Part shown: in pieces, positions 1 to 64,000 of the stretch
Position numbering within the stretch: the first letter of the stretch is position 1
Layout of the letters: each line of letters begins with the position of its first letter
Source of the DNA: Woeseiaceae bacterium
Lineage (GTDB): Bacteria > Pseudomonadota > Gammaproteobacteria > Steroidobacterales > Woeseiaceae
Assembly: GCA_013043165.1 (NCBI GenBank)
Contig: JABDOQ010000051.1
Coordinates: forward strand, 1 to 64,000
Reading direction: 5' to 3'
Length of the DNA stretch: 64,000 bases
Made by a program: the position numbers and the translations under genes
The notes under the pieces: generated by a model
Databases searched by the model: none
What the model saw: only the letters and a program-made list of their open reading frames with translations
Told to the model about the DNA's origin: nothing

Positions 1-34
1 CGTCAGGGCCGCTATTGTACGCGGTTCGACACCT

Positions 35-121
35 GCCCAGGTGGCGGAATTGGTAGACGCGCGGCGTTCAGGTCGCCGTGTCCTTGCGGATGTGCGAGTT
101 CGAGTCTCGCCCTGGGCACCA
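35..121 (+). tRNA. tRNA-Leu(CAG)
   Basis: Long-variable-arm tRNA decoding CUG leucine codons. The seven-base acceptor arms (GCCCAGG and CCTGGGC) pair, the anticodon stem GGCG/CGCC encloses loop TTCAGGT giving anticodon CAG, and the T-arm holds GTTCGAG. CCA is genome-encoded at the 3' end (119-121). The extended variable arm is typical of class II leucine tRNAs. A possible -10 (TATTGT, 13-18) lies just upstream, but the promoter is at the window edge and cannot be judged. Confidence 0.97.
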
Positions 122-131
122 AATGAATCCA

Positions 132-151
132 GGCCCCCGCTCCGGGGGGCC
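132..151 (+). terminator. Hairpin downstream of tRNA-Leu
   Basis: GGCCCCCG and CGGGGGGCC arms around a short CTC loop form a very GC-rich hairpin 10 nt after the tRNA end. The following GTGTGTTTC is only moderately T-rich. It probably ends tRNA transcription or shields the convergent fetB transcript. Confidence 0.6.
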
Positions 152-194
152 GTGTGTTTCGTGGGATCCTTGAATACCAGCATACCTGGTGCGG

Positions 195-914
195 CTATGC
201 GTCCGTCGGGCTCGCGCTTTCATGCTGCAGCTCGAGGTAAATAGCCGACGAAATACCGGAAACGCCAAATAACATGGCCATGACGACAATTTGATACTTG
301 GCTGCGATCATTGGCGAAACGCCGGACAGTATTTGCCCGGTCATCATGCCGGGCAGCGCCACGAGCCCGACCGCAAATAATGTATTGATGATCGGGATCA
401 GCGAGGCCTGAAACGCAATTCGCCGCGCCTCTGGATACGAGGTTCCTCTCTCGATCTCGGCCTGCAGTCGTTCCGCCGCAAGACTGACCGCGTTCATCGC
501 ACCAGCAAATATCATTCCAGCCAACGGCACGATGTAGCGCGGGCTAAACCACGGTTCAACGCTGATAACGAATTGGCTGACCAGACCAAGCGTCAATAAA
601 CCGCTGACGGCTATCGCGACTAGCGCATTGAGATAAACGCGTGGCTGCTTGTGTTGCACCGGCCGAATAGCGATCCAGCTCGCCGCCAGCAACATGATTA
701 CGAGAACCCCGACAATCACACCGGGCTGATCCGCCGTGAAAATATAGACCAGCACATAGCCGATGAGCAGCAGTTGAATCAGCATGCGCAGCGTCGCATA
801 CACAGCCGTTTTCGTGCCGGCCGCCCAACGAAACATGATGCCGAAGACCAGGAGTGCGGGCAGGAATGCCAGCACCAGCCCCTGCGTTGTGATTACTTTG
901 ACCGCCGTTTCCAC
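195..914 (-). CDS. fetB: FetB/UPF0014-family ABC transporter permease (orphan)
   Basis: Inner-membrane permease of the FetAB (YbbLM, UPF0014) family, which in E. coli is implicated in iron export and oxidative-stress resistance. The 239-residue protein is almost wholly hydrophobic, with about seven predicted membrane segments. The family-typical central stretch includes GMIFAGAMNAVSLAAERL (about residues 133-150) and the LPGMMTGQILSG loop (about 189-200). Length is normal for the family. The ATPase partner FetA, usually the adjacent gene, is absent: the upstream neighbour is an Mpo1-like protein and the downstream one is tRNA-Leu on the other strand. The substrate is therefore inferred from family only. 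Confidence 0.85.
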   Translation of the reverse strand: METAVKVITTQGLVLAFLPALLVFGIMFRWAAGTKTAVYATLRMLIQLLLIGYVLVYIFTADQPGVIVGVLVIMLLAASWIAIRPVQHKQPRVYLNALVAIAVSGLLTLGLVSQFVISVEPWFSPRYIVPLAGMIFAGAMNAVSLAAERLQAEIERGTSYPEARRIAFQASLIPIINTLFAVGLVALPGMMTGQILSGVSPMIAAKYQIVVMAMLFGVSGISSAIYLELQHESASPTDA

Positions 915-944
915 GTCCGTTCCCGGCAGAGCGCTGGATAAGCT

Positions 945-1472
945 CTAGGCCGCGTCCTGCTGACGGCGCATCTCGATCTGCGCCTGAACCCGCTCGAACA
1001 TGTCACGACGCAGGCCGACGATGTTGAACAGCTCGACCACCGTGAAAAACGGTGCCGCAAGGTTCGCCTGGATCGGATGCTTCACGAGCACCGGCATCGA
1101 CTTTTCGACAGCATGGCCGATAAACTGCGCCGCGTATCCGCCGAAAAAGGCAACCGCCGCGATGATCCAGCCGATATACCCCGGATAAGCGCCCAGCTTC
1201 GCCGCAAGCATCTCGAGGAAAAATCCGCCGACGAGGAATACGGCAGCAAACAGTACGTCGAGCGTTACGTAGAACATGAAGAACGCCAGGATCAGGACAT
1301 GGCCCAGGCTGAACGAAACGTCAGCAACCGAAAAACTCACCCAGCTCAACGGTATCAGCACACCGAGCATGATCGTCGGAATGCCGATCATGTGCACGAA
1401 TACATTGAACGGGTGCTGGTGCGAAGCCGCATAGCCCGTGAGCATATCCATGAGTTTTCCATCCGCTTTCAT
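945..1472 (-). CDS. Mpo1-like (DUF962) membrane protein
   Basis: 175-residue polytopic membrane protein of the DUF962/YGL010w family. The yeast member Mpo1 is an Fe(II)-dependent 2-hydroxy fatty acid dioxygenase of phytosphingosine alpha-oxidation. The family signature is visible: SHQHPFNVFVHMIGIP near the N-terminus (His-rich, about residues 17-32) and AQFIGHAVEKSMP further on (about 115-127). Hydrophobic segments lie between the two. I start at ATG 1472, preceded by an AGGGG-type site, because the longer frame to 1580 would run into the divergent nnrU gene and adds residues foreign to the family. The bacterial substrate is unknown. Confidence 0.8.
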   Translation of the reverse strand: MKADGKLMDMLTGYAASHQHPFNVFVHMIGIPTIMLGVLIPLSWVSFSVADVSFSLGHVLILAFFMFYVTLDVLFAAVFLVGGFFLEMLAAKLGAYPGYIGWIIAAVAFFGGYAAQFIGHAVEKSMPVLVKHPIQANLAAPFFTVVELFNIVGLRRDMFERVQAQIEMRRQQDAA

Positions 1473-1557
1473 AAGCTCATCCCCTGTCCTATCGCGTCGT
1501 AAATCTAGCATGAATCGGTATACTGACGGCCACAAATTGCTACCGAGGAGAGAAACC

Positions 1558-2124
1558 ATGTCACTGCTGATAACCGGCATCGTCGTCTGGAGCCTGACAC
1601 ACCTCTTCCCGGCAATTTTGCCCGCTACTCGCGACGGGCTGGTGAGAAAGCTGGGCGAAAATCCCTACCGTGGCCTGTTCGCGCTCGTCATCCTCGGCTC
1701 ACTGATCCTGATCGTGCTCGGCTGGAGGCAAGCGGTACCGAGTGCCCTTTACGCGCCGCCATTCGCAGCCAACCCTGTGATTTCGGTGCTCATCCTGATC
1801 GCGTTCATCCTGTTCTTCGCGGCCGGGGCCCCTGGCAACATAAAACGCTTTGTCCGTCACCCGCAAATGGTCGGGACGATGTTGTGGGGCGTCGCGCACC
1901 TGCTGACAAACGGCAGCACTCGCGCGGTCGCACTGTTCGGCGGCCTGACTATATGGGCGATCGTCGAGGTTCTGATGTGCAATCGGCGCGACGGCAAATG
2001 GCAAAAGCCCGAACCGGCGGCGCTCAGGCTTGACGTGATTCCGGTCGTCATCGGATCCGTGTTATTCGCGGCCGTGCTGTACTTTCATGGCAGTTTGTTC
2101 GGCGTCCCTGCCATTCCTGGTTGA
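1558..2124 (+). CDS. NnrU family membrane protein
   Basis: 188-residue inner-membrane protein of the NnrU family (PF07298), named from a gene linked to nitric-oxide/nitrite respiration in alphaproteobacteria; the biochemical role is not established. Five or so hydrophobic helices are evident. Family landmarks include RHPQMVGTMLWGVAHLLTNG (middle) and DGKWQKPEPA near the C-terminus. The ATG at 1558 follows a clear GAGGAGA ribosome-binding site (1545-1551). It is divergent from the Mpo1-like gene with an 85-bp promoter gap. No denitrification genes are nearby, so a link to NO metabolism is not supported here. Confidence 0.85.
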   Translation: MSLLITGIVVWSLTHLFPAILPATRDGLVRKLGENPYRGLFALVILGSLILIVLGWRQAVPSALYAPPFAANPVISVLILIAFILFFAAGAPGNIKRFVRHPQMVGTMLWGVAHLLTNGSTRAVALFGGLTIWAIVEVLMCNRRDGKWQKPEPAALRLDVIPVVIGSVLFAAVLYFHGSLFGVPAIPG

Positions 2125-2230
2125 ACATTGCGACGGTCGATTTCGACCAAATGAGAGTTCGGAACGTGTTATAAAGAGTGCAGGCTGCGCGGCAGCCGCA
2201 CCAGCAAACTATCGCGCTCAGGGAGCGAAC

Positions 2231-2632
2231 TTGAAAGAAATACTTCTTGTATTGGCCTTGTTGCTGTCAATCGTTTGGCTGATACTGAGAATTCGCCGTG
2301 GCAACGCCGAGGTACAAGAAGCCTCCACTGCGAGGCGCGTTGATGATTCATCCGCTTTTCACGCGGTTTCCTTGAAATATTCAAGCAACGCCTGCGACGC
2401 GGCTAAAGCGATGACCGGACGGCGCTTCCTTGCCAGCGCAGCGCCACGTCTGCCATTACCGGAGTGCGATGCGCTCGAGTGCCGCTGCGGATTCGCTCAC
2501 CACTCCGACCGCAGGACCGGCAAGGAGCGTCGCAACCCGTTCAGTTCAGTCCACTATGCGGGTGGCACCGGCACCGTCAAGGCGGAACGCCGCAGCAAAG
2601 CGGATCGGCGAAATCACGCCGATCCGAATTGA
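2231..2632 (+). CDS. Membrane-anchored small protein with DRR-type motifs (hypothetical)
   Basis: 133-residue protein of unknown function. It has an N-terminal single hydrophobic helix (about residues 4-20) followed by IRRG, predicting a membrane anchor with a cytoplasmic tail. The tail has a Cys-containing conserved-looking block (GRRFLASAAPRLPLPECD, then CRCGFAHHSDRRTGKERR) and a second Arg-rich repeat (AERRSKADRR) at the end. The pattern resembles a conserved hypothetical family I recall from gammaproteobacteria. The start is TTG 2231, chosen because GGGAG sits five bases upstream; the frame stays open upstream to 2087 without a membrane signal. Confidence 0.65.
   Translation: MKEILLVLALLLSIVWLILRIRRGNAEVQEASTARRVDDSSAFHAVSLKYSSNACDAAKAMTGRRFLASAAPRLPLPECDALECRCGFAHHSDRRTGKERRNPFSSVHYAGGTGTVKAERRSKADRRNHADPN
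2601..2626. terminator. 10-bp perfect hairpin at gene end
   Basis: CGGATCGGCG and CGCCGATCCG arms flank a 6-nt loop AAATCA. The hairpin overlaps the last codons of the DRR-motif gene and lies in the convergent gap before the DUF2799 gene. A second palindrome (CGAACGGCCGTTCG, 2640-2653) follows. There is no strong T-run, so terminator function is only likely, possibly for both converging transcripts. Confidence 0.4.
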
Positions 2633-2654
2633 TCCCGGACGAACGGCCGTTCGC

Positions 2655-3287
2655 CTAGTATCCGTAGTCGATAACGGCGACCTGGTAGTGCTCTAGCTCG
2701 ACCTGGTGCCGCGCGCGTTGCTCATAGAGATCCTGGATCTCCGCTTCGAGCTGACCGATTCGTTCCGACAGGTCCTTGAGGTCAACGAGCAGCAGCACAC
2801 GTTCCTCGGTCGTCGTTTCCGCGCTGATCAGGGCCGCTTCCTTCTCGCGCATGTCGTCCTCGATGCGCTCGAGTTCATTCTCTCTCGAGCGGATGGCCGA
2901 GTTTGCCCGATTCACGTTGCTTTGCAGCGTATACAGGTGATACCCGGCATTGTAAGCGTCGAGGAAATCGTCTTCGAGATTCGCGCTGCAGACACCGTTG
3001 TAGCGTGCCCCTCGCGAGCCTACGTCAAAGCCGCGACCCGGTGTGCAATACTCAACCAGGCCCTGCTCTCGGCCACTCTGGTACGCCGCGAAGTCGGGCG
3101 TAACGCCGTGCTTGGCGCATGCCTTGCGCCGCTCACCCAATTGAGCCGTCGTGTAACCGCGCGAGCCGTCCTCGTAGCCGATGGCCTCCCAGTCACCGGT
3201 CACGCATTCATCACTACTCATCGATGCGCAGCCGCCGAGCCCGCTCAAAACAAGCACCACCCCGATCAGCCTCAAATTATGTCTCAT
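2655..3287 (-). CDS. DUF2799 lipoprotein
   Basis: About 210-residue predicted outer-membrane-type lipoprotein. The signal peptide (MRHNLRLIGVVLVLSGLGGC) ends in lipobox LGGC. The mature part contains the Cys-bearing, YxxG-repeat region of DUF2799 (GYEDGSRGYTTAQLGERRKAC, YQSGREQGLVEYC, YNAGYHLY in order), followed by a charged coiled-coil segment (about residues 125-195) and a Tyr-rich tail. Start ATG 3287 has GGAG seven bases upstream; the alternative ATG 3299 would only add four residues. Function is unknown. It is divergent from the NERD gene across a region with two CRP-like palindromes. Confidence 0.82.
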   Translation of the reverse strand: MRHNLRLIGVVLVLSGLGGCASMSSDECVTGDWEAIGYEDGSRGYTTAQLGERRKACAKHGVTPDFAAYQSGREQGLVEYCTPGRGFDVGSRGARYNGVCSANLEDDFLDAYNAGYHLYTLQSNVNRANSAIRSRENELERIEDDMREKEAALISAETTTEERVLLLVDLKDLSERIGQLEAEIQDLYEQRARHQVELEHYQVAVIDYGY

Positions 3288-3356
3288 GGCAAGCTCCATC
3301 CGTTCAATAAGCTAAATTCACTGCTTCGCACGCTACCGCCTGGCACCGCGAGCGAG

Positions 3357-3372
3357 CGTGATGACATTCACA
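3357..3372. promoter_or_regulatory. CRP-family-like palindrome (site 1)
   Basis: CGTGA-N6-TCACA matches the CRP consensus TGTGA-N6-TCACA at nine of ten half-site positions. It lies 70 bp upstream of the DUF2799 start on the minus strand, and its centre is 82 bp from the centre of site 2, about eight helical turns. No other experimental support is possible here. Confidence 0.45.
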
Positions 3373-3438
3373 GATACACCCCTGGCGCTGAACGAATGCT
3401 GAAAACTGCGCATCAGGCCTTTGCGGATGCCCGCTCAA

Positions 3439-3454
3439 TGTGACGTGTGTCACA
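3439..3454. promoter_or_regulatory. CRP-family-like palindrome (site 2, perfect half-sites)
   Basis: TGTGACGTGTGTCACA is an exact match to both CRP half-sites (TGTGA-N6-TCACA). It ends 59 bp before the NERD gene ATG. If it acts as a class II site centred near -41.5, a start site near 3488 would be expected, with a weak TACCCT as -10 at 3477-3482. It suggests control of the NERD gene, and perhaps its divergent neighbour, by a CRP/Vfr-type regulator. Confidence 0.6.
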
Positions 3455-3513
3455 GTGCCACTGGCACGCGAAAGCTACCCTCACATTCTGTAAGGGACGT
3501 GAGACCAGTCAAG

Positions 3514-4395
3514 ATGGATATTGAGGCAGTCAGCGGAGCGGCAACGGTTGCACTGACAAGTACGATCCTGTTCGTGCTGGTTGCCAAATTCTGGAACGCA
3601 CTGTCACGTACAGTAGGCTCGGGCCCAAGCTTCGCCGACAGCATCATGCAGGAGGCGGCGCAGCGATTTCGCGACGAGCTCGACCGGCTTTCAACATCGC
3701 AGTCGATCTACCTGGGCAGTGCGCTTGTCTTTGCCATGCTCTTCACCGCCGCTTACGTACTGCAGGCGCGGCAGCTGTTCGTCGGTTACCCGGATTGGCA
3801 GTTATACCTGCAGCTTGGCTTCCTCGTCCTGGCGGCAGGCTTTGCGCTCTACAAGCTAAGCCGCACGATTCTCGCCAGGCGGCAAATGAAGTTCCTGCGC
3901 GATGCCAATATTGCGATCGGACACCAGTTGCATCAAATCTCGAGTGGCATGACACAGGTATTTCACGACGTCGAGACAACCGCAGGCGTGGTCGACCACG
4001 TTGTCATCGGGCAAACCGGCGTGTACGCCGTTAACGTCGTTGCGAAACGTTCCCGAAGCGGCGACAGTGTACGCCTTAATGGCAATGCACTGCAGTTTTC
4101 CAACTCAAAAGCCGGGCATTCAATCGTCGAAATCGCGGCAAGCGCCAAACGCCTCGAAAAAGAATTTCACAAACTGCTCGGCCACGATGTACGTGTTCGT
4201 TCGGTCATTGCCCTGCCCGGTTGGGAGGTTATTGAACAAGCGCATGAACATCACCTCCTGGTGAACGAACGAAATATCGCGATGCTCAAGGGTTGGAGAG
4301 ACAACACCGACCATCTCATGAACGAAGACGTCGAGGTTCTGAAAAGAGAAATGACCGCCAGGTGCCTGCGTTCGGCAGGCACCGTAGCAAGCTAG
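3514..4395 (+). CDS. Membrane-anchored NERD-domain-like protein
   Basis: 293-residue protein with three hydrophobic segments (about residues 8-26, 64-85 and 93-115) followed by a C-terminal NERD-like (nuclease-related, PF08378) region from about residue 125. The landmark DHVVIGQTGVYAVNVVAK corresponds to the family stretch that usually ends in an E-x-K nuclease motif. Here the Glu-x-Lys is not intact, and the N-terminal GE pair appears as GH. A degenerate or non-nucleolytic version is therefore likely. ATG 3514 was chosen; GTG 3499, in the same frame, is an alternative. CRP-like sites upstream suggest catabolite-type regulation. Confidence 0.7.
   Translation: MDIEAVSGAATVALTSTILFVLVAKFWNALSRTVGSGPSFADSIMQEAAQRFRDELDRLSTSQSIYLGSALVFAMLFTAAYVLQARQLFVGYPDWQLYLQLGFLVLAAGFALYKLSRTILARRQMKFLRDANIAIGHQLHQISSGMTQVFHDVETTAGVVDHVVIGQTGVYAVNVVAKRSRSGDSVRLNGNALQFSNSKAGHSIVEIAASAKRLEKEFHKLLGHDVRVRSVIALPGWEVIEQAHEHHLLVNERNIAMLKGWRDNTDHLMNEDVEVLKREMTARCLRSAGTVAS
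4361..4383. terminator. 9-bp hairpin at the 3' end of the NERD gene
   Basis: GGTGCCTGC and GCAGGCACC pair perfectly around loop GTTCG, inside the last codons of the NERD gene and about 20 bp before the convergent gene end at 4403. There is no T-tract, so it may be an mRNA-stabilising structure or a weak bidirectional terminator. Confidence 0.35.
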
Positions 4396-4402
4396 CGATT
4401 AA

Positions 4403-4942
4403 TCAGGCGTTGGCTCCTGCCGCCGCCGCCAACAGCTGCCCCTGGGCCTCGGCGAACTGCGCCGACGCTTTCTTCAGATAAGCCTCTGCTTCCTCGTCAT
4501 AGCCATCCGCAGAGGACGACCAGACGCGGTTGACGTAACGTTCACCGGCCGCGAATTCGCTCATGATGTCAGCATAGGTCTGCAGGCTGTAAAGGTGCAC
4601 CATGCTCGCGCGCGCCTCGACGAAACGGCGCAGGTCCGGACGCAACTTTTCGTCGATCCAGTCGCGCAGCTGCTCGCCCTCTGCCGCCGTGCCGTCGGTC
4701 ATCTGTCTGAGGTCCCGCACGATGTTCGCGATCGACTCGTTGAGCTCGTTACGATTCGTCTCGAGGAGGTCGCCCGACGTTGCCACGGCCCGATCCGCAC
4801 GTTTTGCCAGGATCACGCCAGCGACGGCGGCTACCGCCGCGATGCCGAACAACAGCCAGTCGACGTTTTGGGTGTCGAGGGCCGTCGTATAGGCGCCGAA
4901 CAGGAAGCCAACGCCGATCAACAGATAGGCAAACTTCTTCAT
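4403..4942 (-). CDS. Small membrane protein coupled to OPT transporter (hypothetical)
   Basis: 179-residue protein I do not recognise. Two hydrophobic helices (about residues 4-20 and 29-46) are followed by a long charged, probably helical/coiled-coil region and an Ala-rich C-terminus, giving a hairpin-anchored cytoplasmic domain. Its ATG overlaps the stop of the upstream OPT transporter gene by four bases (ATGA), so translation is coupled and the two products are probably needed together. It could be an accessory subunit or regulator of the transporter; that is inference from overlap alone. Confidence 0.75.
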   Translation of the reverse strand: MKKFAYLLIGVGFLFGAYTTALDTQNVDWLLFGIAAVAAVAGVILAKRADRAVATSGDLLETNRNELNESIANIVRDLRQMTDGTAAEGEQLRDWIDEKLRPDLRRFVEARASMVHLYSLQTYADIMSEFAAGERYVNRVWSSSADGYDEEAEAYLKKASAQFAEAQGQLLAAAAGANA

Positions 4943-6669
4943 CCCATAGCCCCCTCGATGACTTTGCTTACCGCATCCCCGACGCCGACCAGCGCCTCGC
5001 CGACAATGAACCCGGCTGCGATCGGGATGCCAACGTTGTCGGACCAGTCCTTGCCCTTGAAACGATCGGCAAGCTCGCGGCTCAGCGTGCCGAGCGAGTA
5101 GGTCAGGACGATGTTGAACGGCAGGTAAAAACCCAGGCCCACCGTGATGCCGAGGCCGCCCATGAGCGCCGACAGCAGTCCACCAAGGATCGCACCCGCG
5201 GCATATTTTTGCGCGGGAACGTCGCCGCCCATGATGCCGTCGACCGTACTTGCAAGTGCCTGCGCCTGCGGCGCCGGTAATCTCGCGCTACCGAGTTCGT
5301 ACGCCTCGTGCAGCGCAAAGATTACGAAAATCACGACAATGGGCCCCAGCCAGGCGCCGATGAACTGGCCGAACTGCTGCATGCGCGGCGTCGCGCCGAC
5401 GAGGTATCCGGTCTTGAGGTCGAGCATCAGGTCCGTCGCCTGCGACATGGCAACGCACATCGCCGCGCCGACCATGATCGCCGCAATGATCGAGTCGGCC
5501 CGGTCCATGCCGAGCGCCTGGGTAAGCACGATCAACAGCGTGATGCCGACCAGCGTCATACCCGAGAGCGGCGACCAGTTCGTGCGTCCGATTGCCTCCG
5601 ACAGGATGATGCCGGCCATCCAGACCCATAGCGTGCCGAGAATGGCCATCGCAATGCCGCCCAGGAGCGTCATCGACTGGACCGCAGTCACCGCCATGAA
5701 GCCGAGCAGGATGATCGCGCCGCCTACCGCGAAGTAGAGCAGTTTGATCGGCATTTCCTCGCCCGCGGTGTGGGTCTCGACCTGCGCTGCCTTCTGCATG
5801 GACTTGATAGCGCTCAGGATCAGCGGTGCCGCGAGGATGACGCCCATGATCGCGCCGCCGATTAACATGCCTATGCCAAGTGGCCGGTACAGCAGCAGTC
5901 GCAGCGGTTCAGGGGAACTGATGATCTCGCCGACGTCGTCGAGCGGGAAGCTGCCCGTCGCCGCAAGCATCGGCGACAGGAACCAGTAGGCAACGAAGCC
6001 GCCGACGATGAATGCGATGCCGCCGCGTCCGGCGATGAAGCCGACGCCGATCGTCATCAGCGACAGGTACCAAATCCCATTCATGAACTCGGGCATGCCG
6101 ATGAGCTCGCCCAGGTTCCAGTTGGACACGCCCGTGCGGATCGTGATGGCATGCACGACGGCACTCAACAGGGCCGCCGCAACCAGGATGATGGCCTTTC
6201 GGACGCCCGCGCCCGGCGACTTCAGGATCGTTGCAACCGCTACGCCGCCCGGATAGGTCAGGCGCTCGTAGTCGATCATGTGCTTCCTGAGCGGGATGAT
6301 GAACGCGATGCCGAGAAACGCGCCGGCGATACAGCCGAAGGTCAGTATGACGGGATCGAAGCGGTCGCCGTAACCCAGGATGAAGATCGCGGGTACCGAG
6401 AACATCATGCCCGAGGCGGCGCCGTTCACACCCGAGGCAATCGTCTGCACGATGTTGACCTCGATTATGCTTTTGCGCCGCAGCATGCCGCGCAGGATGC
6501 CGAAGCCGAGGATGGCCGCCAGCTCCGAACCTTCGATCGAAAAACCGAGGATCAATGCCGCGTAGCCAATGGAGACGGCGATGATGACGCCGAGAATCCA
6601 GCCCACAATGACCGCAACCCAGGTCAGCTCCGGATACGGCCGGGCTAGTCCGGATGGTGACTCTGGCAC
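4939..6669 (-). CDS. OPT family oligopeptide/metal-chelate transporter
   Basis: 576-residue polytopic inner-membrane protein of the OPT/YSL superfamily, which imports oligopeptides or metal-siderophore complexes by proton coupling. About 14-16 hydrophobic helices run through the whole length. Family-like segments include the ELTWVAVIVGWILGVI start, the VNIVQTIASGVNGAASGMMF helix, LTYPGGVAVATILKSP, and the late GLGITVGLGFYLPFNIVLTY repeat. I use GTG 6669 because GGGGGAG lies just upstream and the family N-terminus begins here; the frame continues upstream to 6783 with unrelated residues. Substrate cannot be read from sequence. Confidence 0.88.
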   Translation of the reverse strand: MPESPSGLARPYPELTWVAVIVGWILGVIIAVSIGYAALILGFSIEGSELAAILGFGILRGMLRRKSIIEVNIVQTIASGVNGAASGMMFSVPAIFILGYGDRFDPVILTFGCIAGAFLGIAFIIPLRKHMIDYERLTYPGGVAVATILKSPGAGVRKAIILVAAALLSAVVHAITIRTGVSNWNLGELIGMPEFMNGIWYLSLMTIGVGFIAGRGGIAFIVGGFVAYWFLSPMLAATGSFPLDDVGEIISSPEPLRLLLYRPLGIGMLIGGAIMGVILAAPLILSAIKSMQKAAQVETHTAGEEMPIKLLYFAVGGAIILLGFMAVTAVQSMTLLGGIAMAILGTLWVWMAGIILSEAIGRTNWSPLSGMTLVGITLLIVLTQALGMDRADSIIAAIMVGAAMCVAMSQATDLMLDLKTGYLVGATPRMQQFGQFIGAWLGPIVVIFVIFALHEAYELGSARLPAPQAQALASTVDGIMGGDVPAQKYAAGAILGGLLSALMGGLGITVGLGFYLPFNIVLTYSLGTLSRELADRFKGKDWSDNVGIPIAAGFIVGEALVGVGDAVSKVIEGAMG

Positions 6670-6706
6670 CGTCTGTCTCCCCCCCTTTTCTTGTTTGGCC
6701 GCCAGA

Positions 6707-7774
6707 CTACCACAGAGGCTGCAGGCGTGCCGCCAGCTGATCGCGCGCCATAACTTCGTTGAATTCATCGGCGAGCTCTGCACAGGCAGCCACGCAGCTA
6801 CGCCACGCCGTTACGCGTTCCTGCGGCGAAAAATTCACAAAATCAGTCCGGTCCGGGATCTTTGCATGCGGCAGTCTTGAGACAAAATCGGCCGACGGAC
6901 TTATCAGAATTGTACGGTCCACGTTGCCAGGAGTCGGCTTGCGCCACTTGAGCTTTTTGTCAAACCAGCCGGGCACGATGCGATCGTAGAAATGCGGGAA
7001 TAGTGTCAGGCTTTCGTGCGCACTGTGCGGCAAATCCAGGTGATAGTCGATGACACCACCATCACGATAGACGCCGGGTCGAGCACCATGTATATCCCGA
7101 ACGCCCGAGAGCACGAGCGGTATCGAGCCACTTGCGACGACCGCATCCGCCAGATTACCGGCCGCCAGTTTTATGCGCTGCAGCGGAAACCCGGACACGT
7201 CGAAAAACGGTGGGACGTCCCTGCTATCGAAGAATAACGCCCGTTCGAAAAAAAGGCCGAGCGACTTACGGCTCACTGCGTTGAGGGCAGCCGCCGTAAT
7301 CAGGCCTGCGGCGAGCAGCCAGCGGATCTCGAAAGCAGTAACGTGGCGGCTGCGGACGGTCATGACATGCATCCTGAACAAGGGATGTGTCAGAATTTCG
7401 TCAACGCCGCTTTCTCCCAGCACGAATGCAAGGATCTCGCGGCTCTTGGCCGTGATTTCATGAATATCCGGTCGTTCGCTGTAAGTCTGTTCCAGGTACG
7501 CTTGCTCAAAACGATCAATCGCTGCAACGGGATCTCTTTGCGCGTAACAGGCGAAGCGCCACGAACCGATTGACGACCCGATCAGGTGTACCGGGCCGCT
7601 CATGTTCGGGACCAGGTTTTGCAGGATTGCGCGGTCCAGCTGGCTCAGTACCAGCCACTTGGCACCACCCGAGGCACCTGCAATCGTGCCGACCGACGAA
7701 ATATCGAATCCATGGTTTCGAATCGAGTCAAGCGCGCCGGCGCCGGCTCTGAATGTGAGGGAGTGCTGCTTCAC
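6707..7774 (-). CDS. Patatin-like phospholipase
   Basis: 355-residue predicted lipid acyl hydrolase of the patatin family, a Ser-Asp dyad enzyme. The nucleophile elbow GASGG (Ser35) sits after the first beta strand, and the partner Asp lies in YRDGGVIDY. An oxyanion-type Gly-rich stretch (FRAGAGAL, residues 8-15) precedes it. There is no signal peptide. Start GTG 7774 was chosen because the family core begins right there and the open frame upstream (to 8245) lies inside purA in another frame; no convincing ribosome-binding site is visible. It follows purA by 31 bp and may be the last gene of that operon. Substrate unknown. Confidence 0.8.
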   Translation of the reverse strand: MKQHSLTFRAGAGALDSIRNHGFDISSVGTIAGASGGAKWLVLSQLDRAILQNLVPNMSGPVHLIGSSIGSWRFACYAQRDPVAAIDRFEQAYLEQTYSERPDIHEITAKSREILAFVLGESGVDEILTHPLFRMHVMTVRSRHVTAFEIRWLLAAGLITAAALNAVSRKSLGLFFERALFFDSRDVPPFFDVSGFPLQRIKLAAGNLADAVVASGSIPLVLSGVRDIHGARPGVYRDGGVIDYHLDLPHSAHESLTLFPHFYDRIVPGWFDKKLKWRKPTPGNVDRTILISPSADFVSRLPHAKIPDRTDFVNFSPQERVTAWRSCVAACAELADEFNEVMARDQLAARLQPLW

Positions 7775-7805
7775 ACTATCGGGACCGCGGGCGCAGGACG
7801 CGCCA

Positions 7806-9101
<1,296 letters not shown>

Positions 9102-9134
9102 TTACCTGCTCGTCTGCTTGACTGCGCGGAGTGC

Positions 9135-9326
9135 TTAGCCGCGCACCGTGAAAAGCACCAGTAATCCGACAATCATGACCACGAGTCCAATGTTTCGTAT
9201 CTGGCTGTCACGTAGTTGCGCTATCTCCGCCACCATCTGGCGGTATTTTGCCGGAGAAATGAACGGCAGCATGCCCTCGATAACGCAGACGAGCGCGATT
9301 GCCGTCAATATTTCTTTCCAGTACAT
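9135..9326 (-). CDS. DUF2065 small membrane protein (YjeT-like)
   Basis: 63-residue protein with two hydrophobic helices (about residues 6-23 and 45-60) separated by a short polar loop (SPAKYRQMVAEIAQLRDSQI). Size, topology and position between hflC and purA match YjeT/DUF2065 of E. coli. Function is unknown; conserved linkage suggests a connection to the HflKC membrane complex. Confidence 0.9.
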   Translation of the reverse strand: MYWKEILTAIALVCVIEGMLPFISPAKYRQMVAEIAQLRDSQIRNIGLVVMIVGLLVLFTVRG

Positions 9327-9347
9327 CGCGTGCGGTTGTCCGCGTCC

Positions 9348-10220
9348 CTATTGCTTGCCGTCCGATTGATTCAAGTAGCGGAAAAACTCGTTCTTCGGAT
9401 CGAGAATCAGGACGTCGCCCGATTTGCCCATCGATTTGCGGTAGGCATCGATGCTTCGATAAAACGCGTAGAACTCGGGATCCTTGTTGTAGGCGGTGGC
9501 ATAAATCTCCGCCGCCTTTGCATCACCCTCGCCCTTTATCTTCTGGCTGTCGCGATACGCGTCGGCGAGTATGACGGTCCGGGTCCTGTCCGCTGCTGCG
9601 CGCTTTTCTTCGGCTGCAGCGCGACCCTCGGCACGACGCTCAGCGGCGATTCTCGCGCGCTCTGCCGCCATCTGCAGGTACACAGAGTTTCGCACTTCGT
9701 CCATGAACTCGACCTGCTTGACGCGGAAGTCTATGAGAGAAACGCCAAGGTCTTCAGATGCAGCGGCGGCCGTCATTCTCATGTCTCTCATGAGCTCAGC
9801 ACGCTCGACCGAAATTGCTTCCGAGACCGAGCGCTTGCCGAACTCGGTGACGATGGCATTTTTGATAATTTCCGAGAGCCGACCGTTGGCGACAGTCAGC
9901 ACACCGCCGGTTGAAGTGTAGTAGCGCACGGGATCGACAATGCGAAACTTCACGAAGAAGTCGACCTGAACGGCTTCGTTTTCCGCCGTAAAAATGCGAT
10001 CGGGACGGTCACTGATCGTCAGGATCCGGCGCGGGAATTTGCGAATGTTTTGCACTATCGGCCATTTGAAATGCAGGCCGGGCTCGTAGTCAGCGGTCAC
10101 CACCTCACCCAGTTGCAGTTTGATGGCCAGTTCGCGTTCATTCACTGTGAACGCCGACAGGCCGACGATGACGAGCGCGAGTCCAAGTATTACTACGCCT
10201 GTGAATTTTCCACCGTTCAT
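9348..10220 (-). CDS. hflC: FtsH protease modulator HflC
   Basis: Inner-membrane SPFH/band-7 protein that assembles with HflK into a large periplasmic cage around FtsH and modulates membrane-protein degradation. The 290-residue protein has an N-terminal anchor (about residues 7-24, VILGLALVIVGLSAFTV), then the band-7 domain and a long Arg/Ala/Glu-rich helix (AAERARIAAERRAEGRAAAE). Its ATG overlaps the hflK stop by four bases, with GGAGGG just upstream, so the two subunits are translationally coupled. Confidence 0.97.
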   Translation of the reverse strand: MNGGKFTGVVILGLALVIVGLSAFTVNERELAIKLQLGEVVTADYEPGLHFKWPIVQNIRKFPRRILTISDRPDRIFTAENEAVQVDFFVKFRIVDPVRYYTSTGGVLTVANGRLSEIIKNAIVTEFGKRSVSEAISVERAELMRDMRMTAAAASEDLGVSLIDFRVKQVEFMDEVRNSVYLQMAAERARIAAERRAEGRAAAEEKRAAADRTRTVILADAYRDSQKIKGEGDAKAAEIYATAYNKDPEFYAFYRSIDAYRKSMGKSGDVLILDPKNEFFRYLNQSDGKQ

Positions 10221-11332
10221 TCCCTGACCCTCCGCTCGCGAGCGTCGTCGCTATTCGACCCGGCTCCGGACTGGGTTAGCGGAGACTGCGAGTCGGCGGC
10301 GCGATTTGACTCACGGCTCGAGGCCGATCGATCGCTTTTGTTCATAAGTTGATCGAGCGGCAGGTACATCAGGTTGCCGCTGGCGTCCGAATCCACGAGG
10401 ACTTTGGACGAATTCCCGTACACTTCTTCAACGGCTTCGATATACAGGCGATCACGCGTTACACGCGGTGCCTTCGTATACTCGGCCAGCAATGCCTCAA
10501 AACGCGCGGCTTCACCCTGCGCGTCGGCGATCACACGATCACGATAGCCTCGCGCATCCTCCAGTACACGAACCGCATCACCGCGCGCTCGTGGCACGAC
10601 GTCGTTGGCGTAGGCATCTGCCTCGAGACCAAAACGCTCGCTGTCGTTACGGGCTTTCTGTGCATCATCTACCGCGGCCTGCACCGACTGCGGATAGTTC
10701 ACTGTTTCCAGGGAGATAGACGTAACCGAAATGCCAGTTCCATAAATGTCGAGTGTCGCCTGCAGCACTTCCCGCGTGCGCGAAGCGATTTCGTCGCGCC
10801 GGCCCGTCACAAGGACATCCAGCATTGTCGTGCCTACCACTTCACGAAGCGCACTTTCAGTGACGTCCTGCAGGGTCAGCTCCGGCTCGACCACCTCAAA
10901 GCTGTACTTCACAGGGTCCGCCCGCCGGTACTGCACGACCATGTCGATAAACACGTACTGCTCATCCGCTGTGAGCATCTCGGTGCGATACGCGTAGTTG
11001 GAAACGGCAATCGTGTTGACGAGATCGACCGTTTCGATGGGGAACGGCAAGTGCCAGTGCAGTCCCGGCAGCGTGGTCTCGGTATAGGCACCGAAGCGCT
11101 GCACGACACCGCGTTCGGCTTCGTCAACGCGGTAAAACCCCGTCAGGCCCCAGGCAACCAAGAGCACGACAACTAGGATAAAGCCACTGGCGCCGCCGCC
11201 TGAGCCACGACCGCCGCCGAAGATGCCGCTGAAGCGTTTTTGCCATTCCTGAACGATCTGATCCAGATCGTTCGGCCCATCCCCGTCTCGTTTCCAGGGG
11301 TCCTTGCCGTTTCCTGATTCGTTCCAAGCCAT
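10217..11332 (-). CDS. hflK: FtsH protease modulator HflK
   Basis: Partner of HflC in the FtsH-associated SPFH complex. The Gly-rich N-terminus (GIFGGGRGSGGGASGF) precedes one membrane helix (about residues 50-65), then the band-7 domain with RVDEAERGVVQRFGAY and a C-terminal helical region. I start at the ATG giving MAWNESGNGKDPW because HflK proteins characteristically begin MAWN. An ATG at 11350 overlapping the hflX stop would add six residues and is the alternative. Confidence 0.96.
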   Translation of the reverse strand: MAWNESGNGKDPWKRDGDGPNDLDQIVQEWQKRFSGIFGGGRGSGGGASGFILVVVLLVAWGLTGFYRVDEAERGVVQRFGAYTETTLPGLHWHLPFPIETVDLVNTIAVSNYAYRTEMLTADEQYVFIDMVVQYRRADPVKYSFEVVEPELTLQDVTESALREVVGTTMLDVLVTGRRDEIASRTREVLQATLDIYGTGISVTSISLETVNYPQSVQAAVDDAQKARNDSERFGLEADAYANDVVPRARGDAVRVLEDARGYRDRVIADAQGEAARFEALLAEYTKAPRVTRDRLYIEAVEEVYGNSSKVLVDSDASGNLMYLPLDQLMNKSDRSASSRESNRAADSQSPLTQSGAGSNSDDARERRVRE

Positions 11333-11346
11333 AGTGTCAGTACTTC

Positions 11347-12663
11347 TCATTCATTTGCCGCCGTCGCCGATGAGCGCACCGGCAGCGGGTCCAGTTGTTG
11401 TTCCGCGAGATTTTCACGCTTTAAGAATCTCTTCAAGTCTTTTTCGGTCATTTTCAAGTCCAGCGCCCAGCCCCCTTCCTCAAGAGCTGCTTCACCAGTG
11501 ACCGCTCCCAGTTCGAATAGTTTAGCTCGCTGTCGCCCCTGCTCAGGCAAGAGATGAATAACACAGTTAACTGTTTCCTGGCGCAGACGCCTGGCGATTG
11601 CGTCTTTGAGCATCGGAATGCCCTCACCGGTCAGGGCTGAGAGCCAGACGGCGCGGCCCTCGCCCGCCCGATTATTGGTGATTCGCGGCTTTCTATCCAG
11701 CTTGTCAATCTTATTGTACACGCGGATTTGAGGAACCCGGTCTGCTTCGAGCTGCTTTAACACAGCGTTGACCTGGCGAACGCGCTGCCAGCGATTCGGA
11801 TCGCTTGCATCAATGAGATGCAAAATCAGATCTGCTTCGCGCGCTTCCTGCAACGTCGATCGAAACGCCGCTATCAACTCATGCGGCAGGTCGCGGATGA
11901 ATCCGACCGTATCGGCCAGCACAACGTGCTCGCCCTCGGGCAAGTCGAGGCGTCGGACCGTTGGATCCAGTGTCGCGAACAGCTGGTCCTTGACGTACAC
12001 ATCGGCATTTGTCAGCACATTAAACAGTGTGGATTTGCCGGCGTTCGTGTAACCGACAAGCGCGACCGTCGGAATTTCGGCCTTGACGCGATTGCGTCGA
12101 TTCATCGTGCGTCGTGTGTCGACATGCTCCAGACGCTCTTTCAGTTGCCGGATACGATGGCCGATCAGTCGCCGGTCAGTTTCAAGCTGTGTCTCGCCCG
12201 GTCCTCGCAAGCCGATGCCGCCTTTTTGCCGCTCGAGGTGTGTCCAGCCCCGGACCAGTCGGGTCGACAGATGCCGGAGCTGGGCCAGTTCAACCTGCAG
12301 CTTGCCCTCGAAACTTCGCGCCCGCTGCGCAAAGATATCGAGAATAAGGCCGGCACGATCCAACACGCGACAGCGCAGTTCACGCTCGAGGTTGCGTTCC
12401 TGGCTGGGGCTGAGCGCTGCGGAAGAAATAACGAGTTCGACGTCGTTTAATTCTATCAGCGAACGAAGTTCGTCCAGCTTGCCCTTACCGATAAAGTAAC
12501 GAGGATCCGGACGGCGGCGTGAGCTGACGAGCTCAGCCGCAATGACAGCGCCCGCAGAGCGTGCCAGCTCGGCAAACTCCTCGCGTTCGGAATCATCGGG
12601 TAATCCGTCGGGACTCGCGTGGACAAGCACTGCGCGCTCGCCGCTTTGCGGTCTTTCAAACAA
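11347..12663 (-). CDS. hflX: Ribosome-associated GTPase HflX
   Basis: GTPase that binds 50S/70S ribosomes and splits or rescues stalled ribosomes under stress. The 438-residue protein has the N-terminal HflX domain, a coiled linker (RHLSTRLVRGWTHLERQKGG, then GPGETQLETDRR) and a G domain with G1 GYTNAGKST, G3 DTVGF and G4 NKID. The start codon is TTG 12663, six bases after an AGGAGG ribosome-binding site, an unusually strong site for a weak start codon. It lies 35 bp after hfq in the superoperon. Confidence 0.97.
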   Translation of the reverse strand: MFERPQSGERAVLVHASPDGLPDDSEREEFAELARSAGAVIAAELVSSRRRPDPRYFIGKGKLDELRSLIELNDVELVISSAALSPSQERNLERELRCRVLDRAGLILDIFAQRARSFEGKLQVELAQLRHLSTRLVRGWTHLERQKGGIGLRGPGETQLETDRRLIGHRIRQLKERLEHVDTRRTMNRRNRVKAEIPTVALVGYTNAGKSTLFNVLTNADVYVKDQLFATLDPTVRRLDLPEGEHVVLADTVGFIRDLPHELIAAFRSTLQEAREADLILHLIDASDPNRWQRVRQVNAVLKQLEADRVPQIRVYNKIDKLDRKPRITNNRAGEGRAVWLSALTGEGIPMLKDAIARRLRQETVNCVIHLLPEQGRQRAKLFELGAVTGEAALEEGGWALDLKMTEKDLKRFLKRENLAEQQLDPLPVRSSATAANE

Positions 12664-12698
12664 ACACGTCCTCCTGACGGAGTGACGTCGTGGCTGGC

Positions 12699-12947
12699 CT
12701 AATCGTCATCGTCTCCCTGCTCATCGTCCGGAAGCGGCAAACGAACATTGCGCGACGGCACGACAGTCGAAATCGCATGCTTGTAAACCATCTGATTTAC
12801 GCTGTTCTTTAACAACACCACGAACTGATCGAAGGAGTCCACCTGCCCCTGCAATTTGATGCCATTCACAAGGTAGATGGACACAGGAACTTTTTCCTTT
12901 CGCAAGATATTCAGGAAGGGATCTTGCAGCGTCTGCCCTTTAGCCAT
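12699..12947 (-). CDS. hfq: RNA chaperone Hfq
   Basis: Hexameric Sm-like RNA chaperone that pairs small RNAs with mRNAs. At 82 residues it is short to normal. Sm1 (about residues 8-50: QDPFLN near the start, [26 protein letters not shown]) and Sm2 ([15 protein letters not shown], about 52-66) are intact, with Phe42 and the YKHA proximal-face residues in place. The acidic tail (DDEQGDDDD) resembles the autoinhibitory tail of other gammaproteobacterial Hfqs. A strong AAGGAG site precedes the ATG. Confidence 0.98.
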
Positions 12948-13088
12948 ATTGGGTCTCCTTATTGTTCATTATTTTCCTGAAACCCGCGTCCCGGTGGCGC
13001 CGGAATGCCCGATTGCGAATCTCTGCCTAAGCGTAGAAAAAGTCTAACACAGCCGAAATCCCGGCAATATGCCCAAACGCGAGGGATT

Positions 13089-14018
13089 TCAGCCCAGTTG
13101 TTGCGCCAGATGCTTCGATATGGTGTCGATTGCATCGACTTCAAGCGGATTGGTCATGAAAACTGCCCGCTCCGAGCGTAGCCAGGTGAGCTGCCGCTTG
13201 GCCAGCTGCCGCGTTGCGAACAAGGCCCTTTCCCTGGCCTCGTCCAGGGAGCATTCGTTCTCGAGGTATTTCCAGAATTGTCGGTATCCCACGGCGCGCA
13301 TTGCCGGGCTGTCACGCATCACACCGGGACGCTCGCGCAGGCGCCGCAATTCGTCAACGAAGCCGCTGTCCACCATTTGATCGAGCCGCAAAGCGATGCG
13401 CTCGTGCAACAGCTTGCGCGGCTCAATCTGCAGTGCGATTTTCAGATACCTGGTGTCGTCCGCCCGGGTGTCGGCAGCCTGCTGCCACTCGGTCAGAGAT
13501 TTGCCGCTTGCTTTGTAGACCTCCAGGGCACGCTGAATGCGCTGACTGTCATTCGGGTTGATGCGCTCGGCCGAAATGGCGTCTATGGCTTCCAGCTCCG
13601 CGTGCACGGCCGGCCAACCGGAAATTTCCGCCATGTTATCGATTTCGCGGCGTATGCCTTCGTTGGCCATCGGCAATTCGGCGATGCCTTCGGTCAGCGC
13701 ACGGAAATACATCATCGTGCCGCCCACCAGTAGCGGGATTCGACCATGTGCGAAAATGCTCTCCATTTCCGCACGTGCATCGCGAACGAAATCTCCGGCG
13801 GAATAACTTTCCTCAGGATCGCGAATATCGATCAATCGATGCGGTGTTCTCTTGAGGGTTTCAGTATCGGGTTTTGCAGTGCCGATATTCATGCCGCGAT
13901 AAACAAGCGCCGAGTCAACGCTGATAATGTCGCAAGGGAAGCGCTTGCACAGGCTGATGGCGAAATCGGTCTTGCCCGATGCCGTCGGGCCCATTAACAG
14001 GATTGCAGTGCGATTCAC
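13089..14018 (-). CDS. miaA: tRNA dimethylallyltransferase MiaA
   Basis: Transfers the dimethylallyl group of DMAPP to N6 of A37 in tRNAs reading UNN codons. The 309-residue protein shows P-loop GPTASGKTD (about residues 10-18), the DSALVYRGMNIGTAKP segment with the catalytic Asp/Thr region, and QRIQRALEVYKASGKSL in the insertion domain. The start is GTG 14018, nine bases after the mutL stop. The 141-bp gap between miaA and hfq is the largest in the 3' half of the operon and could hold hfq promoters, though none is obvious. Confidence 0.97.
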   Translation of the reverse strand: MNRTAILLMGPTASGKTDFAISLCKRFPCDIISVDSALVYRGMNIGTAKPDTETLKRTPHRLIDIRDPEESYSAGDFVRDARAEMESIFAHGRIPLLVGGTMMYFRALTEGIAELPMANEGIRREIDNMAEISGWPAVHAELEAIDAISAERINPNDSQRIQRALEVYKASGKSLTEWQQAADTRADDTRYLKIALQIEPRKLLHERIALRLDQMVDSGFVDELRRLRERPGVMRDSPAMRAVGYRQFWKYLENECSLDEARERALFATRQLAKRQLTWLRSERAVFMTNPLEVDAIDTISKHLAQQLG

Positions 14019-14027
14019 GGCGGAGTT

Positions 14028-15782
14028 CTAACGTCCCCGCAGAAACAAGCGATCAAGTTCAGGCAACGTGATCTTCGTCCAGGTCGGTCGACCGTGATTG
14101 CACTGGTCCGCGCGCTCGGTGCTTTCCATCTCGCGCAGCAGCGCGTTCATTTCCGCAAGCGTCAGGATGCGATTGGCGCGCACCGAGTAGTGGCACGCCA
14201 TTGTTGCCAGGTAATCGTCGCTTACATCATCGATTCGGTTGCTGCTGCCGGATTCCGAAATATCGGAGAGAACGTCGCGCAGCAGAGATTCCGCATCCGC
14301 ATTCCTGAGCAAGGCCGGCACCTCACGGATCGTCAGGTTCGTTGGTCCCGACCGGTCCACCACGAGACCGAGTTTCTCGAGCACGTGACCCGACTGTTCG
14401 ACAAGGTTGGCCTCACTTTCGGAGACGGATATTGCCTCAGGAACGAGCAGCGGTTGCCGCACCAGATCACGGTCATCGTAGCCACGCTTCAGTTTTTCAT
14501 AAATGATGCGCTCGTGCGCCGCGTGCATGTCGACCACGACAAGTCCCTCGCTGTTCTCCGCAAGTATGTAGACACCTGCCAGTTGCGCAACGGCGAAACC
14601 CAGCGGTGGAACCGCAGCCGACGGATCCGGCGTTTCCGCAAGTGATGGCGCGGTCGCCAGGGAACCGTAGGCTGCCAGCGTCTCGCGTACGGCGGCAGTC
14701 GAAGGCCCCCTGTGCAGCGGCATTGAACCCTGGTTGAAGGCCGAGTCTCGGGTCATGGGAATCGGCGCCACGTTGTGCCCGCCCGGACGAGTGTCCTTGA
14801 GTGCGACCTCCACCGTTTGCGAAACGACGCCATGTACGCGGCGCCCGTCCCGAAACCGAACCTCATGTTTGGCCGGGTGCGCGTTCGCGTCGACGCCAGC
14901 CGGATCCATCGTCAGGTTCAGGATGTAGGCGGGATAGCGGCCGTGAAACAGTACATCACGGTAAGCATGCCGCGCCGCATGCGACAGCGTTTTGTCGGAG
15001 ATACTGCGGCCGTTGACAAACCAGTACTGCATGTCCGGCTGGCTGCGGTTGAAGGTCGGCAGACCGATCCAGCCCGACAGGGCAATGCCGTCGGTTTCAC
15101 GTTCGATATACACACATTGATCGGCAAACGCGTCGCCACACACGCTGGCGACCCGCTGCCGCCGTGATTCCTCATCGGTTGCCGCGGCGAGACTCAGCGC
15201 GGTGCGACGATTGTGGGTCAGCGTGAATGCAATATCGGGCCGTGACAGCGTCAGGCGGCGCACCCATTTTTCGATATGGCTGTATTCGGTGCGTTCGGTG
15301 CGCAGGAAACGTCGCCTTGCCGGCGTGTTGTAAAAGAGATCATGTACTTCAACGGTCGTTCCCTGCGGATGAGCGGCCGGCGCCGGCGTACTGACGGCGC
15401 CCCCGTCGGCCTCAAGCTGCCAGGCCGAATCTGCGCTGGCGGCTCGCGAGGTCAGCGTCAGACGTGCGACGGATGCAATGCTCGGCAGCGCCTCGCCACG
15501 AAACCCGAGCGAAGCAACCACTTCCAGGTCGTCCAGACTTGCGATCTTGCTGGTCGCGTGGCGCGACAGCGCCAGCGCGAGTTCGTCGTGATCTATGCCA
15601 GCGCCATCATCACGGATACGTATCAGCTTTTGCCCGCCCGAGATGATATCGATCTGAATCGCACGGGACCCGGCATCAAGGCTGTTCTCGACGAGTTCTT
15701 TGACGACCGACGCAGGCCGCTCGACCACTTCACCGGCGGCAATCTGGTTGATCAGGTGACTCGGAAGCTGTCGAATCGGCAT
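14028..15782 (-). CDS. mutL: DNA mismatch repair protein MutL (endonuclease type)
   Basis: GHKL ATPase and nicking subunit of mismatch repair. The N-terminal ATPase motifs are intact: ELVENSLDAGS, DDGAGI, ATSKI, GFRGEAL. The C-terminal domain carries the metal-binding endonuclease motif DMHAAHERIIYE and the late CNHGRPT motif, which are absent from E. coli MutL but present in, for example, Pseudomonas MutL. This implies MutH-independent strand nicking. At 584 residues, with a Pro/Ala-rich linker in the middle, it has normal length. It lies between amiC (96 bp upstream) and miaA. Confidence 0.98.
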   Translation of the reverse strand: MPIRQLPSHLINQIAAGEVVERPASVVKELVENSLDAGSRAIQIDIISGGQKLIRIRDDGAGIDHDELALALSRHATSKIASLDDLEVVASLGFRGEALPSIASVARLTLTSRAASADSAWQLEADGGAVSTPAPAAHPQGTTVEVHDLFYNTPARRRFLRTERTEYSHIEKWVRRLTLSRPDIAFTLTHNRRTALSLAAATDEESRRQRVASVCGDAFADQCVYIERETDGIALSGWIGLPTFNRSQPDMQYWFVNGRSISDKTLSHAARHAYRDVLFHGRYPAYILNLTMDPAGVDANAHPAKHEVRFRDGRRVHGVVSQTVEVALKDTRPGGHNVAPIPMTRDSAFNQGSMPLHRGPSTAAVRETLAAYGSLATAPSLAETPDPSAAVPPLGFAVAQLAGVYILAENSEGLVVVDMHAAHERIIYEKLKRGYDDRDLVRQPLLVPEAISVSESEANLVEQSGHVLEKLGLVVDRSGPTNLTIREVPALLRNADAESLLRDVLSDISESGSSNRIDDVSDDYLATMACHYSVRANRILTLAEMNALLREMESTERADQCNHGRPTWTKITLPELDRLFLRGR

Positions 15783-15878
15783 GCGCGAGAGATCAGTAAC
15801 AACGAAGGACCGTCATTTTTTCAAAACGCGCGTGAAATGTCTCGCCTGATTAAAAAAACCGGCGTCGAAGCGAGGTTT

Positions 15879-17195
15879 TTAGCCGCCCGCGAAAACCGGT
15901 ATGCGCAGCGTCTGTCCTACCAGGATGTCGTCGCCCAGGAGCTTGTTGGCAGCTCGTATGGCTGCCGTGCTGACGTTGTAGCGTTGCGCGATTTCCGACA
16001 GCGTGTCGCCGCGCGCAATGACATGACGGACCTGCCGTGCCGGTTCGCGCCGAAGATTGGCCGCGATTTGCGTGTCCGGCGGCGGATTCGTGTAGAAATA
16101 GTTGCGAATTCCCGCGAGGATCGCGTTCGACAGGCGCCTTTGATGGCCCTTGTCGCGGAGTTTGGCCTCCTCATTCGGGTTGGAGATAAACGCGGTCTCG
16201 ACCAGTATCGACGGCATGTCCGGTGATTTGAGCACGAGCAGACCGGCCTGTTGCACGGTCCTGCGATGCAGTTTGGCAACCTTGCCCATTTCCCGGATGA
16301 CTTTGCTGCCAACGTCGAGGCTGGCGCTCAACGACGCGTTCTGCGACAGGTCGATCAACACCGACGCCAGCACATCGTCTTTGTCCTCGAGAGAAACGCC
16401 CCCGACCGACGCATTCTCGCGCTGGGCCAACTGCTTGGCCGCCTCGTCACTTGCGCCTTTGAGGGACAGCGCATAGACGGACGCCCCGCTCGCGCGCCTG
16501 TCGGAAACCGCGTCAGCGTGAATGGAGACAAACAGGTCCGCTTTGTTGCGGCGCGCGATGCCGGTGCGTTCGCGATGATCGATGTAGATATCACTGTTCC
16601 TCACCAGCACGGCTTTCATGCCTGGTTCGGCGTTGATTCGACCCGCCAGCTCCCGGCTGATAGCAAGGGCAACGTCTTTTTCGCGCGTCCGACGTTTGCC
16701 GATCGCACCGGGATCATGGCCGCCGTGGCCCGGGTCGATCGCGACGACGATATCGCGTCCCGGCCGGTATTCCTCCGAAGCGCGTTTTACCGGAGTGAGG
16801 CTGCCCGAACGCTGCAGGTCGATCACGAGGCGATCGCCGTATCTGGCATTTGGCCCGGTCGTGAAACTGCGTGAACGAACACCCGGGCTGAGATCGAGAA
16901 CCACGCGCAGCTGGCCATCGGCGCGGATGGCGCTACGAATTGACCGCACCGCACCCGTACCCGGCGGCAGACTGGTCAACGATCGCGCCAGTCGCCCGCT
17001 CTCCAGGTCAATTACGAGGCGATCGGGGCTCCGCAGCGTGAAAATCTTGTGCGCGACGGACTGGCTGAGGTCGAGAACAACGCGAGTTTTGTCATTTTCG
17101 TCCCATATACGCACATTTTCGACCGTCGTACCGGCCATTGCCGCGCTGGGCAGCAGTAAGCAGAGCAGGACACAGATGAGGCGACGTTGAGCCAT
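15879..17195 (-). CDS. amiC: N-acetylmuramoyl-L-alanine amidase, AMIN + Amidase_3 + LysM
   Basis: Periplasmic zinc amidase that cleaves septal peptidoglycan during daughter-cell separation. It has a signal peptide (about residues 1-21, ending SAAMAG), an AMIN localisation domain (about 25-125), and an Amidase_3 domain from about 148. Zinc and catalytic residues lie in IDPGHGGHDPGA, REKDVALAI, SIHADAV and ILVETAFISN. A C-terminal LysM domain (VIARGDTLSEIAQRYNVS to the end) would bind glycan. It could equally be named amiB; paralog assignment is not possible here. It is the third gene of the superoperon, 118 bp after tsaE. Confidence 0.95.
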   Translation of the reverse strand: MAQRRLICVLLCLLLPSAAMAGTTVENVRIWDENDKTRVVLDLSQSVAHKIFTLRSPDRLVIDLESGRLARSLTSLPPGTGAVRSIRSAIRADGQLRVVLDLSPGVRSRSFTTGPNARYGDRLVIDLQRSGSLTPVKRASEEYRPGRDIVVAIDPGHGGHDPGAIGKRRTREKDVALAISRELAGRINAEPGMKAVLVRNSDIYIDHRERTGIARRNKADLFVSIHADAVSDRRASGASVYALSLKGASDEAAKQLAQRENASVGGVSLEDKDDVLASVLIDLSQNASLSASLDVGSKVIREMGKVAKLHRRTVQQAGLLVLKSPDMPSILVETAFISNPNEEAKLRDKGHQRRLSNAILAGIRNYFYTNPPPDTQIAANLRREPARQVRHVIARGDTLSEIAQRYNVSTAAIRAANKLLGDDILVGQTLRIPVFAGG

Positions 17196-17313
17196 GGACG
17201 ATCGAGCAGCCAGATTTCGGGATTATGTCCGGTGAGTATACGAATCTGACAAGAAAAACCAAGACTTTTCGTTTGAATATTATGAAGATACCGGAACTAG
17301 TTCACATTTTGAT

Positions 17314-17772
17314 TCAGGCTGGCTCGATGGTCTCGATGAGCGCCCCGCCACGCTCGCTCAGGGCTTTGAGCTCGGCCCGGCGCCCGCTACCTTCGTAAGC
17401 GAGCGTCAGCACCAGGTCTGCGCGGGCCGACAGGCCGGGGGCCCGATCCGGCCATTCCACCAGGCGAAGACCGTCGTCCAGTTCGTTCCAGCCCAGGTAG
17501 CGAAGCTCTTCCTCGTCAGAAATTCTATACAAATCAATATGATATATGGTTGAACGTGGCAATCGGTAGGGCTCCACAAGCGTGTAGGTCGGGCTGGGCA
17601 CCGGCCCCTCGTGCCCGGCCGCGCTGATCAGCGCGCGCGCGAACGTGGACTTGCCTGCCCCGAGTTCTCCGTCCAGCAGCAGCGTCCAGCCGGCAACGTC
17701 CTGCGGCAATGCGCGCAGGACGCAATGAGCGAATTCAATCGTCGCCGCTTCATCAGGCAGAAAAAGATTCAC
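17314..17772 (-). CDS. tsaE: tRNA threonylcarbamoyladenosine biosynthesis ATPase TsaE
   Basis: P-loop ATPase that drives the TsaBD complex forming t6A37 in ANN-decoding tRNAs. It has 152 residues, with Walker A GELGAGKSTF (about residues 37-46), switch-type SPTYTLVEPY (about 62-71) and IYHIDLYRI following. The start is GTG 17772, 11 bp after nnr. The 118-bp spacer to amiC is AT-rich by local standards and may contain an internal promoter, although I cannot identify boxes with confidence. Confidence 0.96.
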   Translation of the reverse strand: MNLFLPDEAATIEFAHCVLRALPQDVAGWTLLLDGELGAGKSTFARALISAAGHEGPVPSPTYTLVEPYRLPRSTIYHIDLYRISDEEELRYLGWNELDDGLRLVEWPDRAPGLSARADLVLTLAYEGSGRRAELKALSERGGALIETIEPA

Positions 17773-17783
17773 GAGGCAGCCAT

Positions 17784-19262
17784 TCAGGGGTTGATCACGT
17801 CACGCAGTTCGGCGATCAGGTCCGAGGCGATCAGGCCGCGTTGGCCTTTGGAGGCCGCAGTGTCGCCCGCGCGGGCATGGGCTTCTACACCCACCAGCGC
17901 TGCCTGATGCAGCGACAGTCCCTGCGCCAGCAACGCCGCGATGATGCCGGTCAGGACGTCGCCCATTCCGGCCGACGCCATGCCGGGGTTGCCCGACGTG
18001 CAGATCGAGGGGACCTCCGCACCCGCGGAAATCAGCGATCCGGACCCTTTCAGTACTGCAACACCGCCATAGCGCTGCTGCAGTGCCTGAACGGCAGCGA
18101 GACGATCGGTTTGAATCTCAGCCGTCGGCTTCTGCAGCAGAGCGCCCGCTTCGCCCGGATGCGGTGTAATGATGCGCGCGTCTGCCCGGTTGGGCTGCTG
18201 TGCCAGCCAGTGCAGCGCGTCTGCATCCCAGACCGCGGCACGAGCATCCGTTGCAACGGCTTCGAATAGCAATCTTGCCCAGTCGGAGCGTCCCAGCCCG
18301 GGGCCGAAAGCGATGACATCGGCTTTCTCCAGCAGCGGCTCGAGATCTGCCGCGGCCTCGACCGCATGTGGCATCAGTTCCGGTCGGGTTGCCGCCAGCA
18401 CCGCCGCATGCGTCGGCGCTGTTGCGATGCTGACCAGTCCGGCACCGGCACGCAGGGCGGCCTCGCCGCAAAGCCGGACGGCGCCGGGCATGCCGTCGCC
18501 GCCGCCGACAACCAGCACATGACCGAAATCGCCCTTGTGCGCTGCTCGTCGACGCGGCGGCAAAGCATCGCGCACTAATGCGTCGTCGATGCGGCGAAAT
18601 TCCGGACTGACGCCTGCCCGGCACTGTTCCGGAATCTCCAGCCCTTCAAACAGCAGCTCACCGCAATAATCCGGTGCGCAGTCGAGAAACAAACCGGTTT
18701 TGAGACCAACGAACGTTACGGTCATATCGGCTTTGACGGCACAGCCAAGCCTGGCGCCCGAATCAGCGTTGATTCCGGTCGGTACATCTACTGCAAGGAC
18801 CCTGGCGGCATGTTCGTTGATTGCCGCCACCGCTTTCGCGAACTCTCCGGCAACGTCACGCTCGAGACCACTGCCGAGCATCGCATCCACCAGTAGTTCC
18901 GCCTCCGCATCGAGCTCGCCACGCCAGCGCATGACGACGCCGCCTTCAGCGACGAAATCGCCGTAGGCCGTCGCTGCATCGCCACTGAGAGACTCCGGAT
19001 CGACCAGCGTCAAGACTGATACAACAATGCCGTCCTGTGCAGCAAGTCGCGCGACGACATAGCCGTCACCGCCGTTGTTGCCGGCGCCGCATACGACTTG
19101 CCAACGCTTTGCGTCGGGAAATCGCCGGCGCGCCGCGTGGAATGTGGCCGCTCCGGCACGAGACATCAGCGTATATCCAGGGATGCCGTGATCTTCGATG
19201 GCGGTTCGATCGATCTCTCGAACAGACGCGACGGAATAGATGTTGGCGGGTAAGGTCTGCAT
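17784..19262 (-). CDS. nnr: Bifunctional NAD(P)H-hydrate epimerase / ADP-dependent dehydratase
   Basis: Repairs hydrated NAD(P)H (NADHX/NADPHX). The N-terminal YjeF_N epimerase half has GNNGGDGYVVARLA (about residues 60-73). The C-terminal ribokinase-like dehydratase half has GHVLVVGGGDGMPGAVRL and the catalytic NPGMASAGMGDVLTG loop. The start used is ATG 19262 (MQTLPANIYSV), matching the family; the frame runs on to 19349 over the divergent queG. No ribosome-binding site precedes this ATG, and a TATAAT ends only eight bases before it, so the transcript may be leaderless. Confidence 0.95.
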   Translation of the reverse strand: MQTLPANIYSVASVREIDRTAIEDHGIPGYTLMSRAGAATFHAARRRFPDAKRWQVVCGAGNNGGDGYVVARLAAQDGIVVSVLTLVDPESLSGDAATAYGDFVAEGGVVMRWRGELDAEAELLVDAMLGSGLERDVAGEFAKAVAAINEHAARVLAVDVPTGINADSGARLGCAVKADMTVTFVGLKTGLFLDCAPDYCGELLFEGLEIPEQCRAGVSPEFRRIDDALVRDALPPRRRAAHKGDFGHVLVVGGGDGMPGAVRLCGEAALRAGAGLVSIATAPTHAAVLAATRPELMPHAVEAAADLEPLLEKADVIAFGPGLGRSDWARLLFEAVATDARAAVWDADALHWLAQQPNRADARIITPHPGEAGALLQKPTAEIQTDRLAAVQALQQRYGGVAVLKGSGSLISAGAEVPSICTSGNPGMASAGMGDVLTGIIAALLAQGLSLHQAALVGVEAHARAGDTAASKGQRGLIASDLIAELRDVINP

Positions 19263-19269
19263 CTGGGAG

Positions 19270-19275
19270 ATTATA
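19270..19275 (-). promoter_or_regulatory. Putative -10 box of the nnr superoperon
   Basis: A perfect TATAAT on the minus strand, eight bases from the nnr initiation codon. A plausible -35 (TGTCGG) lies 18 bp upstream but is a poor match. The predicted start site coincides with the A of the ATG. Confidence 0.5.
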
Positions 19276-19335
19276 CTGGCACGCGACACGGATCCGACAT
19301 TGACGATATCCACCCGGCAATACGGCAATACCGAG

Positions 19336-20403
19336 ATGGCGGCCCTCAAGGCCGAGATCTTCGACTGGTGTGGTGAGCTCGGCTTTCAGCAGGCCGGCAT
19401 CAGCGATGTCGATCTTGCCGGAGCCGAAGATCGACTTGCGGACTGGCTCGGTAAAAAGTTCCACGGCTCGATGGACTACATGCAGCGCCACGGCACGAAA
19501 CGCAGCCGGCCGGAAAGACTCGTGCCAGGAACTGTACGCGTTATCTCGGTGCGCATGGACTACCTGCCAAAAGAGCAGCATGAACCGACGCAGCTGCTTG
19601 ATGACGACGCGCGCGCTTATATATCGCGTTACGCATTGGGTCGTGACTATCACAAGGTTCTTCGCGCTCGTTTGCGTGCATTGGCTCGCCGTATCGAAAA
19701 AAGAATCGGGCCGTTCGGATACCGTGTGTTCGTCGATAGTGCCCCGGTGCTGGAGAAAGCGCTGGCCGAGAAAGCGGGCATCGGCTGGATCGGTAAACAC
19801 ACCAACCTGATAAACCGCAACGACGGCTCCTGGTTTTTCCTGGGCGAGTTGTACACCGACCTGCCTCTGCCCGTCGACCAGCCTGAGGGCTCACACTGTG
19901 GCACATGCGCTGCTTGCATCGACGTCTGCCCGACCGATGCCATTGTCGCCCCCTACCTGCTCGACGCGCGGCGTTGTATTTCTTATCTGACGATCGAATT
20001 GAAAGGCGCTATACCCGTAGAGTTTCGAAAAGCGATTGGCAACCGTGTTTACGGCTGCGACGACTGTCAGCTCTTTTGTCCCTGGAACAAGTTCGCGAAG
20101 CCAACCGCCGAAGCCGATTTCGCACCACGGCATGGTCTGGATTCCGCGGACCTTGCGACGTTGTTTTCCTGGAATGAAGAGACCTGGCTGGAAAAGACGG
20201 AAGGCAGCGCTATTCGGCGCGTAGGATTTGAACGCTGGTTACGCAATATAGCCGTCGCACTAGGCAATGCGAAAAGCACGCCCGAAGTTGTCGCGGCGCT
20301 GCGCGCAAGGCAGCATGAGCAATCTGAACTGGTTTTGGAACACGTGTTGTGGGCGCTGGAACAGCACAGCGCAACAAACAAAATGGAGAACAATGATGTT
20401 TGA
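19336..20403 (+). CDS. queG: Epoxyqueuosine reductase QueG
   Basis: Cobalamin- and iron-sulfur-dependent enzyme that reduces epoxyqueuosine to queuosine in tRNA wobble position 34. It shows the N-terminal B12-binding domain (ELGFQQAGISDVDL near the start) and two 4Fe-4S motif blocks, CGTCAACIDVCPTDA and CDDCQLFCPWN, followed by a HEAT-like C-terminal region (ALRARQHEQSELVLEHVLWA). It has 355 residues. ATG 19336 fits the family N-terminus. It is divergent from nnr, as in E. coli. Its last codons overlap the next gene's start. Confidence 0.96.
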   Translation: MAALKAEIFDWCGELGFQQAGISDVDLAGAEDRLADWLGKKFHGSMDYMQRHGTKRSRPERLVPGTVRVISVRMDYLPKEQHEPTQLLDDDARAYISRYALGRDYHKVLRARLRALARRIEKRIGPFGYRVFVDSAPVLEKALAEKAGIGWIGKHTNLINRNDGSWFFLGELYTDLPLPVDQPEGSHCGTCAACIDVCPTDAIVAPYLLDARRCISYLTIELKGAIPVEFRKAIGNRVYGCDDCQLFCPWNKFAKPTAEADFAPRHGLDSADLATLFSWNEETWLEKTEGSAIRRVGFERWLRNIAVALGNAKSTPEVVAALRARQHEQSELVLEHVLWALEQHSATNKMENNDV

Positions 20404-21268
20404 GGCACCCGATTCGCAATACCTCGTGCCGTTCGACGGAAGTTTCGAGGTGACGACAGCCAGCACTGCACCACTGACCGATGGTCATCCCCACAAGGGC
20501 AAGCATCGGGCCAAACGGACTGAAGACCTGAACAAGCTGCAGCGAGTGCTCGCTGCAGGCGATCGCCACGCCGTGCTGCTCGTTTTCCAGGCCATGGATG
20601 CGGCCGGCAAAGACAGCACGATCCGATCAGTGATGCAGGGCGTCGACCCGTCCGGCTGCCAGGTTTTCAGTTTCAAGAAACCATCAAGCCTTGAACTTGA
20701 CCATGATTTTCTGTGGCGCACCACCTGCCGATTGCCCGAGCGGGGGCGTATCGGAATTTTCAATCGCAGCCAGTACGAAGAAGTACTCGTTGTCCGCGTG
20801 CACCCCGAAATTCTTGGCTACCAGAAGCTGCCAGGCGAATTGAATCGCGACACAATCTGGGATGAGCGGCTCACGTCGATTCGCCAACAGGAAGAGCACT
20901 TGGCGCGCAATGGCACGGTGATACTGAAGTTCTGGCTGAACGTCTCCAAGGAAGAACAAAAGCGTCGCTTTCTTGCGCGCCTCGATAATCCTGACAAAAA
21001 CTGGAAGTTCGAACCACGTGACGTGGTTGAGCGACGCTCCTGGGACGATTACATGATGGCCTATGAGGCCGCACTGAACGCAACATCACGACCCTGGGCG
21101 CCATGGTACGCGATTCCCGCCGACAACAAGTCCTATATGCGCGCAAGGGTCGCGGACATCATAATTGATGCGTTGCAAAGTATCGGCCTGAGGTACCCGG
21201 AGCCATCGGACAAGGATCGTGCAGAGTTTGCAGAAGCCCGCGCGGAACTCGATGCCGGGAATCCATGA
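20393..21268 (+). CDS. PPK2 family polyphosphate kinase
   Basis: About 291-residue PPK2-family kinase (PF03976) that phosphorylates nucleoside mono- or diphosphates using polyphosphate. The P-loop region is FQAMDAAGKDSTI, followed by family blocks FKKPSSLELDHDFLWR, GRIGIFNRSQYEEVLVVRVH and VERRSWDDYMMAYE. The single-domain size fits the short PPK2 classes; nucleotide preference cannot be read. The start is ATG 20393 (or the adjacent ATG 20396), after GGAG, inside the last codons of queG, so the two are translationally coupled. Confidence 0.93.
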   Translation: MMFEAPDSQYLVPFDGSFEVTTASTAPLTDGHPHKGKHRAKRTEDLNKLQRVLAAGDRHAVLLVFQAMDAAGKDSTIRSVMQGVDPSGCQVFSFKKPSSLELDHDFLWRTTCRLPERGRIGIFNRSQYEEVLVVRVHPEILGYQKLPGELNRDTIWDERLTSIRQQEEHLARNGTVILKFWLNVSKEEQKRRFLARLDNPDKNWKFEPRDVVERRSWDDYMMAYEAALNATSRPWAPWYAIPADNKSYMRARVADIIIDALQSIGLRYPEPSDKDRAEFAEARAELDAGNP

Positions 21269-21374
21269 AGCGAGCAAAGAATCATTCTGATTTCAAGCCC
21301 AAAACTGTGGCCTGATCGATACTAATTCCGCGCTTATTGACGCGACAATCGCTTTTTTTGGGTGAGAAAGCGCG

Positions 21375-22343
21375 TTGCAGGAGTCTTTGGCCACAAATTC
21401 GGATTACAGGCGCTCACTGCTCGAGGGACTGGAACTGTTCAAGGGCGTCTATCCCGACGATGTTCACGAACTGCTGCAGCGCTGCGATCGCCGCGACCTC
21501 GCAGCCGGTGAACTGCTATTGTCGCCGGGCGCAAAAAACGAACACGTATTTATCGTCCTGTCGGGTAGCCTGAATATACACGTGGGTTCTCCCGAGGCGC
21601 CGGTGCTCGCGACAATGGAGTCCGGAGCCTGTGTCGGCGAGATGTCAATCATCGAAGACCGTGACCCGTCTGCCTACGTTATTGGCGCGGAAGATACGCA
21701 CATGCTCGTGATGCACCAGTCGCTGCTTTGGGAAATGGTCAATGCATCGCACGAATTCGCGAAGAACCTGCTGGTCGTGCTTTCTGAGCGCGTGCGAAGC
21801 CACAATCGTGTCATCGCCGACAGCTACGGCGAAATTCGCAAATTCGAACGTCACGCAACAACCGATGCGCTGACCGGGCTGGCGAACCGGCATTCCATGC
21901 AGGTGTCGTTTCCCGAAGAAATAGAAGCCTGCGTCGAAAACGAAGAATCCGTCGCGCTGATAATGATCGACGTTGACCGATTCAAACAGTTCAACGATAC
22001 CTTCGGCCACATTGCCGGCGACCGCGCGCTCCGTGCCGTTTCCGAGATCCTGCAGAAACAGTTCCGCCCACGTGACCTGCTGGTACGCTACGGCGGCGAC
22101 GAGTTCGCGGTGCTACTGCCCGGCGCGAATATTGAACAAGCGGTAGCCGTCGGCCAGAGAGTCCGCGACACCGTATGTAGCACGACGGGAGACGGATCCG
22201 ATTCCCTTATAAAGATCCCTATTGCCATATCAATGGGTGTTGCCGAGCTGCACGAAAAAGGCACGCTTGACGGGCTGATCCGCGATGCCGACGCTGCCCT
22301 CTATCGCGCCAAGCATGCGGGACGAAACGCGGTATCAGAATAG
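21375..22343 (+). CDS. Cyclic-nucleotide-binding-domain / GGDEF diguanylate cyclase
   Basis: 322-residue soluble signalling protein. The N-terminal cNMP-binding (Crp-like beta-roll) domain spans about residues 15-130, with GSLNIHVGSPEAP and GACVGEMSIIEDRDPSA phosphate-cassette-like segments. A GGDEF domain follows from about residue 165 (DALTGLANRHSM), with catalytic GGDEF at 240-244 and inhibitory-site RPRD at 231-234. An active, product-inhibited c-di-GMP synthase gated by cNMP or another ligand is predicted. The start is TTG 21375 with GGTGAG upstream; TTG 21387 after AGGAG is an alternative. It lies 106 bp after the PPK2 gene and convergent to panC. Confidence 0.92.
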   Translation: MQESLATNSDYRRSLLEGLELFKGVYPDDVHELLQRCDRRDLAAGELLLSPGAKNEHVFIVLSGSLNIHVGSPEAPVLATMESGACVGEMSIIEDRDPSAYVIGAEDTHMLVMHQSLLWEMVNASHEFAKNLLVVLSERVRSHNRVIADSYGEIRKFERHATTDALTGLANRHSMQVSFPEEIEACVENEESVALIMIDVDRFKQFNDTFGHIAGDRALRAVSEILQKQFRPRDLLVRYGGDEFAVLLPGANIEQAVAVGQRVRDTVCSTTGDGSDSLIKIPIAISMGVAELHEKGTLDGLIRDADAALYRAKHAGRNAVSE

Positions 22344-22358
22344 CCGAAACGGGATTGC

Positions 22359-23207
22359 TCAGACCGTCACAACCACGTTGTCGATCAGGCGCGCCTCGCC
22401 CAGCTGAGCGGCGGCCAGCACTACAAGGTCGTCGCAATCCCGGTCTGGTATCTCGAGATTCTGCGCACGACGAATTGAAAAGTACTCCACCACAAACCCT
22501 GCAGCCAACAGCTTCTTGTTCGCGACCTTCTCAAGTTCACTGAAGTTTCGTTGTCCGTTTTGCAGCTCGTCGCCAACCGAGCTCAGAGCCTCATACAACA
22601 GCGGTGCTTTGGCTCGCTGCTCTTCGCTCAGATAACTGTTTCGCGAGCTGAGCGCCAGTCCGTCATCTTCGCGAATCGTCTCGCACGTAATTATCGCGAC
22701 CGGCATACTCAAATCCTCGACCATTCGGCGTATCACGAGCTGCTGCTGATAGTCCTTCTGCCCAAAAACGGCTGCGTCCGGTTGAACGAGCCCGAATAGA
22801 CGCGCCACAACCGTCGTGACGCCATCAAAGTGCCCTGGCCGCGCCGCGCCGCAGAAATTCTCGGTCAATCCCGGTACTGATACCGTTGTCGCCTGTTCGG
22901 TACCAAAGGGGTAAACGGTAGCCACATCCGGCGCGAATATCAGATCTGCTGCCGTCGTTTTCAACCGGCGCTTATCGAGTTCCAGAGACCGCGGGTATTT
23001 TTCAAAGTCCTCATCCGCTCCAAACTGGGTCGGATTCACGAAGATGCTGACGACGACGCGTTCGGCATGTTCACGTGCAAGCTCTACGAGCTTGAGGTGG
23101 CCTGGATGCAGGCTGCCCATTGTCGCGACGAGCGCCACGTGCTCATCATTCTGGCGCCACTCGGCGATATGCTCGGCGAGCTCCTGCTTACTGTGTACGA
23201 CTAACAC
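22359..23207 (-). CDS. panC: Pantothenate synthetase
   Basis: ATP-dependent condensation of pantoate and beta-alanine to pantothenate (vitamin B5, CoA pathway). The 282-residue nucleotidyltransferase-fold protein has MGSLHPGHLKLVELA (HIGH-type motif, about residues 30-44), NPTQFG, GQKDYQQQ and LSSRNSYL (KMSKS-equivalent region). The start is GTG 23207. It follows panB by 23 bp and is the last gene of the pcnB-folK-dnk-panB-panC operon. Confidence 0.97.
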   Translation of the reverse strand: MLVVHSKQELAEHIAEWRQNDEHVALVATMGSLHPGHLKLVELAREHAERVVVSIFVNPTQFGADEDFEKYPRSLELDKRRLKTTAADLIFAPDVATVYPFGTEQATTVSVPGLTENFCGAARPGHFDGVTTVVARLFGLVQPDAAVFGQKDYQQQLVIRRMVEDLSMPVAIITCETIREDDGLALSSRNSYLSEEQRAKAPLLYEALSSVGDELQNGQRNFSELEKVANKKLLAAGFVVEYFSIRRAQNLEIPDRDCDDLVVLAAAQLGEARLIDNVVVTV

Positions 23208-23230
23208 GGCTTATGAATACCTGAAGCGAT

Positions 23231-24061
23231 CTAGGAAAAACAATGTTCGGCAGCCGGGTAGCTGCGATCTTTGACCGCCTGCACGTAGGCCTTTGCCGCC
23301 TCCAAAGGAGACGTGTGCTCTGCCTGGAAATTCCGGACAAACCTCGGCGTCCGTCCCTGCGTAATATCGAGGATGTCGTACAGAACCAGGATCTGGCCGT
23401 CGACTTCCGGGCCGGCCCCGATTCCAATAATCGGAACCTGCAGCGCCGCCGTTATTTTTTTTCCGACTTCGTTCGGCACACATTCGAGTAATATGACGTC
23501 GGCACCCGCATCCTGCAGGCGCTCAGCCGACGCGACCATCTGCCGCGCTTTTTCGGGTTCCCTGCCCTGCACCTTGAATCCGCCGATCTTGTGAACCGAC
23601 TGGGGTTTGAGTCCGAGGTGTGCACAAACCGGGATGTCGTGCCGCGCGAGATGTTTGACGATCTCAACCTGATCGTCGCCACCCTCGAGTTTGACCATCA
23701 TTGCACCGCCTTCCTGCATGAGCCGAACCGCATTGTCGAGGGCCTGGCCCGTTTCTGTGTAGCTCATAAACGGCATATCGGCAACGAGAAAAGCCCGGCG
23801 CAGTCCGCGCGCCACGGCGCGGGAGTGATAAACGATGTCATCAACCGTGACCGGCACCGTCGTGTCATGACCTTGAATAACCATGCCAAGGGAATCGCCG
23901 ACAAGTACGAGGTCCGTGCGAGCCGCGTCCACGAGCGCCGCATAGCTGGCGTCGTAGGCAGTCAGGCACGCAATCGGCTCGCCGTCATGTTTCATTTTGC
24001 GCAATGTCGCGACATTGACCGGCGGTTCCGGCATGCTGCGCTGTTCAAGCTGGGTATACAT
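23231..24061 (-). CDS. panB: 3-methyl-2-oxobutanoate hydroxymethyltransferase
   Basis: Transfers a hydroxymethyl group from 5,10-methylene-THF to alpha-ketoisovalerate to make ketopantoate. The 276-residue TIM barrel shows ACLTAYDASYAALVD (about residues 32-46), VGDSLGMVIQGHDTT with the metal-binding Asp, GGAMMVKLEGG, and GIGAGPEVDGQILV with the typical C-terminal PRFVRNF. ATG 24061 has AGGA upstream and gives ten residues before the conserved core. Confidence 0.97.
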   Translation of the reverse strand: MYTQLEQRSMPEPPVNVATLRKMKHDGEPIACLTAYDASYAALVDAARTDLVLVGDSLGMVIQGHDTTVPVTVDDIVYHSRAVARGLRRAFLVADMPFMSYTETGQALDNAVRLMQEGGAMMVKLEGGDDQVEIVKHLARHDIPVCAHLGLKPQSVHKIGGFKVQGREPEKARQMVASAERLQDAGADVILLECVPNEVGKKITAALQVPIIGIGAGPEVDGQILVLYDILDITQGRTPRFVRNFQAEHTSPLEAAKAYVQAVKDRSYPAAEHCFS

Positions 24062-24075
24062 TATTTTGTGTCCTG

Positions 24076-24750
24076 CTAACCCAGGGCCGCAGCAACCGGG
24101 TTAAAGAAATGGCGACCGCCCGTAGTTCGCTCAATTTGCCGGAACAGCTGCTCGTAATCAGAATCGTTATTCGCCGGGTCTATTTGCGACGCATTGACAA
24201 TTAGTAGCGGGCCCTCATCGTAGGCATGAAAAAACCTCGCGTATGCATCGATCAGTTTCTCGACGTAATTCCGGTCCACGAAACGATCATACCGCGAATT
24301 ACGCTGCGTCAATCGCCTCATTATCGCGTCGACCGATGCCTGCAGGTAAATAACCAAATCCGGTACCGGTGCATCGACAGCCAGATTCTCTGCGATCTGG
24401 TCGTAGAGTTTCAATTCCTCCGGGTCCAGATTGAGCTCGGCAAACAAGCGATCTTTCGTAAAGAGATAATCTGAGATACGCACGCTGGAAAACAAATCCG
24501 ACTGACGCAGGTCCCCGATCTGACGCGCTCGAGCGAACAGAAAGAACATTTGCGCCGGCAACGCGGCGGAGCGACCGTCGCGATAAAAGCGCTCGAGGAA
24601 CGGATTCTCTTCAACTTCTTCGAGAATCAGGTCTGCAGACAGACTGTCGGCGAGCCTTCGCGCCAGCGCGGTCTTGCCCACCCCGATCGGTCCCTCGATT
24701 GCGATATACCGGGATGCATTTCCTGACGTTTGCAGCTGACTTATGGACAC
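24076..24750 (-). CDS. Deoxynucleoside kinase (dGK/dCK-like)
   Basis: 224-residue member of the deoxyribonucleoside kinase family (PF01712), which phosphorylates deoxynucleosides in salvage. The P-loop GPIGVGKTALARRLA (about residues 19-33), EEVEENPFLERFY (catalytic Glu region) and lid segment RRLTQRNSRYDRF are visible. A DRS/ERS-type motif appears altered: the usual stretch reads RISDYLFTKDRLFA. The start is GTG 24750, six bases after AAGG. It lies between folK and panB, a placement seen in many gammaproteobacteria. Substrate is not assigned. Confidence 0.9.
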   Translation of the reverse strand: MSISQLQTSGNASRYIAIEGPIGVGKTALARRLADSLSADLILEEVEENPFLERFYRDGRSAALPAQMFFLFARARQIGDLRQSDLFSSVRISDYLFTKDRLFAELNLDPEELKLYDQIAENLAVDAPVPDLVIYLQASVDAIMRRLTQRNSRYDRFVDRNYVEKLIDAYARFFHAYDEGPLLIVNASQIDPANNDSDYEQLFRQIERTTGGRHFFNPVAAALG

Positions 24751-24759
24751 TGTTTTCCT

Positions 24760-25272
24760 TTACACAATTCGCGAGATTTTCGGTTCATCCCTGTTGACCG
24801 GGAAATTCGCCAACCGACCGAGCCCGGGAATCGTTAGCCCCGGCGCAATTTCCATTAGCGGCAACAATACAAAATTTCTCTCGGCGATGCCCGGATGGGG
24901 CACGGTGAGGCCGGGCTCTTCGATTTTATCACTGCCGCAGACCAGGAGATCGAGATCGAGAACGCGCGGCCCCCAGCGGACCTCGCCTCGTTTCCGGCCC
25001 CGCCGTAGCTCGATTCGCTTCAGCTCTTCGAGCAACTGCTTCGCTGTAAGCTGCGTCAGCAGCGAGGCCGCTGCGTTGACGAAGTCGGGCTGCTCTACCC
25101 CGCCGAACGGCGAAGACCGGTACAAAGATGACCGCCGTATCAACCGTGTGTCCGGAATCTCCGCCAACAGATCGAATGCGCTGTCGAGCTGCGCCGCGGG
25201 ACCCTGCAGATTACTGCCAAGCCCGACGTACGCCGGGCGCCAGTGATCGGTTTTGGCGGTCGCTGCAGTCAA
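24760..25272 (-). CDS. folK: 2-amino-4-hydroxy-6-hydroxymethyldihydropteridine pyrophosphokinase
   Basis: HPPK transfers pyrophosphate from ATP to the folate pterin precursor. The signature PAYVGLGSNLQGP starts the fold, with FVNAAASLLT, RGRKRGEVRWGPRVLDLDLL (ATP and Mg binding) and HPGIAERNFVLLPL following. Length is about 170 residues with start TTG 25272. No ATG or GTG exists between the pcnB stop and the conserved core, and the frame upstream lies inside pcnB. No clear ribosome-binding site is present, so translation may depend on coupling to pcnB, which ends 10 bp earlier. Confidence 0.92.
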   Translation of the reverse strand: MTAATAKTDHWRPAYVGLGSNLQGPAAQLDSAFDLLAEIPDTRLIRRSSLYRSSPFGGVEQPDFVNAAASLLTQLTAKQLLEELKRIELRRGRKRGEVRWGPRVLDLDLLVCGSDKIEEPGLTVPHPGIAERNFVLLPLMEIAPGLTIPGLGRLANFPVNRDEPKISRIV

Positions 25273-25282
25273 GGGCGGCGAG

Positions 25283-26599
25283 TCACGAAGCCTGCGGCTT
25301 TCTGCGTCGACGCCTGGACCGCGGGCGACGCTTCTTTTTAGACGGCGAGTCCATCTGAAAACTTGCCGCACGCTCTGTGGCCGATTGCGTCTGAACGTCG
25401 GTCCAGAACTGAGCGATTTCAGAATCGACTTGACCGACGTCGGCAAGCAGAATCATGAAATCGTAGGCCGCCCGGAAGCGGCGATGCTCCAGCAACTTCA
25501 TCGCACGCTTTCCGCGCATCTGCAGAAAACGCGGCTGCAGCGCCAGCATCTCGCGCATGGGCACGGTGAATCGGCGCGGAATCGAGAGGCGGCGCTGCTG
25601 CGCTGCAACGATGTCGTACGATGCGAGGCTGAGTGACTGCGCTTCCGTCATCTTCTCTTCGGAGCGCCGTATGGCTGCGAGCTTTTTCACCGGCGCCCAG
25701 AAAAACACGCCCAGTAAAAACATCGGCGTCACCGACTTGTCAGCCGCCACACGTCGATCCGTATTTTGCAACGCAGCGCGAACGAAGCCGGCGAAAATCT
25801 CGTCGTTTTCAAGTTCTTCTGTCGTCGCCGGAAACATCTCCTGGAACAGTCCGTGTTGCCAAAGCAGAATAAACGTCGACTCGGCATGCCCGGTCTGGAA
25901 GAGCTTCAGGAACTCGTCAAACAGGCGGGCCGGCGGCACGTTGGCGAGCAGCGGCGCGTGATGATGAATCGCCTCGACGACGGGCGGGTCGATCGTGAAA
26001 TCCAGCTTCGCGGCGAAACGTATCGCACGCAGCATACGCACCGGATCCTCACGCAGCCTTACCTCAGGATCACCGATGAGCACCAGCTGCTTGCGCTCGA
26101 CGTCGGCGACGCCCCCGACAAAGTCCCAGATGCTGAAATCGGTGGTAGTGTAGTACAGGGCATTGCAGGTGAAATCGCGGCGCCAGACATCCTCATCGAT
26201 GGTGCCGTATACGTTGTCGCGAAGTATTCGGCCTTCATGATCATGCTCGGAGTCGTCATCGACATGAATTGCTGCAGCACGAAATGTGGCCACTTCGATA
26301 ATCTCGCGACCGAAACGGACGTGCGCAAGCCGAAACCGACGGCCGATAAGCCGGCAATTGCCGAACAGTGCTCGCACCTCCTCTGGCGTCGCGTTGGTCG
26401 CTACGTCAAAGTCCTTGGGGTGCAAATTGAGCATGGCATCGCGCACACAGCCACCGACGAGAAACGCCTGATAGCCGGCCTTGTTCAGCCGATAAAGTAC
26501 CTTGAGCGCGCTTTTGGAAATCTCGTTTCGAGAAACGTTGTGATCAGCACGGGTGATGATTTGCGGCGCGTCGGACCGGGAATTCCCGCTGTTTTTCAA
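25283..26599 (-). CDS. pcnB: Poly(A) polymerase I
   Basis: Adds poly(A) tails to RNA 3' ends, promoting decay. The class II nucleotidyltransferase core has AFLVGGCVRD and DFDVATNATPEE with the catalytic Asp pair, RLAHVRFG and RDFTCNALYY following. The C-terminus is strongly basic (SKKKRRPRSRRRRRKPQAS), as in other PcnB proteins and consistent with RNA binding. It has 438 residues. The start is TTG 26599; the same weak start type is reported for pcnB in some bacteria. It heads the operon and is divergent from tRNA-Glu. Confidence 0.95.
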   Translation of the reverse strand: MKNSGNSRSDAPQIITRADHNVSRNEISKSALKVLYRLNKAGYQAFLVGGCVRDAMLNLHPKDFDVATNATPEEVRALFGNCRLIGRRFRLAHVRFGREIIEVATFRAAAIHVDDDSEHDHEGRILRDNVYGTIDEDVWRRDFTCNALYYTTTDFSIWDFVGGVADVERKQLVLIGDPEVRLREDPVRMLRAIRFAAKLDFTIDPPVVEAIHHHAPLLANVPPARLFDEFLKLFQTGHAESTFILLWQHGLFQEMFPATTEELENDEIFAGFVRAALQNTDRRVAADKSVTPMFLLGVFFWAPVKKLAAIRRSEEKMTEAQSLSLASYDIVAAQQRRLSIPRRFTVPMREMLALQPRFLQMRGKRAMKLLEHRRFRAAYDFMILLADVGQVDSEIAQFWTDVQTQSATERAASFQMDSPSKKKRRPRSRRRRRKPQAS

Positions 26600-26691
26600 A
26601 TTTTATTCCGCATGGCGATACTGGATTCGGCCGTATCATAGCAGTCCGACGCGGCTACAAGGCTGTTCGCGGCGAAAAACCCGGATACGCC

Positions 26692-26719
26692 TTGAGCATT
26701 TACCGCGCGGCCGTATAAT
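26692..26719 (+). promoter_or_regulatory. Sigma-70-type promoter of tRNA-Glu
   Basis: -35 TTGAGC (26692-26697) and perfect -10 TATAAT (26714-26719) with a 16-bp spacer, 34 bp before the tRNA 5' end. A GC-rich stretch after the -10 (GCGGCCCGG) resembles the discriminator of stringently controlled stable-RNA promoters. Confidence 0.85.
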
Positions 26720-26753
26720 AGCGGCCCGGTTTTGGACGACCGGCTGAAACCAC

Positions 26754-26829
26754 GCTCCCTTCGTCTAGTGGTTTAGGACGCCGCCCTCTCACGGCGGTAA
26801 CAGGGGTTCGAATCCCCTAGGGAGTACCA
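26754..26829 (+). tRNA. tRNA-Glu(CTC)
   Basis: 76-nt tRNA. Acceptor arm GCTCCCT pairs with AGGGAGT (first pair G-U), the anticodon stem CCGCC/GGCGG encloses loop CTCTCAC giving anticodon CTC for GAG codons, and the T-arm is AGGGGTTCGAATCCCCT. CCA is encoded. The 3' end is repeated downstream, once inverted and once direct. Confidence 0.97.
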
Positions 26830-26882
26830 GATAGATAAAAATGCCCGCAGCAGCGGGCATTTTTGTTTGTCTGGTACTCCCT
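26819..26882. repeat. 13-bp inverted repeat formed by the tRNA-Glu 3' end
   Basis: AGGGAGTACCAGA (26819-26831, ending just past the tRNA) is matched by TCTGGTACTCCCT (26870-26882) in reverse complement. The two arms exactly bracket the tRNA terminator. The outer arms could pair in unprocessed precursor RNA and compete with acceptor-stem folding. Confidence 0.85.
26837..26864 (+). terminator. Rho-independent terminator of tRNA-Glu
   Basis: AAAAATGCCCGC and GCGGGCATTTTT arms with loop AGCA, followed by GTTTGT. It is a textbook hairpin with a T-tract, starting eight bases after the tRNA. Confidence 0.9.
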
Positions 26883-26907
26883 GGCTGGGATTTGAAATGC
26901 GTTCGAT

Positions 26908-26973
26908 AAAACGCGACAGCGTTTTGGACGCCGCAGGCGCCCCGCAGGGGCGAAGATCGCCCAAAGGCGATCT
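26908..26973. other. Three tandem small hairpins between tRNA-end copies
   Basis: Three perfect stem-loops follow each other: AAAACGC/GCGTTTT (26908-26925, loop GACA), CGCCCC/GGGGCG (26938-26952, loop GCA) and AGATCGCC/GGCGATCT (26954-26973, loop CAAA). No open frame of note covers them. They sit immediately before the direct copy of the tRNA 3' end and look like a structured RNA or REP-like segment; identity unknown. Confidence 0.6.
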
Positions 26974-26978
26974 GAGTC

Positions 26979-26997
26979 AATCCCCTAGGGAGTACCA
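26979..26997 (+). repeat. 19-bp direct repeat of the tRNA-Glu 3' end
   Basis: AATCCCCTAGGGAGTACCA is identical to 26811-26829, the T-arm 3' side, acceptor strand and CCA of tRNA-Glu. The rest of the tRNA is absent. This has the form of an attachment-site duplicate left by a tRNA-targeting element, or of a partial tandem duplication. Only about 150 bp separate the copies, so no integrated element remains. Confidence 0.85.
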
Positions 26998-27007
26998 AAC
27001 GACAAAC

Positions 27008-27032
27008 GGGCCCGCCTTGCGTGGGCCCTTTT
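27008..27032 (+). terminator. Second rho-independent terminator
   Basis: GGGCCCGC and GTGGGCCC arms (one G-U pair) around loop CTTGC, followed by TTTT. It lies 10 bp after the direct tRNA-end copy, mirroring the tRNA-end/terminator order of the first copy. Confidence 0.85.
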
Positions 27033-27114
27033 CCGTTATGGCCTTTGGCCACCGGCCAGCTGATAGACTGACAGTTCAACGCGCAACGGTTTCCGCAAGA
27101 GAAGGTAACCAGCC

Positions 27115-27615
27115 ATGTTACTGAGCCTGCTCCCCACCCTTTTCGTCCTGGGCCTCGCAGCGCTTGCCGCCATCGGTCTTGCCCAAACTCGCCGGTCACC
27201 GCCAGAGAATGCGGCACAGCGATTCGCCGCGGCACGCATACTCACGCTTGCCCTGGTCGTCCAGGGAATCCACTTTGCCGAGGAAGCGTTGACGGGATTT
27301 CCCGAACGCCTTGGCGCCTTGCTCGGCCTACCCGCCATGCCGATGTCGTTCTTCCTCACCTTCAACGTGACATGGCTCGCGATTTGGGTCGTCTCGGTCC
27401 CAGCGCTTCGCGCCGCGCGGCGCGCTGCATTTTTTGCCGCCTGGTTCCTGGCGATTGCCGGCATGTTCAATGCCGTTGCGCACCCGCTGCTCGCTATTGC
27501 AGCGCGGGGCTACTTCCCCGGCCTTGCTAGTTCACCTTTTATCGGAGCCGCCGCCGCCTGGCTCTGGCTCAATCTGCGCGAGGCGACGACGCCGCGAGCA
27601 AATCTCGCCTGTTGA
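27115..27615 (+). CDS. HXXEE-motif membrane protein
   Basis: 166-residue predicted inner-membrane protein with five hydrophobic segments. The defining motif HFAEE lies at about residues 52-56 (GIHFAEEALTGFPERL), with a later conserved-type NAVAHPLL, matching the PF13787 HXXEE family of unknown function. The His/Glu motif in a membrane segment suggests a metal site, but no activity is established. AGAAGG lies 11 bases before the ATG. Confidence 0.85.
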   Translation: MLLSLLPTLFVLGLAALAAIGLAQTRRSPPENAAQRFAAARILTLALVVQGIHFAEEALTGFPERLGALLGLPAMPMSFFLTFNVTWLAIWVVSVPALRAARRAAFFAAWFLAIAGMFNAVAHPLLAIAARGYFPGLASSPFIGAAAAWLWLNLREATTPRANLAC

Positions 27616-27627
27616 TCGAGACCTGCT

Positions 27628-28011
27628 CTAGAAATACTTCATCACCGCAACGATGAGACTCCACGCGAGCATCACGGCCGTCGGTATGAACGTGATCGTA
27701 AAACCCATTCCGCGAGCATCGGGATCCTTGATATACGATGAGCGGTAAATAAACCGCCCGATGATAAAGACCAGTCCCATACCGGCGCCCCACAGCGGAT
27801 TCACGAGATACGCGAAGATCCACAGTGCCGGTACGAAGGCAACCAGTTGCTCCATCGTATTCTGCTGCACGCGGAAGGTCCGCTCGAATTCAGGATGACC
27901 CTCGATGGCGGGCGCCTTGACGCCGTGCTTGCCTCGCATCGAGCCAACCTGAATCGAAAACAGAATGAACTGGCCTAACGCCAGGATAGTGACAATTGCG
28001 ACGGCTTCCAT
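27628..28011 (-). CDS. MAPEG family membrane protein
   Basis: 127-residue, four-helix membrane protein of the MAPEG family, which includes microsomal glutathione S-transferases. The family signature ERTFRVQQNTMEQLVAF (about residues 43-59) and GRFIYRSSYIKDPDARGMGF further on are clear. The protein has normal family length. Glutathione-dependent detoxification is possible but not demonstrated for most bacterial members. It is convergent with the HXXEE gene and divergent from the transporter at 28076. Confidence 0.93.
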   Translation of the reverse strand: MEAVAIVTILALGQFILFSIQVGSMRGKHGVKAPAIEGHPEFERTFRVQQNTMEQLVAFVPALWIFAYLVNPLWGAGMGLVFIIGRFIYRSSYIKDPDARGMGFTITFIPTAVMLAWSLIVAVMKYF

Positions 28012-28075
28012 GTTTTTTATTCCCCTGTAAGACTTTTAAGCCTTTTTCTGTGACTATTGGCGCCTTGTCATCAAA

Positions 28076-29416
28076 ATGATCGCTGACATGGCCAGGCCCG
28101 TTTTCGACAAGCTTCGCACAATTCTGTTCGGCAAGGTACTTGGCCTCGAACGTCACGAGTACGTCGCCGTCGCCTGGTCGTTCGCATATTTCTTTTGCGT
28201 GCTTTCTTCGTACTATATTCTGCGGCCTGTGCGGGAAACCATGGCCGTTGGTAGCGGCCCCGACACCATTCCTTATCTTTTCATCGGCACATTCGTGACG
28301 ATGATCTTCGCCTCGTCGATCTTCGGCTGGGTCGCCACCCGGTTTCCCAGGCGCGTGTTCCTGCCCTGGGTCTACCTGTTCTTTGTTGTGAACATCCTGA
28401 TCTTCTGGGTCGTTTTCTCCCGCGCAGTCGCGTCGGATGGAGAACACGTCTGGCTGGGCCGTGCTTTCTTTGTCTGGCTAAGTGTCTTCAACCTGTTCGT
28501 CGTCTCGGTATTCTGGAGCTTCATGGCCGACATCTATACGCGTGAGCAAGGACGCCGGCTGTTCGGCGTCATCACGTCCGGTGGTAGCATCGGTGCGCTG
28601 ATCGGCGCTACGGCAACCAGCTCTCTGGTCGTAAAAGTCGGTTTCCAGAACCTGATGCCGATTTCCGCTGCTGTTCTGCTTGTCGGGGTATTCTGCATTG
28701 GCCGGTTGAAAGAGTGGGTGCACCAGGAACACGAAGACGAGATCACCGAGACCGTGGAGAGCGAGAAACCGCTTGGCGGCGATCCGTTCGCCGGCATAAC
28801 TCACCTGTTCTCATCGAAGTACTTCCTTGGTATCGCGCTGATGTCGTTGATCGCCAGCCTGCTTGGCACGGCGCTGTATATGTTCCGGGCGGAACTCGTC
28901 GAGACCGCGATCCTGACCTCCGACGCACGCACACAGTTCTTCTCAAATATGAATGTCGCGCAAAACGCGCTGGCCCTGGTAGCCCAGATGTTCCTGGTCA
29001 AACAGGTCGTCACACGCTTTGGGATCGGCCGTTCTCTGTTCCTGTTCCCGCTCGCGTCAATCATCGGATTCGCAGTGCTCGCCATGGAGCCTACCCTGAT
29101 GGCTGTCGCGACACTTGACGTCGTTCGCAGGGGCCTCGGCTTTGGCTTCGCCAAGCCCTCGACCGACATGTTGTATTCTGTCGTCACGCCCGAAGAGAAG
29201 TACAAGACCAAGAACTTTATCGACACGGCCATCTATCGCGGCGGCGACGTTGTGGGAACCTGGACGGTAAAGCTGATGTCAACACTGGGACTGGGCATCG
29301 CGGGTATCTCAATCGCGATTCTGCCGTTCGCCGTCGTTTCTGCCGTGGTCGCGCTCTGGCTCGGACGCGACTATCGACGCCAGGCCCTGGCGCTGAGACA
29401 AAGCGGTATAGTCTAG
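28076..29416 (+). CDS. MFS-like / NTP-NDP exchange (AAA) family transporter
   Basis: 446-residue polytopic protein with 11-12 hydrophobic helices. The N-terminal region SSYYILRPVRETMAVGSG and the helix FVVSVFWSFMADIYTREQGR followed by LFGVITSGGSIGALIG resemble bacterial proteins annotated as Npt/ATP:ADP-antiporter-like or MFS transporters. A charged loop (residues about 215-235, HEDEITETVESEK) separates the two halves. Whether it moves nucleotides is not known; that activity is proven mainly for intracellular parasites. It lies two bases before the RDD gene and is probably cotranscribed with it. Confidence 0.8.
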   Translation: MIADMARPVFDKLRTILFGKVLGLERHEYVAVAWSFAYFFCVLSSYYILRPVRETMAVGSGPDTIPYLFIGTFVTMIFASSIFGWVATRFPRRVFLPWVYLFFVVNILIFWVVFSRAVASDGEHVWLGRAFFVWLSVFNLFVVSVFWSFMADIYTREQGRRLFGVITSGGSIGALIGATATSSLVVKVGFQNLMPISAAVLLVGVFCIGRLKEWVHQEHEDEITETVESEKPLGGDPFAGITHLFSSKYFLGIALMSLIASLLGTALYMFRAELVETAILTSDARTQFFSNMNVAQNALALVAQMFLVKQVVTRFGIGRSLFLFPLASIIGFAVLAMEPTLMAVATLDVVRRGLGFGFAKPSTDMLYSVVTPEEKYKTKNFIDTAIYRGGDVVGTWTVKLMSTLGLGIAGISIAILPFAVVSAVVALWLGRDYRRQALALRQSGIV

Positions 29417-29418
29417 CT

Positions 29419-29853
29419 ATGCAAAACACCGGACTACTGCGCCGCATCGCGGCAATGCTGTATGACTCATTACTTGTCGCGGCCCTGCTGTTTCTGGCAA
29501 CACTTCCGTTTATCGCGATTCGTGGCGGCGAACCGGTCGAGAGCGGTGACAACCTGCTGTACCGAATCGTCCTGGCACTGGTGGTATACGCTTTCTTTGT
29601 CGGCTTCTGGTGTCGTTCCGGCCGGACGCTGGGGATGCAGTCCTGGGGACTACAGCTCGAAAACGATGATGGCGGCATGCCGTCGGTCACATCGGCCAGC
29701 CTTCGTTTTTTCGCGGCAATTATCTCGTTACTGCCACTGGGACTCGGTTTCCTGTGGCAGATCTGGGACCCCGCGAAGCTTACGTGGCATGACCGAATCA
29801 GCCACACCCGGATCGTGTACTACCCGCGGCAAAAGACGCAGAAAAACCAGTGA
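29419..29853 (+). CDS. RDD family membrane protein
   Basis: 144-residue protein of the RDD family. The N-terminal GLLRRIAAMLYDSLLV segment has the family's Arg/Asp arrangement, with three hydrophobic segments and CRSGRTLGMQSWGLQLEND between the second and third. Function is unknown; some RDD proteins act as Na+/H+ antiporters. It directly follows the transporter gene and is convergent with lptG. Confidence 0.92.
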   Translation: MQNTGLLRRIAAMLYDSLLVAALLFLATLPFIAIRGGEPVESGDNLLYRIVLALVVYAFFVGFWCRSGRTLGMQSWGLQLENDDGGMPSVTSASLRFFAAIISLLPLGLGFLWQIWDPAKLTWHDRISHTRIVYYPRQKTQKNQ

Positions 29854-29860
29854 ATGGCCG

Positions 29861-30934
29861 CTAGCGGATGCGCACAAGCGCGACCACGGTCACGAGCAAG
29901 AGCGCAAGCGACGGTAGCCAGTTGATAAGCACAGGGTTCAAATTGAAAACCTGACCGGAATTCGCGAGCGTCTCGCTGCCCAGGTAGTAGGCAAGTCCAA
30001 TTATCACGCCAATCACCAGACGGCCGCCCGCGCCGCCCGTACGCAACGAACCAAATACGAATGCCAGGGCCATGATCGGCATAATCAGCACCGTCAACGT
30101 TCGTGACGCTCGATACCAGAGTTCCGATTCATACTGCGAGGCATCGAGGTTGTTGCGCTTCAGGTAGTCGATGTAAACCATGAGTCCGCGCGCCGACAGG
30201 CTCAGCGGCTTCGACAGCGAACTTCCCAGCAGCTCCGAATTCACTTCGAAAGACTCAACCGCAACAGACGACTCAACGACCTGCACGCCGTCATCCCTGA
30301 ACCGGGTCTCGCGCAGGTTCTCGAGGATCCAGTTGTCATTCTCGTCGATGCCCGAGTTCTCCGCCTTCGCGATCGACGCCAGTCCATTGTCTTCATCGAA
30401 TCGGAACAGGTAAATGCTGCCAAACTCGAATTCCGAGTTGATACGCTCAAGGTGCAAATAGACAGGTCCGTCCTTGACCCACGTCTCATTCCCCAAGCGG
30501 GCATCGCCTTTCTGATAACGAGCTTCCATGCGCATGTCGCGTGCGTACAAATCGAGCGGTGGTCCGATGAACTCGCCGATGAGCCCGGTTATCACGAGCA
30601 TCACTAGCCCCGATAAAGCGACCATGCCCGACAACCTGACAACCGACAGACCAGCCGATCGCATGACAATGATCTCGCTGTGTCCGGCAAGTGCACCGAG
30701 ACCGAGCAATGACCCTATTAGCGCCGCAACGGGAAGCATTGCGAAGGCCAGAATAGGCAGGCGCAGCGCGGCGTACAGAATCACTTGCGGCGTCTGGTAG
30801 GCCGCCTGGGTGTCGTCGAGTTCCGCGATAAATTCAAAAAGTCCAGCCAGCGCCAGCAGTACCAGGAGCACCATTGCTGTACTCGTCAGAATCGTGCGCA
30901 TCAGGTACTGGCTGAGAATTGCCGTCACCGCCAT
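29861..30934 (-). CDS. lptG: LPS export ABC transporter permease LptG
   Basis: Inner-membrane permease of the LptB2FG complex that extracts lipopolysaccharide and drives it across the Lpt bridge. It has 357 residues: three N-terminal helices (LSQYLMRTILTSTAMVLLVL near the start; GSLLGLGALAGHSEIIVMR), a periplasmic jellyroll domain in the middle (about 135-265), and three C-terminal helices. Start ATG 30934 fits the family and overlaps lptF by 10 bases; the frame extends on to 31201 inside lptF and is not used. Confidence 0.96.
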   Translation of the reverse strand: MAVTAILSQYLMRTILTSTAMVLLVLLALAGLFEFIAELDDTQAAYQTPQVILYAALRLPILAFAMLPVAALIGSLLGLGALAGHSEIIVMRSAGLSVVRLSGMVALSGLVMLVITGLIGEFIGPPLDLYARDMRMEARYQKGDARLGNETWVKDGPVYLHLERINSEFEFGSIYLFRFDEDNGLASIAKAENSGIDENDNWILENLRETRFRDDGVQVVESSVAVESFEVNSELLGSSLSKPLSLSARGLMVYIDYLKRNNLDASQYESELWYRASRTLTVLIMPIMALAFVFGSLRTGGAGGRLVIGVIIGLAYYLGSETLANSGQVFNLNPVLINWLPSLALLLVTVVALVRIR

Positions 30935-32007
30935 AATCTCCTGTGCCAGCTGTTTTGGACCGCCAGCAGCCCCAGCGTAAACAACAGCACACAGCCGTGT
31001 ACCCACCAGAGTCCGAGCAATGGCGATATCGTCGCCTGCTCGATCCATGCTTTCGCGGCACTCAGCATGTTGAGATAAATGATGAACACCAGTAGCCCAA
31101 TCGCCAGGCGGCCATAACGGCCTGAGCGCGGCCGACTCCGGCTCAAGGGTACGGCGAGCATCGCCAGTATGACGGTCGCCAGGGGTATGCTGATACGCCA
31201 CTGCATCTCGGCAACGTGTTCGAGCTCGCGCGATTGAGCCAGCCGGGAAAACGACATGGCACGCGGCCGCGGGTCGGTAGCACGCAGGCTCGGCAGTTGG
31301 TACGGGATGCCGTGCTCTGCGAATTCGACAACCCGAAAACGCGTCGTGCCCGGGATGCCCTCGTAACGTCTTCCGTTGTGCAGCACAAGCAGCCGGGTAT
31401 TCTTGTCGTCAGAGGCAAGCTGCTCGCCGCGCTCCGCGATTACGACTTCGACTCGCCCGTCATCCACGAGACGCTGCATAAACACCTTTTCCATCTGCCC
31501 TTCGGCGGTCACACGTTCGCCATAGACAACGGCCTGGTCCGGGCCGAATACCGTAAAGCGTCCCGGCTCGATACTCGCCAGATCCGCCTCGCGTCGGGCT
31601 TCGGCACCAATGCGATCGATCGCCGTCAGCGCCAGGGGAGCACCTTCGATCGATAGCCAGGCTACGCCGGCGGCCAGCGGCAACAGCAGCCACATCACGG
31701 GTCGGTAAATGCCCGATGGACCGATGCGACACGCCATCATCGCGGGCATTTCACTGTCCCGGTACAGGCGTCCCAGCGCCAGCATAATCGATAAAAACAG
31801 GCCGATCGGTACGAGAACGGTCAGGTATTGCGCCGCTGACAAGCCTATTACGTCGAAAGCGGCATCTTTGGGGAGTTTTCCCTTGGCAACGTCGCCCAAA
31901 ACTCTCGCAAACTGGTTTGTCAGCAGAATCAGCAGCAGCACCATCGTGACCCCGAGCCAGGTCATGGTGATCTCGCGAAATATGTACCGATCCAGAATGC
32001 GGGTCAT
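30925..32007 (-). CDS. lptF: LPS export ABC transporter permease LptF
   Basis: Second permease of the LptB2FG lipopolysaccharide exporter. It has 360 residues and starts MTRILDRYIFREI, typical of LptF. Membrane helices lie at both ends, with the periplasmic domain in between (TVFGPDQAVVYGERVTAEGQ) and the family block READLASIEPGRF. It overlaps lptG and is divergent from pepA across about 100 bp, the arrangement of many gammaproteobacteria. Confidence 0.96.
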   Translation of the reverse strand: MTRILDRYIFREITMTWLGVTMVLLLILLTNQFARVLGDVAKGKLPKDAAFDVIGLSAAQYLTVLVPIGLFLSIMLALGRLYRDSEMPAMMACRIGPSGIYRPVMWLLLPLAAGVAWLSIEGAPLALTAIDRIGAEARREADLASIEPGRFTVFGPDQAVVYGERVTAEGQMEKVFMQRLVDDGRVEVVIAERGEQLASDDKNTRLLVLHNGRRYEGIPGTTRFRVVEFAEHGIPYQLPSLRATDPRPRAMSFSRLAQSRELEHVAEMQWRISIPLATVILAMLAVPLSRSRPRSGRYGRLAIGLLVFIIYLNMLSAAKAWIEQATISPLLGLWWVHGCVLLFTLGLLAVQNSWHRRLWR

Positions 32008-32110
32008 CGGTGTCCGGGAATGGCGTAGCTGCTTGCAGCCGAAAGCGTTAGACTACCGCTTTTGTTTTGTCCGTGACAGCCCCGCCCCAACTCAAAGGCA
32101 CGCAGAAGCT

Positions 32111-33604
32111 ATGGAATATTTCACGACTACGAGCAAACCCTCAAAACGAGCCGTCGACTGCGTCATCGTCGGAATATTTGATCGGGGCAAACTGGGCGTC
32201 GCTGCGAGCGACATCGATTCTGCCAGCAAGGGCGAAATTCGCCGACTGATCAAGAGCGGCGACATTTCTTCGGAACTGGGTCATTGCGCGGTGCTGACCA
32301 GGCTCGCTGGTGTAAAAGCCGCACGCGTCGTTGTCGTCGGGCTGGGTAAAACGAGCGCTCTTGGCGCCAGGCAATTCCGCAAGGCCGTTGCCGCCGCGGC
32401 AACGGCAATTGGAAAAACCAGGGCGAAACAGGTGCTGAACGGCCTGACACTCGAAACCGCTGCCAAAACCAGCCACTACTATCTTGCACGCCACTCCGCC
32501 GAGGCCTTCGGTGAAATGCTGTATCGTTTCAATCAAATGAAAAGCGGTCGTCAACCGGCAGGCAGTCCTCTGAAAAAGATTGGCTTTGCAATCGCAAAGA
32601 AAACGGATGCCGCGCAGACGATACGGGGTGCAAAACACGGTGACGCAATATCGACCGGCGTCTCGCTTGCCAAAGATCTCGGTAATCTACCAGCCAATGT
32701 GTGTACGCCGAGTTACCTGGCGCGCACAGCCAAGAAACTGGCGTCCGGCAACGCAAAATTGACAAGCAAAGTGCTCAACGAAGCGGAAATGAAACGCCTC
32801 GGAATGGGATCATTACTATCCGTGACGGCCGGCACCGTGGAAGCCGGGAAACTGATCGTAATGCAGTACAAGGGCGGCGGCGAGAAACCGGTCGTTCTCG
32901 TTGGCAAGGGCGTGACTTTCGATACCGGCGGTATTTCCCTCAAGCCTGGCCTCGGTATGGACGAGATGAAGTTCGACATGTGCGGCGCCGCCGGCGTAAT
33001 CGGCGTAATGGCCACGGTCGCTCAGCTAAAGCTGCCCATTAATCTCGTTGTTGTCGTGCCCACGGTCGAGAATATGCCGAGCGGCACTGCGACCAAGCCG
33101 GGCGATATCGTCAAGAGCATGTCCGGGCAGACTATCGAAGTCCTCAACACCGATGCGGAGGGCAGGCTGATTCTTTGTGATGCCCTCACGTATTCGCGAC
33201 GTTTCAAGCCAGCGGCAATTATTGACGTGGCCACTCTGACCGGGGCCTGCGTCATCGCGCTCGGCGCTCATCGCTCGGCCGTTATGAGTAACAACGACGC
33301 GCTTCGAACAGAATTGGTGGCCGCAGGCGAACGCGCCGAAGACCTCGCGTGGCCCATGCCGCTCGGCGAAGAATACGCCGAGCAGCTGAAAAGCAATTTC
33401 GCCGATATGGCGAACATCGGCGGTCGTCCCGGCGGCGCCGTTACGGCGGCCTGTTTCCTTGAGAAATTCGCCGATGGGCTAACGTGGGCTCACATGGACA
33501 TTGCGGGCACGGCCTGGCACAGCGGCGCCAAGAAAGGCGCGACCGGAAGGCCCGTCCCATTGTTGGCGGAGATGCTGCTCTCGCGCTGTCGCGCCCTGCC
33601 CTGA
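32111..33604 (+). CDS. pepA: Leucyl aminopeptidase (M17)
   Basis: Cytosolic hexameric di-metal aminopeptidase; in E. coli PepA also binds DNA. The 497-residue protein has a variable N-terminal domain and a catalytic domain. Metal and active-site motifs are intact: GKGVTFDTGGISLKP, DMCGAAGV, and NTDAEGRLILCDAL with the catalytic Arg. The start is ATG 32111 (MEYFTTTSKPSK); longer open frame upstream overlaps the lptF promoter region. It is followed by holC and valS. Confidence 0.97.
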   Translation: MEYFTTTSKPSKRAVDCVIVGIFDRGKLGVAASDIDSASKGEIRRLIKSGDISSELGHCAVLTRLAGVKAARVVVVGLGKTSALGARQFRKAVAAAATAIGKTRAKQVLNGLTLETAAKTSHYYLARHSAEAFGEMLYRFNQMKSGRQPAGSPLKKIGFAIAKKTDAAQTIRGAKHGDAISTGVSLAKDLGNLPANVCTPSYLARTAKKLASGNAKLTSKVLNEAEMKRLGMGSLLSVTAGTVEAGKLIVMQYKGGGEKPVVLVGKGVTFDTGGISLKPGLGMDEMKFDMCGAAGVIGVMATVAQLKLPINLVVVVPTVENMPSGTATKPGDIVKSMSGQTIEVLNTDAEGRLILCDALTYSRRFKPAAIIDVATLTGACVIALGAHRSAVMSNNDALRTELVAAGERAEDLAWPMPLGEEYAEQLKSNFADMANIGGRPGGAVTAACFLEKFADGLTWAHMDIAGTAWHSGAKKGATGRPVPLLAEMLLSRCRALP

Positions 33605-33621
33605 GCTGACGATCCTCGAAA

Positions 33622-34050
33622 ATGGCCAGAGTCGACTTCTATGTGCTTGAGCGCGTTGACGAACGTGCGCGACACACGCTTGCCTGCAAACTGGCAGAGA
33701 AAGCCTACCGCCTCAAAAACACGGTGTACATCCACGCAAAGAGTCGCGACGATGCAGTGCATCTTGACGCGCTTCTCTGGACATTCCGTGACGGGAGCTT
33801 CGTTCCTCATGGCCTCAGCGGCTCTGGCGACGAGGCGCAGGCGTCGCCGATCACGATCGGCTATGAACAACAAGGCATCGAATCACGTGACCTCCTGATC
33901 AACCTCAGCGACGAGATACCCCCATTCGCCGAGTCTTTTCCGCGAGTTGCAGAAGTCGTAACGGCCGACGAGAATTGCCGGCTGCTGAGTCGCCGGCGAT
34001 TCGCCGAATACCGGGACAAGGGTCACTCGCTCCAGACGCACAAACTTTAA
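33622..34050 (+). CDS. holC: DNA polymerase III subunit chi
   Basis: Clamp-loader accessory subunit that links the replisome to single-stranded-DNA-binding protein. It has 142 residues starting [13 protein letters not shown], with [19 protein letters not shown] and [18 protein letters not shown], the typical HolC core. It lies 17 bp after pepA; its TAA overlaps the valS ATG by one base (TAATG). Confidence 0.95.
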
Positions 34051-36806
34051 TGGACAAATCTTACCAACCCGAAGACATCGAGCAGCGCATTTACGAGCGC
34101 TGGGAGAGAAACGGCTATTTTGCGCCGCAGGGCAACGGACAGCCTTACTGCATAATGATTCCGCCACCGAACGTGACGGGAACCCTGCATATGGGTCACG
34201 CGTTTCAGGATACGATCATGGATGCGCTGACGCGTTACCACCGTATGAAGGGTCATCGCACACTGTGGCAACCGGGCATGGACCACGCCGGCATAGCGAC
34301 ACAGATGGTGGTCGAGCGAATCCTGAACAACGAAGGCCTGTCCAAGCGCGATATCGGGCGCGAAAAATTCGTCGAGCGCGTCTGGCAGTGGAAAGAGGAA
34401 TCCGGCGGACAAATCGCCAACCAGACGCGCCGCCTGGGAGCTTCGGTCGACTGGAGTAACGACCGCTTCACCATGGATGACGGCTTGTCCAACGCCGTAC
34501 GCCGGGTTTTTGTTCAGCTGCACGACGAGGGACTGATCTACCGCGGCAAGCGGCTCGTCAACTGGGACCCGGTCCTGCACACAGCATTGTCGGATCTCGA
34601 AGTCTTGTCCGCGGACGAACAAAGTCACCTTTGGCATTTCCGCTACCCGCTCGAAACAGGCGACGGACATCTCGTCGTCGCAACGACGCGACCCGAGACC
34701 ATGCTCGGTGACAGCGCCGTCGCCGTACATCCTGACGACGAACGCTACAAGAAGTTGGTGGGTCAGAACATTATTCTGCCGATCGTCGGCCGACGCATTC
34801 CGATCATCGCCGACGATTACGTCGATCCTGAGTTTGGCACAGGTTGCGTAAAAATAACTCCCGCACACGACTTCAATGACTATGAAATCGGCAAACGACA
34901 TGACCTGCCGCTTTACAACATCCTGACCGACGATGCCTCACTGAACGATACCGTGCCGGATGCCTACAAAGCGATGAATCGGTTCGATGCACGAAAGCAG
35001 ATCGTTGCGGAGTTCCAGCAGCTGGGCCTGCTCGAGAAGATTGAGGACTACGTCGTCAAGACTCCCCGTGGCGACCGCTCGCACGCCGTTGTGGAGCCTT
35101 ACCTCACCGACCAGTGGTACGTGAAGATCGAACCCCTTGCCAGGCCCGCCATCGAGGCGGTTGAAACCGGAAAAATTCGTTTCGTACCCGAGAACTGGTC
35201 AAAAACCTACTTCGAATGGATGTACAACATCCAGGACTGGTGCATCAGCCGGCAGCTCTGGTGGGGACACCGCATTCCTGCGTGGTACGACGACGATGAA
35301 AACGTCTATGTTGGCTATTCGGAAGAGGACGTACGCAGTAAAAACAAACTCGGCGCCACTGTAACGCTGCGGCAGGATGAGGATGTCCTCGATACCTGGT
35401 TCTCCTCCGCGCTGTGGCCTTTCAGCACGCTGGGTTGGCCCGAGAAGACCGACAGGCTTGACGATTTTTATCCCGGTAATGTGCTCGTAACCGGTTTTGA
35501 CATCATCTTCTTCTGGGTTGCCCGCATGATCATGATGGGCATCAAGTTCATGGGCGATGTGCCTTTCCATGAAGTGTATATCCACGGCCTGATTCGCGCC
35601 GAGGATGGCCAGAAAATGTCAAAGTCGAAAGGCAATGTACTCGATCCGCTCGATCTTATCGACGGCGTCGATATCGCAGCTCTCGTCGAAAAACGTACCA
35701 GCGGCATGATGCAGGATCACCTGGCGCCCAAGATCGAAAAAGCGACACGAAAAGAATTTCCAGATGGAATCAACCAATACGGTGCCGATGCCTTGCGATT
35801 TACGTTCGCAGCTCTCGCAACCACAGGCCGCGACATTCGCTTCGACCTGGGCCGTATCGATGGCTACAAGAATTTCTGCAACAAGCTCTGGAACGCGGCG
35901 CGCTACGTTCTGATGAACACAGAAGCGCTTGATGATGGCGACGTCGAATTAAGCGCAGCTGATCGGTGGATCGTGGCGCGGTTCGATCAGACCGTCGCCG
36001 ATGTGCACGGTCACTTCGCGTCGTATCGGCTCGATCTTGCTGCACAGGTTCTGTATGAATTTACGTGGCACGAATTCTGTGACTGGTACCTCGAATTGTC
36101 CAAACCCGTGCTGCAGTCGGATCAGTCATCGGCTGCCCTGCAGCGCGGCACGCGCAGAACGCTGATAGAAGTGCTGGAGTCGTTACTGCGGCTGCTGCAT
36201 CCGCTGATGCCGTTTATTACCGAGGAGATTTGGCAGCAGGTCGCGCGGCGCGCGGGAATCGAGGGCGATACGATCATGCTGCGTCCCTACCCTGCCGCTA
36301 CCGGCGGCGAAATGGACAGCGAAGCCGTCGACGACATTGAGTGGGTCAAGCAGTTTATTCTCGGTATCCGTCAGATACGCGGAGAGATGGATATTTCACC
36401 AGGCAAGTTTCTGCCCGTAATATTGCAGAATACGAGTAGCGTCGATCGGCAGCGTGCCGATGCGCATGCTCTGTTGATACAGCGCGTGGGTCGCGTCGAG
36501 TCCGTAACGGTTCTTGCGGACGACGGCGAAGCACCGGCCGCAGCCACGGCCCTGCTCGGCGATTTGCGGCTGCTCGTGCCCATGAAAGGTGTCATCGACG
36601 TCGACGCCGAACGGGCCCGGCTCGAAAAGCAGATGGACAAGGTACGGGCCGATCTCAAACGCACGATCGGCAAACTCGGCAACGAAAAATTTGTGAACAA
36701 TGCGCCGGTCGAGGTGGTCGCACAGGAAAGAGAACGTTCAGCAGAGTTCGAAAAGACGATCGCTCAATTGACCGAACAACTCGTGAAGCTGCAGGAGCTC
36801 GCCTGA
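34050..36806 (+). CDS. valS: Valyl-tRNA synthetase
   Basis: Class I aminoacyl-tRNA synthetase. The 918-residue protein shows the HIGH motif in [15 protein letters not shown] (about residues 42-56), the CP1 editing domain ([19 protein letters not shown]), the [12 protein letters not shown] loop, the anticodon-binding domain, and a C-terminal coiled coil ([20 protein letters not shown]). The start is ATG 34050 overlapping the holC stop. The 118-bp gap after it contains no obvious terminator. Confidence 0.98.
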
Positions 36807-36924
36807 TCGCACGGCTATTCTGAGCACTGCATCACACTCTGATCGGCGAGCCAGTGCAAAACGGCGTGTCTTGAGTGAACATGGCTGAATCAGGGTTTTT
36901 TCGGAAGATATTAAGGATCAAGAG

Positions 36925-37890
36925 ATGCAGCGCGGAAATATCGTGGAGAAATTGCATACCAGTGATGAGGCACAGCGTGCAGCCATTGAGCGCGCGCGTG
37001 CAGCGCTCGGCGGCATCATTCTTGGCAAGAATGAACAAATCACTTTGTCTCTGGCGTGCCTGCTCGCACGCGGACACCTGCTGATCGAGGACCTTCCGGG
37101 GCTCGGTAAAACAATGCTCGCGCAGTCACTGGCACGAGTACTGGGCCTGAGTTTTCAACGAATCCAGTTTACAAGCGATCTTTTGCCGGCCGATATCATC
37201 GGCGTATCGGTGTTCCGGCAGAACAGCGGCGAGTTCGAATTTCAGCCCGGACCGATATTTGCGCAACTGATTCTTGCCGACGAAGTCAACCGTGCGACGC
37301 CTAAAGCACAAAGTGCATTGCTGGAATCCATGGAGGAACAGCAGGTTTCCGTCGACGGCACGACGCGCGCATTACCCGAGCCCTTCTTCGTTGTTGCAAC
37401 ACAGAATCCGGGCGACCAGATCGGTACCTTTCCGCTCCCCGAGTCGCAGCTCGATCGCTTCCTGATGCGTATTCAAATGGGCTATCCCAATGAGGACAGC
37501 GAACGCGAATTGCTGGCCGGAGACGACCGGCGTTTGATGCTGAAGGACACCAAGGCCGTCGCGAGCACTGAGATGCTGCTCGCATTGCAGCAATCGGTGG
37601 CGGCCGTGCATGTCAGCGACGCGCTGATCGACTACATCCAGGCGCTCGTGCGCCATACCCGGGAATCGGCCGACATAGAAATCGGTTTATCGCCCCGCGG
37701 CGCCCAGGCGCTTGTTGCGGCGTCAAAAGCCTTCGCGTTCGTTGAGGATCATTCGGGCGCATACCCGGATGACGTTCAGGCTGTGTTTACGGCGATATCC
37801 GGCCATCGACTCAAACCAGCCGGCGGCACGCGATTCCGCAGTCCAGCCGAACTTTGCCAGCATGTCCTCGATTCCGTGGCCATTCCCTAG
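36925..37890 (+). CDS. MoxR-family AAA+ ATPase
   Basis: 321-residue AAA+ chaperone-like ATPase, thought to act on partner proteins such as DUF58/VWA proteins. Walker A is DLPGLGKTMLA (about residues 57-67), Walker B LILADEVNRA, sensor 1 VVATQNP, with the MoxR-typical LPEPFFVVATQNPGDQIGTF run. AAGGA precedes ATG 36925. Its 3' end overlaps the DUF58 gene by 29 bases. This MoxR/DUF58/transglutaminase set is a widespread conserved operon. Confidence 0.94.
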   Translation: MQRGNIVEKLHTSDEAQRAAIERARAALGGIILGKNEQITLSLACLLARGHLLIEDLPGLGKTMLAQSLARVLGLSFQRIQFTSDLLPADIIGVSVFRQNSGEFEFQPGPIFAQLILADEVNRATPKAQSALLESMEEQQVSVDGTTRALPEPFFVVATQNPGDQIGTFPLPESQLDRFLMRIQMGYPNEDSERELLAGDDRRLMLKDTKAVASTEMLLALQQSVAAVHVSDALIDYIQALVRHTRESADIEIGLSPRGAQALVAASKAFAFVEDHSGAYPDDVQAVFTAISGHRLKPAGGTRFRSPAELCQHVLDSVAIP

Positions 37891-38872
37891 CCCGGGCGGA
37901 TTGTTAAGCGCTCTCCGCAACGCTGCCGTCGCTCGCGTCGGGCGCTGGGCCCGCAAGCGTCAGGGTGCAGATCCGGCTAGCACACGGCTGCGGCCCGGCC
38001 GCGTCTATATTTTGCCGACTGGCGTTGGCATCGTTTTCGGCATCATGACATTTGCGATGTTGTTGGGCTCGATGAACTACAACAACAACCTGTCCTTCGT
38101 CCTGACCTTCGTCCTGATCGGCATCGGCTTCGTCTCGATGCACCAGTGTCAGCGAAATCTCGTCGGTCTCGAATTGGCCTTCGCTGGCACAGAACCTGTA
38201 TTCGCCGGTCAGACCATGCGCTTTGGTATCGCCGTCACCAACCATTCAAAGAATGCCCGGCACGGAATTCGCCTGTACAGGCGTGGAATTGAGAGTGATA
38301 TCCAGGACCTGCAGCCCGGAGAAAGCAAGGTGTTCATCCTCGCTGTTGCCACCGAGCAGCGCGGCTGGATAACGCTGGACCGCTTTGGCGTTCGCACCCT
38401 GTTCCCGTTCGAGTTGTTTCGATCCTGGGCATGGCTGCACATGGACATCAGCGCCCTCGTTTTTCCCCGACCGGCGGAGCGCCCTCCCGAGCCGCCGCCA
38501 ACAATGGTCGCGCACGGCCATCGGCAGCATGATGCGCGCGGAGAGGAAGATTTCGCCGGCCTGCGCAAATACCACGAAGGCGATTCACCGCGGCACGTCG
38601 CGTGGAAAGCGTACGCCCGCAGCGGCCAGCTGCTATCCAAGCAGTTTGCCGGGGCGGATACGAGCAGCCAGTGGTTCAATTTCGACGACATCGCCGTCGC
38701 TGACGTCGAGCAGCGGCTGTCCATACTAACCCGCTGGGTAGTTGATGCCGACCGCACGCGCGAAGACTACGGTCTGCGTCTGCCCGGCGCGGAATTCGAG
38801 CCGGCACACGGCGAGGCGCATCGACGAGCATGCCTCGAGGCGCTCGCGTTGTTCGAGAGAAGCACATCATGA
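37862..38872 (+). CDS. DUF58 domain protein
   Basis: 336-residue membrane protein with two adjacent hydrophobic helices (about residues 54-90, ILPTGVGIVFGIMTFAMLLG then FVLTFVLIGIGFVSM) and a C-terminal DUF58/VWA-like domain. The signature GEEDFAGLRKYHEGDSPRHV then AWKAYARSGQLLSKQF is complete. Start ATG 37862 lies inside the moxR gene; upstream frame to 37712 has no family match. It is predicted to work with the MoxR ATPase. Confidence 0.9.
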   Translation: MSSIPWPFPSPGGLLSALRNAAVARVGRWARKRQGADPASTRLRPGRVYILPTGVGIVFGIMTFAMLLGSMNYNNNLSFVLTFVLIGIGFVSMHQCQRNLVGLELAFAGTEPVFAGQTMRFGIAVTNHSKNARHGIRLYRRGIESDIQDLQPGESKVFILAVATEQRGWITLDRFGVRTLFPFELFRSWAWLHMDISALVFPRPAERPPEPPPTMVAHGHRQHDARGEEDFAGLRKYHEGDSPRHVAWKAYARSGQLLSKQFAGADTSSQWFNFDDIAVADVEQRLSILTRWVVDADRTREDYGLRLPGAEFEPAHGEAHRRACLEALALFERSTS

Positions 38873-40827
38873 TGACGCGGCCGCGCGGAACCGACGGATC
38901 GCTATTGTCCAGCCTGCCATGGACAATGACTGCACTGGCGGTCTCGATTGTGCCGCACCTGCCCTACTTGCCGATCTGGATAAGCATCGCTTTGTTCGGC
39001 TGCATGATCTGGCGTTACGCGATCGAAAAGCGTCGTCGCTCACTGCCCTCTGCGTGGTTCCGTGCACTACTCGCGCTCGCCTGCTTCCTCGGAGTACTAC
39101 AAACCTATTCGACTGTCAGCGGTGTCGGGCCTGGCTCCGCCTTGCTTGCCATCATGGCAGCTTTGAAGCTCCTGGAGACGCGCAAGCGACGCGATCAGTT
39201 CGTGCTGTTGTTCATATCAATTTTCCTTGTCATGTCCGCGCTGCTGCGGGAACAGTATCTGTGGTCACTGCCCTACCTCGTCGTTAGCATCATCGTAATA
39301 ATGACCGCCTGGCTGCGGATGTCGGCCGCCCACTATGAGACTGCAAGACAGAGCTTTTTGACCGGCGGCCGACTGCTTCTGTATGCGGCACCGCTCGCCG
39401 TCGCGATGTGGATTTTCTTCCCGCGCATCGCCGTACCGTTCTGGGCTGTGCCTATGGACACGGGCACCGCAACTACGGGCATCAGTGATTCCATGAGCCC
39501 TGGTGATGTAAGCAAGTTGTCGCGTTCCGATGCAGTTGCATTTCGCGTCAAATTTGACGGACCGACTCCTGCCGCTCGGGACCGCTATTGGCGCGGCCTC
39601 GTGCTGACGGTGTTCAATGGCCGGACCTGGTCAATGAATGATCCCTATGAAGGTGCGCGCGTCCATGAGATCGTGTCCGGCCAGGGTGATCCGATCAAGT
39701 ATCAAATCACGCTCGAAGCTACCCGTCAGCCCTACGTTTTCGCACTCGACATGCCGTGGTCCTGGACACTGGAGCGGACGTTTATGGGTCCGCAGCAGCA
39801 GCTCGTGAACGCCCGGCCGATTGATCAGCGCGTTGCTTACGAAGCGGTTTCCTATACGACGTTCAGCACAGATGCCAATCTTGGCGATTACGCGCGCTCC
39901 TGGTACCAGCGCTTGCCGGATGCCAGCAACCCGAGAACGCGGCGTCTTGCCCAGGAAATGCGCAACGCGGCAAAGTCAGACAAGGCATACATTGAAAGCG
40001 TCCTTCGAAAGTTCAATACGGAAGAGTATTTCTACACCCTGGAGCCGCCCCCACTCGGTAATAATTCGGTCGACCGATTTCTGTTCGATACCCGGCGCGG
40101 ATTTTGCGAGCACTACGCGTCGGCCTTTGCCGTGATGATGCGTGCCGCCGACATTCCGGCACGCATTGTGCTTGGTTACCAGGGCGGCGAAATCAATTCG
40201 ATGGCTGGCCACCTGATCGTGCGCCAGTCCGATGCTCACGCCTGGAACGAAATCTGGCTCGAAGAGCACGGCTGGTATCGCGTCGATCCTACCGCCGCCG
40301 TTGCGCCTGGTCGCATCGACCTGGGCGCAAGTGATGCAGCTTTCCAGGGTGTCGGCGAGGCCTGGGGGTTGTCCGCACCGTCGCAAATTCTTCACCGACT
40401 CTCAATGACGATTGATGCGCTCGACGCGAAATGGAACGACTGGGTGCTGGGCTACGGTCCCGACAAGCAAGACGAATTTATGCAACGGCTGGGCATGCAT
40501 GACCCCAACTGGCAGAAGATGATGCTCACAATGATCGGACTGATCCTCGGTTTGATTGGACTCATCAGCTTGTTGCTGGCGCTGCGCTACAGGCCCCCGG
40601 CAAAAGACCCGGCGGCCATACTTTTTAAGCGTTTTGTCAGGAAAACCGGTCTCGAACCCGGTATCGGTGAGACGGCGGAAAGTTTTTCCCGTCGGGCGAT
40701 GCAAACCGGCACGCTGCCGGCTGACACCGTAAGGTCGGTCACAACCGCGTACCATGACGCACGCTACGGCCCTGCTGACGAATCCGCTATCGCGCGCCTG
40801 AAACGCGCGGTCGGGACTATTGGGTAG
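38869..40827 (+). CDS. TgpA-like transglutaminase-domain membrane protein
   Basis: 652-residue protein with about six N-terminal membrane helices (DUF3488), a large periplasmic transglutaminase-like core, and a C-terminal helix plus DUF4129-like tail. The catalytic triad is visible: Cys413 in RRGFCEHYASAF, His457 in DAHAWNEIW and Asp473 in YRVDPTAAV. P. aeruginosa TgpA of this type is essential. The ATG overlaps the DUF58 stop (ATGATGA), so the three-gene operon is tightly coupled. Its end overlaps the convergent MFS gene by 11 bp. Confidence 0.93.
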   Translation: MMTRPRGTDGSLLSSLPWTMTALAVSIVPHLPYLPIWISIALFGCMIWRYAIEKRRRSLPSAWFRALLALACFLGVLQTYSTVSGVGPGSALLAIMAALKLLETRKRRDQFVLLFISIFLVMSALLREQYLWSLPYLVVSIIVIMTAWLRMSAAHYETARQSFLTGGRLLLYAAPLAVAMWIFFPRIAVPFWAVPMDTGTATTGISDSMSPGDVSKLSRSDAVAFRVKFDGPTPAARDRYWRGLVLTVFNGRTWSMNDPYEGARVHEIVSGQGDPIKYQITLEATRQPYVFALDMPWSWTLERTFMGPQQQLVNARPIDQRVAYEAVSYTTFSTDANLGDYARSWYQRLPDASNPRTRRLAQEMRNAAKSDKAYIESVLRKFNTEEYFYTLEPPPLGNNSVDRFLFDTRRGFCEHYASAFAVMMRAADIPARIVLGYQGGEINSMAGHLIVRQSDAHAWNEIWLEEHGWYRVDPTAAVAPGRIDLGASDAAFQGVGEAWGLSAPSQILHRLSMTIDALDAKWNDWVLGYGPDKQDEFMQRLGMHDPNWQKMMLTMIGLILGLIGLISLLLALRYRPPAKDPAAILFKRFVRKTGLEPGIGETAESFSRRAMQTGTLPADTVRSVTTAYHDARYGPADESAIARLKRAVGTIG

Positions 40828-42085
40828 CCGTATCCGGTGCTTGAGTCTGTACGAGGGCGAGTAACAGCGCGCCGGCAAGAAAAAGTGGCATCAGCGTAAG
40901 CAGAACCCATTTCGGATCATCGGACAGCATCGCAGCGGTGGCAACCATTGCAGGCCCCAGCACGTGGGCAAACTTCGTGACCATGTTATAAAAACCGAAA
41001 AACTCGCCGGGCTGTTCGGGCGGGATCAGTGATGCATAAAGGGACCGGCTCAAACCCTGCACGCCACCTTGCACCGTGCCGATAACGATCGCCATGATGT
41101 AAAACTGTCTAACGTCACTCATAGACATTGCCCACGCAGACATGCCGATATACACGAGCAATGCGAAATAGATTCCCGATTTCGGGCCAAAACGATGGGC
41201 AACAAAACCATACAGCAGCGTCGCGGGAAAGCCGATAAAGTTCGTTATGAGCAAAGCCATAACCAGGTCCTTGTCATCGAAACCCAGTCGCTGACCGTAA
41301 TTGACCGCCATGAAAATCACAGTGAATACGCCACCGATATACAACCAGTAGCCGGTGAGAAATACGACGACATTCCGATACTGGCCGACTTTATGTACCG
41401 TCGCTCTGAGTTCGGCGTACGCTGCTCGAATTGCACCGCTGCTGACTTCGAGCGGGCTGTGACGCTCCGGAACGAAATACAGCAACGGTATGAGAAACAC
41501 TACCCACCACGCACCCACCGAGATAAACGCGAAGCTGAATACCGCCGACGTGTCGGCAAAGCCGAAGGTCGCGGGTGACGACAGCATCCAAAGATGTAAT
41601 GCAAGCAGTACTGCGCCACCAAGATAGCCGAGCGAAAAGCCCAGGGTCGATACGAAGCTGTAGTAGCGGGGCTCGCAAACATCGATCAGCAGCGAATCGT
41701 AGAACACGACCGAACTGTAGTAGCCGATCGATGCCAACAGGTAGACGCCGAGCGCGAGCGGCCATTCTCCCTTGCCGACCAGCCCCAATGCCGCTGTCAT
41801 TGTCGCGCCGATGATAGCGAGCACAAACAGAAAACGCTTTCGGTATCCGCCCGCGTCGGCGATCGTGCCAAACAACGGCGCGGTAACGCAGACAATTGCG
41901 CTGGCGGCGAAGGTTATCCACCCCAGCCGCGCCGTAACGGCCGAGCCATCATCACCGATGCTCCAGTAGTTGCCGAGAACCAGTGGAAAAAGTACGGCCA
42001 GAACACTGAGGGCGAACGCCGAGTTCGCCCAGTCGTAGAGCGCCCAACCGATGACTTTTCTATTGAAAACAGGGAATATCGACAA
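40817..42085 (-). CDS. MFS transporter, Atg22/UMF1-like
   Basis: About 422-residue, 12-helix major-facilitator protein. The first helix motif GWALYDWANSAFALSV, the loop GTIADAGGYRKRFL, and GTVQGGVQGLSRSLYASLIPP in the second half match the UMF1/Atg22-like MFS family. The start is uncertain: TTG 42085 gives a normal family N-terminus, while TTG 42154 would overlap prfC by 40 bases. Substrate unknown; amino-acid or nucleobase export is a guess from relatives. Confidence 0.85.
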   Translation of the reverse strand: MSIFPVFNRKVIGWALYDWANSAFALSVLAVLFPLVLGNYWSIGDDGSAVTARLGWITFAASAIVCVTAPLFGTIADAGGYRKRFLFVLAIIGATMTAALGLVGKGEWPLALGVYLLASIGYYSSVVFYDSLLIDVCEPRYYSFVSTLGFSLGYLGGAVLLALHLWMLSSPATFGFADTSAVFSFAFISVGAWWVVFLIPLLYFVPERHSPLEVSSGAIRAAYAELRATVHKVGQYRNVVVFLTGYWLYIGGVFTVIFMAVNYGQRLGFDDKDLVMALLITNFIGFPATLLYGFVAHRFGPKSGIYFALLVYIGMSAWAMSMSDVRQFYIMAIVIGTVQGGVQGLSRSLYASLIPPEQPGEFFGFYNMVTKFAHVLGPAMVATAAMLSDDPKWVLLTLMPLFLAGALLLALVQTQAPDTATQ

Positions 42086-42114
42086 ACTCTCGTCTCGGCT
42101 CCAGGGCCTGGAAA

Positions 42115-43695
42115 TCAGTGCTCTCGGGTCTTTCGGAACGCAATTTCGGGCCAACGCTCCTCGGTCAGGCTCAGGTTGACCCTGGTTGGGGCAATGTAGA
42201 CCAGACTGCCGCCGTGATCCAGCGCCAGGTTATCGTGGGCCTTGCGCTCGAAGTCGGACAGCATCTTCGCGTCATCGCATTCGACCCAGCGAGCCGTAGC
42301 AACATTAATCGTATCGAAGTGGCACTCAACGTTGTATTCATCGCGAAGACGATGGGCCACAACCTCAAATTGCAGCGGACCGACGGCCCCGAGAATCAGG
42401 TCGTTATTGCGCAGCGGCTTGAACAATTGTGTTGCACCCTCCTCGCACAGTTGTGCGAGACCTTTTTGCAGGGCTTTGAGTCGCAGCGGGTCTTTTAACA
42501 CGGCGCGTCGAAAAATCTCGGGCGCGAAATTGGGAATCCCGGTAAAGCGAATGTCTTCGCCTTCCGAAAAACTGTCGCCAATGTTGATTGTGCCGTGGTT
42601 GTGAAGGCCGATGATGTCACCGGCGTAGGCGGTCTCCGCATGCTGTCGGTCTGCCGCCATGAACGTTATGGCATCGGGTATTTTCATTTCTTTGCCCGAC
42701 CGCACATGCAGGGCACGAATCCCCTTACGGTATTCGCCCGAGCAGATGCGCATGAATGCAATGCGATCGCGATGACCCGGATCCATATTCGCCTGAATCT
42801 TGAAGACGAAACCGGTCAGCTTGTCTTCCATTGGGCTGACGTCGCGTTGCTCGCTCGCGCGCACCAGCGGCGCGGGCGCGTGAGTCACGAATTCATCCAG
42901 CAGTTCCTTAACGCCAAAATTCGATATGGCCGAGCCGAAAAATACCGGCGTCTGCCGCGCAGCGAGGTACTCATCCAGCGAAAATTTCGGGCAAGCGCCT
43001 TGCACAAGTTCTATTTCCTCGCGAAAGTGTTTGGCAACGTCACCCAGAACATCCGTTGCCTCATCGGAATGAAGGCCATCGATCATCCGTATTTCACCGG
43101 CTTTTTGGCGTCCGACCCGGTTGTAAAGGTAGATCTTGTCCTCCAGCAGGTGATACACACCTTTCAGTGCCCGGCCCATGCCGATCGGCCATGTAATCGG
43201 CGCGCACTCGATCTCGAGTACCGATTCGATTTCATCGAGCAGCTCGATCGGCTCACGTCCGTCACGGTCAAGCTTGTTAATGAAAGTCATTATCGGCGTG
43301 TCACGCAGCCGGCAAACCTCCATTAGTTTGATAGTTCGCTGCTCTACGCCTTTTGCGCAGTCGATAACCATGAGCGCTGAATCAACCGCGGTTAACGTAC
43401 GGTAGGTATCTTCCGAAAAATCCTCGTGACCTGGCGTATCGAGCAGGTTGACGACATAGTCCTTGTACGGGAACTGCATGACCGACGACGTTACCGAGAT
43501 ACCGCGCTGCTGCTCCAGTGCCATCCAGTCGGACGTCGCGTGACGACTCGCTTTCCGGCCCTTGACGGTACCGGCAAGCTGAATTGCGCCACCGTAAAGC
43601 AACAGCTTTTCTGTGAGCGTCGTTTTGCCGGCGTCCGGGTGCGAAATAATCGCGAACGTGCGCCGTTTGCGGACTTGTTGTTCTATTTTTGACAT
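42115..43695 (-). CDS. prfC: Peptide chain release factor 3
   Basis: Translational GTPase that recycles RF1/RF2 from the ribosome. The 526-residue protein has G1 [15 protein letters not shown] (about residues 17-31), switch [19 protein letters not shown]4 [12 protein letters not shown], and the RF3-specific C-terminal domain. Length is normal. It is followed downstream by the MFS gene and preceded by rimI (9 bp). Confidence 0.98.
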
Positions 43696-43704
43696 TGAAT
43701 GGGC

Positions 43705-44181
43705 TCAGTCTTCGATGACAAGCTTCTTGGCGAGCACGGCCGCATCCTCGCGACCTTTGTGAGACTGATAGTAGGCCGGGCGATTGGCAACCTGATAAAA
43801 GCCCTTCTTGCGATACAGCGCCAACGCCATCTCGTTGGACGGCCGAACTTCGAGAAATACCTCGCGCACGGACGCCGTTCGAGCTCGAAAAAGTATCTCA
43901 TCGAGCAGGCGCTCGCCATACCCCAGTGAACGAAACTCGGGATCGACGCAAAGATTGAGAATGTGCGCTTCTCCGGCAGCAACCGAAAGGATGCCATAGC
44001 CCGCTACCCGTTCCTGACGAATCAGTACAATGCTGCGATACCCGGCGAGCAGACAGTCCCGGAACACGCCATGACTCCACGGGAACTCATAGCTGCGGCG
44101 CTCGATATCGGACACCATTTTGAGATCACCATGCTGCATGTCCCGGATCGTGGTCGGTGGCTCTGCCAACGGCGTACTCAA
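43705..44181 (-). CDS. rimI: Ribosomal protein S18-alanine N-acetyltransferase
   Basis: GNAT acetyltransferase for the N-terminus of S18. It has 158 residues, with acetyl-CoA-binding NLCVDPEFRSLGYGERLL (about residues 78-95) and C-terminal LEVRPSNEMALALYRKKGF typical of RimI. The start chosen is TTG 44181, overlapping the stop of the upstream uracil-DNA glycosylase gene (TTGA), eight bases after GGCGGAG. The longer frame to 44229 adds residues not found in the family. E. coli also has rimI close to prfC. Confidence 0.93.
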   Translation of the reverse strand: MSTPLAEPPTTIRDMQHGDLKMVSDIERRSYEFPWSHGVFRDCLLAGYRSIVLIRQERVAGYGILSVAAGEAHILNLCVDPEFRSLGYGERLLDEILFRARTASVREVFLEVRPSNEMALALYRKKGFYQVANRPAYYQSHKGREDAAVLAKKLVIED

Positions 44182-44849
44182 GCGTCGTACTCCGCCGCGA
44201 GCCGGGTGGCGAGGCAAAGGTCGCTCCACGATTTGGCTTTTTGCGAGGGACTTCGCAGCAGGTAGGCCGGATGATAGGTGACAACCAGCGGAATTCCGCC
44301 GAAGTCGTGCGGCCGGCCTCTCATTCGCCCGACAGTTTCGCCGCTGCCGAGCAGGTTTTGCGCCGCGATTTTGCCGACCGCGAGGATGATCTTCGGCTGC
44401 ACCAACTCAATTTGCCGCTCCAGGTACTGACGACACGCAGCGGCCTCCTCGGGCTTGGGATCGCGGTTATTTGGCGGCCGACATTTGAGAATGTTGGCGA
44501 TGAAAACGCTGTCCCTGCTTTGCCCGATGGCGCGCAGCATCTCGTCGAGCAGCGTACCGGCTCGACCAACGAATGGCTCGCCACGACGATCCTCTTCGGC
44601 GCCGGGCGCCTCGCCGATGATCAGCCAGTCGGCATTCGGACTTCCGACACCAAAAACCGTGTTTGTGCGGCTTTTCGCCAACTCACAGCGAGTGCAATGG
44701 GTGACGCATTCGCGCAGCTCTGTCCAGTCCATGCCTCCGGGCGATTCGACCGCTGCCGACGCCTCTGCCCCGGCAGCATCCCTGGGCAACCAGACGTCGA
44801 TGCCCATAGCCTGAAGATAGGCGCGTCGTTGATGTTCAGGGTGCATCAT
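44178..44849 (-). CDS. Family 4-type uracil-DNA glycosylase
   Basis: Base-excision repair enzyme removing uracil from DNA. Signatures are the Fe-S cysteines starting at [11 protein letters not shown] (about residues 52-62), uracil pocket [33 protein letters not shown] (third cysteine), and [12 protein letters not shown] with the catalytic-loop His. A low-complexity linker separates an N-terminal extension ([20 protein letters not shown]). The start is ATG 44849; TTG 44855 and ATG 44846 are alternatives. Confidence 0.93.
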
Positions 44850-44933
44850 GGGCAAAGTCGGTCTGTGGAGCTTCGGCTGGAGACAGGCCGTAGTTTGCCA
44901 TGGCCAACCGCGCTTTACACGGGACGCACTGAT

Positions 44934-45560
44934 TCAGGAGCGCGTCAGCGTGCCTATCAAGTCGGTGCCGGCGACAACGCGCTGGCCGGGTTCGACCAAC
45001 ACCTTGCTATTGATTGGCACATAGACGTCGGCATACTGCGCCAGGCGCAAATAAGCACATCTATGCCCCTGCCCGATGCGCTCGCCGAAGCGAATGAACG
45101 ACCGTGGAGCCAGGCCGAAGCGGTAGCCCTGGAATTGCAGCACGACGTTTTCACCCTCGTCGGTCTGCACCCATAGTGCATTGGCCGGACAGTCCGGCCC
45201 GATGCCCTCGGCAGCCGACTGCAGATCCATGACCTTGCCTTCAACCGGGCTTCGGGCGGTGTAGGTACCAAGGCTGTTGACGCGAATGCGAATCAGGTGG
45301 GCCTCGCCCTGTACAACGCATTTATCGGTAACCTCTACGCTCACAACCGTGCCGTCCGCCGGGCTGACGACACCCATTGCGACCGATGGCACATCGCGTA
45401 CCGGATCACGGAACAACAGCACCAACAAAATCAGCAGAATCGCAGGTGCGAGCGCGAACCAGGGATTGGAATAACCCGCGAGTGCGATGCCGGCAGCCGC
45501 CACGAGCGCGATTGGCAGAATGCCCTCCTGGGCGATAAATGGATTGCGTTTTCCGTGCAC
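44934..45560 (-). CDS. Phosphatidylserine decarboxylase-like protein, cleavage site missing
   Basis: 208-residue protein of the short Psd family. Two N-terminal hydrophobic helices, then SPADGTVVS (residues 66-74) as in true Psd. However, the Gly-Ser pair at which Psd proenzymes self-cleave to form the pyruvoyl group, usually RFGSR-V-D-x-Y, here reads RLAQYADVY (Ala174-Gln175). The His-containing motif before it is also replaced ([12 protein letters not shown]). It is therefore unlikely to be a pyruvoyl enzyme. The start GTG 45560 gives a typical FIAQEG N-terminus; GTG 45602 is possible. It is divergent from proS. Confidence 0.8.
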
Positions 45561-45702
45561 GACTCGTGTGTCTTCAATACCAGGCGAGCACGGACGATCC
45601 ACTGCTTTGATCGCAGAGTCAATACCGGAACTACGCAGTCGTCACATAGCGCGGCAGAAACGGTTAGAATGCGCGCCTCATGGACACGAGGTTTTGCGAT
45701 CA

Positions 45703-47412
45703 ATGCGTTTTTCCGATTTCGGGCTGACCACACTCAAGGAAGTACCTGCTGAGGCGGAAATCGTCAGCCACAAACTGATGCTGCGTGCGGGCCTCATCCG
45801 ACGCCTCGCATCCGGGCTGTTTACCTGGATGCCGCTCGGCCTGCGTATCCTGCGTAAAGTCGAAGCCGTGGTGCGTGAGGAGATGAACCGCGCCGGCGCT
45901 CTCGAGCTGCTGATGCCGGCCGTACAGCCAGCGGAGCTGTGGCAGGAATCCGGGCGCTGGGAACAGTACGGTCCTCTGCTGCTGCGCATGCACGATCGCA
46001 ATCAGCGGGAGTTCTGTTTCGGCCCGACACATGAGGAAGTCATTACGGATATCGCACGACGGGAGCTGCGAAGCTACAAACAGCTGCCCGTTAATTATTA
46101 CCAGATCCAGACCAAGTTCCGCGACGAGATTCGGCCGCGTTTCGGTGTCATGAGAGCTCGTGAGTTCATAATGAAAGACGCGTACTCTTTCGATATCGAT
46201 AGCGCCGGACTCGAAGGCTCTTACGCCAGGATGCACGCTGCGTACACTGCAATTTTCGAGCGTCTGGGCCTGAAATTTCGCGTGGTCGACGCTGACAGCG
46301 GAGAAATCGGCGGCAGCCGCTCGCAGGAGTTTCATGTACTGGCCGATTCCGGGGAAGACGCGATCGCGTACAGCGACGCTGACAGCTACGCATCGAACGT
46401 CGAAACCGCGGCGACTCTCGTCCCGCAGGGCAAGCGCCCGGCCGCGAAGGAATCGCTCGAGAAGGTCGAGACACCGCGGATCGGGACGATCAGCGCACTG
46501 TGCGAGTTCCTGAATGTTCCGCCGTCGCAAACGCTCAAGACCCTGATCGTGGAAGGCACTGAAGGGCCGATCGCGCTTGCTTTACGCGGCGATCACGAGC
46601 TCAACTCCGTGAAAGCGCAGAAAATTCCGGGTGTCGCATCGCCGTTGACCATGGCCGCTGCGGACGTCATACATAAATTCACCGGCTGCGCGCCAGGATT
46701 TGTCGGCCCGATCGGTCTCGACATTCCCGTGTTCTACGATCATGCGACCGCGACCATGAGTGATTTCGTCTGCGGTGCCAATGAAGCGGACAGGCACTAC
46801 AAGGGCGCTAATTTCGCTCGCGACATCGATACCACGAAAACCTTCGATCTCCGCAACGTGGTCGCCGGCGACCCGGCCCCGGGTGGCAAGGGCACGCTCA
46901 GCATTGCGCGCGGTATCGAAGTCGGACATATCTTCCAGCTCGGTGACAAGTACAGCCGGGCGATGGGCGCGACGGTGCAGGACCCTGACGGCAAGAACCG
47001 ACCCATGGCAATGGGCTGCTACGGGATCGGCATCACCCGTATCGTCGGTGCCGCTATCGAACAGAACCACGACGAGGCGGGCATCATCTGGCCCGGACCG
47101 CTGGCACCGTTTGACGTTGTATTGATTCCAATAAACCTGCAGCGCTCCGATGCCGTGCGCGAGGCAGCGGAAACGCTGTACGCCGAACTCACGGAACAGG
47201 GCTTCGAGGTGCTCTTCGATGATCGTGACGCGCGGCCCGGTGTAAAATTCGCGGACGCGGAGCTGATCGGCATTCCGCACCGCCTCGTCATCAGCGAACG
47301 CAACCTGGCGGCGGGCGAGCTGGAGTACCGCCATCGCAGGGACGCGGAGTCGCGGAACCTGAAACGTGAAGAGGCTCTCAAACTGCTGGAGAAAGCCTCT
47401 GTAAGCTTATGA
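45703..47412 (+). CDS. proS: Prolyl-tRNA synthetase
   Basis: Class II synthetase of the bacterial ProS type. The 569-residue protein begins [19 protein letters not shown]. Motif 2 ([17 protein letters not shown], about residues 139-155) and motif 3 ([14 protein letters not shown]) flank the INS/YbaK editing domain (about 240-380: [20 protein letters not shown]), followed by the anticodon-binding domain. Upstream frame to 45487 overlaps psd and is not used. Confidence 0.98.
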
Positions 47413-47442
47413 TTCATATTCTTTTAAGCTATGCATTATAAT
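47413..47442 (+). promoter_or_regulatory. Putative promoter of the lytic transglycosylase gene
   Basis: TATAAT (47437-47442) with TTCATA (47413-47418) 18 bp upstream, in the short AT-rich gap after proS. The expected start site falls on the A of the ATG at 47449, so the message could be leaderless; no ribosome-binding site is present. Confidence 0.5.
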
Positions 47443-47448
47443 GCAGCT

Positions 47449-48024
47449 ATGAACCTGATTCGTCGTACCCTGACGCTCGCCCTGCTCGCGGCCCCGTTCG
47501 CGGGCGGTGCGTGCCTTGCCGAGCAAACACCTGACCCGGAACTCCGTGAGGCGCTGCGGCAGGCAGCCAGCGAGTCCGCAAGCTTCACGGACCGCTTTCA
47601 TGGCGAGGTCTGGCTGACCGACATGTCGCGACGCCTGGCGCGTCAGGTCAAAGATCCGGATGAGCGCATCGAGCTCCTGACGCTCGTGCACCTGGAGGCG
47701 GCGCGCGTCGAACTGCCGCCCGAGCTGATCCTGGCCGTCATCGAAGTGGAGAGCAATTTCGACCGCTACGCCGTATCTGTCGCCGGTGCGCTCGGACTTA
47801 TGCAGATCATGCCATTCTGGCTCGATGAGATCGGCCGGCCCGACGACAATTTGTTGCACACCGACACCAATCTTCGCTACGGCTGTACCATTCTTCGCTT
47901 CTATCTCGACAAGGAAAACGGCGATTTGCGAAGAGCGCTTGGCCGATACAACGGCAGCCTCGGCAAGCGCAAGTACCCGAACAAGGTCATCGACAAGCTG
48001 AGCAGGAAGTGGTTCCAGGCCTGA
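47449..48024 (+). CDS. Small SLT-type lytic transglycosylase
   Basis: 191-residue periplasmic murein-cleaving enzyme. The signal peptide (about residues 1-24, LALLAAPFAGGACLAEQ) is followed by a goose-lysozyme-like SLT domain with catalytic Glu101 in IEVESNFDRYAVS, GALGLMQIMP, and the closing GRYNGSLGKRKYPNKV. The start is ATG 47449; an in-frame ATG at 47431 would add six residues but lies on top of the TATAAT. It could be cotranscribed with proS, but its own promoter is likely. Confidence 0.9.
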   Translation: MNLIRRTLTLALLAAPFAGGACLAEQTPDPELREALRQAASESASFTDRFHGEVWLTDMSRRLARQVKDPDERIELLTLVHLEAARVELPPELILAVIEVESNFDRYAVSVAGALGLMQIMPFWLDEIGRPDDNLLHTDTNLRYGCTILRFYLDKENGDLRRALGRYNGSLGKRKYPNKVIDKLSRKWFQA

Positions 48025-48029
48025 CGCGA

Positions 48030-48332
48030 CTAGCCAATCCTGAAACCGTGCAGCGCCTCGTGTTGCGCCGGACTTTGCTCGACCGCCGACACATCGGCCA
48101 GCGGCGGACCGTGCAGCAACCAGCGGTATAGCGCATCGAGCGCCTCTTCCGACCCGCAGGCGAACACCTCAACATCACCGTTGTCGAGGTTTATGGCGTG
48201 CCCGGTGATGCCCAGCCGCTCCGCCTCTCGCCGCGTGCTGTCACGAAACCAGACGCCCTGCACCCGGCCGCTTACGCTGAAGCGCCGCGCTGAGTGCCGC
48301 GAACCGGCGGACCCGGTGTTATTGGGAATCAT
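48030..48332 (-). CDS. acyP: Acylphosphatase
   Basis: 100-residue acylphosphatase that hydrolyses carboxyl-phosphate bonds. The signature SGRVQGVWFRDSTRREAERLG holds the substrate-binding Arg30, and the catalytic Asn48 lies in GHAINLDNGDVEV. It has an N-terminal extension of about 15 residues (start ATG 48332). It overlaps the end of the DUF4398 lipoprotein gene by 14 bases, so it is coupled to it. Confidence 0.95.
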   Translation of the reverse strand: MIPNNTGSAGSRHSARRFSVSGRVQGVWFRDSTRREAERLGITGHAINLDNGDVEVFACGSEEALDALYRWLLHGPPLADVSAVEQSPAQHEALHGFRIG

Positions 48333-48645
48333 CCTCTGCGGAGCCCGTGACGGCCTCGCTGGCTTTGAGCGCATCCAGGGCTTTCATTTTCGCCTGCTTG
48401 GCGTCATAGCGCGCGAGAGAATACTGGTGATCATTGAGCTTTTGCTGCGCTCTCTGCAGATACGATTCGGCGGCCTTGAGATGAATCGCGGCTTTTTCAG
48501 CCGCCCCGGCCTCTTTCGCGACAGCAATGGCCTGCCGCGCATCGCTCATTTCCTGCACGGGCGGGGCCGTTTCACAGCCGGTCATCAACAGAACGGCGGC
48601 GACCAGGAGTGCCTTGGTGAGCGATTTGGGTGCTATTGTTTTCAC
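48319..48645 (-). CDS. DUF4398 lipoprotein
   Basis: 108-residue predicted lipoprotein. The signal peptide ends in lipobox LMTGC (about residues 20-24), and the mature part is alpha-helical and Lys/Ala-rich (EMSDARQAIAVAKEAGAA, then HLKAAESYLQRAQQKL), the DUF4398 pattern often fused to OmpA domains elsewhere. Here the OmpA part is absent. Start GTG 48645 gives the signal peptide; the frame runs to 48684. Function unknown. Confidence 0.8.
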   Translation of the reverse strand: MKTIAPKSLTKALLVAAVLLMTGCETAPPVQEMSDARQAIAVAKEAGAAEKAAIHLKAAESYLQRAQQKLNDHQYSLARYDAKQAKMKALDALKASEAVTGSAEDDSQ

Positions 48646-48785
48646 ATCTTTTTCTTGTGCAGGGAAGCCGCTCAACGCTACCAACCGGGACCACCGGGCG
48701 TCAAGCTGGCCCGTTTTCGCTGACGCGCCCGATCCAGCCTGCTAGAGTTCCGCTTCGGTCCCGGGGCCGGCTGAACGAGGGCCTC

Positions 48786-49142
48786 ATGTCGTTAACGATC
48801 TACCACAACCCGCGGTGTTCCAAGTCACGGAAAACCCTGGAAATCATTCGATCAGCAGGGATCGTGCCAACGGTCGTCCTGTACTTACAGGATCCGCCCG
48901 ACGCGGCCGGGATTGGCGCCATGGCAGCCAGGCTCGGCATGCCGGTAGTTGAGCTGCTGCGTCGCGGCGAGAGCGCTGTCAAAGACGCAACCGACCTCCC
49001 CGCTATGGGTGACGACGACGCCCTCGCCGCCTGGATCGCAGCGCATCCCATTGCGCTGCAGCGGCCGATCGTCGTTGATGCGCAAAGTGGCAGGGCTATC
49101 ATCGGAAGACCACCCGAGAAAGTTCGGGAATTGCTTCCCTGA
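48786..49142 (+). CDS. arsC: ArsC/YfgD-family arsenate reductase
   Basis: 118-residue thioredoxin-fold protein of the glutaredoxin-dependent arsenate reductase family. The active-site Cys11 lies in YHNPRCSKSRKTLE, with RPIVVDAQSGRAIIGRPPEKV at the end. GAGG lies six bases before the ATG. E. coli has the paralog YfgD close to hda and perM as here, so this is more likely a YfgD-type housekeeping relative than a dedicated arsenic-resistance enzyme; no ars operon is present. Confidence 0.92.
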   Translation: MSLTIYHNPRCSKSRKTLEIIRSAGIVPTVVLYLQDPPDAAGIGAMAARLGMPVVELLRRGESAVKDATDLPAMGDDDALAAWIAAHPIALQRPIVVDAQSGRAIIGRPPEKVRELLP

Positions 49143-49172
49143 CAGGCGACATCCTCACCGCCCGGATGGGTG

Positions 49173-49874
49173 CTAGTTGCTTTCCGGCAGTTTCAGAACA
49201 TCGCGCACGAACGGAACCGTGAGACGCCGCTGAGCGCGCAGTGCTTCGAGGTCAAGCTTGTCCAGCAAGCCATACAAGCTCGCCATGTCACGTCGACTGC
49301 GTTTCAACAGGTAACGCGCGGTTTCATCCGGAAGATTGAGCCCGCGATGCGTGGCGCGCAGCTGCAAAGCCGACACTCTTTGCTCCTCGTCCAATGCGTG
49401 AACATGAAACACCGGCAGTCGCGACAGGCGGCTCGCAAGATCGGCCAGACCGATCGGACTCTCGCGCGGCGCCATGCTCGAAGCAACGATCAGCTGGCCA
49501 CCGGCGTCGACGAGCTGGTTGCACAGGTCGAATAGCGCAGCCTCCCAGTCCTCTTTCCCCGTGACTGTCTCAATGTCGTCAAGACACACCAGTTCGCGGT
49601 TCGCGAGGCCCTCCAGAATTGCGGGTCCAGACCCGGCAAACGCCGACAGCGGTATATACACGGAGCGATCGCCGGCCCGGTCGCAGACGGCCTGAAGCAG
49701 ATGTGTCTTGCCCGTGGAGTCAGCACCCCACAGCCAGCATCCGGGGCCGTCTGAACCGACATCTTCGCCGGAAAGGTCCCGCAGCGTTGCGACCAGCGAT
49801 TCGTTGCCGCGCTCGTAAAAGCTGGCAAACACCGCATGATCGGCAAGCAGTAGTGGCAGTACCAGCTGGCTCAT
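49173..49874 (-). CDS. hda: DnaA regulatory inactivator Hda
   Basis: AAA+ DnaA homologue which, with the sliding clamp, stimulates DnaA-ATP hydrolysis (RIDA) to prevent over-initiation. The 233-residue protein has the N-terminal clamp-binding QLVLPLLL (residues 3-10), P-loop GADSTGKTHLLQA, Walker B VCLDDIETV, and the sensor region SRLSRLPVF. It overlaps the perM stop by four bases (ATGA). Confidence 0.95.
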   Translation of the reverse strand: MSQLVLPLLLADHAVFASFYERGNESLVATLRDLSGEDVGSDGPGCWLWGADSTGKTHLLQAVCDRAGDRSVYIPLSAFAGSGPAILEGLANRELVCLDDIETVTGKEDWEAALFDLCNQLVDAGGQLIVASSMAPRESPIGLADLASRLSRLPVFHVHALDEEQRVSALQLRATHRGLNLPDETARYLLKRSRRDMASLYGLLDKLDLEALRAQRRLTVPFVRDVLKLPESN

Positions 49875-50935
49875 TCGTCCTCGAGTACCACGAGGGCGTC
49901 AGGATGCTCCTTCAGGTAGCGATCGAAAGCGAAGCGCACCAGCACAGAGAGGACGGCTGCCGCGGGCAGGGCCAGCAATACGCCAAAGAAACCAAATAGT
50001 TGACCGCCGGCAGCGACAGCGAAAATAATTATCACGGGATGCAAACCGATGCGATCGCCAACCAGTTTGGGTGTCAGCACCGACCCTTCGAGCAGCTGCG
50101 CGAGCGAAAACGTGACCACCACGCCGACCATCTGCCAGAGCGGGTTCGGCTCGAGCGCCACCGTAAGGCCCGCGAGGCCGATGCCGAATACGAAGCCGAG
50201 GTACGGAACGAAGCTGACCAGCCCCGCGACGACGCCGATGGCGATCGCAAACTTTAGCCCGACGAGGCTGAGGCCGACCGAATAAATCATCGCGAGCGCG
50301 GCCATGACGAGTAGTTGCCCACGCAGGAATGCACTGAGAACGTCGTCCGTTTCCCGGGCAAGGTGGAAGACTGTGTCGCGCTGGCTGCCTGGGACAAGAG
50401 CCCCGATATGAACAAGAATCGAATCCCAGTCGCGCAGCAGGTAAAACGTCAGGATCGGAATAAGGAACAGGCTGAGCACGGCAGCTGCAAGCGCTCCGCC
50501 GGACTTGCTGACAGACAGCAGTAACTTGCCGCTCCAGCTGCCAACCATATCGCTGTAGCGCGCGAGAAATGCGCCGATGCCCACGTCATCGCCCGATTCC
50601 AGGCCCAGCCAACCCGTCACGGACGGCAGCCACTCCTGTTCGACGCGCCTCGCGATGTCAGGCAGCGCATCGAACAACGCAGCAATCTGGGTCTTGATCA
50701 ACGGGCCCACGAGCAGGATCAACAGTGCCAGCAAACCGAAAGTGATCAGAAATACGGCAACGACTGCGAGCGTGCGCGGCAACTTGAGTTTCTGCAGGCG
50801 ATCTGCCAGGGGATCGCCCATGTACGCCAGCAAAGCGGCTGCAACAAACGGAGTCAGGACCGGGGCCAGAAGATAAAATAACCAGCCGGTCAGGGCGATG
50901 GCAATGAGCCAATTAAGGCGCAAATCTGTTTGCAT
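49871..50935 (-). CDS. perM: AI-2E family transporter / PerM-like
   Basis: 354-residue polytopic membrane protein of the AI-2E exporter/PerM (UPF0118) family. Seven to eight helices, with the family block AIAIGVVAGLVSFVPYLGFV and VGDRIGLHPVIIIFAVAAGG near the C-terminus. Some relatives are Na+(Li+)/H+ antiporters; the substrate here is unknown. Its ATG lies two bases after the pgsA-like gene. Confidence 0.93.
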   Translation of the reverse strand: MQTDLRLNWLIAIALTGWLFYLLAPVLTPFVAAALLAYMGDPLADRLQKLKLPRTLAVVAVFLITFGLLALLILLVGPLIKTQIAALFDALPDIARRVEQEWLPSVTGWLGLESGDDVGIGAFLARYSDMVGSWSGKLLLSVSKSGGALAAAVLSLFLIPILTFYLLRDWDSILVHIGALVPGSQRDTVFHLARETDDVLSAFLRGQLLVMAALAMIYSVGLSLVGLKFAIAIGVVAGLVSFVPYLGFVFGIGLAGLTVALEPNPLWQMVGVVVTFSLAQLLEGSVLTPKLVGDRIGLHPVIIIFAVAAGGQLFGFFGVLLALPAAAVLSVLVRFAFDRYLKEHPDALVVLEDE

Positions 50936-50937
50936 GT

Positions 50938-51483
50938 CTATTCACCTTCTCGCGCACGTTTTGACCAGGACCAGACATAGTCTACGCCACTGACGACGAC
51001 CGTGATCAGGATTGCGGCACCGAGTACCGTAATCGAAATCTTGTCGGGCCAGCCGAAGCCGGCGCGGCTTAGCACGAACAGCAGGAACAGCAGCTGCAGC
51101 GCTGTATTGAGCTTGCTGATTCTCGTTGGCTCACCCTGCACGGGCTTTACGAAGAAGTTATACGCGGCCGCGCCGCCGACGATGACGACGTCGCGAAAAA
51201 TGACGACCGCGGTGAGCCAGGCAGGAATATGCTGTGTAAGCGTCAACGTCACAAAGGTGCCTGCAACCAGCAATTTGTCGGCTACCGGATCCAGCAAAGC
51301 ACCCAGGCGAGTGTGCCAGTCGAATCGCTTTGCAAGATAACCGTCGATACCGTCGGAGAATCCAGCGACGAAAAACAAGAGGAGTGCCCAGGCAAAGTAG
51401 CCGTTAAAAATAAGCAGCAGAATCGGTGCCACGAGCAAGATTCGCAGCAACGAAATAGCGTTGGGTAACCAGCGGAGCGACAT
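50938..51483 (-). CDS. CDP-alcohol phosphatidyltransferase, PgsA-like
   Basis: 181-residue membrane enzyme of the CDP-alcohol phosphatidyltransferase family. The metal/CDP-binding motif is present as SDGIDGYLAKRFDWHTRLG followed by ALLDPVADK (about residues 43-70). About five helices are predicted. Sequence is close to PgsA (phosphatidylglycerol-phosphate synthase), but the alcohol acceptor cannot be assigned and a separate pgsA gene may exist elsewhere. It lies within the DUF2066-perM-hda operon. Confidence 0.9.
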   Translation of the reverse strand: MSLRWLPNAISLLRILLVAPILLLIFNGYFAWALLLFFVAGFSDGIDGYLAKRFDWHTRLGALLDPVADKLLVAGTFVTLTLTQHIPAWLTAVVIFRDVVIVGGAAAYNFFVKPVQGEPTRISKLNTALQLLFLLFVLSRAGFGWPDKISITVLGAAILITVVVSGVDYVWSWSKRAREGE

Positions 51484-51494
51484 GCGTGCAGGTC

Positions 51495-52607
51495 TCAGGG
51501 GCCGTAGAAAAACTCGAGGGTAGGCCCGGGCGGGGCTTCGCCAAAAAGCGCTGCACTTTCCTGCTCAACAAGCCCGTTAAACCTCAGTGCCCGACTGAGA
51601 CGATCCGCGCCACCGCGCACGTCTATGCGGTAGCTGACACGATCGCCTGCCACCTCGGTGACGATGAAATTCTCAATTAGTGTGACGCCGGCCAGCAGGC
51701 GTTGCAAAGACCCGTAGGCCTCAACCGATACGATGCCGGACACGTGAAGGACGACCGACTCGATCGGGGCATTGCCGCCGACGGCAAACTCCGCCGTCAG
51801 CAGGTCCGCCACGCGACCAACAATAGCTTCGGGCGGTCCGTTCCAGCTGCGCTCCTCACCGCTAAAGAAGTAGCTCCAGTCTTCACGACCGTTGGACGTT
51901 GCACGAATGCGCCCAATCAGTATTGAGTTGACATCGTAGCGATCTGATGCAGCAACAATGCGCTCATCGAAACCGCCCCAGATGTCGCTGAACGTGACGT
52001 TCTGCAGATCGATGCTATCGAGTAGCGGAAATACCAGCGGCAGCCCACGCTGCTCGGCGGCTTGCACGATACGCTCCCGCAGACGCCTGTTCAGGTCCAG
52101 TGAGCGAGACGCTCGCTCGGAGCGATCCGGATCGTCCGCGGCGATAATTTCACGGCTGCCGCGCCCCCAATCGACGGCCAGCCAGACCAGCGTCAGTGGC
52201 CGCTCAGCACCCCAGACCGTCTGCCCGGCATTGCGCAGCACCTGCTCGATGGCCTGTCCGTCGAAGGACACCCACAGAGAATCATTGGCACCGGGGCGAA
52301 ATTGCATGACGTAGGATGCAGGATTCGGGAACAACTCACGGACTGCAGCGGTATTCGCGCTGAGCTCGGATCCCGAAACGCGCAACAGTACCTCGGCGAG
52401 AGCGAGTTGGTAGGCGTCATTGCGCGGATCCTTTGCCTCGCGATCGAACGGCACCTCGGCGGTATAGAGAGTCGGCACTTCGACGGCAGCCGCCGGGGGC
52501 ACAAGCCCGCCGCCCAGCGATGCGGCTGCCAGCACATAGCAAATGGTTTTCCGGAGTCTTCCGAAAAGCCGGGATAATCGGGATTTTGACAAGGATGGTT
52601 TCCCCAT
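51495..52607 (-). CDS. DUF2066 periplasmic protein
   Basis: 370-residue predicted exported protein. N-terminal basic stretch and hydrophobic signal (about residues 20-42, ending PPAAAVEV), then the DUF2066 domain: LYTAEVPFDREAKDPRNDAY, AYQLALAEVLLRVSG and RPLTLVWLAVD. Function unknown. This family commonly adjoins purM/hda in gammaproteobacteria. It heads a four-gene minus operon and is divergent from purM with only 49 bp between the starts. Confidence 0.9.
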   Translation of the reverse strand: MGKPSLSKSRLSRLFGRLRKTICYVLAAASLGGGLVPPAAAVEVPTLYTAEVPFDREAKDPRNDAYQLALAEVLLRVSGSELSANTAAVRELFPNPASYVMQFRPGANDSLWVSFDGQAIEQVLRNAGQTVWGAERPLTLVWLAVDWGRGSREIIAADDPDRSERASRSLDLNRRLRERIVQAAEQRGLPLVFPLLDSIDLQNVTFSDIWGGFDERIVAASDRYDVNSILIGRIRATSNGREDWSYFFSGEERSWNGPPEAIVGRVADLLTAEFAVGGNAPIESVVLHVSGIVSVEAYGSLQRLLAGVTLIENFIVTEVAGDRVSYRIDVRGGADRLSRALRFNGLVEQESAALFGEAPPGPTLEFFYGP

Positions 52608-52622
52608 TCAGTACTAAGCACT

Positions 52623-52649
52623 ATTATATCGCCCTCGCAGAGTATGCAA
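52623..52649 (-). promoter_or_regulatory. Putative promoter of the DUF2066 operon
   Basis: Minus-strand -10 TATAAT (52628-52623) with TTGCAT (52649-52644) as -35, spacer 15 bp. Spacing is short, but the -10 is perfect. It lies in the 49-bp divergent gap with purM. Confidence 0.45.
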
Positions 52650-52656
52650 CCCCGAC

Positions 52657-53676
52657 ATGACCAATAAACCGTTAACGTACAAAGACGCCGGTGTCGATAT
52701 AGACGCCGGTAACGAACTCGTCGAACGAATCAAGCCGCTCGTAAAGCGCACGCAGCGGCCCGAGGTTCTCGCAGGAATTGGCGGTTTCGGTGGGCTGTTC
52801 GCACTACCGCCGGGCCGCTATCGTGAGCCCGTGCTGGTCTCGGGCACCGATGGGGTCGGTACCAAGCTGATGCTCGCGCAGCATCTCAAACGGCACGATA
52901 CGATTGGTCTCGACCTTGTAGCGATGTGCGTCAACGACATACTGGTGCAGGGCGCCGAACCGCTGTTCTTCCTCGACTATTTCGCCTGCGGCAAGCTGGA
53001 TACGGCGGTCGCGACTGACGTTATCGCAGGCATCGCCGATGGCTGTTTGCAGGCCGGCGCGGCGCTTGTCGGCGGCGAAACCGCTGAAATGCCGGACATG
53101 TACGCCGACGGAGACTATGACCTGGCCGGTTTTGCGGTCGGCGCCGTCGAGCGCGCCGAGATGATTGATGGCAGCGCCATCGACGAAGGGGATGCTTTGA
53201 TCGGCATAGCGTCCAGCGGACCGCACTCCAACGGCTATTCGCTGATACGCAAGATTCTGGATCGGGCCGGCGAATCGTATATCGATGACGAGCCGGCGGC
53301 CGACAGGCTCCTGGCGCCAACACGAATTTACGTCAAGGCAATTCTGGCATTGGTCGAGGCGATTCGCGTCAAGGGTCTCGCGCATATCACGGGCGGTGGC
53401 CTGACCGAAAATATTCCGCGCATCTTTCAGACGGCGCTGGACGCAGAGATCGACACATCGACGTGGCAGCAAGGTCCGGTTTTCGACTGGCTGGCCGAGC
53501 ACGGCAATGTCAAGACCGACGAAATGCGCCGCACATTCAACTGCGGCGTGGGCATGGTTGTCGTCGTGGCCGAAAGCAAGGTCGACGCGGCGATTCGCAT
53601 TCTCACCGATCAGGGTGAAGACGCCTGGAGAATAGGTCGTATCGTGGCCGGCAACCGGAAAACGCGATACGTCTGA
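52657..53676 (+). CDS. purM: Phosphoribosylformylglycinamidine cyclo-ligase
   Basis: AIR synthetase, step 5 of purine synthesis. It has 339 residues; [15 protein letters not shown] near the start, [42 protein letters not shown] and [12 protein letters not shown] match the family. Stop overlaps the purN start (TGATG), so the pair is coupled. Confidence 0.98.
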
Positions 53677-54344
53677 TGGCGACGCGCTGCAAAACGGCGG
53701 TTCTTATTTCCGGATCCGGCACCAACCTGCAGGCATTTATCGACCGAGTCGAAAGTGGCGCACTGAACCTCGACCTGTCCGTCGTTTTCTCGAACAAACC
53801 CGACGCATTCGGCCTTGTGCGTGCACGAAACGCCGACATTCCAACAGCCTGCATCGAGCACGGGGACTTCGCCGACCGTGACTCTTTCGATCGCGCGATG
53901 GCTGCGAAACTCGATGAATGGCAGCCCGACCTGCTTGTCCTCGCCGGCTTCATGCGCATCCTGGGCGCAGCGTTCGTGGCGCGTTACGCCGGCAGGATTT
54001 TGAACATTCATCCTGCGCTGCTGCCGGCATACCCGGGATTGAATACGCATCAGCGCGTGCTGGACGCGGGAGACAAGTGGCACGGCAGCACGGTGCATTT
54101 TGTGACCGAGGAACTCGACGGCGGACCGCGCATCCTGCAGGGAAGACTGCCGGTCATCCCGAGCGAGACAGCTGACCAGCTGGCCGCGCGCGTACAGGCC
54201 GTCGAACACCGGATTTATCCTGAAGCCGCCGGTTGGGTAGGCGAAGGTCGCGTCGAATATCGCGATGGCAGGACCTGGATAGACGGCGCTATCGCCGACG
54301 AGCCGGTCGTGCACACCTTCGACATCGACGGAAGGAAGCGGTAG
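53676..54344 (+). CDS. purN: Phosphoribosylglycinamide formyltransferase
   Basis: GAR transformylase using 10-formyl-THF, step 3 of purine synthesis. It has 222 residues; GSGTNLQAFID (about residues 11-21), the folate-binding NIHPALLPAYPG with catalytic Asn/His, and the HGSTVHFVTEELDGG Asp loop are intact. Coupled to purM. The gene ends just before a long inverted-repeat element. Confidence 0.97.
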   Translation: MATRCKTAVLISGSGTNLQAFIDRVESGALNLDLSVVFSNKPDAFGLVRARNADIPTACIEHGDFADRDSFDRAMAAKLDEWQPDLLVLAGFMRILGAAFVARYAGRILNIHPALLPAYPGLNTHQRVLDAGDKWHGSTVHFVTEELDGGPRILQGRLPVIPSETADQLAARVQAVEHRIYPEAAGWVGEGRVEYRDGRTWIDGAIADEPVVHTFDIDGRKR

Positions 54345-54370
54345 GAGCGGCTTCTAGCCCGAATCGCGGG

Positions 54371-54481
54371 AATTAAGGGAAATTAAGGGAACTAAGGGGA
54401 CAGTTTACTTAATTGCTGTGCCAGATATCGATTGTTGGTATAGCAATTAAGTAAACTGTCCCCTTAATTGTCCCCTTAATT
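54371..54481. repeat. Long inverted-repeat element (MITE/REP-like)
   Basis: A 25-bp perfect inverted repeat (54393-54417 and 54442-54466; arm core GGGGACAGTTTACTTAATTG) flanks a 24-nt loop. Outside it, short direct repeats of AATTAAGGG continue: three units on the left (54371-54400) and, in reverse orientation, two on the right (to 54481). The element fills the convergent gap between purN and dcd and touches the dcd stop. It resembles, from memory, REP/MITE sequences associated with Y1 (RAYT-type) transposases; no transposase is present here. It may also terminate both genes. Confidence 0.8.
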
Positions 54482-55047
54482 CAGGCTTTGGGTAGTGTTA
54501 CGCCGGTCTGCCCCTGGTACTTGCCGCCGCGGTCCTTGTAGGACGTCTCGCAGGCCGCGTCGGATTCGAGGAACAGCATTTGCGCCACGCCCTCGTTGGC
54601 GTAAATTTTGGCGGGCAACGGCGTCGTATTTGAGAATTCGAGCGTCACATGCCCCTCCCACTCGGGCTCAAGCGGCGTCACATTCACGATGATGCCGCAG
54701 CGTGCATAGGTCGACTTGCCGAGGCAGATGGTTAGCACGGTGCGCGGAATGCGAAAAAACTCGACCGTCCTTGCAAGCGCAAAGGAATTCGGCGGAATCA
54801 CGCAAACGTCGCTTTGAATACCAACGAAACTGGTCTCGTCGAACGCTTTCGGGTCGACAATCGCCGAATTGATGTTAGTGAAGATCTTGAATTCGTCCGA
54901 ACAGCGAACGTCGTAGCCGTAGCTGGACGTGCCGTAGCTAACGATGCGCCCCTCGCTATTCTCCCGGACCTGGCCCGGCTCGAACGGTTCGATCATGCCG
55001 TGCTCGAGCGCCATGCGGCGGATCCAGTGATCGGCTTTGATGCTCAC
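54481..55047 (-). CDS. dcd: dCTP deaminase
   Basis: Deaminates dCTP to dUTP for thymidylate supply. It has 188 residues; [19 protein letters not shown] at the start, the core [19 protein letters not shown] and [19 protein letters not shown] with the catalytic Glu. The start is GTG 55047, overlapping the mrp stop (GTGA). The frame extends to 55128 inside mrp and is not used. Confidence 0.97.
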
Positions 55048-56135
55048 TTCTGCTCTTCGACAACAATGGTGCCGAATTTCGAACTGTGATCCACGCGTTC
55101 CGCTGCAAGCGCGGCTCCAATCTGCCATGCCACCTCACGAAACGCCGTTGCGATCGCCGATCCGGGCTCGGCAACCACGGTCGGCTGGCCCGAGTCCGTT
55201 TGTACACGTATTCGCGCGTCGAGAGGCAGCCGTCCGAGCAGCCGGACGTCGAAGTCGCGGCTTATTTTATCGGCACCACCCTCACCAAAAACAGCGTCCA
55301 GGTGGCCGCATTGGGAACACACGTGGGTACTCATGTTTTCGATGACACCGAGCACAGGAACCGAGACTTTGCGGAACATCGCCAGGCCCTTGCGCGCATC
55401 AATAGCCGCAATGTTCTGCGGCGTTGTGATGATCACTGCGCCTGAAACCGGAACCTGCTGCGCCAGCGTCAGCTGGATGTCACCGGTGCCGGGCGGCATA
55501 TCGACGATCAGGTAGTCGAGGTCTTCCCACTTTGTCTGATGCGTTAACTGGCTTAGCGCCGATGTCACCATAGGCCCGCGCCAGATCATCGGCTCATCGG
55601 GGTTGATCAGCGCCCCCATCGACATGACCTGCAGGCCGTGGGCCCGCAACGGCAGCATGAATTTTCCATCCTCGGTGGCCGGCTGTTGGCCAACGATGCC
55701 CATCATATGCGGCTGACTCGGGCCATAGATATCGGCGTCCAGAATGCCGACGGACGCGCCTTCCGCCGATAGCGCCAGCGCAATATTCGCCGCGACCGTC
55801 GACTTGCCAACGCCACCCTTGCCCGATGCGACGGCGATAACGTTTTTGACTGACGGAATGGGCTTGAGATTATTCTGCACGCCGTGGCGAGTAATTCGCG
55901 TTTGCAGCTCTATTTCGACCTTCGCCGCGCCGGTTTCGGCGCGCACGGCGTCTGAAATCTGCTGCCCGATGGCCTCATGTGCGCTGCTGCACGGAAAACC
56001 GAGTTCTATCGTCGCCGTGGCCAGGTCGCCGGAGAGGCTGGAATCGCGGATCCGCGCGACTTCGCCCAGTTTCCGGCCCACGACCGATAATTCGATGGAA
56101 TTGAGGAACTTGCTCACATCTGATTCTGTTGACAC
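55044..56135 (-). CDS. mrp: Mrp/ApbC iron-sulfur cluster carrier ATPase
   Basis: P-loop NTPase that delivers 4Fe-4S clusters. About 363 residues, with an N-terminal DUF59/MIP18-like domain (about 1-85), P-loop [16 protein letters not shown] (about 102-117), [12 protein letters not shown], and a cluster-binding CSQCG late in the protein. The start is GTG 56135 with AGGG upstream (GTG 56141 possible); the open frame to 56354 precedes the conserved domain. E. coli has mrp next to metG; here five kilobases of other genes separate them. Confidence 0.96.
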
Positions 56136-56525
56136 CGTCACACTTCCCTCGCCTGCATTAGGTAAAATTTGAGTTCGAAAAACCGGCCTCGGCCGGAAAT
56201 TCGGTGGCACATTGTAACGGAGGCGAGCCAGGAACGAAGCCGTTTTTGACGATCCTCGCCGAATCGGCATTATTTGCTGAGAGCCAGCAACGGCGGGCGA
56301 TGTGCCGGGTCCGTTGTGGCATAATGCCGCGTCGGGGACAAGGCAACGCGGCAAACGAGGGTACCTTTTTAGGCGACCATGCCCCGTACTGCTTGGGCAA
56401 GAGCGTATTTACGAATTGGTGTTACGTAAGATAGCAATGGAAATTATGGCAATCGCAGACAGGCCGTTCGCGAGGTTGGCCTTTGTCCCGTCGCCGCGCT
56501 CGCTGCTTGATGGCGGTTGCCCGCA
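56136..56525. other. 390-bp intergenic region between mrp and the HEAT-kinase gene
   Basis: Largest gap in the window. A 6-bp hairpin CCGGCC-TC-GGCCGG lies at 56183-56196. On the plus strand, a CATAAT-like -10 (56318-56323, in GGCATAATGC) could serve the downstream gene, but no good -35 is visible. A 30-codon frame (56437-56529) ends at the HEAT-kinase GTG with a GTGA overlap, without a good ribosome-binding site. Nothing else is recognised. Confidence 0.6.
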
Positions 56526-58964
56526 GTGAGCTTTCTCGCCTCATTTCGTTCCGACCAGGTTCTGGCGCAGCTCGTGGCACAGCCGGACGCTGCCTCGCCT
56601 GCCGCGCAAAAGCTCGTTGACAAGCTCAAGAGAGCCGGCAACAGGGCCGTTCCAAAGATCATCGACGCCCTGGCGCTTTCGGACAAAACCCACACGATGG
56701 TGCTGGTCGATATTCTCGGCGAACTCGTCAATGACAAGAACCTCGATATGTATCGTGAAGGGCTCGCCGACGGCAACGAACGCGTCGTATCGGGCACGGC
56801 CTGGGCCCTCTCCAGCAGCACCGAGTATAACCCCAACAGCCTGCTCGATTTTTTCGATGACGATGAGGTATCGAAAGCGGCTCTCATCGAAGTACTGCGC
56901 GTCCACAAGCAGGATCTCAGCGTACACGAACTGTTGCGACGCGCGTACGAGTGCGAAACCAAGGAAAAGGCGGCGATCTTCAAGATCATCGAGGAAATAA
57001 TCAAACCCGAAATGGTACCGGACCTGATCGCGCGCATGGGTGGCAAGGATCCGGTCATCAAGATGCACCTGATGAATCTGCTCGCCAGGTTCGACAAACC
57101 GGAAATTAATCACGCACTTGAAATGCAGCTCAAGGATCCGAACAAGATGGTCCGCAGCGCCGCGCTATCCGCGCTCGGCTCGCGCGGCGGAAAAATAAAC
57201 ATCGACAAAGTTGCGGACGTCCTGACTGACCCCGACCTCGACGTACAGAACAAAGCTGTCGATGTGCTTGTCAAAGCCAATCACCCGGACACAGTCCGCT
57301 ACCTCGTCAACGCCCTGAAAGACGAATCGGAATATTCGCGACGCGCGGCCGTTGAAGTGCTCAATGAAATTGGGGACGTCAATTCCGTCAAGGATCTGCT
57401 GGATGCGATCAAAGACGATGACTGGTGGGTGCGCTCTCGCGCCGGCGATGCGCTGGCCGAGATCGGCGGTCCCAAGGTTGTCGATTCGGTCGTGACGCTG
57501 ATCAACGACAAAGACGAAGATATTCGCCGCACCGCGATCGAAATCCTCAATGCCACTAAAGACCAGCGCGCCGTCGACCATTTGATCAAGGCCACAGATG
57601 ACAGCGACTGGTGGGTCCGTGAGCGAGCCGTCGACGCCCTTTCGAAGATCGGCGATGCGAAAGCACTGCCAAAACTCGAAGCCATGCTCGGGCAGGACAG
57701 CAAGACGGACACCGTTGTTATTCGCGCACTGGCAAAGCTGGGTAGCCACAAACACATCAACCAGATTCTGCCCCTGTTACAACGACCAGAGCGCGAAATC
57801 CAGATTGAAGCCATTAAAGCGGTGGCGCAGCTGACGGACGACGCGAACGCCGATTCGATTCGCAATCTATTGAAGAAATTTAGCAAGTCGGAAGACTCGA
57901 CTATAATCAACGTCGCCGACAAAGCCCTCAAGGATCTGGACGCCCGCTACTCCGAAACAGTCCTCGAAGAAAACGTCCGTGCGGAAAAAATCGCTTCGCA
58001 CACCAAAACGCTCTTGCTTGAAAATGACGAGCTGGATGAATTGCTACACGCACAGGCGGCACAAATTGCGGAAGCGGCTAAACCGAAAGAGGCCGAACAA
58101 GAGGCTCCGGTCGGGGCACCGATACTCGATATTTCCAAACTCAACCCTGGCGACGTTATCGAGGGCCGCTACAAATACATCGAGAAAATAGGCAAGGGCG
58201 CCTTCGGCACGGTACTGCTCATGGAAGACGAAGTGGTTGACGAGCAGCTTATTCTGAAGTTCTTGAATCCGAACGTCTCCTCGGACGAGGAAATGATGAA
58301 GCGCTTCGTGCATGAGCTTCGCTACTCTCGCAAGATCACGCACCGCAATATAATTCGCATTTATGACTTTCTGAACCTGCAGGGCTGTTATGCCATTTCG
58401 ATGGAGTACTTCCCGTCGCACACTTTGTCCGGCGAAATCCCCGACAACAAGCCGATGGATATCAAGAAAGTACTGAAGTACTCGCGGGATATCGCAGCGG
58501 GCATGCACGTTGCCCACCAGGCCGGTGTCATTCACCGCGACCTCAAGCCGGCCAATATTCTCGTCAACGATGAGGGACTGCTCAAGATAGTAGACTTCGG
58601 TGTTGCGGCGGCAGCCAGCAGTGGCGACACTCAGCTCACCAAGACCGGCTACGTAATTGGTTCACCAAAGTACATGGCGCCTGAACAAATCCTGGGCAAG
58701 AAAGTGGACGTAACCGCCGATGTCTACAGCGTCGGCGTCATCATTTATGAGATGGCGACCGGTATACCGCCGTACAGCCGCGGTGACCATATGTCGGTGA
58801 TGTACCAGCATGTGCAGGGTAAAGCCAAACACTGCCAGGAAGTCAATCCGGAAATCAGCGATGAATTCGCGGAACTCATCGTCAAGGCCATGTCGGTCGA
58901 CAAATCAAAGCGCTTTCAGTCAATGTCAGAACTCACTGACGCGCTCGACGCGATTACTACCTGA
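56526..58964 (+). CDS. HEAT-repeat / Ser-Thr protein kinase fusion
   Basis: About 812-residue soluble protein joining two parts. Residues about 1-490 are PBS-lyase-type HEAT repeats; the strongest pair repeats DWWVR...A.DAL..IG at 299 and 361, a 62-residue period. A charged linker rich in Glu/Ala follows. Residues about 545-810 form a Hanks-type kinase with Gly loop GKGAFGTV (556-563), Lys578, catalytic HRDLKPAN (670-677), DFGVA (690-694) and SPKYMAPEQ, so it is predicted active. There is no membrane helix or PASTA domain, unlike common bacterial kinases. The start is GTG 56526. It ends eight bases before the first pilT-like gene, implying one operon. Confidence 0.92.
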   Translation: MSFLASFRSDQVLAQLVAQPDAASPAAQKLVDKLKRAGNRAVPKIIDALALSDKTHTMVLVDILGELVNDKNLDMYREGLADGNERVVSGTAWALSSSTEYNPNSLLDFFDDDEVSKAALIEVLRVHKQDLSVHELLRRAYECETKEKAAIFKIIEEIIKPEMVPDLIARMGGKDPVIKMHLMNLLARFDKPEINHALEMQLKDPNKMVRSAALSALGSRGGKINIDKVADVLTDPDLDVQNKAVDVLVKANHPDTVRYLVNALKDESEYSRRAAVEVLNEIGDVNSVKDLLDAIKDDDWWVRSRAGDALAEIGGPKVVDSVVTLINDKDEDIRRTAIEILNATKDQRAVDHLIKATDDSDWWVRERAVDALSKIGDAKALPKLEAMLGQDSKTDTVVIRALAKLGSHKHINQILPLLQRPEREIQIEAIKAVAQLTDDANADSIRNLLKKFSKSEDSTIINVADKALKDLDARYSETVLEENVRAEKIASHTKTLLLENDELDELLHAQAAQIAEAAKPKEAEQEAPVGAPILDISKLNPGDVIEGRYKYIEKIGKGAFGTVLLMEDEVVDEQLILKFLNPNVSSDEEMMKRFVHELRYSRKITHRNIIRIYDFLNLQGCYAISMEYFPSHTLSGEIPDNKPMDIKKVLKYSRDIAAGMHVAHQAGVIHRDLKPANILVNDEGLLKIVDFGVAAAASSGDTQLTKTGYVIGSPKYMAPEQILGKKVDVTADVYSVGVIIYEMATGIPPYSRGDHMSVMYQHVQGKAKHCQEVNPEISDEFAELIVKAMSVDKSKRFQSMSELTDALDAITT

Positions 58965-58972
58965 GGCCGGCT

Positions 58973-60067
58973 ATGGCTCGTATCGACGCATTCCTGAAAC
59001 TCGGCCTGGCACAAGGTTGCTCCGACGTCCACCTCGCGGTCGGCGTACCGCCGATGCTGCGCATGAACGGCGACCTGATGCCGATCAAATTCCGGCAGCT
59101 TTCGGATACGGAACTCGAGACTTATATCCTCGAGGTGCTCACCGCCAAGCAAAAGGAACGTCTCGCCGCGGGACACGACCTGGACTTCTCCTACGTCGGC
59201 GACGAGGGCGGTCGATTCCGCGTCAACGTATTTCGGAAAGAAACGGGGATCGGCGCCGTATTCCGGCACATTCCAGGAGATGTCCCGACACTCGATGATC
59301 TCAACGTGCCACCGATTCTGAAAAAGTTCTGTGACTATCATCAGGGCATGGTGCTGGTCACCGGGTCGACGGGTACCGGCAAGTCGACAACGCTCGCGGC
59401 CATGATCGACCATCTCAACGAAACGCGAAACCTGAACATCATCAGCCTGGAAGACCCGATCGAGTTCGTGCACCCGAGCAAGAACTGCCAGGTCATCCAG
59501 CGCGAACTCGGCACGCACGTCAAGAGTTTTGCCGACGGCGTCCGCTCGGCGATGCGTGAAGATCCCGACGTCATTCTGGTCGGCGAGCTGCGTGACGCCG
59601 AGACCATCTCTATGGCGATGACTGCGGCCGAAACAGGCCATCTCGTTCTCGGCACCTTGCACACCACGGGTGCCGTCAAGACCATTGACCGAATCATCGA
59701 TGCCCTGCCCGGCGAGCTGCGTGAGCAAACCAAGGGTTTCCTGTCGATGAGCCTCAAAGCCGTCGTTACGCAGGTATTGGTCAAAACGCCGGACGGGCGC
59801 GGCCGGCGCGCCGTGCTGGAGATCCTTGTCAATACCCGGGCGATCTCGAAACTGATCACTACCGACCAGACGCACCAGATACCGTCCCAGCTGCAAACCG
59901 GCAAGAACGCTGGTATGCAAATCATGGATCAGGCATTGCTCGATGCGATTCGCGCAAAAGAAATTGACGCTGACGACGCTATTCGCTACGCCAGCGACAA
60001 GAAGAAGTTCCAGCGATTTGTCACCGATACGGACATGGTCCCGACACTCGACGTCAGTGGGGGCTGA
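58973..60067 (+). CDS. PilT-type ATPase (divergent paralog 1)
   Basis: 364-residue type II/IV secretion-superfamily ATPase of the PilT group, which retracts type IV pili. N-terminal PAS-like domain (GCSDVHLAVGVPPMLRMNGD), Walker A GSTGTGKST (131-139), Asp box [11 protein letters not shown], Walker [13 protein letters not shown], and His box GTLHTTGAVKTIDRI. The C-terminal AIRNLIRE motif that PilT needs for retraction reads AISKLITT, so function may differ from canonical PilT. Directly downstream of the HEAT-kinase and nine bases before a second paralog. Confidence 0.93.
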   Translation: MARIDAFLKLGLAQGCSDVHLAVGVPPMLRMNGDLMPIKFRQLSDTELETYILEVLTAKQKERLAAGHDLDFSYVGDEGGRFRVNVFRKETGIGAVFRHIPGDVPTLDDLNVPPILKKFCDYHQGMVLVTGSTGTGKSTTLAAMIDHLNETRNLNIISLEDPIEFVHPSKNCQVIQRELGTHVKSFADGVRSAMREDPDVILVGELRDAETISMAMTAAETGHLVLGTLHTTGAVKTIDRIIDALPGELREQTKGFLSMSLKAVVTQVLVKTPDGRGRRAVLEILVNTRAISKLITTDQTHQIPSQLQTGKNAGMQIMDQALLDAIRAKEIDADDAIRYASDKKKFQRFVTDTDMVPTLDVSGG

Positions 60068-60075
60068 GGCAGGTC

Positions 60076-61143
60076 ATGGCCAAAATCGACAGCTACCTCG
60101 AACAGGCACTAAAGGCGAACGCCTCCGACCTGCATTTCGTATCCGGTGACCCGGTACGGGCGCGCGTGCATGGCAACCTCTCGGTAATCATCGAAGAGCG
60201 GTTAAAGACGGAGGAAGCCGAGGAAATAATCTTCGAGATTATGGACGGTATAACAAGAAAAGCGTTCGATGCCGATGATGCCGCCGATTTCGCCTACGAG
60301 ATCCCTGATGTCTCGCGTTTTCGTGTCAACGCCTTTCGCCATTTGAACGGCGTCGGCGCCATTTTTCGCGCAATTCCATCCACTGCTCTGACGCTGGTAG
60401 ATCTTGATATGCCCAAAGTCATTCACGATCTCTGCAAGTACACGCAGGGCATGATACTCGTGACCGGCAAGACCGGCTCCGGCAAATCTACGACGCTTGC
60501 CGCCATGATTGACGCAATGAACAAGCGCCTGAAGGGCCATATCCTGACCATCGAGGATCCGATCGAGTTCGTTCACAAGGCGCAGGGCTGTCTCATGAGT
60601 CAGCGCGAAGTGGGGGTTCACAGCCCGAGCTTTGCCGAAGCCCTGCACTCTGCGATGCGCGAGGACCCGGACGTTATCCTGGTTGGCGAAATGCGCGACC
60701 TTGAAACGATCAGCATCGCCGTGACGGCGGCCGAGATGGGCATTCTCGTCATGGGAACCCTGCATACAAACGGAGCCGCTCAGACCGTCGACCGTATCAT
60801 CAACTCGTTTCCGGCCGACAAACAAAGCCACATACGCACCATGATCTCCACCTCACTCAGGGGCGTCGTGTCGCAGCAGCTACTGCCTACCTGCCACAAA
60901 CCCGGACGCGCCGCGGCGCTGGAGATCATGATCAATACGCCCGCCGTGTCGAATCTCATTCGGCAGGGTAAACTCGACCAGCTCGAAACGGCCATCCAGA
61001 GTGGCGGCAGTATCGGCATGAAGACCATGGATGGCGCGCTGATGGAACTCGTCGAGAAAGGCTGGGTTTCGGCCCAGGAGGCGTACCAGCAAGCCAACAA
61101 CAAGTCGAAGTTCGAGAACCTGAGGGAAGTCGAACAAGGCTGA
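60076..61143 (+). CDS. PilT/PilU-type ATPase (paralog 2)
   Basis: 355-residue PilT-group ATPase. [19 protein letters not shown] at the start, Walker [30 protein letters not shown] and [17 protein letters not shown] are intact. The C-terminal motif reads AVSNLIRQ, closer to AIRNLIRE than in paralog 1. This pairing resembles pilT-pilU tandems, but neither gene is clearly canonical pilT or pilU, and the location between mrp and metG is not the usual one. Confidence 0.93.
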
Positions 61144-61190
61144 CCTCACGTGGCATAATCGCGGCCACTGTGAAGCCGAAGCCGCGACCG

Positions 61191-63194
61191 ATGCCCCACA
61201 AGAGAAAAATCCTCGTCACGAGTGCCCTGCCGTATGTCAATGGCTCGCCCCACATGGGGCATCTCGTCGAGTACCTGCAGACCGACATCTGGGTACGCTT
61301 CCAGAAGCTCAGAGGTAACGACTGCATCTACGTCTGCGCCTCCGACGCTCACGGCACGCCGATCATGCTCAAAGCGCGCGAACTCGGCATTACTCCGGAA
61401 GCCCTGACCGAGGGCTATGCAGCGGAATTCGTAAACGACTTCCGTGATTTCGGCATCGAATTCGACAACTATCACACTACGCACTCGCCGGAAAACCAGG
61501 CACTCGTTACCGAGATGTTCACGGTATTACGAGACAACAACGATATCTATACGAAGACCATCGAGCAGTCCTACGACGAAAAAGAGGGCATGTTCCTCCC
61601 CGACCGGTTTGTGCGCGGCACCTGCCCGTTTTGCAAGACGGCAGATCAGTACGGCGACGCCTGTGAGAATTGCAGCAAGACGTATACGCCCTCGGATTTG
61701 ATCGATCCTGTTTCCGTTATTTCCGGCACGACCCCGGTAAGACGCGAGTCCGAACACTACTTTTTCAGATTGAGTGATTATGGCGATCGTTTGCGCCGCT
61801 GGATGAGTGACGCGACGCTGGACAAGAACGTTGTCGCAAAGCTCGAGGAATGGTTCGAGGCCGGCCTGCAGGACTGGGACATCTCACGCGACGCTCCTTA
61901 TTTCGGTTTTCGCATACCGGGTACCGAAGACAAGTACTTCTATGTCTGGCTTGACGCGCCTGTTGGTTACATGGCGAGTTTCAAGAACCTGTGTGATCGC
62001 CGCGACGATCTGGAGTTCGATGACTACTGGCGGCCCGGCAGCGATGCCGAGGTTTACCACTTCATCGGCAAGGACATCATGTATTTCCATACCTTGTTCT
62101 GGCCGGCCGTACTGCTGGGGTCAGGCTTCCGTACGCCAACGAGCGTCTTTGCTCACGGTTTCCTCACCGTCGACGGCCAGAAGATGTCAAAGTCCCGCGG
62201 CACGTTCATCAAGGCACGGACTTATCTGGACAATCTCAACCCCAGCTTCCTGCGCTACTACTACGCGGCGAAACTCGGCCCGACGATTGAAGACATTGAC
62301 CTCAACCTCGACGACTTCATTGCCCGCGTTAATTCTGACCTGGTCGGCAAACTCGTCAATATTGCCAGCCGCTGTGCGGGATTCATCAGCAAACGCTTCG
62401 CTGGCCGGCTGGCCGACCGCTTGCCCGACACGGCGTTGTTCAATGAGTTCGCAGCCGCTTCCGAAACCATTGCAGCACACTATGAACAGCGTGAATATTC
62501 GAAAGCGATGCGCCTGATTATGGCGCTTGCAGACCAGGCGAACCGCTATATTGACGAAAACAAGCCGTGGGTCATGATCAAGGACGAGCAACGCCTAAGC
62601 GATGTGCAGCTCGTGTGCACACAGGGCCTGAACATGTTTCGCAGCCTTATGATCTATTTATCGCCCGTCATTCCTGCCGTTGCCGACGATGCTCGTGCGT
62701 TTCTGAACGAAGACCGATGGCATTGGCGGGACGCGTCGTCACCATTGCTCGACGTAGCGCTGCCTAAATTCAAACCACTGCTGACCCGCGTGGAACCGGA
62801 ACAGGTTCAGTGCATGGTCGAGCAATCCCGGGAGAGCACGCCAGTGCCTGAAGCCACGAACAACGACGATACGATTAGCATTGATGATTTCACGAAGGTC
62901 GATCTGCGAATCGCCCGCATAGAGAAAGCCGAAGCTGTTGACGGAGCCGACAAGCTGCTGGCTCTGACGCTCGATGTCGGCGACTCAACCTGTCAGGTCT
63001 TCGCGGGCATCAAGGCGGCGTACGATGTGCAAAACCTCGTCGGCAAACACGTGGTTGTCGTCGCTAACCTGGCACCGCGGAAAATGCGGTTCGGCGTCTC
63101 CGAGGGCATGGTCCTTGCAGCAGGACCTGGCGGCGAGAATATCTTCCTGTTGTCGCCCGACGCCGGCGCAAAGCCGGGCATGCGCGTCAAGTGA
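61191..63194 (+). CDS. metG: Methionyl-tRNA synthetase
   Basis: Class I synthetase. [17 protein letters not shown] holds HIGH, zinc-knuckle cysteines lie in [29 protein letters not shown] is the KMSKS loop, and a C-terminal Trbp111-like tRNA-binding domain ([19 protein letters not shown]) follows a linker. It has 667 residues. ATG 61191 is used; an upstream GTG 61170 would add seven residues. A -10-like CATAAT (61154-61159) lies between the pilT paralog and the start. Confidence 0.97.
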
Positions 63195-63210
63195 GCCCGG
63201 TGATCGCCTG

Positions 63211-63792
63211 ATGACAGAACTGATCGTCATTCTTGTTGCTACCGTGCTGGTCAACAACTTTGTCCTGGTCCGGTTCCTGGGGCTATGCCCGTTCCTCGGC
63301 GTATCACGTAACCTCGAAGCGGCGATGGGCATGTCGCTCGCAACTGCATTTGTATTGACGCTGTCATCGGCAACCGCGTACCTGTTGCACCAGTACGTTC
63401 TGGTACCACTCGATCTCGGCTACCTGCGAACGATTGGTTTCATCCTTGTTATAGCGGCCAGCGTGCAGTTCACCGAGATCATGGTGCGCCGCATGAGTCC
63501 GCTTCTTGACCAGGTACTCGGCATTTATATCCCACTCATTGCAACGAATTGCGCGGTGCTGGGCGTCGCTTTGCTCAACGTGCAGGAGTCCAAGGGTTTT
63601 GTGCAGTCGGTGTTTTATGGTTTCGGTGCATCCATGGGCTTTGCCCTGGTGCTCGTGATGTTTGCCGCGATTCGAGAACGCCTGGAAGCCGCTGATGTCC
63701 CGGCACCGTTTCGCGGTGCGGCCATCGCATTGATGACGGCTGGCATGATGTCGCTCGCATTCATGGGTTTTTCGGGCATGGCCCGTCCCTGA
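63211..63792 (+). CDS. rsxA: Electron transport complex subunit RsxA/RnfA
   Basis: 193-residue inner-membrane subunit of the Rnf/Rsx ion-translocating oxidoreductase. Six helices; starts [20 protein letters not shown] with the [15 protein letters not shown] family block (RnfA/NqrE covalent-iron cysteine) and [17 protein letters not shown]. It lies 16 bp after metG. Its stop overlaps the rsxB start (TGATG). Confidence 0.97.
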
Positions 63793-64000
63793 TGGCCCCT
63801 GTGTGGATCGCCGTTTTGACAATCACACTTATCGCGCTTGGCGCCGGCCTGGCTCTGAGTTATGCCTCGATGCGGCTGCCGGCCAACGCCGACGATCTTG
63901 TGGAACGAGTCAATGACCTGCTGCCGCAGACGCAGTGCGCACAGTGTGGATATCCCGGCTGCCGCCCTTATGCGAGCGCTGTCGTCGACGGCACTGCAGC
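63792..64000 (+). CDS. rsxB: Electron transport complex subunit RsxB/RnfB (5' part)
   Basis: Truncated by the window edge; about 69 residues visible. An N-terminal membrane helix (about residues 5-25) is followed by the first 4Fe-4S motif region with cysteines in QTQCAQCGYPGCRPYA, the RnfB hallmark. The start overlaps the rsxA stop. The rest of the rsx operon presumably continues beyond the window. Confidence 0.93.
   Translation, partial: MAPVWIAVLTITLIALGAGLALSYASMRLPANADDLVERVNDLLPQTQCAQCGYPGCRPYASAVVDGTA

Follow-up and report, generated by a model that had tools for sequence, protein, structure and literature searches.

To our knowledge, how the decision of when to retract a pilus is taken at the level of the motor is poorly understood. 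Type VI secretion has a threonine-phosphorylation pathway made up of the kinase PpkA, the phosphatase PppA and Fha1. For the archaellum, the excerpts available describe a regulatory network of the FHA protein ArnA, ArnB, the kinases ArnC and ArnD and PP2A, and archaea are said in an excerpt of PMC4858521 to be without PilT family members. In Neisseria, PilT-2 is described in part of PMC6762196 as a paralogue of PilT with an accessory role, modulating the speed of retraction. A kinase inherited together with two PilT-type ATPases of its own would offer a direct entry to motor-level retraction control. Here we describe such an arrangement from a Woeseiaceae bacterium, a family whose sources include sediments, coral reefs and marine biofilms (PMC12175321, in excerpt). 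The window, meaning the whole 64,000-nucleotide stretch of DNA that was analysed, had been given a first-pass annotation that knew of no system of this composition. Our literature searches, which covered open-licence papers, likewise found no HEAT-kinase with PilT-like ATPases among the papers listed; one paper with matching words (PMC4304861) does not, in the part available, concern such a system.

Gene layout of the locus

The locus consists of three genes, HEATK, PT1 and PT2, hereafter the trio. All three frames are open, lie on the plus strand and are separated by 8 bp each:

56526-58964, plus strand: HEATK, GTG start, 812 aa, a HEAT-repeat/Hanks-kinase fusion
56526..57950, plus strand: HEAT-repeat array of HEATK, residues about 1-475 (Pfam HEAT_2; all-helical AlphaFold2 model)
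57951..58160, plus strand: poorly conserved linker of HEATK, residues about 476-545 (low pLDDT, few conserved columns)
58161..58964, plus strand: Ser/Thr kinase domain of HEATK, RD type (Pkinase match; invariant catalytic residues)
58973-60067, plus strand: PT1, PilT-family ATPase in a clade of its own, 364 aa (TIGR01420 423.7 bits; clade support 100)
59840..59863, plus strand: AISKLITT of PT1, residues 290-297, at the position of AIRNLIRE in PilT (DNA reading, alignment)
60076-61143, plus strand: PT2, second PilT-family ATPase in a separate clade, 355 aa (TIGR01420 437.6 bits; clade support 99)

The trio sits between mrp and metG in a genome of the Woeseiaceae type, and in E. coli K-12 these two genes are direct neighbours. 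Of the seven closest other frames tested, six score as purM, purN, dCTP deaminase, mrp/apbC, metG and rnfA, and the seventh matched nothing; no pilus structural gene was among them, and besides PT1 and PT2 this contig contains no T2SSE member over the cut-off. These results bear out what the first-pass annotation had read here, namely a HEAT-kinase fusion followed at 8 bp intervals by two PilT-like genes, placed between mrp and metG and, over the frames tested, without the usual pilus structural genes. A block without pilus genes is ordinary, as these are found elsewhere in the same genome: PilB on contig C40, PilQ on C66 and the canonical pilT-pilU pair on C34.

HEATK is a Hanks-type kinase fused to a HEAT array

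In HEATK, Pfam identified HEAT_2 (1e-68) and, over residues 549-800, Pkinase (2.1e-53). Across 35 aligned rows K578, H670-R671-D672, K674, N677, D690 and G692 were invariant, as were P719 and E720, the PE of APE, and F691 was retained in at least 90%. The activation-loop residue Thr705 is also invariant. The protein carries the catalytic Lys, HRD, Asn, DFG and PE of APE by which Hanks-type kinases are recognised, and HEATK is a Hanks-type Ser/Thr kinase with intact active-site residues that is predicted to carry out phosphotransfer. No membrane segment was apparent (best 19-residue Kyte-Doolittle mean 1.22), and the soluble kinase with intact Lys578, HRD and DFG proposed from the initial reading is upheld on both counts.

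The AlphaFold2 model has a mean pLDDT of 84.9 over the whole protein, with an all-helical HEAT part and values below 50 within the linker at residues 479-500 and 520-530. The Stk1 and PknB kinase domains are the nearest solved folds to the kinase domain. For the HEAT part no fold match was present among the best 50 Foldseek matches listed, which show kinase domains. Most of the invariant columns of the array fall within residues 260-384. We had considered its motif DWWVR as a special binding site; this was dropped once the same stretch proved to be matched by a HEAT protein and by designed alphaRep proteins of solved structure, so that part of its conservation may be general repeat consensus.

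PT1 and PT2 form two clades of their own

T2SSE was identified by Pfam in both ATPases, and both score over the curated TIGR01420 (pilT_fam) cut-off of 319.1 bits, which places them in the PilT/PilU family. The Walker A, Asp, Walker B and His boxes are kept in both clades, with the Walker B core xxGE present in all 36 PT1 rows and all 34 PT2 rows; PT1 retains Walker A GSTGTGKST, EDPIEF, REDPD, LVGE and GTLHT. PT1, PT2 and PilT separated into distinct clades (supports 100/99, 99/98 and 82/98, respectively), which were recovered in a second tree with SH-aLRT values of 100, 99 and 99, and all PilU rows split off from the three with a support of 100. PT1 and PT2 thus each have their own clade and belong with neither canonical PilT nor canonical PilU; a grouping with these had been named in the first-pass annotation as a possible refutation of its reading. 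The AIRNLIRE motif, found in 38/39 PilT rows, occurs in 0/36 PT1 and 0/34 PT2 rows. Both of its arginines are missing from every PT1 row (36/36), and the AISKLITT of the window agrees with the earlier remark that PT1 lacks a clean motif. PT2 of the window reads AVSNLIRQ, and throughout the PT2 rows the first arginine is gone and the second retained (34/34). As in the window's genome, pilT and pilU are present in all 19 other HEATK-positive genomes with a pilT locus read, which were picked for a listed strong PilT match.

The trio is a conserved module

A HEATK orthologue was found in 35 of 276 sampled genomes of the class, spread over 21 family codes. A genome-wide search for the PT1 clade gave matches in 33 of the 276, all inside the HEATK-positive set and in 0/241 of the others (Fisher 1e-40, uncorrected for kinship); for PT2, co-occurrence comes from the loci read. 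PT1 lies directly 3' of HEATK in 33/35 class loci, with gaps of -4 to 135 bp and 12 of the 33 pairs overlapping, and outside Woeseiales the genes flanking the trio vary. Among 80 Woeseiaceae-like loci, the closest 80 of 552 confirmed relatives, both PT1 and PT2 follow HEATK in 65/65 with enough downstream DNA, and metG lies downstream in the same proportion of those with room (65/65). Over 18 genomes the distances correlate beyond PilT (partial r of 0.64 for HEATK-PT1, 0.75 for HEATK-PT2 and 0.58 for PT1-PT2), and the controls against PilU gave 0.14, 0.24 and 0.23. Given this co-occurrence, tight spacing and conserved order, the kinase, PT1 and PT2 are one conserved module, as first suggested from the single locus.

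The presence of the module in Woeseiaceae and 20 other family codes of the 276 genomes argues that it is not one strain's curiosity, a concern raised at the outset. Within Woeseiaceae HEATK occurs in 49/61 genomes, and plasmid records contained no HEATK match at 1e-60; a strain-specific oddity or mobile element was rejected. In a phylum sample of 397 genomes a 1e-60 match was seen in the window's genome only; the 20 unmatched genomes listed all belong to the window's class, and 376 are unlisted. Several genomes depart from the pattern. In G206 the PT1-PT2 pair and HEATK are on separate contigs, with HEATK away from the contig end, and each of the two genomes with family code f75 has an interrupted or shortened frame (HEATK in G245, PT2 in G134), through assembly or decay. 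G197 and G294 contain a related HEAT-kinase of 27-32% identity and no PT1-clade match, so that this kinase architecture in itself is not bound to PilT.

Phospho-signalling genes accompany the trio in other lineages

In 31 loci outside Woeseiales we observed genes near the trio for DUF6812 proteins (24), FHA proteins (20) and a PP2C phosphatase (8), the FHA and PP2C models having been built from these same loci. Cyclic-nucleotide genes, too, are near the trio in many lineages. Neither an MSHA gene nor a pilus structural gene was among the recurrent neighbour families identified. FHA, PP2C and DUF6812 genes were beside the trio in 0/7 Woeseiales loci read, window included. DUF6812 occurs in 25/276 class genomes, every one HEATK-positive, and in 0/7 Woeseiales genomes, where the search had no positive control; the same model matched the 25 elsewhere. 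Compared with PDB folds, the AlphaFold2 model of the DUF6812 protein (pLDDT 89.7) matched none at E 0.001 or better; its weak matches to Hfq (E 0.27, probability 0.99) serve as no more than a lead.

Relation to type IV pili

All 49 HEATK-positive Woeseiaceae genomes have a PilT family member over the cut-off. Eleven of the 61 have neither HEATK nor the PilT family, and in these PilB and PilQ were also not over their cut-offs. Three of the eleven are at least 90% complete (G004, G015 and G049) and the others range down to 52%; nine share one genus code, and they represent few independent losses. These eleven contrast with a survey in which, in the part available, every Woeseiaceae MAG, pelagic ones included, is reported to carry pilTIJU (PMC12175321). 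One further genome, G034 (85% complete), has PilT and PilB and no HEATK. Conversely, PilB over the cut-off is absent in 5/35 HEATK-positive genomes, including the one-contig G100, and PilQ is over it in 4 of these 5. The secretion role that the first-pass annotation had offered beside retraction was set aside as a first choice, because both ATPases are PilT family and because nine reduced genomes of Woeseiaceae in which a GspE-like ATPase is retained lack PilT, PilB and PilQ (by cut-offs) and also HEATK.

Taken with the family membership of PT1 and PT2, this co-absence suggests that they work with type IV pili. We give about even weight to the trio being a circuit in which Ser/Thr phosphorylation controls an accessory pair of retraction-type motors of the type IV pilus, next to PilT/PilU. 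PT1 and PT2 would be hexameric PilT-type ATPases forming a paired accessory motor, conditionally used, beside the constitutive PilT/PilU. The cytoplasmic kinase would sense an input and then phosphorylate PT1/PT2 or a partner, altering whether the pair engages the pilus machine. Its HEAT array may be a protein-binding arm; that it is a docking scaffold, as proposed initially, is a guess. In other lineages the DUF6812 protein, an FHA phosphothreonine reader and a PP2C phosphatase would complete the circuit. Somewhat more tentatively, the trio may represent a widespread, undescribed system whose HEAT-kinase uses threonine phosphorylation to switch a dedicated PilT-type motor pair, with FHA and PP2C in many lineages, giving post-translational control of retraction at the motor, separate from PilT/PilU and the chemosensory Pil system. 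If so, reversible phosphorylation of a second motor, or of something around it, would gate retraction.

The complete loss of AIRNLIRE in the PT1 rows, the FHA, PP2C and cyclic-nucleotide neighbours and the lack of a recurrent pilus structural gene among them would also fit ATPases that are not pilus motors and that serve a threonine-phosphorylation pathway as effectors or gates, with an incidental link to pili. We consider this unlikely: both proteins are PilT/PilU family with all four boxes kept, and none of the 11 Woeseiaceae genomes that lack PilT, PilB and PilQ by cut-offs has HEATK. Besides PilB and GspE, the window's genome has a third assembly ATPase clustered with MshI/J/K/L-like genes (named by eye), and V. 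cholerae PilT and PilU serve DNA-uptake and MSHA pili alike, according to part of PMC6762196. PT1-PT2 could accordingly be the dedicated motor of another type IV filament, such as an MSHA-type pilus, and not a type IVa accessory, although we found no MSHA gene in the recurrent neighbour families identified, single neighbours being partly annotated, and regard this as quite improbable.

PilT paralogues are common, with up to four in some species (PMC6762196, in excerpt), and ordinary extra copies might have come to lie beside a kinase by chance, functionally unlinked. This was already disfavoured and seems very improbable, with HEATK in 33/33 PT1-clade genomes and the gene pair retained across 21 family codes while its neighbours change. 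The kinase domain also matches the PADLOC kinases PD-T4-6 and mad6, yet an anti-phage defence system is hardly credible: the best matches span the kinase domain only, the ATPases score weakly there (P-loop), and occurrence in 49/61 Woeseiaceae genomes, the constant metG and the lack of a plasmid match are unlike defence genes. A phosphorylation-controlled accessory motor pair is the reading we prefer.

Comparison with known systems

The Myxococcus MasABK operon, with the kinase MasK, is similarly tied to type IV pilus-dependent motility; unlike the trio it encodes, in the part of PMC3546991 available, a membrane complex of which two members interact with PilA, and no PilT-type ATPase. In the archaellum network a type IV pilus-like machine is likewise controlled by kinase, FHA protein and phosphatase, but its target is the synthesis of archaellum components, and the excerpts describe no HEAT-kinase/ATPase operon. 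Neisseria PilT-2 resembles PT1 and PT2 in being an extra PilT-type ATPase in a cell that also has a functional PilT, a likeness drawn from its description in part of PMC6762196, which mentions no kinase partner. In the type VI pathway, as in the circuit proposed for the trio in other lineages, a cell-envelope machine is controlled by a Ser/Thr kinase together with a PP2C and an FHA protein. In contrast, the machine parts of the trio are PilT-type ATPases, its kinase is fused to HEAT repeats and shows no evident membrane segment, and the FHA and PP2C genes do not lie next to it in Woeseiales. PilT/PilU of type IVa pili share with PT1/PT2 the TIGR01420 family, the active-site boxes and a tandem pair in an operon, whereas PT1 and PT2 form separate clades, PT1 is without AIRNLIRE, and the pair shares its operon with a kinase and is present besides pilTU, not replacing it.

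The kinase-ATPase trio and its conserved arrangement

Three genes of the window form a compact block, hereafter the trio, in which the spacers between HEATK and PT1 and between PT1 and PT2 are 8 bp each:

56526-58964, HEATK: HEAT repeats and a Pkinase domain (Pfam, NCBIfam)
58973-60067, PT1: PilT/PilU family TIGR01420, above cut-off
60076-61143, PT2: PilT/PilU family TIGR01420, above cut-off

Across an alignment of 35 rows the Hanks kinase catalytic residues of HEATK are invariant or almost so; Thr705, part of its activation loop, does not vary at all. An AlphaFold2 model built from the window and locus sequences (mean pLDDT 84.9) showed a helical array extending to about residue 475, followed by an unsure linker and then the kinase domain; with a pTM of 0.52, the relative placement of the array and the kinase domain is not predicted. 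Among the solved structures listed, the Stk1 and PknB kinase domains have the closest folds. Among the best 80 of 552 relatives, the closest named matches to HEATK come from Woeseiaceae and unclassified Gammaproteobacteria MAGs.

In the class-wide sample PT1 lies directly behind HEATK on the same strand in 33 of 35 loci, one PT1 being truncated by a contig end. The distance between the two genes ranges from -4 to 135 bp, and they overlap in 12 of the 33. The exceptions are G323, where a contig ends, and G206, where the PT1-PT2 pair and HEATK are on separate contigs. PT2 follows PT1 in 32 loci; in 31 of them the two genes are -4 to 90 bp apart, and in the remaining one 355 bp lie ahead of a shortened frame. 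In all seven loci read from the window's family and order, the trio is flanked by mrp and metG, which are adjacent in E. coli. Among 80 Woeseiaceae-like loci from named genomes (the best 80 of 552 relatives) mrp is present in 79, and all 65 with at least 2.4 kb of downstream DNA contain genes resembling PT1 and PT2 where these would be expected, together with metG. Outside the order the trio is set among other genes, so the content of the block is kept while its place changes.

HEATK matches were found in 49 of 61 family-level genomes, with best E values (1e-170 or lower) that set them well apart from generic kinases. Among 276 genomes of the class, sampled at a requested completeness of 90%, 37 gave a match at 1e-60; we excluded two (G197 and G294; 27-32% identity, no PT1-clade match), leaving 35 HEATK genomes from 21 family codes. 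PT1-clade matches (at least 57% identity) occurred in 33/276, every one among these 35, where the best three HEATK or best seven PT1 candidates were scored per genome and misses are possible. Of the two HEATK genomes that gave no PT1 match, G219 carries a PT1 truncated by the contig end, and G323 a HEATK that is itself truncated. One further genome at the PT1 threshold, G213, holds a canonical PilT next to pilU (49% identity).

Distant HEAT-kinase relatives (27-32% identity) were also seen in L094 (8168-10582), L095 (8058-10508) and L106 (8256-10490). In the first two the gene lies between clpB-like and bolA-like genes, read by eye, with no PilT-like genes near; L106 stops too close to its HEAT-kinase for neighbours to be judged.

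PT1 and PT2 are distinct from PilT and PilU

In a 158-row tree of the PilT family, PT1 (36 rows), PT2 (34), PilT (39) and PilU (38) each formed a single clade with SH-aLRT of 99-100, while a third PilU-like group (11 rows) formed no single well-supported clade. A second, 50-row tree that included outgroups resembling PilB, GspE and MshE gave bootstrap/SH-aLRT values of 100/99 for PT1, 99/98 for PT2, 82/98 for PilT and 100/99 for PilU. The C-terminal AIRNLIRE motif is present in 38/39 PilT rows. Both of its arginines are gone from all 36 PT1 rows; in PT2 the first is gone and the second retained (34/34). According to PMC6762196, the motif faces the cytoplasm, is a suggested site of PilU interaction or coupling, and is lacking in PilU.

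The genome containing the window (3.19 Mb) carries its own motors on other contigs. On C34 a tandem array of canonical pilT and pilU plus a third gene, PilU-like, adjoins genes identified by eye as yggS and proC. C40 carries PilB, C66 PilQ and C107 a GspE-like ATPase, and C48 has a third assembly ATPase within an MSHA-like cluster (by eye). The PT1-PT2 pair is therefore additional. The third PilU-like gene of C34 occupies 8566-9672 of locus L009, behind pilT-pilU, and an extra PilU-like gene occurs in 11 of the 39 pilT loci read.

Association with type IV pili

PilT-family matches over the cut-off were present in 50 of the 61 family-level genomes, and all 49 HEATK genomes fall within these 50 (Fisher 3e-11, kinship not corrected). 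The 11 genomes with neither are 1.1-2.0 Mb in size, with stated completeness of 52-99% (three at 90% or above); nine of them share a single genus code. PilB and PilQ were over the cut-off in none of the 11; nine retain a single PilB-type match and a secretin match, both of lower score, and from score and neighbourhood we take these for GspE and GspD.

In the class sample, a PilT-family match as strong as that of canonical PilT (1e-145 or lower) is present in 33/35 HEATK genomes, and 30/35 have PilB over the cut-off. The other five (G092, G100, G104, G174 and G245) weaken a simple one-to-one link between HEATK and the pilus. All of these except G092 have PilQ over the cut-off. The best PilB-like match (in G104 the second best, the sole one read) lies among type II secretion-looking genes, by eye. 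Divergent PilB or missing contigs may account for the gap. G100 is a one-contig genome (C1) with the trio, strong PilT-family matches and PilQ, its PilB not over the cut-off. Over 153 pairs, which are not independent, evolutionary distances within the trio correlate more than those to PilU when PilT is allowed for.

Phospho-signalling genes neighbour the trio in other lineages

We searched 31 loci with HEATK that come from family codes other than f1 and f2, the codes of the window's family and order; the profiles were made from the same loci, several of which end close to the neighbour genes. A DUF6812 protein is encoded immediately upstream of HEATK in 24/31, an FHA protein downstream in 20/31, with midpoints no more than 5 kb apart (two on the opposite strand), a PP2C phosphatase upstream in 8/31 and an FHA-GAF-HD-GYP protein in 6/31. 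None of the four was found by profile search in the seven loci of the window's own family and order, window included. DUF6812 of this type occurs in 25/276 class genomes, all 25 HEATK-positive. Phosphothreonine is recognised by FHA domains and dephosphorylated by PP2C enzymes, so the natural reading of these neighbours is a phosphorylation circuit around the trio.

The FHA-GAF-HD-GYP genes (L076, L079, L080, L090, L096 and L101) lie upstream of HEATK on the opposite strand and encode a putative c-di-GMP phosphodiesterase that also carries a phosphothreonine-reading domain (Pfam for the L101 copy, the rest by profile). Close to the trio, L072 carries an FHA-containing class III nucleotide cyclase (13662-14552, Pfam), and a retropepsin-like aspartyl protease gene (12891-13559) that shares 4 bp with the end of PT2. 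Similar cyclase-FHA genes were found by profile in L074, L077, L082 (split across two frames), L083 and L099.

A proposed role for the trio

The best account among its rivals, to which we give about an even chance, is that the trio is a kinase-controlled accessory motor of the retraction type. PT1 and PT2 would act as hexameric ATPases engaging the pilus machine or PilT/PilU, and this engagement would be conditional, the condition being sensed through HEATK. The account builds on what was observed of the trio: its ancestry, its associations, its context and active-site residues that are intact. Its substrate, direction, the role of the HEAT repeats and an effect on retraction are what we infer. 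Among the matches listed, the open-licence literature contained no description of a HEAT-kinase combined with PilT-like ATPases. The parts of the trio are of known kinds, and it is their combination and its conservation that appear new, so far as that literature goes.
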